From Candidatus Zixiibacteriota bacterium (GTDB lineage: Bacteria; Zixibacteria; MSB-5A5; JAABVY01): a stretch of 33,440 nucleotides of DNA. Where the stretch lies: NCBI GenBank assembly GCA_014728145.1, contig WJMC01000159.1, forward strand, positions 1 through 33,440, in the 5' to 3' direction. Position numbers and translations under genes: made by a program. Within the stretch, counting starts at the first letter, position 1. The number at the start of each line of letters is the position of its first letter. The notes beneath the pieces are model-generated. The model ran no database searches and was not told the DNA's origin. It worked only from the letters and a program-made list of their open reading frames with translations. Below are positions 1-33,440 of this stretch, piece after piece.

Positions 1-1
1 G

Positions 2-1081
2 AAATCAATTCGTTTTTATATCTGGATGGCTGTTCTGGCAGTGATAGTGGCATTACTGTTTCTGTTTCCAGTCGATTTGAAGATCAATGCTCCCATGACG
101 ATCGAACCGCTTGAGAAATTCACCATCAAGCGCACCGGCACAAGCGACTTGCAGATGATCTGGTTCAAGGGCGGACTCGAGCAGAAGACCACCAGCCGGA
201 TATTTCAATTATCGATCGCGGATTTTGCCATACTGGATATCGAACCCAGCCTGACACCCGGTACACAGGTCGACAGCGGGGACCTGCTTCTAAAGGTATC
301 CTCCGATTTCTTCAACAGCCAGCTGGAACAGACCCAGGCCGAGATAGACAAAGCACTGGCGGAATACGAACTGTTGTTATCCGACCCCAAGGCGGCCGAA
401 CTGGCCAAAGCCAAGGCGGCGCTCGAAGAGGCTCGGCTCAAGCAAATAAATATCGAAAACGAGTACCAGCGCGCCAAAAAGATGTATGAAAAAAACCTGA
501 TTTCTGAGGAAGAGTGGGAGATATTCAAGACCCAGCGTTCGGTCACAAACAAGCAGACCGAGATTGCCAAATCCGAATATGATCTCCTGCGCGAAGGCCC
601 CAAGGCGGAAGAACTGCTTAAGCAGGATGCTGAAATAGACCGCCTCAGGGCCAAGGCTCGCTACCTCAAAGAACAGATCGAGGCCTGCACGATCCGTTCT
701 CCCTTCGATGGTAAAGCTACCCTATTCGGACAGCCGGGAGAAATCATTTCGGTAGCAAAAAACTCAACAGTTGAGGTTCGGGTGCGGATTCCCGAAGACC
801 AGGTCGATATCCTTGAAGTCAGCCAGGATGTCTATGCCAGGGTAGCCGGTTTTCCGCGCGCATCGTTTCAAACTGAACTGACCAAGGTGATCGCGAGTTC
901 GCATAGAATGGATGGCAAAAACTACTTCGTGGCGGTCGGCCTGCTTTCAAATCCGAGTGGCTTGCTCAAAGACGGCATGACCGGTTATGCCAAGATTATC
1001 TGTGGCAAAACCAGTCCGATGGGGATACTGTCCAGGAAATTTGTCCGCTTTTTCAGGGTTGAATTCTGGTCATGGTGGTAG
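2..1081 (+). CDS. HlyD-family membrane fusion (periplasmic adaptor) protein, 5' end outside window
   Basis: The reading frame is open to the window edge (upstream codons read KSIRFYIW before the ATG at 26) and no Shine-Dalgarno sequence precedes that ATG, so the true start probably lies upstream. A single N-terminal membrane helix (about AVLAVIVALLFLFPV) is followed by a lipoyl-like half motif (SLTPGTQVDSGDLLLKV), a long Glu/Ala/Lys-rich coiled-coil hairpin (about residues 95-225), the returning lipoyl half (CTIRSPFDGKATLFGQPGEIIS) and a beta-barrel domain. This is the order of HlyD/RND adaptors, which bridge an inner-membrane transporter or M50-type peptidase to the periplasm. The C-terminal tail (RKFVRFFRVEFWSWW) is aromatic and basic, as in HlyD proteins paired with M50 membrane peptidases. 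That pairing is from memory and the partner gene would lie to the left. Substrate unknown. Confidence 0.8.
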   Translation, partial: KSIRFYIWMAVLAVIVALLFLFPVDLKINAPMTIEPLEKFTIKRTGTSDLQMIWFKGGLEQKTTSRIFQLSIADFAILDIEPSLTPGTQVDSGDLLLKVSSDFFNSQLEQTQAEIDKALAEYELLLSDPKAAELAKAKAALEEARLKQINIENEYQRAKKMYEKNLISEEEWEIFKTQRSVTNKQTEIAKSEYDLLREGPKAEELLKQDAEIDRLRAKARYLKEQIEACTIRSPFDGKATLFGQPGEIISVAKNSTVEVRVRIPEDQVDILEVSQDVYARVAGFPRASFQTELTKVIASSHRMDGKNYFVAVGLLSNPSGLLKDGMTGYAKIICGKTSPMGILSRKFVRFFRVEFWSWW

Positions 1082-1165
1082 CGCAAATACTGAAAACACG
1101 GGCTCTCGTCCCCAATCACCGGTTTGTTAAAATTATCTAAAATGCTGTCAATTTTACATAAATAC

Positions 1166-1193
1166 TTGACAAGCTGTCGGTAGGTTGTATATT
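1166..1193 (+). promoter_or_regulatory. Sigma-70-type promoter of the microgene
   Basis: A perfect -35 box TTGACA (1166-1171) is separated by 16 bases from TATATT (1188-1193). An overlapping TATAAT at 1194-1199 would give a 22-base spacer and is less likely. Transcription would begin near 1200, leaving a leader of about 95 bases before the 23-codon ORF. It lies 85 bases after the stop of the HlyD-type gene, so the small unit has its own promoter. Confidence 0.65.
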
Positions 1194-1239
1194 TATAATA
1201 CTTACGAGAATGATTCTATCATTTTCCTGTTTAAACCTG

Positions 1240-1280
1240 CCATCGAAAGATGGAAATAACCGGTCATCGGAAACGACGAC
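1240..1280 (+). ncRNA. Two tandem GAAA-tetraloop hairpins in the microgene leader
   Basis: The first hairpin is CCATC-GAAA-GATGG (1240-1253, 5 bp). The second is GTCATCG-GAAA-CGACGAC (1263-1280, 7 bp stem with one A.C mismatch). They are joined by nine A-rich bases and end three bases before the AGGAGG ribosome-binding site. Both loops are GNRA tetraloops. I do not recognise a known riboswitch class. They could be a leader control element, a protein-binding site or part of a dual-function small RNA. Confidence 0.5.
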
Positions 1281-1293
1281 ATAGGAGGTTCTG

Positions 1294-1365
1294 ATGTACG
1301 AACTGTTCATCGAAGAACTGGAAGAAAAGGTTGCTCCGGTTCGCATTAGCCAGGGTGGTCAGTAG
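1294..1365 (+). CDS. 23-residue microprotein of unknown function
   Basis: The ORF begins ATG at 1294, five bases after a near-perfect AGGAGG (1283-1288), and ends at TAG 1363-1365. It is acidic at the start (MYELFIEELEEK) and ends in ISQGGQ. An in-frame TAG at 1282-1284 rules out an upstream extension. It sits in its own promoter-terminator unit. The size is like some precursor peptides (PqqA is about 23 residues), but the ExxxY motif of PqqA, a Cys/Ser-rich core and a double-glycine leader junction are all absent. Neighbours are an HlyD-type exporter (same strand) and a kinase-TPR gene (opposite strand). I do not recognise the family. It could equally be a leader peptide of a small regulatory RNA. 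Confidence 0.6.
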   Translation: MYELFIEELEEKVAPVRISQGGQ

Positions 1366-1385
1366 ACCCCCGAAATTTGACCGGT

Positions 1386-1411
1386 GAAAGCCGCCTTTAC
1401 AGGCGGCTTTC
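1386..1411 (+). terminator. Intrinsic terminator of the microgene, shared with the convergent kinase gene
   Basis: A perfect 11-bp stem (GAAAGCCGCCT / AGGCGGCTTTC) with a 4-base loop is followed by GTCTTTAT on the + strand. The stop codon of the convergent kinase gene falls in the loop, so the hairpin may serve both strands. The U-rich side favours + strand termination. Confidence 0.75.
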
Positions 1412-4400
1412 GTCTTTATGGTTCATCTTATTGACCAGGGTCGAGATTTCGCTTTTCAGGTTTTCCGCGCGCGGTTGCTTGAGAAAGCTCTGCAGATACT
1501 TCTTGTTGTCGATTTTGCGAGCCAAAACTTTCAGCACGGCCACCGCCTCCTTATAACTGATATAGGCCTCTTCATAGTCGAGCTGTTTCTGTTTAAGGTT
1601 GCCCAGCTGAAACTTGATTTTCCACTTCAGGCAAATCTGACACAGCTCATCGCTTCGCCTCAATGCTGTCTCGAAATCAGTCGCGGCTGAATCGAGTTCA
1701 CCTCGTCTCATTGCAATCATCCCCCTCAAATAAAGATACTCCGCGCGCAGTATACTGTTAACCGGATCACTCATAATCTCAGCGACTTCATCCAGGTAAT
1801 CAAGTTCGCAACCCGGCAGGCAAGCCAGGTCGGTTTTCATACGCGCAAGAGAGATTACACCTTTGAGGTTGTTAAATTCATGTTTTGCGACCACCTGCAG
1901 GCCCTCATCGATCGCCTTTTGAGCCGCCTCGAAATCATCAGCAAACTCCAATTCCGCTTCAGATTTTAAAGCTAAAGAGTTAACGATTCCGAGCGGATCG
2001 TCATTCTTGTACGAGAGTTCGAGCGTTTTTTCGAGGTACTTTGAGAATATGTCCGGCTGGTACAGGCTCAAAAACAGGCGTGAATAGTTCAGATACAACA
2101 GCACTGCGCTGCGGGGATCTTCAATATTCGCCAGGATCATTTCGGCTTCATCGAGGATCTTTTCAACTTGCACGAATTCGCCCGATTGCAACCAGACTGT
2201 TGACAGCGTTATCATGAACATCAACTGGAAAGGCTGATCCTCGAGTTCGGTCGATGTACTCAGGCCTTCCTGGGCCATGCTTTCCGCTTTCTGATAATTG
2301 CCCAGGGTCAGCTCACAGGAGGCGATATTGTCGAGGTTGAACATGATCTCACGGGTTGAATCGATATCGCGATTGATCTTGAGGGCATCGTAGAGATACT
2401 TCAAAGCCGGTTTGATCTGCCCCAGTTCATAATACGTCACACCGAGATTGTTGTAGGTGCGGGCCAGTTCGGGCAGGTCATTTATTTCTTCTTTGATCGC
2501 GATCGATCGTTTATAATAGTCGATTGTTTTAGCGTACTCATGTTGCATCACGTAACAGGAGCCGATATTGCTCAAAGTCGAGGCGATGTCTTTTTTGAGG
2601 TCGAGTTCTTCCTGGATTTTGAGCGCTTTGAAATAACTCTCAAGAGCCAGATCGATCTTGCTTCCGACCCAGTGCATATTTCCGAGATTGTTGTAGGTAT
2701 GTGAGATTTCGACCTTGTCGCCGATCTCCCGGTACAGACCGAGGGCTTTTTCGAGTGCTTTCAGGCCCCGACGGTAATCGAATCGTGATTTATAGATATC
2801 ACCAAGGTGCTTGTAAGCGGCGGCCAGGTATTCACGCCTCTCGATTTTATTTTTTAGACGCACGATCCGGGCGAAGCTCGCCAGGGCGGTATTGGTCAGG
2901 CCGAGCTTGTTCTCAATATCTCCCTTAACGTTCAAGAGCCTGGCTATATGGTTTGTGGTATCTTCATGCTCTGACTGTTTAAAAGCAATCTGAAGGCAGT
3001 TCGAAACCAGTTTGAGAGCGAAACGATACTGGTTTGATGAGAGCCTGTGTTCGACGGCTTTCAATGTCCAGCGCAGTGATTCCTGGAGGCTTTCAGCCAG
3101 CGTGTAATGACGTGCGATGTAAAGCGCTTTCTGTTCGCGAGTGAAAACCGCGGACTTCTTCACGATTTCTGCCGCTTTCATATGCAGCTTTTTCAAGGTA
3201 TCCGGATCGTTTTCGGAAAGCATCGCCACCCGCAACAGCTGATTTTTGAGACGGTAGCGGTTGTTCTTTTTTGTCAGCAAACCACTCTCTTCAAACCGCC
3301 TCAGCATCCGATCCGGTTCGTATGAGTGATCGAGTTCAAACTTGACGTAGAACTGCTCATCGAACTCGTGATTGATGACAGCCAGGCGCCGCAATGCCAT
3401 GCGTTCATCGGGCCCCAGATAATTAACCGCTTCTAAAATCTTGATGAGGATTTTATTCGACGGGCAGTAAGCTATGAAATCGGTCACATCGACCGCCCAG
3501 TGCTCGCCGTCATAACCGATAATATCGGCAGCCTGCATCTCGTTTAATATCTCGGCCAGAGTCTCGATCGAGTCGGAACTGATATCCGAAAGCTTCTCCA
3601 AAAATTCCCCGTTTACTACCTCGGGATCGAACCAGTTCTCGATCTCTGCCACAATATCGAGAGCGATTTCCCGTGCTCCCGGTGGCGAAGCCACAAGCCT
3701 CACCGACGGTTGCAGGTAAAGCCTGATCTGGTTATCAGGCTGAACAGTCGTACCGCCATCGGTCAGAAGTGTGGTATCTATCGAGACTTGACCAGCAGAT
3801 TTCCGTGCGGTAATTCTAGCAGAGGTTTTAGATTTTATGTCTTTTCTGGATATAACTTCAATATTTCGCTTCTGATACTCCGCGGTCAGAATCGTCCTGA
3901 ATGATTCAAGCACAACTTTATCACTGAAACAGTAAGAAGCATTGCAGTTTTCATGGAAATCCTGCTTGTAAAACTCTTTTGCAAGTCTAAGTGACACCGC
4001 GGTAGACAATAACTCATTAAAATCAAAGGCTGGTTCCTGTCCACCGGAAAGCTCGGCACAGGCATAAGCCAGTTGCCAGGCGTTACCGGGACGCTCCTCC
4101 GGCTTACGGCTCAACAATGCTGAGATCAGGTCCAGAAACTCCTCGGGCAGATCATGATCATCCTGTACGATTTCCGGGGCTTCCTGCTCGAGTTTGGACG
4201 ATATCACTTTGAGCGGATCGTCATCTTCGAATGGCAGCCTGCCACACACTAAAAGGTACAGCATGACTCCCAGGCTGTACATATCCGAACGGCTGTCGGC
4301 CGACTGATTGTCGAACAGTTCCGGCGCCATGAACTCGACCGTACCGGACAGCTTATGGCGCGCATTTTCAAGCGAATTGTCGAGTGCCAGGCCAAAATCC

Positions 4401-4849
4401 AGCAACTTGACCAGCAATCTGTTGGATGACTCTGCAAGCTTGACGTTCGCAGGCTTGAGATCGTTATGGAGCAGGTTGAAATGATGCAGAAACGCGATCG
4501 CCTCGGAGCACATCCGGGTGATGTCGATCAGGTGCTTGTCATCATACGCCGAAACCTGTTCATAGATATTGCTCCGGGGCAGAAGCTCCATAGTGTAATA
4601 CGGAAGGTTCTCCCGGGTGTAGCCATAATCATATGCGCAGGTCAGGTACCTGCAGTTCAGTTTCAATGACAGCAGGAATTCCTCGAAAAAAGCCTGTTCA
4701 TCAAAAGAGGTGAAATCGTCAGGAATGAAAACTTTTAGAGCTAAATCGAGATCACGCTCGCGATCGTGAACCGCGAAGACTTCTCCCCCGCCTCCGGCTC
4801 CGATTTTATTCAGAACTTCGTATCTCTCCGGCAACCTGATGGTAGTCAT
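1397..4849 (-). CDS. Ser/Thr protein kinase with winged-helix-like middle region and TPR array
   Basis: Residues 10-265 form a Hanks-type kinase: Gly-rich loop GAGGGGEVF (17-25), Lys39 in LALKVF, catalytic HNDLKPANV (128-136), DFG at 151-153, APE at 175-177. The HRD arginine is Asn, so this is a non-RD kinase, expected not to need activation-loop phosphorylation. Residues about 405-560 resemble the lid and winged helix of PknK/STAND-type kinases, but no Walker A motif is present between kinase and winged helix. About 600-1130 holds at least eight TPR-like repeats (NNLGNMHW, SNIGSCYV, NNLGVTYY). No transmembrane helix is seen, so it is cytoplasmic. Its Shine-Dalgarno (TGAGGT) overlaps the stop codon of the upstream histidine kinase gene, implying translational coupling. 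Substrates are unknown. Confidence 0.9.
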   Translation of the reverse strand: MTTIRLPERYEVLNKIGAGGGGEVFAVHDRERDLDLALKVFIPDDFTSFDEQAFFEEFLLSLKLNCRYLTCAYDYGYTRENLPYYTMELLPRSNIYEQVSAYDDKHLIDITRMCSEAIAFLHHFNLLHNDLKPANVKLAESSNRLLVKLLDFGLALDNSLENARHKLSGTVEFMAPELFDNQSADSRSDMYSLGVMLYLLVCGRLPFEDDDPLKVISSKLEQEAPEIVQDDHDLPEEFLDLISALLSRKPEERPGNAWQLAYACAELSGGQEPAFDFNELLSTAVSLRLAKEFYKQDFHENCNASYCFSDKVVLESFRTILTAEYQKRNIEVISRKDIKSKTSARITARKSAGQVSIDTTLLTDGGTTVQPDNQIRLYLQPSVRLVASPPGAREIALDIVAEIENWFDPEVVNGEFLEKLSDISSDSIETLAEILNEMQAADIIGYDGEHWAVDVTDFIAYCPSNKILIKILEAVNYLGPDERMALRRLAVINHEFDEQFYVKFELDHSYEPDRMLRRFEESGLLTKKNNRYRLKNQLLRVAMLSENDPDTLKKLHMKAAEIVKKSAVFTREQKALYIARHYTLAESLQESLRWTLKAVEHRLSSNQYRFALKLVSNCLQIAFKQSEHEDTTNHIARLLNVKGDIENKLGLTNTALASFARIVRLKNKIERREYLAAAYKHLGDIYKSRFDYRRGLKALEKALGLYREIGDKVEISHTYNNLGNMHWVGSKIDLALESYFKALKIQEELDLKKDIASTLSNIGSCYVMQHEYAKTIDYYKRSIAIKEEINDLPELARTYNNLGVTYYELGQIKPALKYLYDALKINRDIDSTREIMFNLDNIASCELTLGNYQKAESMAQEGLSTSTELEDQPFQLMFMITLSTVWLQSGEFVQVEKILDEAEMILANIEDPRSAVLLYLNYSRLFLSLYQPDIFSKYLEKTLELSYKNDDPLGIVNSLALKSEAELEFADDFEAAQKAIDEGLQVVAKHEFNNLKGVISLARMKTDLACLPGCELDYLDEVAEIMSDPVNSILRAEYLYLRGMIAMRRGELDSAATDFETALRRSDELCQICLKWKIKFQLGNLKQKQLDYEEAYISYKEAVAVLKVLARKIDNKKYLQSFLKQPRAENLKSEISTLVNKMNHKDESRL

Positions 4850-4859
4850 GACCGCGACC

Positions 4860-6662
4860 TCAGGTTTCCGGTTGCTTTACCGGCAGTACTATCTTGAAGA
4901 CCGTCTCTTCGGGCATGCTTTCGATTGAGAGCTGGCCGTGATGGCTTTCGATGATCCTGCGACAATTGCCCAGCCCCAACCCATGACCGCTTTCCTTGGT
5001 GGTAAACCCCTGCTCGAAGATTCTATCTTTATGCTTAACTTCGATACCCGGGCCGTTGTCGACGATTTCCATCACCACGGTTTCCGCCTGATCCCCGGCA
5101 ACTCTGTTGTAAGCCCTGATTTTAATCCGGCCATTCTCGATACCGGCTCCGTTAATAGCTTCCATTGAGTTATATATGCCGTTGATCAAAACCTGCTGGA
5201 TCTGGCCGACATCGATCTCGATCGGCGGAATATCGTGAGAGATCTGCAGTTCGAAGTTTATGCGGGAGAAGTTTTCATGCGTTTTAATCGAGAACAGGAT
5301 ATCCTCGATCAGCTTGCGGAGGTCGTATGAGACCGGGTCCTTTTCCAGCTTGGAGAAGTCCATCAAACCGTCGGTGAAACGTTTGATCTTGGAGATGCTT
5401 TCGACAATCGCTTCTGCGTTGCGGTCGATCTTGTCATAGGCCTGTTTTTTGACATTGCGCAAAAGCAGTTCGGCGCTGTTGGATATTATAGCCAGGTAGT
5501 TGTTGAGTTCATGGCCGATCGAGGCCGCCATCTCACCCTTTGCCACCAGTTTCTCCGAAAGCATGACGTAATTTTCCAGGACTACTTTCTCGGTCGTGTC
5601 CTCGATCACGATAATCAGGCCACTGCTGTTCTGGGGTTCGATTTCCAGAGGCGAAATCTTGAGGTTGAGAACTTTTTCCTCGTCATCGACCTGGTAATAG
5701 AAACGGCTTTCTTCGAATGCACGGCCGGTCGAGACGACATGCAGAAGATGCTTTTTCCAGAATTCCACCTGGTCCTCGGCGGGTATTTCAAAAAATGATC
5801 TCCCACTGCTCTGCATCCTGAATCCGCTGTTTTTGCGTTCAGCCGGGGTGAGTATATCGAAGGCGGCATCATTTAAGCTGGTTACTTCGAATTTATCGTT
5901 TACGACAACGATTCCAACCGGTGTCTTATTGACTACATTTTCATTGTAGCGCTTCAGGCGCAGGAGGTTTTCATAGAGCTTGGCGTTTTCGATTGCGATC
6001 GCGGCCTGCTCTGTAAACAGCTCGAACAGGTACAGGTCGGAGCGCAAAAACACCTTCGCTTCGCTGGAGTTGTCGAGGTAGACCACGCCGATGATCTTCT
6101 CTTTGATCTTGAGCGGAACACACATAATTGAGCGCAAATTCAATTCCGCAATCGACTTCTGCTTGGAATATTTTTCATCCGCCTGCGCGTCGGAAGTATA
6201 GATCGATTCCCCGGTTTTAGCCACTTTGTTGGCGATCGAGTTCGATATCTTGAAATCTTCACCCATCAGCTTATCACCGGAGATATTGTGAACGGTCTTG
6301 AACTGTAATTCACCGGACTCATCGAGAAGCATCAAAAAGCCCCGTTCGGCTTTTAAGAGTTCAATCGCGTGTTTCATTACTTTCTGCAGGATATTTTCAA
6401 GGACGAGCGATGAGTTGATCGCCTGCGAAATCTCCAGCACGGCCTTGAGATCGGTCGAGCGAGTGGTTGCCTGCGAGGATTTCTGTGCCAGGGCAGGGTA
6501 TTCATCCTCAATCGACGAGAGCCCGTCTTCCATCTCGGAAAGGATATCGAGGTCGGGTTCGGTCGGTTGCGATGATTTTTTTGACGCTTTTTTGTACTTG
6601 TTCGGAATTATTATCTTGTCAGTAGACTGAAATTTAGAATTGTTACTTTTTTTTATAGGCAT
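4860..6662 (-). CDS. Soluble GAF-PAS sensor histidine kinase
   Basis: A TTG lies four codons further upstream at 6674; I chose the ATG at 6662, although neither has a strong ribosome-binding site. A Lys-rich disordered N-terminus is followed by a GAF domain (about 70-228), a PAS domain (about 240-364, TPVGIVVVNDKFEVTSLNDAA), a HisKA dimerisation helix with H-box GEMAASIGHELNNYL (His384 from this start) and a HATPase domain with N-box, VDNGPGIE and GHGLGLGNC. There is no membrane segment and no receiver domain, so it senses an intracellular signal and must pass phosphate elsewhere. The kinase-TPR gene follows after 10 bases with coupled translation, so the two probably act in one pathway. The gene upstream is 110 bases away, so an internal promoter is possible, but I found no convincing one. 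Confidence 0.88.
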   Translation of the reverse strand: MPIKKSNNSKFQSTDKIIIPNKYKKASKKSSQPTEPDLDILSEMEDGLSSIEDEYPALAQKSSQATTRSTDLKAVLEISQAINSSLVLENILQKVMKHAIELLKAERGFLMLLDESGELQFKTVHNISGDKLMGEDFKISNSIANKVAKTGESIYTSDAQADEKYSKQKSIAELNLRSIMCVPLKIKEKIIGVVYLDNSSEAKVFLRSDLYLFELFTEQAAIAIENAKLYENLLRLKRYNENVVNKTPVGIVVVNDKFEVTSLNDAAFDILTPAERKNSGFRMQSSGRSFFEIPAEDQVEFWKKHLLHVVSTGRAFEESRFYYQVDDEEKVLNLKISPLEIEPQNSSGLIIVIEDTTEKVVLENYVMLSEKLVAKGEMAASIGHELNNYLAIISNSAELLLRNVKKQAYDKIDRNAEAIVESISKIKRFTDGLMDFSKLEKDPVSYDLRKLIEDILFSIKTHENFSRINFELQISHDIPPIEIDVGQIQQVLINGIYNSMEAINGAGIENGRIKIRAYNRVAGDQAETVVMEIVDNGPGIEVKHKDRIFEQGFTTKESGHGLGLGNCRRIIESHHGQLSIESMPEETVFKIVLPVKQPET

Positions 6663-6772
6663 ACTTAATCCCAAGCCCGATTTTTATATCATTATTCTTA
6701 TCGGAAGAGTTACAAAAAAGGTTAACCGCAACGAAATTAAAGTCTTACAAAAACAGCCTTATTTTACGATGA

Positions 6773-7450
6773 TTAACGGGGCTTGATAATCGGGAGTTTG
6801 CCTGGTTTGAACGTAAAGGTACTGAATTCTCTTTTTTCGGGACCCATCCGGGTCATATCGAGCACCTGCTCGAACGCCTTTTCTGGGAGGTTTGACGCCT
6901 CGGGTTGCTGTTCGGAATCTGAACGCTCCATCCCGAGATACCATTGACCGGCACGGCTCAACTCGGCTGCGGTCAGCCTGCGTTGCTTCAATGTGAAACT
7001 GAGATAGTAGTGGTCGTCATATTCGAGGTTGTTGATATGCTTGCTGGCCAGAATCATCTGCTCATCAATCTTATCCACGATCCTGAAGAAGTCCTTATGA
7101 CTGCTTTCAGTGATTTCATGGTTAAAATCGAGCAGGTAGAGCTTGAAACGTGCTCCGAAACTTTGAAATTCAATATGGATTTGGGCCTGATACTTTTTCA
7201 GGGTCGGATCGATCCAGAGCGGGTAAGATTTTTTCAGATGAGCCTCGATTTCGAGATGGAGCGGGTAACCCTCTCGAATTGAACTGACGAGCTCCGATGT
7301 AAACATGCCGGCCAGCTTCAGATCAGCAGTGACAATGCTGTCATAGACGAAGATATCGCACTTGAGCTCTTCACCCGCAAGTAGAGGTGCCATAATAACC
7401 AGCAGGCAGATAAAGTGTAGCGCGATCTGTAGGCTGAATCCAATTTTCAT
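6773..7450 (-). CDS. DUF4390-like exported protein
   Basis: An N-terminal signal peptide (LALHFICLLVIMAPLLAG type hydrophobic run to about residue 26) precedes a beta-rich domain whose motif REGYPLHLEIEAHLKKSYPL, followed by LW/D residues and a repeated aromatic strand, resembles DUF4390 proteins. From memory, DUF4390 genes of proteobacteria often sit with ntrY/ntrX-like sensor-regulator pairs, and the same pairing occurs here (NtrYX-like genes at 9337-12145). The gene starts 12 bases after the stop of the Omp85-like gene with little ribosome-binding sequence, so it is probably cotranscribed from the sigma-54 promoter at 9217-9232. The family call rests on a pattern read by eye. The function is unknown; a periplasmic envelope role is inferred. 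Confidence 0.55.
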   Translation of the reverse strand: MKIGFSLQIALHFICLLVIMAPLLAGEELKCDIFVYDSIVTADLKLAGMFTSELVSSIREGYPLHLEIEAHLKKSYPLWIDPTLKKYQAQIHIEFQSFGARFKLYLLDFNHEITESSHKDFFRIVDKIDEQMILASKHINNLEYDDHYYLSFTLKQRRLTAAELSRAGQWYLGMERSDSEQQPEASNLPEKAFEQVLDMTRMGPEKREFSTFTFKPGKLPIIKPR

Positions 7451-7462
7451 TGTATCAATTGT

Positions 7463-9187
7463 TTAAAATGCGCCGGAAAATGTCAGCCAGAATTTGATAT
7501 CCGCGTCGGAATCATCCAGAGCTCGAGCCAGCTCAAGCCTCAGGCCGGGCCCCAGTTTGACAGCCAGGCCTATATCGGATTTGAATTCGCCATCGGAAAA
7601 AATCGCATCGTCCTGACCGACCACCTTGCCGATATCGAAAAACAACAGTCCCGTCACGGTCTGGTTGAACTTAAGCAGATATTCAATATTCGCCAGAGCC
7701 ATCTGCTCACCATAGAAGACCTTGTGGTCATATCCGCGCAGGGTGTTCAGACCGCCCAGGAAGAATTTCTTAAAAAGCGGGAGGCGCTGATCAGAATTAC
7801 CGTACATCACCCGCGCATTAATCGCCAGGTAGCGGTTGAACGGCTGGTAGCGTGTCAAATCCACTATCCAGCGAGTGTAGCTTAAGTCACCTTCGAGACC
7901 GTCACCCGCCTTCTCGTATTTGACCTGCCCCAGCCATCCGATCTGAAGCGTGCGATACTGGGAACGCTTGTCGAATGTATAGCTGACATTGATTTTAGAG
8001 AGCTTGCTGTCGAAATCATCGCGATAGGTTTGTTTCATATCATACGGCAGGGTGCTGAAATTGCCCCGGAATTCCTTGGAACCGAACATGCTCCAGAGCT
8101 TTGGATGGGAGTCCATCCAGTCCAGGTCATCGTAGCTGTAAGAGATATCGAATGAATTGTACTCGCCCAGATAGAGCTTCAGGCCGATCGTGCCGCCCTC
8201 TTTTTCGTAGTAATCACGAAAGTCCTCATGCACCAACAGCGTGTATACCAAATTTTCGTTTTTACTTACAATCCAGTCATCCTCCGTGGCCGTTTCGCGG
8301 TACAGCCTGCCGTAAGGTTCGATTGCATAACTGTCGAATATCTTCTGCGCGATATCGAGATGATAATGCAGTCTCTCGGCTTCGAAAGCGTAGCCGGCAC
8401 CGACCGAAATCTTCGGGAAGATTTCGTCCGGATCCTCGTATTCGAAGTAGGGATAGATCTCGAGCCCGTCGACCCGGTTGTAATCGAGCGAGAGTTTGAG
8501 CTCGAACTGGTCGTAATAACCGCGCCTTGAACCGAATTTTCGTCCACCCTCCTGCCAGCCTTCATCGGAGACAATCTGACCGTAAACCTGCGAGTTATCA
8601 TGGCGAAACACCTTTCCGCAGATCGTAATCACATGACCGCGCACAACCGCCTGCGGATGCAGAGTAACATCGCCGAAGAAACTGATCATGTTCTTCGAAA
8701 CTTCGCCATAAACCTCTGCATCTCCGCCGACTACGAGAGCATCTCCGCGCACAAACTGACGTTCATCTATAACCATGGTAGCAAAAGTTTTTAGCAGGTT
8801 TCGCGGTACCCGAAAATTGGGGGGCTCAGCGCGGATGATGTAACTCAGTTTGACATGCCCGCGCGAGATCATCTCGGTCTCATGGCGCTTGAGCAGATCG
8901 TAATTGATTTTCCTATCACCCCAAACAATACCCTCAGTTGAGAAAATCAGGCGGTCGCCGATAGAGATTTGCCCTTCTTGCCTGACAACCTCGTCGCAGT
9001 AGAAATCTATCTGTTCACGCCGGCCCTGGTAATCCAGGATCATGCTGATTTCGTCCTTATGGTAATCGATGATGAGACGATTTGTCGGCTGGTTTTCCTC
9101 CTCGTAACCGCGCAAGGTTTCCCCGCAGATGAAGATCACAGCCAGGACCGTCAATACTATCATTATCAGCGATTTTTCCTTTAACAC
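7463..9187 (-). CDS. Outer-membrane Omp85/D15-type beta-barrel with bactofilin-like N-terminal strand stack
   Basis: The start is GTG at 9187, supported by AGGAGG five bases upstream. A signal peptide (about 1-27) leads to a short domain and then a repetitive stretch (about 136-205) with short beta-turn units (RGDALVVGGDAEVYGEV, GDVTLHPQAVVRGHV), typical of bactofilin or hexapeptide-like beta-helices. The C-terminal 350 residues are alternating aromatic/charged strands with the Omp85 hallmark GGLNTLRGYDHKVFYGEQ and NIEYLLKF, FFDIGKV near the end. POTRA domains as in BamA are not evident, so it is not BamA itself. It is likely an outer-membrane assembly or translocation pore, or an envelope-anchoring protein. 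It is preceded by a consensus -24/-12 promoter and the NtrYX-like regulator pair. Confidence 0.75.
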   Translation of the reverse strand: MLKEKSLIMIVLTVLAVIFICGETLRGYEEENQPTNRLIIDYHKDEISMILDYQGRREQIDFYCDEVVRQEGQISIGDRLIFSTEGIVWGDRKINYDLLKRHETEMISRGHVKLSYIIRAEPPNFRVPRNLLKTFATMVIDERQFVRGDALVVGGDAEVYGEVSKNMISFFGDVTLHPQAVVRGHVITICGKVFRHDNSQVYGQIVSDEGWQEGGRKFGSRRGYYDQFELKLSLDYNRVDGLEIYPYFEYEDPDEIFPKISVGAGYAFEAERLHYHLDIAQKIFDSYAIEPYGRLYRETATEDDWIVSKNENLVYTLLVHEDFRDYYEKEGGTIGLKLYLGEYNSFDISYSYDDLDWMDSHPKLWSMFGSKEFRGNFSTLPYDMKQTYRDDFDSKLSKINVSYTFDKRSQYRTLQIGWLGQVKYEKAGDGLEGDLSYTRWIVDLTRYQPFNRYLAINARVMYGNSDQRLPLFKKFFLGGLNTLRGYDHKVFYGEQMALANIEYLLKFNQTVTGLLFFDIGKVVGQDDAIFSDGEFKSDIGLAVKLGPGLRLELARALDDSDADIKFWLTFSGAF

Positions 9188-9216
9188 GATTTCCTCCTTT
9201 GTTTGCCCTTTACATG

Positions 9217-9232
9217 AGCAAACTGTGTACCA
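9217..9232 (-). promoter_or_regulatory. Sigma-54 (-24/-12) promoter of the Omp85-like/DUF4390-like operon
   Basis: Read on the minus strand the site is TGGTACACAGTTTGCT, a full match to TGGYACR-N4-TTGCW with GG and GC exactly 10 bases apart (GG at 9231-9230, GC at 9219-9218). It lies 30 bases before the GTG start and immediately downstream of a gene for a sigma-54-dependent activator, which makes a chance match unlikely. Confidence 0.8.
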
Positions 9233-9284
9233 ACACGCAATAGCCTCTAAAAGCCCTGTTTCAAAGGATTTATCGACGTGAACA

Positions 9285-9299
9285 ACATCGTTCCGATGT
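9285..9299 (-). promoter_or_regulatory. Candidate upstream activator site (inverted repeat)
   Basis: ACATCG-TTC-CGATGT is a perfect 6-bp inverted repeat centred about 60 bases upstream of the -24 element, a typical place for an NtrC-class activator dimer. On the + strand it is followed by GTTTTTT, so a weak terminator is an alternative, but no + strand gene leads into it. Confidence 0.4.
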
Positions 9300-9336
9300 G
9301 TTTTTTACAATTTATGGTCGGCTGTCGTTGTCTTTT

Positions 9337-10698
9337 TTACAACAATTCATGTTTTTTCAGTTTTTTATAGAGATTGCCCCGATCCACCTGGAGCCGACGC
9401 GCCAGCTCGGCCACATTCCCCTCTACCTGATTAAGATTCACTGCCAGGAAGTTACGCTCGAAGTCATCCACAGTCCTGGTCAGCAGGTTCTTGCCGGATG
9501 ATTTCAGCGGTTTACTATCGTCGGAAAATGAAATCTCGCCGGCAATCAGTTTCCGCGCAGTCTCGATGTCGACATCGTCCCTGCCTGACAGAAAAAACAG
9601 GCGCTCGCAGTAATTTTTCAATTCACGAACATTGCCGGGCCAGTCACCGGCGCAGAGCAATTCATTGATTTCAGGAGGGTAGTTCTTTTCAAACCGGTTG
9701 TTTTTCTCCCTGAGACGATTGAAGAAATGATCGAACAACAATGGGATGTCCTCCTTGCGCTCCCTGAGGGACGGGACATGAACCGGTATGGTATTGATGC
9801 GGTAGAACAGGTCAGCTCGAAAATTTCCCTTTTCGACCTCGGCTCCAAGATCTTTCCCGCTGATCGAGATAGTGAAAACATCGACCACAACTGGCTTTCT
9901 GCCTCCCAGGGGTTCAACTTCATTTGTTTCCATAACACGTAACAGCTTGCTCTGGAGACTCAGCGGTAATTCAGCGATCTCATCCAGCACCAGGCTCCCG
10001 CTGTCTGCCAGCTCGAATTTGCCCGGTTTGTCGGTATTGGCCCCGGTAAAAGCACCTTTTTTATGGCCGAAAAGCTCCGACTCGGCCAAATCCGCTGGTA
10101 TGGCCGCGCAATTGAGCTTTACCATCGGCTTGCCCGCACGCCTCGAACGGTAATGAATCTGGTTGGCAACAAGTTCTTTCCCGGTACCGGTCTCCCCCCA
10201 GATCAGCACCCGGCTCCCGGTCTCGGCCACCATGGCGATCTGGCGCTTGAGTTCGGCAATTGAAGCGCTCCGCCCGATGATCGCATACTTATCTATAAAT
10301 CTCTGGCGGAAACTGCGGTTTTCAGCTTTGATCCGGTACTTGTCAAGACTGCTGCGAACTGAAGCTAACAGGCGTCCAATATCCGGCGGTTTTTCCAGAA
10401 AATCGGAGGCACCGAGTTTGACCGAATCTGCCGCCTGTTGCAGGCTGGACTCCCCAGAGAGCATAATCACCTCCGGATGCTCCGGCATCTCAATGACCTG
10501 CCCGAGAATTTCGATACCGTCGGGCGAGGGCATGTTTATGTCCAACAATACCAGTTGAAAATCGTCATTTTTGATTGTACCCACTGCGGATGCGGAATCG
10601 CTCAGGCAGGTTACCTGATATTTTTCCGTTTCAAGGAGACGACCGAGTTGCCTGGCAAAAGCACGGTCATCATCAATCAGTAGAATTTTTCCAGTCAT
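9337..10698 (-). CDS. Sigma-54-dependent response regulator, NtrC/NtrX family
   Basis: The receiver domain (1-120) has the acidic pocket at 9-11, phospho-acceptor Asp53 (LVLLDINMP) and Lys103 in FLEKPP. The AAA+ domain (about 140-365) has Walker A GETGTGKE (168-175), the sigma-54-contacting GAFTGA loop (215-220) and Walker B LVLDEI (236-241). A Fis-type helix-turn-helix ends the protein (about 410-453, GNVAELARRLQVDRGNLYKKL). All residues needed for phosphorylation-controlled activation of sigma-54 RNA polymerase are present. The ATG lies inside the 3' end of the sensor kinase gene (26-base overlap), the usual arrangement for a cognate pair. The consensus -24/-12 site 105 bases after its stop is the obvious target. 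Confidence 0.95.
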   Translation of the reverse strand: MTGKILLIDDDRAFARQLGRLLETEKYQVTCLSDSASAVGTIKNDDFQLVLLDINMPSPDGIEILGQVIEMPEHPEVIMLSGESSLQQAADSVKLGASDFLEKPPDIGRLLASVRSSLDKYRIKAENRSFRQRFIDKYAIIGRSASIAELKRQIAMVAETGSRVLIWGETGTGKELVANQIHYRSRRAGKPMVKLNCAAIPADLAESELFGHKKGAFTGANTDKPGKFELADSGSLVLDEIAELPLSLQSKLLRVMETNEVEPLGGRKPVVVDVFTISISGKDLGAEVEKGNFRADLFYRINTIPVHVPSLRERKEDIPLLFDHFFNRLREKNNRFEKNYPPEINELLCAGDWPGNVRELKNYCERLFFLSGRDDVDIETARKLIAGEISFSDDSKPLKSSGKNLLTRTVDDFERNFLAVNLNQVEGNVAELARRLQVDRGNLYKKLKKHELL

Positions 10699-12145
10699 GT
10701 AAATCCGGGAAAATGATTCTAACAGTGGTTCCTTGCTGGTCGGAATCGAGTTCCAGCTCAGCCTCCAGCGCCTGGGCGAACTTCATGGCAATCGGAAGCC
10801 CCAGGCCGGTTCCCCGTGACTTGGTGGTGTAATAAGGTTGCCAGATTTTCATCATGGTAACATCCGGTATCCCCGGACCGTTGTCGGTCACCTCGATCAC
10901 CGTCTCATCATCATCGCGACGACCGGTCACACTGACCTTACCGGCATCCTCAATCGCTTCACAAGCGTTTTTTACCAGGTTGATCATTATGCCGCGCAGG
11001 ATATCGTAGTCGGTTTCAACATACAATTCACCAGGTATATCGATCTGCTTTTCGATATTTTCGCAGTCTCGACCGCCCAGTTTCACAGCATCCTCGGCAA
11101 CATTTTTAACGTTGACCGGCGCTTTGCGAATCTCTGGCGAGCGTGAAAACATCGAGAAATCAGAGGCGATATCCTCCAGGCGTGAAATCTCGGCCCGGAT
11201 GGTTTTAAGCTCTGCTTCGGATTCAGCAACCTTTTCATGCGCCGACAGATTGTGCAGTGCGATCTTGACCGGGCTGAGGATGTTTTTGATTCCATGCGCG
11301 ATAACCCGGGCGGTATTCTTCCAGGAAGACTCGATCTCGGCATTTACCAGCTGACGGGTGCGGTTTTCCAGCTCGGAAGACATATAGTTGAACGAGTTTA
11401 CAAGCATACCGAGTTCATCTTCATTGTTGTAATTGACCTTCTTACCCCAATGTCCCTTGGCGATATCGAAAGCGGCCAGGGAAAGATTATTAATCGGTTT
11501 GATAAGTGAATTAGCCCACCAGCGCGCGACGTAGATCAGAAATGTCAGATAAATCACGATCACGCTCAGCCAGATCAGCCATGCGAAATCGCCTCCGGAG
11601 GTCAGCACAAACATCTTCAGACGCGAATACTCAGTCTTGGCTTTCAACACCTCGGCGGTACGGTTGGCGAAATCCTGCGGTAAATATTGTCCCACAACCA
11701 AGATCGGCGACTCGCTAAATCCCGGTTGGAGTAAGATCCTCTGGTAGACCATGATCGAGCCTTCAAAACTGATGATCTCCGGAAAGCTTCCCGCTCGCCC
11801 CAGTGCTTCCTGGATAAACAAGTCGTTGTGTTTTTCATTGGAAAGAGCCTGAAGCCAGAGTGTGTCGTTTTCAGAAAGAAATATAATTAAATCGAAATGG
11901 CGCAGGTCATCAGTGGTGATCGAGTCAGAAGCCAGGATGCTGACTAAATTGATGAAACGCAGGCGATATAGCTCCAGCGAGTTTTCGACCATGTATTCGG
12001 CATTGGTGATCGTCTTTTCGAAACCGGGCGAGATCACCTTGTCGATACCGCGGTTAAAGATGTAAACTGAGAACAACGACAATGCCAGAAACGGAATAAA
12101 CGAGAGCAATAGCAATCTGACAAAAAACTTAGTCTTAATCTGCAT
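10673..12145 (-). CDS. NtrY-like membrane sensor histidine kinase
   Basis: Two transmembrane helices (about 9-29 and 187-208) flank a periplasmic sensor region of roughly 155 residues. A HAMP linker (about 205-260) follows, then an H-box WKNTARVIAHGIKNILSPVKIAL with His284, then a HATPase domain (MINLVKNACEAI, VTDNGPGIP, GTGLGLPIAM). The H-box layout matches NtrY/AtoS-type kinases, whose usual form is AHEIKNPLTP. Here the Glu after the phospho-accepting His is Gly285 and the Pro after Asn288 is Ile. The partner is the overlapping NtrC-type regulator. The gene overlaps the Nudix gene by 11 bases, so it is part of the same transcript. Confidence 0.92.
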   Translation of the reverse strand: MQIKTKFFVRLLLLSFIPFLALSLFSVYIFNRGIDKVISPGFEKTITNAEYMVENSLELYRLRFINLVSILASDSITTDDLRHFDLIIFLSENDTLWLQALSNEKHNDLFIQEALGRAGSFPEIISFEGSIMVYQRILLQPGFSESPILVVGQYLPQDFANRTAEVLKAKTEYSRLKMFVLTSGGDFAWLIWLSVIVIYLTFLIYVARWWANSLIKPINNLSLAAFDIAKGHWGKKVNYNNEDELGMLVNSFNYMSSELENRTRQLVNAEIESSWKNTARVIAHGIKNILSPVKIALHNLSAHEKVAESEAELKTIRAEISRLEDIASDFSMFSRSPEIRKAPVNVKNVAEDAVKLGGRDCENIEKQIDIPGELYVETDYDILRGIMINLVKNACEAIEDAGKVSVTGRRDDDETVIEVTDNGPGIPDVTMMKIWQPYYTTKSRGTGLGLPIAMKFAQALEAELELDSDQQGTTVRIIFPDLHDWKNSTD

Positions 12146-12659
12146 CGATTTTAAACCTGTGCGAATGGTTGGCCTTCAAATCTGCAATCGCCTGTCTGTG
12201 AGACTCAAAGGCGATATTTTGGGGAATATCCTCGAGAGCGAAAAAGCGCGCCTGCCCGGCATCGTCAGCCGCTTCTAAAACTCCCCCAATGACATCCGCA
12301 AAATAGAGCACCATTATCGCGTTCGTACGCGGATCGTCATTGCCGTTGTACACCTCGAATATCTCCGTGATTCTGACATCGAGATTGGTTTCTTCCTTCA
12401 ACTCGCGTACAGCAGTCTGCGCCGGTGATTCGTCCCATTCCATGAATCCGGCCGGGATAGTCCAGTCGCCAATATAGGGCGGGTGAGCCCGTTCAACCAT
12501 CAGCAGTTTCCCCTTCTCAAAAACCACACATCCGGCTGCCGGGGCGGGATTGTGATAATGGACGAAACTGCAGTTTGGGCACAGCGGACGCTCGAGGTTC
12601 TCCTCGATATTGTCTAAAAGCGAATAACCGCACATCGGGCAATATTTAAACAGAGTCAT
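12135..12659 (-). CDS. Nudix hydrolase with N-terminal zinc ribbon
   Basis: A four-cysteine zinc ribbon (CPMC at 7-10, CPNC at 27-30) precedes a Nudix domain. The Nudix box runs from Gly71 through Glu77 to REL-x-EET (85-91); the last Gly of the consensus is Asn92. The catalytic Glu pair 89-90 is kept. This layout resembles NADH pyrophosphatase NudC and its shorter ADP-ribose or nucleotide-sugar relatives, but at 174 residues it lacks the NudC N-terminal domain. The substrate is therefore probably a nucleoside diphosphate derivative of unknown identity. ATG at 12659 follows AAAGGA. It overlaps the NtrY-like kinase gene and lies 80 bases after the SpoIIE-type gene, a gap that holds a strong inverted repeat. 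Confidence 0.88.
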   Translation of the reverse strand: MTLFKYCPMCGYSLLDNIEENLERPLCPNCSFVHYHNPAPAAGCVVFEKGKLLMVERAHPPYIGDWTIPAGFMEWDESPAQTAVRELKEETNLDVRITEIFEVYNGNDDPRTNAIMVLYFADVIGGVLEAADDAGQARFFALEDIPQNIAFESHRQAIADLKANHSHRFKIDAD

Positions 12660-12691
12660 AGATATCCTTTCAGTCGATACAGGGAAGTTAA

Positions 12692-12719
12692 TTCAAATTT
12701 GCGATCTGGCAAGTTTGAA
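12692..12719 (-). repeat. 11-bp inverted repeat between the SpoIIE-type and Nudix genes
   Basis: TTCAAATTTGC-GATCTG-GCAAGTTTGAA forms an 11-bp stem with a 6-base loop. The single non-Watson-Crick position is T.G on the + strand and C.A on the minus strand. No U tract follows on the minus strand, so it is not a classical terminator. An operator, attenuator or RNA-processing hairpin within the long signalling transcript is possible. Confidence 0.55.
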
Positions 12720-12739
12720 CTGCATCAAGCTGGCGATTC

Positions 12740-14977
12740 TCAGGTCAATTTCAAAGTCAGGACCGTCATATCATCCTGCTGGAGGTCGGAATCGGTCGAG
12801 AATCGTTCGACCTCGGCCACTATTTTTTTGGTCAGCTCATCAGCCGACATCTCCCGAAAAGCCTTGATCATCTCAAGCAGGCGCTCTTCTCCGAATTGTT
12901 CATCCGACTGGCCATGAGCCTCATTGACGCCATCGGTATAAAAGAAGATTAAATCACCGGATTTGAGTTCGATCTGGTCGGACTTGTATTTGGCATTTTC
13001 AAAGGCACCCATCAGTAAACCGCCCTCTTCAAGAAAACGACATTCGCCATCGGATGACACCACCACCGGATAATTGTGGCCGGCATTGGAATAACGCAAA
13101 GTCTTGTTTTGGGGATCGAACTCGGCGTAAAACAATGTGACGAATTTCTCAGAAGAAGTTGTAGTCGCCATCAGGTAGTTGACATTCTCCAGTATCTTGA
13201 CCAGGGAGTCGGTATTGCGCACCTCGCTTCGAAGCATCGCCTGAATCTGTGAAACCATCAGGGCGGCCGGCATCCCCTTGCCGGAAACATCGGCAATCAC
13301 AATCCCGATACTATCCCTGCGTGTTTTAAAGAAATCATAGAAATCGCCACCTACATAGCGCGAAGGCCGGGTATACGCCGAAAACTGGAAGTCCTCCCCG
13401 GAGGGAAGGCTTTTTGGCAACAGGTCAAGCTGAATCTGGCGAGCCAGAGTAAGCTCACGTTCCAGTTGTTGCTTCTCCAATGACTCCTGGTAGAGGCGAG
13501 CGTTGGAGAGAGCTACAACAAGCTGGTTGGCGATGATATTTAACGTGGTTATATCTTCGTAGTTGTAATTGTAACCTGAAATCTTGTTGGAAAGTGCAAT
13601 CAAACCTTCCATCTGCCCCCTGTTAATGAGCGGCACAACACCCTGGTAACCGTTGTATTCAAGTCTCTCGAGCAGGTTCGAATCCTTGACCAGAAGTTTT
13701 AGTTCATCGATAAAGACCGGCCTCCCGCGCGAGAGGATTTCCGCAAACAATGGGTCATCGGTTGAAAAGTGAAGGTCCGGTTCCGGCTCTCCCCTCTGCG
13801 CTAGAAGCACGAACTGCTGTTTCTTTTCATCCTTGAGACAGAGACGGACTTTCTCGACCAGCATATCTTCCCGGAGGATGCGGATCACAAATGCCTGGAG
13901 CTGTTCGGGTTCGATAATCGAGGAAAGTTCACGCGAAATCTCCTCGGTGACATAGCGGATATCGGCCCTTCCCTTGATGAAAAACTTACGTATCAGGTTG
14001 TCAACACGGGTGATTATCGGCTGAAAGAAGATTAATGCCAGGATGATAAAAGCGACCTGCACGATACCCGTTTCACGCCCCAGGAATTCCTCGATCATGC
14101 GTGAAAACTGGGAGATGATCAATAGATACGAGCCGACTATTATAGCCGATGTGATGGTGTAGACCACCGATTGCCTGACGATCAGGCGCACATCCAAAAA
14201 CTGGTAACGGATGATGGCGTAGATGATCGATCCACTCCCGATTGCCAGAGCGATCACCCCGATAGCGACCTGGATATTGCCGGAAAACTGGACCCCGGTC
14301 AGATTCGGCAGAAGGTACGCGATCATGTACAACCCCATGGCCGACTGGATGCCCCAGATCACTATCAAAGTCTGGGTCTTAAGGCGTTTGTTGGTGACAG
14401 TGCGCAAACCACGGTACAGCAAAATCAGGGCGATCACGATATACACCAGGTTGATGGCGGCAAAAGTCTGCAAATGCAGTCTCACCAGAAATTCCAAAAA
14501 TGCGGCCACAAATTTCACGAAGAAGACAAATCGATCGGTTACCCACCCGAAAAACGCCACCTGGCTGTCGACCGAGAGCAGAGCAATCAAATTTTCAGTC
14601 TCGGCAAAGAATGTCACCAGGGCGATGTGAAACAGGTGCGGGATAAAGATCAGGTATTTTATCCTGCTGTTGGTGGTGATGAGTGGATTCTCCGCCGGAA
14701 ACACAAGAGAAAACAAGACCAGTTGAGGGAAGAACAACTCCCACAAAAATGACAGGTTCTGGTAAAACGGAACAATCATCCCGAGGCTCTCCTGTGCGGG
14801 TCGGATGAAGATTCCCAGGGCGGCAAACAGCGGTGCAAGACCGGCAAACCCGAGAAGCAGGCTGGTGACGCGATTCAGTCGTCTGTGTGGATTTTCGCGA
14901 AAGATGATCGCACTTGTAAATATGAGCAGAGCGGCAAAAATCAGATAGATTACGCCGATAAGCAGTTGATAGTTCAC
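12740..14977 (-). CDS. Membrane-bound SpoIIE/RsbU-type Ser/Thr phosphatase with GAF domain
   Basis: The start is GTG at 14977. The N-terminal 325 residues contain about eight hydrophobic helices in the 7TM/histidine-kinase-like sensor style, with the conserved RYQFLDVRLIVRQS exit motif. A GAF domain (about 345-495) and a coiled linker (LERELTLARQIQLDLLPKSLP) lead to a PP2C/SpoIIE phosphatase domain (about 530-745). Asp residues for metal binding are seen in YVGGDFYDF (Asp545, Asp548), in IADVSGKGMP (Asp563) and in the final DDMTVLTL. It would dephosphorylate the STAS antagonist encoded two genes upstream (15487-15825), in response to a membrane and/or small-molecule signal. It lies 45 bases after the RsbW-like gene. 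Confidence 0.92.
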   Translation of the reverse strand: MNYQLLIGVIYLIFAALLIFTSAIIFRENPHRRLNRVTSLLLGFAGLAPLFAALGIFIRPAQESLGMIVPFYQNLSFLWELFFPQLVLFSLVFPAENPLITTNSRIKYLIFIPHLFHIALVTFFAETENLIALLSVDSQVAFFGWVTDRFVFFVKFVAAFLEFLVRLHLQTFAAINLVYIVIALILLYRGLRTVTNKRLKTQTLIVIWGIQSAMGLYMIAYLLPNLTGVQFSGNIQVAIGVIALAIGSGSIIYAIIRYQFLDVRLIVRQSVVYTITSAIIVGSYLLIISQFSRMIEEFLGRETGIVQVAFIILALIFFQPIITRVDNLIRKFFIKGRADIRYVTEEISRELSSIIEPEQLQAFVIRILREDMLVEKVRLCLKDEKKQQFVLLAQRGEPEPDLHFSTDDPLFAEILSRGRPVFIDELKLLVKDSNLLERLEYNGYQGVVPLINRGQMEGLIALSNKISGYNYNYEDITTLNIIANQLVVALSNARLYQESLEKQQLERELTLARQIQLDLLPKSLPSGEDFQFSAYTRPSRYVGGDFYDFFKTRRDSIGIVIADVSGKGMPAALMVSQIQAMLRSEVRNTDSLVKILENVNYLMATTTSSEKFVTLFYAEFDPQNKTLRYSNAGHNYPVVVSSDGECRFLEEGGLLMGAFENAKYKSDQIELKSGDLIFFYTDGVNEAHGQSDEQFGEERLLEMIKAFREMSADELTKKIVAEVERFSTDSDLQQDDMTVLTLKLT

Positions 14978-15022
14978 TCTCTACCGAATCCCTGAATCCG
15001 TTTAAATCAGTTTATTAATAGA

Positions 15023-15442
15023 TCAGGATGACAGTTTCTTGAAGATTATCATCCGGGTGCCCCCCTCGGGCGGGTTTTCGATCACCAGGTCGTCCACCAG
15101 ACTGCGCACGATAAAAATTCCCCTTCCCGTCTCCTTGAGCAGGTTATCATCCTGAATCGGACTGGGAACTTTTTCGAGCGAAAAACCTTCACCCTGGTCA
15201 GTGATCGAAACCGAAAGAGTGTCGCCTTCAAATGTCAATTCGATTTTTACCACCTTGTCGGGATCGAGCTTGTTGCCGTGCAGGATGGCATTGTTGATGA
15301 TTTCGGTGGAGCTGATCGCGAGATCGGCGACTGTGTCAGGATCGACACCATGGCGCTTGAATTTATCCTCGAGAAACTGTTCGGCCTCCGGAAGATAGTC
15401 CTGTGAACTGGGGATTTCCAATTTGTATCTGCTGTCTTCCAC
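15023..15442 (-). CDS. RsbW/SpoIIAB-like anti-sigma factor Ser/Thr kinase
   Basis: The start is GTG at 15442 with AAGGGA upstream. The 139-residue protein is a stand-alone GHKL ATPase: N-box EIINNAILHGN, G1 box DQGEGF, G2 box GRGIFIVRSLVDDL. This is the anti-sigma/antagonist kinase fold (HATPase_c_2). It would bind ATP, phosphorylate the STAS protein and sequester a partner, classically a sigma factor. No sigma factor gene is in the window, so the sequestered partner may be encoded elsewhere or may not be a sigma factor. It forms a three-gene switch with the STAS gene (44 bases upstream) and the SpoIIE-type phosphatase gene (45 bases downstream). Confidence 0.9.
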   Translation of the reverse strand: MEDSRYKLEIPSSQDYLPEAEQFLEDKFKRHGVDPDTVADLAISSTEIINNAILHGNKLDPDKVVKIELTFEGDTLSVSITDQGEGFSLEKVPSPIQDDNLLKETGRGIFIVRSLVDDLVIENPPEGGTRMIIFKKLSS

Positions 15443-15486
15443 AATATCCCTTTTACTCGGTTGTCTGCCTGCCAGACGGATCCTGT

Positions 15487-15825
15487 CTATTCAAACGATT
15501 CGATCGCCTGCGAAGTTTCAGAGTAGATCTCGAATACCCCGATCAGCTTCGTAATGGTGAACAGGTTTTCGACTTTCTCATTGACCCGGGCCAGCTTAAG
15601 CTCACCCTGGTTGTTGCGCAGGGACGTCATCCCCGAAATCAGTATTCCCAGACCCGTTGAATTCATCCACTCGACATTGGCCAGGTCGATAATCGCTTTT
15701 TTCTTGTCCTGAGAAATCAAATCATAGAGGTGATTGCGAAGCTCGGTGGCCTCGGGACCGCCCATGATCTTGCCCTCAGGTTCGAGGATCACGACCCCTT
15801 CCACCTCCCGGGAAGCTATATTCAT
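15487..15825 (-). CDS. STAS-domain anti-sigma factor antagonist (RsbV/SpoIIAA-like)
   Basis: A single 112-residue STAS domain with the phosphorylation segment VEWMNSTGLG; Ser56 (numbered from this start) is in the position of the regulatory Ser of RsbV/SpoIIAA. Two adjacent ATGs exist (15828 and 15825). AGGAGG ends one base before the first and four before the second, so the second is the better start. It would bind the RsbW-like kinase when unphosphorylated and be reset by the SpoIIE-type phosphatase. It is the first gene of the minus-strand signalling block. The 117 bases upstream carry no convincing promoter. Confidence 0.9.
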   Translation of the reverse strand: MNIASREVEGVVILEPEGKIMGGPEATELRNHLYDLISQDKKKAIIDLANVEWMNSTGLGILISGMTSLRNNQGELKLARVNEKVENLFTITKLIGVFEIYSETSQAIESFE

Positions 15826-15945
15826 CATTCCTCCTTATCAAAAACAGCAATATTTACAAACACCACTAACAGCGTAACCATGAGATTACGACATGATAAC
15901 AGTTACAGCCATCGAAAGGTAATAATTTTTTCGGAAAAGTAAATA

Positions 15946-16359
15946 CTACTTGAAGAGGGCTTTGATTTTGCCCCAGGTGGTCAACCTGACATTGAGGGTG
16001 GTATTGACTTCCAGATTGATTTTCTGGAGACCCGGACGGGCATAGAACTTCGGATCGGCCTCGCGCTGGTCGACCTTAATGGTGATCACGTCAGACTCGT
16101 CCTGATAGCCTTTGACAGAAGGGTTGGCGGGATTGTACTTGGGGATCATCAATTCGTACTGTCCATCCCGCTCGGTTCTTTCGGAAACGATCAGTTCATC
16201 GTCGATATAAGCCTCGACAAGTGTACCCCCGGGAGCTTCCCGGCCGTCGATTAAAAGCGTGCCACTGACATTGCAGTCATCCGGCGAAGCCCAGAGAACG
16301 CCCATCCACACAAATACAAGACAGGCCGTATATATCCATATATAATTACTTTTGCGCAT
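15946..16359 (-). CDS. Small secreted protein with carboxypeptidase-regulatory-like beta-sandwich
   Basis: From the ATG at 16359 the product is 137 residues: basic MRKSNY, a hydrophobic signal peptide (WIYTACLVFVWMGVLWA) and a mature beta-sandwich beginning VSGTLLIDGREAPGGTLVEAYIDDELI with RDGQYELMIP, the pattern of carboxypeptidase-regulatory or Ig-like domains. A 13-residue longer form exists but would place extra residues before a normal signal peptide. The end (TTWGKIKALFK) is basic and amphipathic. No catalytic motif is present, so it is probably a structural or binding protein in the periplasm or envelope. It lies 76 bases after rex and may share its transcript. Confidence 0.65.
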   Translation of the reverse strand: MRKSNYIWIYTACLVFVWMGVLWASPDDCNVSGTLLIDGREAPGGTLVEAYIDDELIVSERTERDGQYELMIPKYNPANPSVKGYQDESDVITIKVDQREADPKFYARPGLQKINLEVNTTLNVRLTTWGKIKALFK

Positions 16360-16435
16360 ATTTACAGCCACTTCCATGATCCAGCATAGCAGGTTCAAAA
16401 CCGTTTGTCAAGCCAATATTTACGCTGGCTTGCGC

Positions 16436-17086
16436 TTACACAGTCAGCGAGGAGTTTTTGAGCCTGAAGGAGAGATGCTCAAGCTCCATAGCCATATTCT
16501 CATTGCGCAAAAACACATCCTCCGGGACCTTCAGATGAATCGGCGCGAAATTGAGTATAGCCTTGACCCCGGCCGCGACCACATCGTCGACAACTTTCTG
16601 AGCCTGTTGCGGCGGAACCGCGATAACAACTATCTGGATCTTGTGTTCTTTCAGTTTCTTAGTTAGATCGGCCGCGGGCGAAATAACTATACCCTTATGA
16701 TTTGAACCGATCTTGCGCTGGTCATTGTCGAACAGAAGTTTAATCTTAAATCCCTGGCGCGCAAACTCTTTGTAGGACACCAGGGCTGACCCGATATTTC
16801 CGATACCGACCAGGGCGACATTCCAGTCCTGCTCGATTCCCAGGATTTCCCCGATTTTCAGCTTCAATTCGCGCACCGGGTAACCCAGCCCGCGGGTACC
16901 GAACGAGCCGAAAAACGACAGGTCCTTGCGCACCTGCGCCGGGGTTAGATGCTCTCTTTTGGCCAGATGTTTGGAAGAAACAGTCTCGTAATTTTCCATA
17001 TCCAGCTGGGACAAGGCGCGATAATAAAGCGATAACCTGGTTATAGTCGATTCGGATATTTTCTTCTTCAAATTTTCCTTGGACAA
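16436..17086 (-). CDS. rex: Redox-sensing transcriptional repressor Rex
   Basis: A winged-helix N-terminus (ISESTITRLSLYYRALSQL, SSKHLAKREHLTPAQVRKDLSFFGSFGTRGLGY) is followed by a Rossmann domain (ALVGIGNIGSAL) and the C-terminal domain-swap helix. This is the full Rex architecture, a dimer that binds DNA when NADH is low and releases it when NADH/NAD+ rises. I set the start at TTG 17086, four bases after AGGAGG, giving 216 residues, the usual Rex length. An ATG frame beginning at 17200 would add 38 residues that are not Rex-like, and it would start upstream of the promoter and run through the Rex operator, so it is rejected. Autoregulation is evident from the operator at 17124-17141. Confidence 0.95.
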   Translation of the reverse strand: MSKENLKKKISESTITRLSLYYRALSQLDMENYETVSSKHLAKREHLTPAQVRKDLSFFGSFGTRGLGYPVRELKLKIGEILGIEQDWNVALVGIGNIGSALVSYKEFARQGFKIKLLFDNDQRKIGSNHKGIVISPAADLTKKLKEHKIQIVVIAVPPQQAQKVVDDVVAAGVKAILNFAPIHLKVPEDVFLRNENMAMELEHLSFRLKNSSLTV

Positions 17087-17123
17087 ACCGCCTCCTGCTT
17101 TTGATTCCTGATGCAGGGATATG

Positions 17124-17141
17124 TTGTGAAACCTTTCACAA
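17124..17141 (-). promoter_or_regulatory. Rex operator in the rex promoter
   Basis: TTGTGAAACCTTTCACAA is a perfect 7-4-7 inverted repeat matching the Rex consensus TTGTGAA-N4-TTCACAA. It starts three bases after the -10 box and covers the expected transcription start, an ideal repressor position. Confidence 0.93.
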
Positions 17142-17144
17142 CCA

Positions 17145-17173
17145 AATAAAGGGAGAGCAAAAAACGTTGTCAA
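17145..17173 (-). promoter_or_regulatory. Promoter of rex
   Basis: On the minus strand a perfect TTGACA (17173-17168) is 17 bases from TTTATT (17150-17145, four of six consensus bases). The predicted start near 17138 falls within the Rex operator and leaves a leader of about 50 bases before the TTG start. Confidence 0.75.
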
Positions 17174-17289
17174 GCGAAAACTGTTCATATCATATTCCAT
17201 AATTACTTATACAGCACTTTTCCATTCAGGATTAAACAAAATGATCCCTGATAAAAATAGAGATTTACCTGATGCTTGTTAAATTATTC

Positions 17290-19452
17290 TCATACACCGA
17301 CAGGAGTATGAGATTCCGGAGCGCTCTGCAGTTCCTGCGAGAGATAGAGTTTTTTGGATGCCACAGAATCATAATATGGATGACAGGAGAGTATAAAGAC
17401 CTGGTGATCCTCTCCGGTGACACGCAGTACTTCGAGTGCCTCCCGGCGGCGGAGATGATCGAAAGTGAGAAATGGTTCATCCATAATCAAAAGCGGTTTT
17501 TTCTCCTGCGAAATCATCTGGACCAAAGCCAGCCTGGCGGCCAGGTAGAGCTGGTCACGGGCACCGCGTGAGAGTTCAAGATTGGGATCGATCCAGTCGT
17601 CCTTGGCGGCCGAGAAAACCTCATAGGAGAGGTTACTCGGATCGAATTTGACTTTCTGGTACTTGCCTCCACTGACAGTCGACAGCAGGTTAGAAGTCTG
17701 TTCCTCGAGCCTGCTGAGTGACGCCTTGAGCACATTTTTGCGCGACTTCTCAATAAAGTCATGGGTTAACTCATAGACCCTCAGAATCCGTTTGGCGCGC
17801 TGGATATCCTCGTCGATATACTCCAGCCGTTCTTCCAGAGAAGCCTGGAGTTCACATCCGGATTCCGCGAATTCGAGCTGTCGGCGAAGTGACAATTCGG
17901 TCGCCTCGAGGTTGGATTTTTGTTTTTCCAGGGCCTCGACCACCATGCGGAGTTTCTCGCTGTCTTCGGCTTCCATACTGTATATGCGCAGTTCGCGGGC
18001 GGTCTCGTTTTCAACTGCCAGGTCACGGGTGACCCTCTGGAGATCTTCCTCGAGCTGGACCAATGTCTTGCCGCCCAGCCAGGTCTCATTGCGACGTGCT
18101 TCGCTTTTGATTTCTTTTTCGAGATCGCGGTAATCCTCGAATTTTTTCTTCAGATCGGATACACCGCTGGCTTTGTATCGAGCCAGTAGCTCTCTGACCG
18201 TAGCGCTGGCGTTATCATAATCGGTGATGACTTCCTCGAGGTTGTCTTTTTTAATCTGGTAATTGATCTCCAGCGCTGAAACCTGGCGCGACTTCGTAAA
18301 CCAGATCAATGCGGTAACCAGAAAGATCACGAAATCCGCCCCTGCCCCGATCAAAAAGCGGGTATCCGACATCTGGGCAAAAGCAAAGAAGTAGGTAGTC
18401 ATGCCGACTGATGCCGCCAGGAAAAACAGCGCTAGTACTTTCACCAGCACATTCGGCTTGGCCTGCTCGATTTTTTCTGCCAGGTCGACAGCTTTTTGCT
18501 CGATCGGTGATTTCTTGTTTTCGAGGTAACGGATCTGGGCGGACTGTTCCTCCACCAGCCGGATATCATCCTCATCTATTTTGGGTAATTTGGAAATCTC
18601 GTTTTTAAGCTCGGCCAGAAGCTGATCGGAAGACTTGATCGACTTGACACGGTTGTTCAAATCGGAATAACGCTCTTCCAGGTTTTTACGACGCTCCTCA
18701 TTTTCGGCCGCCCTGGCAGCTTTTTCCATCTGCGATTTCTTGGCCTGGTACTCGGTCCGGATACCCTCCAGAAGCGACTGGGTCTCCTTGAGCTTGGCGC
18801 GGTTCTTGGTTACGATCTCGATTTCGCGTTTGGCCTTGTCGAGTTCGTAAATCATCTCCTGTTTTTTCTTCTGCAGTTTCTGCAGGACACCGAGATGCTT
18901 GTGGCCTTCCTTTTTAATCTCCTGTATACGACCCTCGACTTTTTTGAGGGCTTCCGAGGCCAGGACTTCTTCTTTTCCGCCGGTTATCAAGCCTTCCAGC
19001 TTGTCCTTGATGGCATCCGATGAACGCGAGACCAGGTCAATCTCATCCTGCCGGATGGTGGAAGTTGCCAGGTAGATATCTTTATTGGCCAGGCCCAGGC
19101 TGTTATTTATGATTGATTGAATCTTTCGATGATTGTCGATCTCCTCTCCGCTTTCGAGGTTAGTCAAAAGCGTGAGACCGACGTCAAAATTCTTTTTCAG
19201 GCGATATCTTTTCGAGCCGGTTTCGAAGTCCATACTGAGCTCGAACGACTGCGTCTCGTTCCAGCTTTTATTCTCTTTTAATCTCTTGGCGGTCGATTCC
19301 GGGTCGGTAAACAAAAGGTCTGTCAGGGCTTCGACCAAAGTCGATTTTCCGGATTCATTGAGTCCGCTGATAACATTGACGCCATCGCTCAATTCAGCCG
19401 AAAACGATTCGATATTCTTGTATCTCAGTATTTCCAGTCGCCTGATTTTCAT
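17290..19452 (-). CDS. YhaN/SbcC-like ATPase with two membrane helices in place of a zinc hook
   Basis: An N-terminal ABC-type half with Walker A GLNESGKST (30-38) and a C-terminal half with signature SRGARDQLYLAARLAL (from 628) and Walker B PLLIMDEP (653-660) are separated by two long coiled-coil arms, as in SMC/Rad50/SbcC proteins. The apex has no CxxC zinc hook. Instead it holds two hydrophobic helices (about 334-358 and 366-386), which would anchor the hairpin tip in the inner membrane. This matches YhaN-type (AAA_27-like) proteins rather than classic SbcC, and 720 residues is shorter than SbcC (about 1000). The ATG is two bases after the stop of the phosphoesterase gene, so the pair is coupled. 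Likely a nuclease-associated ATPase in DNA end processing. Confidence 0.85.
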   Translation of the reverse strand: MKIRRLEILRYKNIESFSAELSDGVNVISGLNESGKSTLVEALTDLLFTDPESTAKRLKENKSWNETQSFELSMDFETGSKRYRLKKNFDVGLTLLTNLESGEEIDNHRKIQSIINNSLGLANKDIYLATSTIRQDEIDLVSRSSDAIKDKLEGLITGGKEEVLASEALKKVEGRIQEIKKEGHKHLGVLQKLQKKKQEMIYELDKAKREIEIVTKNRAKLKETQSLLEGIRTEYQAKKSQMEKAARAAENEERRKNLEERYSDLNNRVKSIKSSDQLLAELKNEISKLPKIDEDDIRLVEEQSAQIRYLENKKSPIEQKAVDLAEKIEQAKPNVLVKVLALFFLAASVGMTTYFFAFAQMSDTRFLIGAGADFVIFLVTALIWFTKSRQVSALEINYQIKKDNLEEVITDYDNASATVRELLARYKASGVSDLKKKFEDYRDLEKEIKSEARRNETWLGGKTLVQLEEDLQRVTRDLAVENETARELRIYSMEAEDSEKLRMVVEALEKQKSNLEATELSLRRQLEFAESGCELQASLEERLEYIDEDIQRAKRILRVYELTHDFIEKSRKNVLKASLSRLEEQTSNLLSTVSGGKYQKVKFDPSNLSYEVFSAAKDDWIDPNLELSRGARDQLYLAARLALVQMISQEKKPLLIMDEPFLTFDHLRRREALEVLRVTGEDHQVFILSCHPYYDSVASKKLYLSQELQSAPESHTPVGV

Positions 19453-19454
19453 CT

Positions 19455-20576
19455 CTATATCACATCCTTGCCCGAAAGCAGGGCATAGCCGAGTTTCATG
19501 CTGTCGTTGAGCAATTCACTTTCATACTCATCTTCTTCATGGGCGATTTTTTCCGACACCAGGTGGATGTACTGCCCCAGGATGGTCGTCTCCGGCAGAT
19601 TCAACTTGAGCATATCCGAGGGCACTGTTTCAGTCCGGTTGACAACTTCGAGATAAAGGAAGCGGTCCGCCATATGCTCATGGAGCCGGTCAAAATCGAT
19701 ATAACCGTCAGAGGGAAATACCCCGTTTAAGAGCACTTTTAAAAGACGATTCTCGCTGATATGCTTGGAAATCTCCCGTTCCAGTTCGAGCGTGTACTTG
19801 AAACTGGTACAGGGCAGTTCAATCGTATTCCATTCCAGCTTGCCGAGCTTGACCTTTTCGATTTCAACCTTATCCGGCTCGAATTCCACCAATGATGCCC
19901 AGCCGGCATCCTGGTGTTTAAACGACATCGGCTCAGGTGTACCCGAATAGACCGCCGGCACTTTTAACGTGGGAAGGCGGAAGTATGAATGCCAGTGGCC
20001 CAAAGCAACATAATCAAATCCCGAGTTCTCGATCTCATCGAGTTTGATCGGCCAGTCTTTTGGCGATGATTTGCCCGGTATCTGCACCGAACCATGTGCT
20101 ATGGCGATATGCGTCCCGGGGGTTTCGTCAGGTTTCAGATCAGCCAGTGGTGATTCACTCGAGGTACGGCTGGTGTTGACATTGCAGTAAAATGTCAATC
20201 CCCGTTCCGGAAACTCGAGTTTATTTTTATCGGGATGATCGAATATGAACAGGTTTTTGGGACACTCGGCTTCCTCCATGGTGACATAGACCGACTGCTC
20301 TTCGAGGCAATCATGAGTGCCGGGTATTAAAACCACCGGAACATCCTCCAGCCGGGAGATTTCACGCATGGCAAAATCAAAAAGCGGTTTGGAGATACGG
20401 TTGGAGTCGAACAAATCACCGGCAATCACCACGGCATCGACCTTCTGCTCCAGCGCAATTTCGACCAGTTTTGAGATTGAGTCCTTCAAGGCCGCCCGGA
20501 CTTTATCGCCGGACTTTCCCAGTCCTGATAATTTTATCCCGAGATGAATATCTGCGGTATGAAGTATTTTTGCCAT
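19455..20576 (-). CDS. SbcD/Mre11/YhaO-like metallophosphoesterase
   Basis: Calcineurin-type phosphoesterase motifs appear in order: HTADIHLG (Asp9, His11), AGDLFD (Asp54), PGTHD (86-89), AHGS and GHWHSY. The family is the nuclease subunit of Mre11-Rad50-like complexes. The third motif is normally GNHD, whose Asn contacts the metals; here it is Thr87 (codon ACT, two changes away from the nearest Asn codon), so the metal site is altered. The last 150 residues form the capping and partner-binding region. The gene immediately precedes and nearly abuts the YhaN-like ATPase gene. No strong ribosome-binding site precedes the ATG at 20576. Confidence 0.85.
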   Translation of the reverse strand: MAKILHTADIHLGIKLSGLGKSGDKVRAALKDSISKLVEIALEQKVDAVVIAGDLFDSNRISKPLFDFAMREISRLEDVPVVLIPGTHDCLEEQSVYVTMEEAECPKNLFIFDHPDKNKLEFPERGLTFYCNVNTSRTSSESPLADLKPDETPGTHIAIAHGSVQIPGKSSPKDWPIKLDEIENSGFDYVALGHWHSYFRLPTLKVPAVYSGTPEPMSFKHQDAGWASLVEFEPDKVEIEKVKLGKLEWNTIELPCTSFKYTLELEREISKHISENRLLKVLLNGVFPSDGYIDFDRLHEHMADRFLYLEVVNRTETVPSDMLKLNLPETTILGQYIHLVSEKIAHEEDEYESELLNDSMKLGYALLSGKDVI

Positions 20577-20873
20577 AATATACCAGTTCGCAACGGGTTC
20601 AGTACCTTTGTTGAGATTATCGGCCGATGATTTGAAGTTCTACACCGCCTGAGTACAAATTTTAAACATTTGACAGCCTGTTTCATAAGAAAACAATTCG
20701 AGTTCAAATCTGCTACAACAGGAGACCAAAAGATCAACAGATCATAAGCCACGATCGGTTTAACACGAAATATAATTGAACCAAAGCGGGATCGTTTTTT
20801 CATATTCAAGCTTGCCTGATAATTAAATAAAAGTAAATTAAGCGGATACGAAAATCATAAAAAGAGACTGAAT
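20577..20873. other. Divergent intergenic region between the SbcD-like gene and the Ca2+ ATPase gene
   Basis: This 297-base AT-rich gap holds no convincing gene. It contains a 10-base palindrome ATCGGCCGAT (20619-20628), a perfect TTGACA at 20670 (+) without a good -10 box, and a modest + strand promoter candidate TTGCCT-16-TAAATT (20812-20839) that would give a 30-base leader for the ATPase gene. No clear promoter for the SbcD-like gene was found on the minus strand. Confidence 0.4.
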
Positions 20874-23549
20874 ATGGCTGAAGAAAAACTGTGGACAATT
20901 GAATCAGGCAATGTAGTAGAGCTGTTTGAGACAGACCTTCAAAACGGTCTCTCCGCAGGAGAAGCGGAAACCCGTTTGCGTAAATACGGACCCAATACGT
21001 TGCGCGAGGTGCGTAAAAAAGGCGCGCTGGAAATTTTCTTTGAGCAGTTCAAAAGCCTGATTGTCCTGCTTTTAGCCGCGGCGGCACTCTTATCATTCGG
21101 ATTCGAAGAAATTGTCGAAGGCATCGCGATTTTGGCGGTGATCCTGATCAATGCCCTGATCGGATACTTCATTGAAATACGGGCGGTTCGTTCGATGGAA
21201 GCCTTGCGCCAGCTTTCAAGTGTCGACGCGGTAGTGCGTCGCGACGGCAAAGCGGAATTGATTTCCGCTGACAGGCTGGTGCCGGGCGATGTGGTTGTTC
21301 TCGAGGGGGGCGATGTCGTTACGGCAGATATGCGTCTGTGCGAGGCCTCCCGTCTGCAGGTCGATGAATCCGCGCTGACCGGTGAATCAGTGCCGGTCAA
21401 TAAAATTACCGAAACGGTATCTGCGGACGCGCCCCTGGCGGAACGGATCAATATGCTCTATAAAGGCACAGCGATCACACGGGGATCGGCGGTGGCGATT
21501 GTAACTGCCAGCGGTATGGAAACCGAGCTGGGCAAGATATCATCTCTGGTGTCAGAAGCTGAAAAAGGCGAGACACCGCTAGAAAAACGTCTCGATGACC
21601 TCGGCAAAAAACTTGTCTATGTAACTATAGGTTTAACTGTAATCATCGCGATCCTGGGGATTTTACGGGGAAAGGAAGCTTTCCTGATGATCAAAACCGC
21701 TGTCGCTCTGGCGGTGGCGGGAATTCCGGAAGGGCTCCCGATTGTGGCCACGATTGCGCTGGCACGCGGGATGTTGCGAATGGCCAGACGCAATGCCTTG
21801 ATCAATCGCCTGGCCTCGGTCGAAACCCTGGGAGCGACCAATATCATCTGCACCGACAAAACCGGCACCCTGACCGAAAACCGCATGACGGTAACCGAGT
21901 TGTGGCTCCCCGAAGGCGAGGTCAAGCTCGAATCTGGCCGATTCAATCTGGATGGCAGTCCACTCGATCCCAAAAAAGATGAACAGCTCTTTGAAGCAAT
22001 CAAGATCTCTGTCCTGTGTAACAACGCGGCCCTCGACAGGGACGATCCAGATAAATCAGTTGGCGATCCACTCGAGGTTGCGCTTCTGGCCGCAGGCGCG
22101 AAAGCGGGACTTATTCGTGATGAACTGCGCGATAAATTTCCCGAAAAACGCGAGGAAGCATTCGACTCAGTAGAAAAACGAATGGCCACCTTTCATGAGG
22201 ATGGAGATGGCTTCTACGTGGCTGTCAAAGGTGCGCCGGAGGCGATCCTGGATATTTCGGACAAGATCATAAAAGATGGCAGCATTGCGGATTTCGACTC
22301 AGAAGAAAAAGATCGCTGGATAAAATTCAACAATGATATGGCACTCCAGGGACTGCGTGTTCTGGCGCTGGCCAATAAGACAACCGCTGATGTCGCCGAG
22401 GACCCTTATGATAATTTGATATTTACGGGAATGATCGCCCTGATGGATCCCCCGCGCGAGGATGTGCGCGAGTCGATCGAGCTTTGCCAGGAGGCTGGCA
22501 TCAGAGTTATTATGGTAACCGGCGACCAGGCACCCACTGCCCAGACGATCGCCTACCAGGTCGGCCTGACAGATCAGCAGGATGCCAGGGTGATGCCGAC
22601 CCGGGAGCTTGTCAGTTATGACACAATGACTGCTGAGCAGAAGCAGGATGTTTCCACAGTACCGATCTTTGCCCGTGTCAGCCCGGCGCAGAAACTCGAT
22701 ATAATCGCCCTGCACCAGGAGCAGGGCCAGATCGTGGCGATGACAGGTGATGGCGTCAATGACGCTCCGGCATTAAAAAAGGCGGATATCGGGATTGCCA
22801 TGGGGCAACGTGGTACACAGGTGGCGCGCGAGGCGGCCGATATGGTGCTCAAAGACGACGCTTTCGCTACAATTGTTACCGCGATCGAGCAGGGACGGGT
22901 AATCTTCAACAACATCCGGCGCTTTGTGGTTTACCTGATGTCATGCAATGTCTCTGAGATTCTGGCAGTCGCGGTGGCATCGCTGGCCAACACCCCGCTT
23001 CCGCTTTTGCCCCTGCAGATATTGTTTCTGAATCTGGTCACCGATGTCTTCCCCGCTTTAGCGCTGGGAGTGGGAGAGGGCGATCCTGAAATCATGAAAC
23101 GGCCTTCCCGCAAATCATCGGAATCGATAGTGGAAAAAGCCCACTGGGCGTTTATCGGCGGATTTGGAGTGCTGATCGCGTTGACTGTGCTGGTCGCGTT
23201 CGGAATCGCAATGTGGACACTCGAAAAAGAATATCCACAAGCTGTGACGATATCGTTTCTATCACTGGCTTTCGCGCAACTCTTTCATGTCTTTAACATG
23301 CGCGATTCGGGAACTCATCCATTTTACAACTCGATCACCCGCAACCGCTGGGTCTGGGGCGCACTCGTGCTGTGTACCGGATTACTGTTTATGGCTGTTT
23401 ATCTTCCCGGACTGTCATCCGTGCTTAAGTTGACCGACCCGGGTATGGACGGTTGGCTGGTTGTAGCAGTCGCCAGCATCTTCCCATATATCGCGGGACA
23501 GGTTTTCCGTTCTGTAACCAAGCCTGTCGATCGCGCCGGTCAAAAATAG
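20874..23549 (+). CDS. P-type Ca2+-translocating ATPase (type II, SERCA/PMR1-like)
   Basis: The cation ATPase N-domain motif (LSAGEAETRLRKYGPNTL) is followed by TGES (169-172, actuator), PEGL in M4 (Glu286), phosphorylation site DKTGT (Asp328) and the TGDGVNDAP hinge (624-632). Residues that bind Ca2+ in SERCA are all recognisable: Glu286 in M4, Asn692 and Glu695 in M5 (SCNVSE), Asn720, Thr723 and Asp724 in M6 (NLVTD). Having both M5 residues suggests a two-site, SERCA-like pump, although I did not locate an M8 Glu. About ten membrane helices are seen and the length (891) is normal. It would export Ca2+ from the cytoplasm using ATP. It is monocistronic, with a terminator 50 bases after the stop. 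Confidence 0.92.
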   Translation: MAEEKLWTIESGNVVELFETDLQNGLSAGEAETRLRKYGPNTLREVRKKGALEIFFEQFKSLIVLLLAAAALLSFGFEEIVEGIAILAVILINALIGYFIEIRAVRSMEALRQLSSVDAVVRRDGKAELISADRLVPGDVVVLEGGDVVTADMRLCEASRLQVDESALTGESVPVNKITETVSADAPLAERINMLYKGTAITRGSAVAIVTASGMETELGKISSLVSEAEKGETPLEKRLDDLGKKLVYVTIGLTVIIAILGILRGKEAFLMIKTAVALAVAGIPEGLPIVATIALARGMLRMARRNALINRLASVETLGATNIICTDKTGTLTENRMTVTELWLPEGEVKLESGRFNLDGSPLDPKKDEQLFEAIKISVLCNNAALDRDDPDKSVGDPLEVALLAAGAKAGLIRDELRDKFPEKREEAFDSVEKRMATFHEDGDGFYVAVKGAPEAILDISDKIIKDGSIADFDSEEKDRWIKFNNDMALQGLRVLALANKTTADVAEDPYDNLIFTGMIALMDPPREDVRESIELCQEAGIRVIMVTGDQAPTAQTIAYQVGLTDQQDARVMPTRELVSYDTMTAEQKQDVSTVPIFARVSPAQKLDIIALHQEQGQIVAMTGDGVNDAPALKKADIGIAMGQRGTQVAREAADMVLKDDAFATIVTAIEQGRVIFNNIRRFVVYLMSCNVSEILAVAVASLANTPLPLLPLQILFLNLVTDVFPALALGVGEGDPEIMKRPSRKSSESIVEKAHWAFIGGFGVLIALTVLVAFGIAMWTLEKEYPQAVTISFLSLAFAQLFHVFNMRDSGTHPFYNSITRNRWVWGALVLCTGLLFMAVYLPGLSSVLKLTDPGMDGWLVVAVASIFPYIAGQVFRSVTKPVDRAGQK

Positions 23550-23598
23550 AGTCACCTTGCCAGCTTAAAATATCTATCGATTTTGTAACGACAAAAAA

Positions 23599-23624
23599 CG
23601 GGATCGCTATTGACAGCGATCCCG
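23599..23624 (-). terminator. Bidirectional intrinsic terminator between ATPase and protease genes
   Basis: CGGGATCGCT-ATTGAC-AGCGATCCCG is a perfect 10-bp stem with a 6-base loop between two convergent genes. On the minus strand it is followed by TTTTTTGT, a strong U tract, so it mainly terminates the protease transcript. On the + strand the tail is weaker (CTCTGACTTTTA). Confidence 0.85.
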
Positions 23625-23653
23625 CTCTGACTTTTATCTTTTGAGTCCGGTCA

Positions 23654-26600
23654 TTACTTCATGAGAATCATCTTGCGGCTCTCGATACCGTATTCGGTTT
23701 CAAGGCGGTAGAAGTAAATACCGGATGAGTAGGCACTGCCGTCCCATGTAACAGAGTGCAGACCCGCATCCATGATGCCGTTAATCAGGGAGGCTACCCT
23801 CTGCCCGGTGATATTGTAGATTGCGAGCCGGACGCTGGTCGGGCTTTCGAGCCGGAAGGATATTTCGGTTACCGGGTTGAACGGATTAGGTCTGTTCTGG
23901 TGCAGACCGAAATCATCCGGTCGAGTCGAGGAAAGACCGTTGATACCGAATACCCAACCGCTTTCACAGGCTTCTGTGACCTGGTTAGCACCGGAATCAT
24001 AGACAGCCCCTGAATAAACAACGTCAGTTACTGTGAAACACCAGTCTAAAGGCGGGTTGCGCATTTTACTCGAAGTCAGGGTGGCAACCCCGTTGGAGCC
24101 GGTCGTAGCTGACTCAGTTGAGCCGTCAGGCGCACTAAAATAACCATATACGGTTGCGCCAGAAACAGCGCTGTTATTCTGATCCACTATGGTGACATCA
24201 GCAACACCGACACGATTGGGTCCGCCGGCAACTTCGCGGGTGACGGTTATATTCTGGACATGCACGGCCGCACCTGTCTGCTCGGTGACCGTAATATAGT
24301 CGACCTTGGTTTCGGTGTCTGAACCATAGGCATTGGTTGCCGTCAGCGAAACTGTGTAAGTGCCCGCTGAATTGTAGGTGTAGGAAGGATTCTGCGCGGT
24401 TGACGTTCCTGAACCATCACCAAAATCCCATGACCATGATGTCGGACTTCCGCTGGAAAGATCCGTAAAGTTAACCGCCAACGGGTAGTCACCTGTCGTC
24501 GGAGAACCGCTGAAATCAGCCACTGGCGGTGACGCTGAAGCTGCGACCTGGAAGTACATCTCATCGATGTAAACGGCGTCGTTTACTGTGTTCCCCCAGT
24601 TCCTGTTGGCATCAGTCACGCGCACGTATACTGTGCCAGACAGCGTCGATGGTAAGGAAACTGAATAGATTTGCTCGGTCGCGCTCGCCACGGTTACCAG
24701 TGAATAATATGTCGCATCATCTGTCGAGTACTCGAAAACGAAGTTATCTCCCTCGCTGTTAGCTGTGCGATACGCTTCGAGATAGAAGGTTACCGATGTG
24801 CCCGAGGAGATATCGAAGCTCCACTTATGCTCGAGATAACTGTAACGCTTGCGGGGATGACCGGTATAGGTCTCCTCCGTAATTGTCTCATAGACATTGT
24901 CGCTGGCATAGGTATCCATGTAGTCACCAGATACCGTACCGATCAGGGCGATATCCCCGGTCGCGTAATCCTTAACATCCTGACCGGCTTCAGTGACAGT
25001 AATGTAATCGAGCTTGGTTTCGGTATCGGAACCGTCGGCATTTGTGGCTGTCAGTGAGACTGTGTAAGTGCCGACGTTATCATAAGTATAACTCGGATTC
25101 TGGGCGGTCGAAGTCCCCGAACCGTCACCGAAATCCCATGACCACGAGGTCGGGTTGTTTGACGATAAATCGGTGAAATTTACAGTTAAAGGAGCCTCGC
25201 CCGAAGTCGGTGAAGCGCTGAAGTCTGCGACCGGAGGCTGTGGCTGAGGTTCGGTGACAGTAATATAGTCAACCTTGGTTTCGGTATCCGATCCATCAGC
25301 ATTAGTGGCGGTCAAAGAGACCGTATAGGTTCCGGCGCTGTTGTATGTATAGCTCGGATTCTGGGCGGTCGAAGTCCCTGAACCGTCACCGAAATCCCAT
25401 GACCACGAGGTTGGGCTGTTAGTCGACAGGTCGGTAAAGTCGACCGTAAGAGGTGTCTCACCAGAAGTCGGTGAAGCGCTGAAATCAGCCACCGGAGGCT
25501 GTGGTTGCGGTTCGGTGACTGAGATATAATCGACCTTGGTTTCGATATCGGAACCGTAGGCGTTTGTGGCGGTCAAAGTGACCGTGTAGGTTCCCGCGCT
25601 GTTATATGTGTAGCTTGGATTTTGAGCAGTCGATGTACCGGAACCATCGCCGAAATCCCACGACCACGAGGTCGGATTGTTGGTCGACAGATCGGTGAAA
25701 TTGACAGTCAAAGACGTCTCACCCGAAGTCGGTGATCCGGAGAAATCTGCAACCGGTGGATTTTGCGATGCTCCAGCCGCGTCGAGCGCTTTTTTAGCGC
25801 TGACAATTCCGACTCCGACATCCTTGGTTTGATTGTAGGGGTTGGTGTTGTTTACGATATAATCCCACTTATCCTGCGCGGTCAGCGACGGATTATGGGC
25901 TTCCAGCAGAGCGGCCACGCCCACCACGTGCGGGCAGGACATTGAGGTGCCATCGAGAACAGTGACATAGTCGCCAGATGGATCGGCCGGATCGGTTGAA
26001 GTTGACAGGATCGTTACACCCGGCGCGGCGACATCGACCCAGCTTCCATAATTGGAGAAACTGGCAGGATTCCCGCTCTGGTCGGTAGCACCGACATCGA
26101 GACAGTCACTTCTGCTTCCGAGGTAACTGGGATCATTGGCATCGCCGTTGCCGGCGGCCGAAATGATCATGACATCCTGGGCCAGAAGATAATCGACAGC
26201 CGAACTCAATCCGCCGTCATTGGTGTTGCCAAAAGAACAATTGATCGCGGCGACATTATTGCCGTTCTGTTTGAGGTCCGCCATGTAGTACATAGCTTCG
26301 GCGACATAATCCATAACAACTACACCGGTGGCACCATAAATCCAGTAATCCAGTACATAACCCACACGGCAGGGTACGATTTTAACACCATTACCCCCGC
26401 CCGAGAAGGTGCCATCTCCCCAGCCACCGGCCACACCGGCAACCGAGTAACCATTGTTGGTTATAGCACCGATCGTGCCGGCCACATGGGTACCGTGCCC
26501 GTCGCCGTCCCATGGATCGTTGTCTGCACCACCGCAGTCCAGATCGATACAGTTGTATGAATACCAGTCGGTTCGTTCGACGAAATCCCAGCCGATGATA

Positions 26601-27328
26601 TCATCGACATAACCGTTGCCGTCATCATCGACACCATTGCCGGGGGTTTCGCCGGGGTTGGTCCAGATATTGCCATTGGTTGAATTGTCGTTTGGTCCCG
26701 GCGGATTGGAGCCCCCCAGGTCGCCGTGGTCGTATTTAACACCGAGGTCCAGCACACCTACGATTACATTATTATTGCCGGCTTCGGAATCCCAGGCCAG
26801 GTCGGCCTCGACTCCGTAGGTATCCCAGTAATGCCACTGATCATAGGCATAACCACCGGGAGGATCGCTGTAATATGGATCATTCGGTGTGGCAGTTACC
26901 GCATGCACCCCGATAGGTTCGACGTGATCGACTTCCTCAAGTTCAGCATAAGCGGCCATTGCCTCTTCGAGTTCACCTGAGCTTATGGTGACTTTGTAAT
27001 GACGTGCCAGCCTCTGTGCTTCGGTGGAAAGCGATACTTTGCCACGATCAGACCCCGGAAACTGGGGGCGCAGATTGGTAACATCAAACCTGTCCGCCAG
27101 TTGTGCGAAACCGTTGAGATGGGCAAGTGACACGGATGTTTTCAAGTCCTGGGAGTGATCGACTGCTACATCGTCTTTGAGTACGACGATAAATCGATCA
27201 GGCACATAACCCAGAAATCCCGGAGAATCGATATATTTCTGCTTATCGAGTTCCAGGAACTTTTCGGCTGAGGCCACGCAGGTCAAAAGCAAAACCGCGA
27301 GGCACAGGATGGTAAAGATTCTTCCCAT
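23654..27328 (-). CDS. Secreted subtilisin-family (S8) protease with four PKD domains and an FCB-type C-terminal sorting domain
   Basis: A signal peptide (1-21) and an inhibitor-like propeptide (to about 145) lead to an S8 catalytic domain with Asp194 (VLDLGV), His278 (DGHGTHVAGT), oxyanion Asn394 (AAGN) and Ser462 (DGTSMSCPHV). Three tandem PKD domains follow (about 524-780, 87-residue period), then a beta-rich module (about 785-930), a fourth PKD (934-1016), an Ig/Big-1-like domain, and a C-terminal domain with NRPNPFNPVTEISF, YNITGQRV and SGIYFYRL. This tail is the FlgD/T9SS-like type common in FCB bacteria. The enzyme is expected to be exported and surface-attached or released, and to degrade protein. 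GGAGGAGAA precedes the ATG. It is transcribed alone, ending at the 23599-23624 terminator. Confidence 0.93.
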   Translation of the reverse strand: MGRIFTILCLAVLLLTCVASAEKFLELDKQKYIDSPGFLGYVPDRFIVVLKDDVAVDHSQDLKTSVSLAHLNGFAQLADRFDVTNLRPQFPGSDRGKVSLSTEAQRLARHYKVTISSGELEEAMAAYAELEEVDHVEPIGVHAVTATPNDPYYSDPPGGYAYDQWHYWDTYGVEADLAWDSEAGNNNVIVGVLDLGVKYDHGDLGGSNPPGPNDNSTNGNIWTNPGETPGNGVDDDGNGYVDDIIGWDFVERTDWYSYNCIDLDCGGADNDPWDGDGHGTHVAGTIGAITNNGYSVAGVAGGWGDGTFSGGGNGVKIVPCRVGYVLDYWIYGATGVVVMDYVAEAMYYMADLKQNGNNVAAINCSFGNTNDGGLSSAVDYLLAQDVMIISAAGNGDANDPSYLGSRSDCLDVGATDQSGNPASFSNYGSWVDVAAPGVTILSTSTDPADPSGDYVTVLDGTSMSCPHVVGVAALLEAHNPSLTAQDKWDYIVNNTNPYNQTKDVGVGIVSAKKALDAAGASQNPPVADFSGSPTSGETSLTVNFTDLSTNNPTSWSWDFGDGSGTSTAQNPSYTYNSAGTYTVTLTATNAYGSDIETKVDYISVTEPQPQPPVADFSASPTSGETPLTVDFTDLSTNSPTSWSWDFGDGSGTSTAQNPSYTYNSAGTYTVSLTATNADGSDTETKVDYITVTEPQPQPPVADFSASPTSGEAPLTVNFTDLSSNNPTSWSWDFGDGSGTSTAQNPSYTYDNVGTYTVSLTATNADGSDTETKLDYITVTEAGQDVKDYATGDIALIGTVSGDYMDTYASDNVYETITEETYTGHPRKRYSYLEHKWSFDISSGTSVTFYLEAYRTANSEGDNFVFEYSTDDATYYSLVTVASATEQIYSVSLPSTLSGTVYVRVTDANRNWGNTVNDAVYIDEMYFQVAASASPPVADFSGSPTTGDYPLAVNFTDLSSGSPTSWSWDFGDGSGTSTAQNPSYTYNSAGTYTVSLTATNAYGSDTETKVDYITVTEQTGAAVHVQNITVTREVAGGPNRVGVADVTIVDQNNSAVSGATVYGYFSAPDGSTESATTGSNGVATLTSSKMRNPPLDWCFTVTDVVYSGAVYDSGANQVTEACESGWVFGINGLSSTRPDDFGLHQNRPNPFNPVTEISFRLESPTSVRLAIYNITGQRVASLINGIMDAGLHSVTWDGSAYSSGIYFYRLETEYGIESRKMILMK
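24281..24529 (-). repeat. Fourth PKD-coding repeat
   Basis: This segment encodes a PKD domain nearly identical in protein sequence to the three tandem ones (PTSWSWDFGDGSGTSTAQNPSY shared core), but is separated from them by about 460 bases that encode an unrelated beta-rich module. Confidence 0.8.
24989..25759 (-). repeat. Three tandem PKD-coding repeats, 261-base period
   Basis: Each unit encodes PPVADFS, then the WSWDFGDGSGTSTAQNPSYTY core, then DYITVTEPQPQ linkers. The protein repeats differ at only a few positions, while many differences between DNA copies are at third codon positions. This suggests duplication followed by selection or gene conversion on the protein sequence. Confidence 0.85.
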
Positions 27329-27467
27329 TTCTCCTCCAAAAAAAGGTTGGACATAAGTGGATATTGTATTTCCTTAAAAGGGCACTACTCCCCCCGACCG
27401 ACAGCAATCGCCGGCTCAATGATAGAAACAGCGCTCAGAACTTTTTAAGGATTAACACAATACTTCA

Positions 27468-27496
27468 AATATAAACCATCTCCTGCGACCGGGCAA
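27468..27496 (-). promoter_or_regulatory. Candidate promoter of the protease gene
   Basis: On the minus strand TTGCCC (27496-27491) is 17 bases from TATATT (27473-27468). The predicted start near 27461 gives a leader of about 130 bases. It lies back to back with the promoter of the radical SAM gene. Confidence 0.5.
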
Positions 27497-27560
27497 GTAT
27501 TAAACTCACTAGAAAACGCCGTTTGCCCCCCTAATTCCGCTTATTCATTGACTATTGTCG

Positions 27561-27581
27561 AACCGGTTGTAATTCCCGGTT
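27561..27581. promoter_or_regulatory. Inverted repeat upstream of the radical SAM gene promoter
   Basis: AACCGG-N9-CCGGTT (27561-27566 and 27576-27581) ends four bases before the -35 box at 27586, a place suited to an activator or to a regulator shared with the divergent protease promoter. The regulator is unknown. Confidence 0.35.
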
Positions 27582-27585
27582 TAGC

Positions 27586-27614
27586 TTGACTGCAACACGA
27601 AAATTTCGTATACT
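27586..27614 (+). promoter_or_regulatory. Promoter of the lysine aminomutase-family gene
   Basis: TTGACT (27586-27591) and TATACT (27609-27614) are separated by exactly 17 bases, each five of six to consensus. Transcription would start near 27621, leaving a 140-base leader. Confidence 0.75.
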
Positions 27615-27698
27615 AAATATAAGGGTTAGTGGTATCAGGATGATGCCATTTAAATTCTGAGGTTTCCGTCAATCCGCAGGAAATCTCTCGAACATGTC

Positions 27699-27742
27699 GC
27701 TCAAACCACTTCGAGTTTAAACTTCATTAACAGAGTTTGAGC
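27699..27742 (+). repeat. Leader inverted repeat next to the ribosome-binding site
   Basis: GCTCAAAC (27699-27706) and GTTTGAGC (27735-27742) can form an 8-bp stem that closes eight bases before AGGAGG (27751-27756). It could modulate translation. No U tract follows, so it is not a terminator. Confidence 0.4.
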
Positions 27743-27760
27743 AGATTGAAAGGAGGCTTT

Positions 27761-28927
27761 ATGGCACACTTCGAGCGTCATAATTCCACCGGAAAAACCA
27801 GGCCAAGAATCTTCACCAGGCTCGATCATGTCGACCAGCTTTCTGATATAGAAAAAGCCCGCCTGTCAGAAGTCACAAAATGGTTTGCCTTCCGTGTCAA
27901 TGATTATTACCTGAAACTGATAAACTGGAACGATCCGCAGGACCCGATCCGTCGTCTGATCATCCCTCATCTGAGCGAACTCAATGAATGGGGTGAGATG
28001 GATGCCTGCAACGAAAACTCGATTACGGTCAAGCAGGGTGTTCAGCACAAATACGGATCGACTGTTTTATTGCTGGTAACCGAGATGTGCGCGTCGTTTT
28101 GCCGCTACTGTTTCCGCAAGCGGATCTTTATTGAGGGCGAAAGAACTGCCTGCCACGACCTGACTGAAGGTATGAGGTATATTCGTGAGCATCCCGAAGT
28201 CGACAATGTGCTTCTGACCGGCGGTGATCCGCTGATACTGTCGACTAAAAAAATCGACAGCATTTTGAGTGAATTGAGGCAGATCGAGCATGTGCGCGTC
28301 ATCAGGATCGGTTCGAAACTTCCCGCTTTTAATCCGTACAGATTCCTAAACGATCCGGAGCTTTTGGAAGTCTTCGAAAAGCACTCCCTGCCTGACAGCA
28401 GAGTCTACCTGGTTTGTCACTTCGATCATCCGCGTGAATTGACACCCGAGAGCCGCGAGGTGCTTCGCCAGGTGCAGAAAACCGGCGTGATCTGTGTCAA
28501 CCAGAGCCCGATCATAAAGGGTGTCTCCGATGATGTCGATGTTTTACGAGAGCTTTTTAACGAGTTGTCGTATATCGGCGTGCCCCAGTACTACGTTTTC
28601 CAGAATCGTCCCACTTCCGGCAATGAACCCTATGCTGTACCGATTGTCGAGGCCTACTACAAAATTGAGGAAGCCAAGCGGGCCTGTTCCGGCCTGGCAA
28701 AACGGCTGAAGTATGTGATGTCCCATGAGTCCGGGAAGGTCGAGATCGTGGGAGTAGATCACCAGCATATTTACCTGCGCTATCATCGCGCCAAATTCGA
28801 TGAAGATGAGCAGAGATTTCTGGTATGTTATCGCAACGACGATGCCTACTGGCTGGACCAGCTCGAACCCCTGCCCGGTTACAGAAACGATTTCTACGAG
28901 GGCGACGTAGTCCACTTCGCAAGTTAG
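27761..28927 (+). CDS. Radical SAM protein of the lysine 2,3-aminomutase (KamA) family
   Basis: The start is ATG 27761, four bases after AGGAGG; a TTG at 27737 lies upstream of that site and is rejected. The 388-residue product has the radical SAM cluster motif C110-x3-C114-x2-C117 (CASFCRYCFRKR), the KamA-type TGGDPLIL and RIGSKLPAFNP segments and an extended C-terminus. Lysine 2,3-aminomutases bind PLP through a Lys in a Gly-rich GGGK-like motif after a GHTSG segment. Here that region reads SHESGKVEIVG, so a PLP-binding Lys is possible but the substrate pocket differs. It may be an amino-acid aminomutase with another substrate (lysine, beta-lysine, glutamate) or a non-mutase relative. It stands alone between its own promoter and terminator. 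Confidence 0.85.
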   Translation: MAHFERHNSTGKTRPRIFTRLDHVDQLSDIEKARLSEVTKWFAFRVNDYYLKLINWNDPQDPIRRLIIPHLSELNEWGEMDACNENSITVKQGVQHKYGSTVLLLVTEMCASFCRYCFRKRIFIEGERTACHDLTEGMRYIREHPEVDNVLLTGGDPLILSTKKIDSILSELRQIEHVRVIRIGSKLPAFNPYRFLNDPELLEVFEKHSLPDSRVYLVCHFDHPRELTPESREVLRQVQKTGVICVNQSPIIKGVSDDVDVLRELFNELSYIGVPQYYVFQNRPTSGNEPYAVPIVEAYYKIEEAKRACSGLAKRLKYVMSHESGKVEIVGVDHQHIYLRYHRAKFDEDEQRFLVCYRNDDAYWLDQLEPLPGYRNDFYEGDVVHFAS

Positions 28928-28951
28928 GCAACCCTGCCACGCAAAAATTTA

Positions 28952-28977
28952 CCGGCATGATGTAGTTATCATGCCGG
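28952..28977 (+). terminator. Intrinsic terminator shared by convergent genes
   Basis: CCGGCATGAT-GTAGTT-ATCATGCCGG is a perfect 10-bp stem with a 6-base loop followed by TTTTGCT on the + strand. On the minus strand the tail TAAATTTTTGC is also U-rich, so it serves the TonB receptor gene too. Confidence 0.88.
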
Positions 28978-29019
28978 TTTTGCTATACAGCAGGAGGATC
29001 AGCTAATGATGATAGATCA

Positions 29020-31419
29020 TCAGAGACTGCCGAAATTAACCTCAAATCCGCCATAGATCAGCCGACCGTAGACAGGGGCATACATAAAGGCGGCATCATC
29101 GACATGCTTTTCTTTTTGGATATAGTCACCCAGATTCTTGACACCGAGATAGGCTTTGTACCGATCGAAGAGCATCTTGCTGACTTTGGCATTTAGTAAC
29201 ACAAATGATTCGGTTTGCTTAATCTTGATATCATTCTCATCAGCAGGTTCCAGCAGATCGATATACATCCTGCCCTTGTAAGAGGCATCCATTGCCAGGT
29301 TCCATCCCAGCCTGTTGTATTCAATCTTGAAGGTTCCTGAAGTAGCCGGGTAGCGTGAGAACCTCTTGCTGTCAGATTCCCATTTTGTTCCAATCCAGTC
29401 TTCTCTCGGATTGTCGTATTCGCTTTTGTTGAATTCAAATCCGGCGCTCAGCACCAGATGTTCGACAGGTGCGACGTTCGCCCCGATTTCAATCCCCATT
29501 GTAAAACCATCATCAATATTCTTCCACTGATAGGTATATCCAAGCGCTTCAATATCCTCATCTGCTTCAGAAAAATCGATGCGGTCCATCAGATCAGTAC
29601 GGTAGAGATTCAGGTTCACCCCGAGTTTTGGGGACTGATAATCCAGGCTCAAGCCGAAACTTCGCGATTTTTCAGGTTCAAGCGAAAGGTCTTTATAAAC
29701 CCGCGGCGAACCACTGCAGAGATGCAGGTCCTCGGAGAATCCGTAGGGCACCCTGAAACCGGTTCCGAAGCTGGCACGCACAGTGATTTCATCGGAGGCC
29801 GAATAACGTACAGAAATCCGGGGATTGACCGCTGTTTCTTCGTACTCGATCGGATCAAAATCGGTGACACTGAGATCACCCGAGCCCCTGAAGCCATCCT
29901 CAGAAGAATGGTAATCGAGTCGTGCCCCCGCAACAGCCTCAAGATCAGGTGTGAGGGTATATTCATCCTGAAAATAGATTCCGATCTCGTGAGCGGATTT
30001 TGAACTGGTAGATGTGTATGAAGTCCCGTAGTCGGGGTTCTCATCGTCAACCACGATATACTTCCCGGACTCATCCAGCTCGTTGTATGAATATTGCATT
30101 CCAAACAGCAGTCGATGATCGGAATGAATCGGTAACATCAGGTTCATGTTGCTTGTAAACAGGTTCTCATAGGCGAGATACGGTCGCAGTTCATCAGCCG
30201 GAGGAGCACTGCCATGGATGGATTCATAATCCCCCCAGTATGTGTCGTTAGTAGCGTTCCTGTCATGTTTGACGTAATTGGCGGAAATGTCGATCTCCGG
30301 ACCGTTGCTGAAAGCCTTAAAGTAATCGAATTGCAGGCTGTAACGGTCCGTGATAATGCGTTCTGTGCCGGGTGCAAAAATATTCTCAAATTGGCCGTTG
30401 ATGATCTCTCCACCCAGACGGTAATCGTTCATTATCCTGCCACGCACTGTGAGACGGTCGAGAGAACTGATCTCTTCGACTGTGAAGTTAAAACCCGCGC
30501 TTTTGGAATTAGTGCGTACCCTGTCTGTGATTCCATCGGAGTTATAAACCTCAGCGCGCGAGTAACCATCCGAAGTCTCGTCGATCTCATCACCCCGGCT
30601 CTGCTGGGCGTACAGAAACAGCGCAATATTGTCCTGACGGGTTCCTGCTGTCAATTCATATTTATTGGTTCCATGTTCACCGAATTCGACTCCGACATGG
30701 CCCTCGGTTTTTGAAGGGACGTGTGAGATTATGTTAACTGCTCCGGCAATTGCATTCGAACCGAACAGCGCCGATCCGGCACCTTTGACTATTTCGATCC
30801 GATCGACATCGGCCACACTCAGTTGCTGCAAACCATAGACCGATGCGAGCCCGGAATAGACCGGCTGACCGTCAAGCAGAATCTGGGTATGATTAGCTCC
30901 TAATCCCTGCATCCTGAGTACAGAAAAATTACAGGCCTGGCACTGCTGTTCCACCCTGAGACCGGAAATCCCTTCCAACGCATCATATATGTTGTGAGCG
31001 GATTTGGCCTTGATTTCACTGTTGGTGATGACCTCAGTATGAACCGGAACATCCTTCATATAGCGCGGTGTTCGAGTTCCGGTCACTACCACACCCTTGC
31101 CGGGAATAGTCGACTCGGTCATGAATATGTCAACTTGTTGTTTCTCGTCCGGAGAGACTTCGACCTTAAGTGAGACAGGATTAAAACCGATGCGAGTGAT
31201 AATCAGATTATGTTTTCCCGGACGAACCTGAAGACCAAAGCTTCCCGTGCTGTCTGAAACAGCTCCCAGCTTGGTGCCCTCGACTTTAATAGTAGCGTAG
31301 GGCACAGGCTCAGCAGTGGATGAATCTACCAAGCTTCCGGTGATAATCGCATCCGCCGCCTGGATTGAAAATGGGTACAATAATCCTATTACAAGGCAAA
31401 TCAATATCGCTTTGTTCAT
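29020..31419 (-). CDS. TonB-dependent outer-membrane receptor
   Basis: A signal peptide (1-21) precedes a carboxypeptidase-like domain (about 24-105, ITGSLVDSSTAEPVPYATIKV), a plug domain (about 113-235, ending VDRIEIVKGAGSALFGSNAIAGAVNII) and a 22-strand-type beta-barrel to residue 799. The plug holds a Cys pair (C160, C163 in QCQACNFSVLRMQGLG) followed by ILLDGQPVYSG, a variant I associate with FCB receptors of metal or cofactor uptake (from memory). AGGAG lies eight bases before the ATG. The gene follows the His-rich membrane protein after 46 bases and should share its promoter at 31935-31963. The substrate is not defined by sequence; a metal or metal chelate is inferred from the neighbour. 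Confidence 0.93.
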   Translation of the reverse strand: MNKAILICLVIGLLYPFSIQAADAIITGSLVDSSTAEPVPYATIKVEGTKLGAVSDSTGSFGLQVRPGKHNLIITRIGFNPVSLKVEVSPDEKQQVDIFMTESTIPGKGVVVTGTRTPRYMKDVPVHTEVITNSEIKAKSAHNIYDALEGISGLRVEQQCQACNFSVLRMQGLGANHTQILLDGQPVYSGLASVYGLQQLSVADVDRIEIVKGAGSALFGSNAIAGAVNIISHVPSKTEGHVGVEFGEHGTNKYELTAGTRQDNIALFLYAQQSRGDEIDETSDGYSRAEVYNSDGITDRVRTNSKSAGFNFTVEEISSLDRLTVRGRIMNDYRLGGEIINGQFENIFAPGTERIITDRYSLQFDYFKAFSNGPEIDISANYVKHDRNATNDTYWGDYESIHGSAPPADELRPYLAYENLFTSNMNLMLPIHSDHRLLFGMQYSYNELDESGKYIVVDDENPDYGTSYTSTSSKSAHEIGIYFQDEYTLTPDLEAVAGARLDYHSSEDGFRGSGDLSVTDFDPIEYEETAVNPRISVRYSASDEITVRASFGTGFRVPYGFSEDLHLCSGSPRVYKDLSLEPEKSRSFGLSLDYQSPKLGVNLNLYRTDLMDRIDFSEADEDIEALGYTYQWKNIDDGFTMGIEIGANVAPVEHLVLSAGFEFNKSEYDNPREDWIGTKWESDSKRFSRYPATSGTFKIEYNRLGWNLAMDASYKGRMYIDLLEPADENDIKIKQTESFVLLNAKVSKMLFDRYKAYLGVKNLGDYIQKEKHVDDAAFMYAPVYGRLIYGGFEVNFGSL

Positions 31420-31465
31420 TGAAACGACTCCTGAAAAAAATGTTAACTTAAATTAGATTAATATC

Positions 31466-31879
31466 TTAAGCGAAAAGTGGAGAGGGAGGAGGTCGTTCAA
31501 AGAGATCGTAGTTTCGGTATTCTGAATATATAGCGGTTTGGTAATTATCTCGCCTGTAAATGAAGACCAGGTAGAACAAAAGAATAAAAAAGGCTGATAC
31601 AATCAGTTTTTCAAGAATGTGCTTGAAAACCGACCAGAAAACAAATTCCGCCTGCGAATGAGAATGTCCTCCCTTCGAGGAGCTTGAATCACCTGCGGGT
31701 AGTGGATGGCTGTGAACCTGTATCGAGCCACCCGGGGCTATGTGAAAATGAAGCGATGCAATACCGGCAATTAAAAAGCCAAGCAGAGAGCTAAGGAGAA
31801 TGACAGAAATAAGCCGGTGCACACTGTTTCTACACGATCCGGATGCTGATTTCGAATAGGTACCAATTAGTAAATTCAC
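31466..31879 (-). CDS. Two-TM protein with a His-rich loop, partner of the TonB receptor
   Basis: The start is GTG 31879 (AAAGG about nine bases upstream). The 137-residue product has hydrophobic segments at about 24-44 and 88-108. Between them lies a loop with six histidines in three HxH pairs (H44/H46, H56/H58, H72/H74) and a Ser/Gly-rich stretch, a likely Zn, Cu or Ni binding region facing the periplasm. It ends ERPPPSPLFA, similar to the RAPP-type ends I recall for small proteins beside copper or other metal TonB receptors (DUF2946-like). It is the first gene of a two-gene operon. Its function is unknown; metal sensing or buffering for the receptor is inferred. Confidence 0.65.
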   Translation of the reverse strand: MNLLIGTYSKSASGSCRNSVHRLISVILLSSLLGFLIAGIASLHFHIAPGGSIQVHSHPLPAGDSSSSKGGHSHSQAEFVFWSVFKHILEKLIVSAFFILLFYLVFIYRRDNYQTAIYSEYRNYDLFERPPPSPLFA

Positions 31880-31917
31880 CGTTCACGCCTTTGCGAATGT
31901 TAGAGCCTTCTTACTCT

Positions 31918-31935
31918 TTGTGAAATTTCTAACAA
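31918..31935 (-). promoter_or_regulatory. Near-consensus Rex operator at the TonB operon promoter
   Basis: Minus-strand TTGTTAGAAATTTCACAA matches TTGTGAA-N4-TTCACAA at 12 of 14 conserved positions; one half-site is perfect. It abuts the -10 box, the same geometry as the perfect operator in the rex promoter. Confidence 0.5.
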
Positions 31936-31963
31936 GTATACGTCTAAAAAGAACCGCTTTCAA
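31935..31963 (-). promoter_or_regulatory. Promoter of the His-rich protein/TonB receptor operon
   Basis: On the minus strand TTGAAA (31963-31958) is 17 bases from TATACT (31940-31935). The predicted start near 31928 lies inside the Rex-like site and leaves a leader of about 50 bases before the GTG start. Confidence 0.75.
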
Positions 31964-32056
31964 GCATTTTTTAATATTTTATTAGATTAATATAATTTGC
32001 TTTTTTTTGAGTTGTGCGGTATTTGCTTTTTGGCAGAAGAAAGACAGGCGTACATC

Positions 32057-32080
32057 TTGATTCTATCAATTCAGAATCAA
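32057..32080 (+). promoter_or_regulatory. Inverted repeat upstream of the phosphofructokinase gene
   Basis: TTGATTC (32057-32063) and GAATCAA (32074-32080) form a perfect 7-bp inverted repeat with a 10-base spacer, centred about 48 bases upstream of a TATAAT box at 32114. It is a candidate operator for an unknown regulator. Confidence 0.35.
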
Positions 32081-32113
32081 ATCTGCCGAAACTATCTAAG
32101 AGAAAAGCGGTTT

Positions 32114-32119
32114 TATAAT
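32114..32119 (+). promoter_or_regulatory. Candidate -10 box of the phosphofructokinase gene
   Basis: A perfect TATAAT lacks any TTGACA-like -35 box at 16-18 bases, so if it is used it may depend on an activator. The rest of the 346-base gap (31880-32225) is AT-rich and holds no convincing gene. Confidence 0.35.
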
Positions 32120-32225
32120 CAACCGGGAAAATTGAAGAATGTGCTTGCTCGAATGATAATCAGACCTAAATTCTGCCTGGCACTGATAAATCGGCAGGTC
32201 GACAGTTGAACAAGGAGGTTGGACT

Positions 32226-33431
32226 GTGGTTAACGTGAACGTAAAAAAAGGTGTAATCGGAATACTGACCGGCGGCGGCGATGTGCCCGGTCTCAATCCG
32301 GCAATCAGGGCGGTCACGATCCGCGCCATAAGGGAAGGCTATAAAGTGATCGGTCTCCGCCGGGGCTGGGCCGGAACGATCGACCTGATCCGCGACAAAG
32401 ATGTCGACAACAGCCATTGTTATCTCGAGCTGACCGAAGAAATCGTCAACAAGGCCGGCCGAACAGGCGGAACGTTCCTGCATAGTTCACGGACCCATCC
32501 CGGTCATGTCCGCAAGGAAAATGTGCCCGAACACCTGCGCGACAAATACAATGCCGAGGTCAATGACCTGACCGAGGAAGTCAAAAAGAATCTCGATTTT
32601 CTGGGGATCGACTGCTTGATTCCGATCGGCGGCGATGACACCTTAAGCTATGGTGTCCGTATGTACCAGGAAGGCATCAAAGTCGTGGCGATTCCGAAAA
32701 CTATGGACAACGATGTGCCCGGAACTGATTATTGTATCGGATTTTCAACCTGCGTGACCCGTACGATCCAGATGACCAACAGCCTGCGCACCTCGGCTGG
32801 CTCTCATGAACGTTTCCTGGTTCTGGAGGTATTCGGTCGCTATGCCGGCTTTACCGCCATGTTGCCGACTATGGCCGGTGCCGCCAACCGTTGTGTCATC
32901 CCCGAATATAAATTCCACATGGAGCACCTGACCGAGCTGTTAGCATATGACCGTCGCAACAACCCCAGCCGTTACTCGATCGTTTTGGTCTCCGAGGGGG
33001 CGATGTTCGAGGGTGGCGAGATGGTCTTTCAGGATCAGACCACGGATGCTTACGGTCACAAAAAGCTGGGAGGAATCGGTGACCTGGTTTCAGCCGAGCT
33101 CAAGGCCAACTCAACGAAATTCAATAACGGTAAACCGATCAATACCATCAACCAGCGTCTCGGTTACCTTGTACGCGGGGGCGATCCGGACGCGATCGAT
33201 TCGGTTGTCCCGATGGCCTACGGTAATTTGGCACTGGATTTGATCTTAAACGGAATCCACGGTCGCCTGGTGGTTCTCAAAAACGGCCGTTATGACAATG
33301 TCCCGATCGATGTGGTCACCAGTACCAAGAAATTTGTCAATATCGACAAGCATTATAATATCAGCCGTCTGCGCCCGGAATACAAGAGCTTCGAAATGCA
33401 ACCGCTGTTTATCATGACCAGCGAACGCTAA
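32226..33431 (+). CDS. pfp: 6-phosphofructokinase, probably pyrophosphate-dependent
   Basis: The start is GTG 32226, seven bases after AGGAGG. The 401-residue product has the PFK substrate motifs GGGDVPGLNPAIR (16-28), PIGGDDTLSYG (133-143), PKTMDND (157-163) and GRYAGFTA. Residue Asp138 (GGDD) replaces the Gly104 of E. coli ATP-PFK and Lys158 replaces Gly124; this Asp/Lys pair marks PPi-dependent enzymes. The reaction would be reversible phosphorylation of fructose 6-phosphate with pyrophosphate in glycolysis and gluconeogenesis. The protein is cytoplasmic and its length fits the long-chain group. The stop lies nine bases before the window end, so a downstream operon cannot be judged. ATP use cannot be fully excluded from sequence alone. 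Confidence 0.9.
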   Translation: MVNVNVKKGVIGILTGGGDVPGLNPAIRAVTIRAIREGYKVIGLRRGWAGTIDLIRDKDVDNSHCYLELTEEIVNKAGRTGGTFLHSSRTHPGHVRKENVPEHLRDKYNAEVNDLTEEVKKNLDFLGIDCLIPIGGDDTLSYGVRMYQEGIKVVAIPKTMDNDVPGTDYCIGFSTCVTRTIQMTNSLRTSAGSHERFLVLEVFGRYAGFTAMLPTMAGAANRCVIPEYKFHMEHLTELLAYDRRNNPSRYSIVLVSEGAMFEGGEMVFQDQTTDAYGHKKLGGIGDLVSAELKANSTKFNNGKPINTINQRLGYLVRGGDPDAIDSVVPMAYGNLALDLILNGIHGRLVVLKNGRYDNVPIDVVTSTKKFVNIDKHYNISRLRPEYKSFEMQPLFIMTSER

Positions 33432-33440
33432 AACGAAAAC

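Follow-up and report, generated by a model that had tools for sequence, protein, structure and literature searches.

A conserved 23-codon gene of Candidatus Zixiibacteriota and the RRE–M50 protease–HlyD fusion protein predicted to cleave its product and export the C-terminal peptide

The window, that is, the whole 33,440-nucleotide stretch of Candidatus Zixiibacteriota DNA analyzed here, contains near its start a 23-codon open reading frame (ORF) placed between the end of a gene for an HlyD-type exporter and a convergent kinase gene, and equipped with a promoter, a Shine-Dalgarno sequence, and a terminator of its own. This arrangement raises the question of whether the ORF is a gene at all and, if so, whether it acts through an RNA, through the act of its translation, or through a peptide that is handled by the proteins encoded next to it. 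The features on which the answer depends are as follows.

2–1081, plus strand: HlyD-type adaptor, forming the C-terminal part of an RRE–M50 protease–HlyD fusion protein
1166–1193, plus strand: sigma-70-type promoter TTGACA-16-TATATT, also found upstream of relatives
1240–1253, plus strand: 5′-untranslated hairpin 1, CCATC-GAAA-GATGG, its structure preserved by compensatory changes across families f1, f2, and f6
1259–1266, plus strand: box ACCGGTCA, complementary to 1378–1385, clade-specific
about 1263–1280, plus strand: imperfect GAAA hairpin 2, for which relatives show no conservation
1283–1288, plus strand: Shine-Dalgarno sequence AGGAGG, conserved, five bases before the ATG at 1294
1294–1365, plus strand: gene for the precursor peptide, 23 codons and a stop codon, product MYELFIEELEEKVAPVRISQGGQ, supported by profile searches and codon-level selection
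1294–1338, plus strand: predicted leader MYELFIEELEEKVAP with the recognition motif ELEEKVAP, which has its precedent in daptides
1339–1362, plus strand: predicted mature peptide VRISQGGQ
1378–1385, plus strand: box TGACCGGT, complementary to 1259–1266, clade-specific
1386–1411, plus strand: 11-bp terminator hairpin that extends into the 3′ end of the convergent kinase gene
1397–4849, minus strand: Ser/Thr protein kinase with a C-terminal TPR region, 1150 residues, no transmembrane segment
4860–6674, minus strand: GAF-domain histidine kinase, which follows in the conserved convergent block

The ORF is a real gene, as the original prediction had proposed, and is conserved across almost the whole phylum Candidatus Zixiibacteriota. 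When 98 related genomes were searched at the nucleotide level, matches fell mainly on the ribosome-binding site and the ORF, and the matched regions encode the same peptide, each with its own Shine-Dalgarno sequence. With a 14-sequence profile, the peptide was found in 102 of the 133 genomes of the class, and with a 57-sequence profile in 105 of the 133 genomes of the phylum, class and phylum being represented in the data set by the same 133 genomes; all genomes compared are metagenome-assembled genomes (MAGs). In nearly all of the 110 peptide members, the start codon is preceded at normal spacing by a good Shine-Dalgarno sequence. Moreover, pairwise changes are dominated by the third codon position (1715, 1123, and 5443 changes at positions 1, 2, and 3, respectively, the pairs being non-independent), and the pN/pS ratio, computed on similarly non-independent pairs, is 0.19 in the leader, indicating strong purifying selection, versus 0.48 in the tail, which is also constrained. 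The low ratio anticipated for a coding ORF was thus found in the leader. Among 57 diverse members, the Leu, Glu, and Pro residues of the leader motif are invariant and the Ala is nearly so, and the peptides show the conserved leader and the more variable C-terminal core of RRE-dependent RiPP-like precursors. The gene is mostly single copy per Zixibacterial genome. Peptides from Zixibacteria and other phyla gave no match at a meaningful level in Pfam and NCBIfam, in agreement with the initial impression that they belong to no recognized family, and the 23-residue peptide had no match in the phage records searched. In the Zixibacterial genus g52, precursor genes occur in tandem, four in one locus (L058 9039–10135) and seven in another (L059 8606–10315), with conserved leaders and SRWGTD/SRYGAE-type tails; a kinase-TPR gene is not found next to them.

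The transcription and translation signals originally read around the ORF are all present. The promoter is composed of TTGACA (1166–1171), a 16-nt spacer, and TATATT (1188–1193), agreeing with the consensus at 11 of 12 positions; the region holds 3 promoter-like sites, where shuffled sequences gave 0.7, and such sites are enriched upstream of relatives, a sigma-70-like site at p ≤ 0.05 against simple shuffles lying within the 220 upstream bases in 38% of 107 homologous loci. The terminator hairpin is perfect over its 11 bp and has a weak T tract. The stop codon of the convergent gene (1397–1399, minus strand) sits in its loop, and the terminator is common to both genes.

The exporter gene upstream proved to encode only part of a larger protein, the N terminus of which had been hidden from the original prediction by a contig break. 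Within this genome, the N-terminal part is carried by contig C136, the end of which is identical with window bases 1–141, and rebuilding across this 141-base overlap gave a product of ~770 residues composed of an RRE/PqqD-like domain, an M50 intramembrane protease, and an HlyD adaptor. The protease half best matched the daptide intramembrane metalloprotease NF041824 (E 4e-70; 237 bits, below the cut-off of 300), followed by a weaker match to the YydH/LiaK protease NF058609 (E 1e-11); the HExxH motif reads HELAH in this genome's copy, and PF02163 scores above its cut-off in a homologue, which assigns the enzyme to Peptidase family M50. A search with a sequence profile in the PDB did not find the RRE, which was found via the predicted fold: AlphaFold models of the fusion protein contain an N-terminal β3-α3 domain that matched 5v1u, 6jx3, and 5sxy (probability 1.00, with modest E values from 1.5e-3), the former two showing RRE domains together with leader peptides (TbiB1, a lasso B1 protein), the last one being PqqD. 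Judging from this modeled domain, the fusion protein would be a processing enzyme with a leader-binding RRE fold, of the broad RRE-dependent RiPP-like kind. The protease is fused to the export adaptor in all complete copies. No partner of the HlyD part, whether an energized transporter or an outer-membrane channel, was identified, and no pump gene is conserved alongside. Past the folded adaptor domain, the extreme C-terminal sequence (F/I)RVEFWSWW is nearly invariant (L061 6555–8864 and homologues).

Peptide and fusion genes co-occur within the phylum. The fusion gene ends directly upstream of the peptide gene in 53 of 99 loci, and in about half of the Zixibacterial loci it is not adjacent. 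Both genes were found in 98 of the 133 genomes, the peptide gene only in 7, the fusion gene only in 4, and neither in 24 (Fisher P = 2.5e-16, a value that ignores phylogeny and MAG incompleteness). Family f18 and similar families keep both genes though unlinked, indicating that the association goes beyond mere adjacency. At several Zixibacterial loci with relocated fusion genes, no second peptide was found within 3 kb; linkage is thus not required.

The pairing also extends to other phyla. Homologues of the fusion protein were found in MAGs assigned in their records to Acidobacteria, Verrucomicrobia, Planctomycetota, Eisenbacteria, Gemmatimonadetes, Rokubacteria, Bacteroidetes, and Aminicenantes. 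Beside the fusion gene, and nearly always upstream of it, short ORFs with an LExRIAP leader are present in 27 of 28 such loci, the motif occurring 52 times in 138 kb of flanks versus 0.3 times expected from codon shuffling. Their tails are mostly longer and varied, rich in Gly, Asn, Pro, and Ser, with several precursors of different tails per cluster, and no tailoring enzyme is found among the families most often seen beside the fusion genes there. Some tail types, for example LGYEGQPGNQGG, GALHNNPxNPNNNN...AIPEGPAG, and NPGNNNPPxNNTNNPGNEGTGGxVSTG, are shared across phyla (loci L229, L230, L237, L241, L242, L243, L247, L251, and L254), which suggests horizontal transfer of whole cassettes. 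Two Aminicenantes-type loci have MAKKSTKKVVKLNVERLEKRIAPTRAAIAMG in three to four near-identical tandem copies on the minus strand, oriented convergently with the fusion gene (L235 5400–5670 and L238 5410–5800).

The reading that we prefer, with a probability of about 0.75, is that the microgene encodes a precursor from which the fusion protein cleaves and exports the C-terminal peptide. The first 15 residues would serve as a leader, to which the PqqD-like RRE domain at the N terminus of the fusion protein would bind via the ELExxxAP motif; cleavage after Ala-Pro by the M50 intramembrane protease domain would remove this leader, and the HlyD-type adaptor would then pass the C-terminal peptide out of the cell. 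From the daptide-like protease and the daptide-type leader motif ELEEKVAP, the product in the window is predicted to be VRISQGGQ. The suggestion that the peptide is secreted or modified and belongs with the HlyD-type exporter has fared in two ways. Its secreted, exporter-linked part is well supported by the conservation across the phylum, by the co-occurrence of the two genes, by the leader-binding domain and protease in the same polypeptide as the adaptor, and by a leader motif with biochemical precedent, whereas a modified product stays conjectural, as no tailoring enzyme recurs nearby.

What the peptide might do is hinted at by the gene on the other side. A kinase-TPR gene is convergent with the peptide gene and within 800 bp downstream of it in 88 of 99 loci, which makes a role in signaling plausible; its catalytic motifs are intact, and its lack of a transmembrane segment was judged by hydropathy. 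Genus g52 and RBG-1 have no adjacent kinase, one genome (G098) has the kinase but no peptide, its contig ending at the kinase gene, and several loci without the expected neighbor are close to contig ends. The phyletic profile of the kinase was drawn with a strict E-value cut, which misses divergent kinases and fragments. Taken as a lead from synteny, the mature Zixibacterial peptide may be a signal, the level of which is read directly or indirectly by the kinase-TPR protein and the neighboring histidine kinase, a tentative proposal to which we give somewhat worse than even odds. The complete picture, in which a cross-phylum pathway free of tailoring enzymes and carried out by one polypeptide on short peptides with LExxIAP leaders yields in Zixibacteria an octapeptide-sized pheromone sensed by the kinase-TPR protein, appears rather unlikely. 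The block of genes that recurs phylum-wide beside the peptide gene (window 1397–12145, minus strand) encodes the Ser/Thr kinase-TPR protein, the GAF histidine kinase, a DUF4390 protein, an Omp85-like protein, an NtrC-type regulator, and a histidine kinase; genes farther out differ between genomes.

The RNA upstream of the ORF had been described as carrying two GAAA hairpins; both are in the sequence, the second in imperfect form. In all 12 members tested from families f1, f2, and f6, hairpin 1 persists despite changed base pairs, and it is visible by eye in a 13th member (L051); its retention covers the order of the window and family f6. The covariation predicted for both hairpins was thus found for this one, whereas hairpin 2 (GTCATCG-GAAA-CGACGAC), with one A·C mismatch on the plus strand, was not seen in the aligned relatives and was rejected as a functional element for want of conservation. 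An inverted pair of boxes flanking the ORF, ACCGGTCA and TGACCGGT, had been overlooked and is present in the same clade as hairpin 1 only: the CCGGT box after hairpin 1 pairs with the box past the stop codon in most of the f1, f2, and f6 members tested, and the members with a CCGGT box belong to these families. As a general feature, the pairing was rejected, being found at p ≤ 0.05 in only 12 of 109 members. Because it was not seen elsewhere in the phylum, the flanking-box and hairpin element is an added, clade-specific one. An Rfam scan of the window gave no match. In relatives, the two boxes co-vary, the pair ACCGGTCA/TGACCGGT changing to AACCGGTTA/TAACCGGTT, for which RNA pairing and a protein-binding palindrome are the candidate explanations.

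These RNA features would be central if the locus worked as a small RNA, dual-function or regulatory, with the 5′ structure and end-pairing boxes outweighing the peptide. The compensatory changes in the 5′ hairpin and the boxes pairing across the ORF speak for such an RNA, but they are limited to three families, whereas the ORF is phylum-wide and under selection at the amino-acid level. A purely RNA function is contradicted by this codon-level selection across the phylum, and although an added 5′ RNA element does exist in the window's clade, the small RNA is a very improbable explanation of the locus. The proposal that the ORF acts as a leader peptide or attenuator for some gene downstream, which a short ORF followed by a terminator might bring to mind, has a negligible probability: in the window, as in nearly all loci, the gene that comes next is convergent, so that no co-directional gene lies past the terminator. 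Gene orientation decisively excludes it, and the amino-acid sequence is conserved as well.

Two other explanations accept the peptide and differ in its fate. In one of them, the same precursor, protease, and exporter would deliver a true RiPP, that is, a chemically modified product or an antimicrobial or surface peptide, with tailoring enzymes encoded elsewhere and the kinase neighborhood being regulatory or incidental. RRE domains and proteases of this type are indeed parts of RiPP pathways, and the multi-precursor clusters with different tails in other phyla and the tandem copies in genus g52 fit such a product; we nevertheless regard it as unlikely, since no recurrent tailoring enzyme stands beside the genes in other phyla or among the conserved neighbors in 20 Zixibacterial contexts, and a constrained tail in a mostly single-copy gene is unlike typical antimicrobial clusters. 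In the other, the peptide would stay in the cell as a regulatory microprotein that binds the kinase-TPR protein directly, and the fusion protein would be a regulated protease destroying it. Linkage to the kinase-TPR gene (88/99) is tighter than adjacency to the fusion gene (53/99), and the kinase has no transmembrane segment, in favor of this role. It is made quite improbable by the constant fusion of the protease to an export adaptor and by the recurrence of the same leader in other phyla, where this kinase was not seen among nearby genes.

On the preferred reading of a cleaved and exported peptide, the fusion protein appears to be one that would unite leader recognition, cleavage, and export in a single polypeptide. 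That homologous fusion genes of many environmental phyla stand next to ORFs with this leader points to a family of exported peptides that is both large and undescribed. No description of RRE/M50/HlyD systems, of a Zixibacterial RiPP, or of PqqD-M50 systems was found in the open-access papers searched, which is not proof of novelty; the peptide-export system, occurring also in several other phyla, is apparently undescribed. The prediction is a sharp one, a cut after Ala-Pro and a product of eight residues, and the linked Ser/Thr kinase opens peptide signaling in candidate phyla to direct testing.

Among known systems, the closest are the daptides, in which an RRE fused to the site-2 protease MpaP/DapP removes the leader in an RRE-dependent manner, the precursors MpaA/DapA carry the leader motif ELExMEAP and are cleaved after ELExxxxx, and the reported distribution comprises Actinomycetota, Bacillota, and one Pseudomonadota cluster (PMC10036551, PMC12338566). 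Here, too, short precursor ORFs lie close to a gene that joins an RRE to an M50 protease, and ELEEKVAP has the same length, spacing, and Ala-Pro end as ELExMEAP, with Met-Glu replaced by Lys/Arg-Ile/Val. The peptides are nevertheless not daptides, because the invariant C-terminal Thr is present in 0 of the 110 members listed (that of the window ends in Gln), and no oxidative decarboxylase, aminotransferase, or methyltransferase is found among the conserved neighbors in the 20 Zixibacterial contexts or the commonest neighbors elsewhere; moreover, the protease is here fused to an HlyD adaptor, and the phyla lie outside the reported daptide range. YydF/LiaK-type epipeptide systems share an M50-type maturation protease and a short peptide substrate, but no radical SAM epimerase was seen in the conserved neighborhood here, and RRE and HlyD parts are fused to the protease. 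With the HlyD/MacA/EmrA adaptors, the fusion protein has in common a C-terminal half that matches the MacA and EmrA folds, whereas the usual partners of these adaptors are ABC, MFS, or RND pumps rather than a fused protease. In RRNPP-type signaling, a short peptide is cut from a small precursor, and the receptors are TPR proteins. The candidate receiver in Zixibacteria differs in being a Ser/Thr kinase, with the two genes convergent and a leader of the RRE type instead of a Sec signal; the likeness, which concerns the way of working only, is that a cytosolic TPR protein is encoded beside a small peptide gene.
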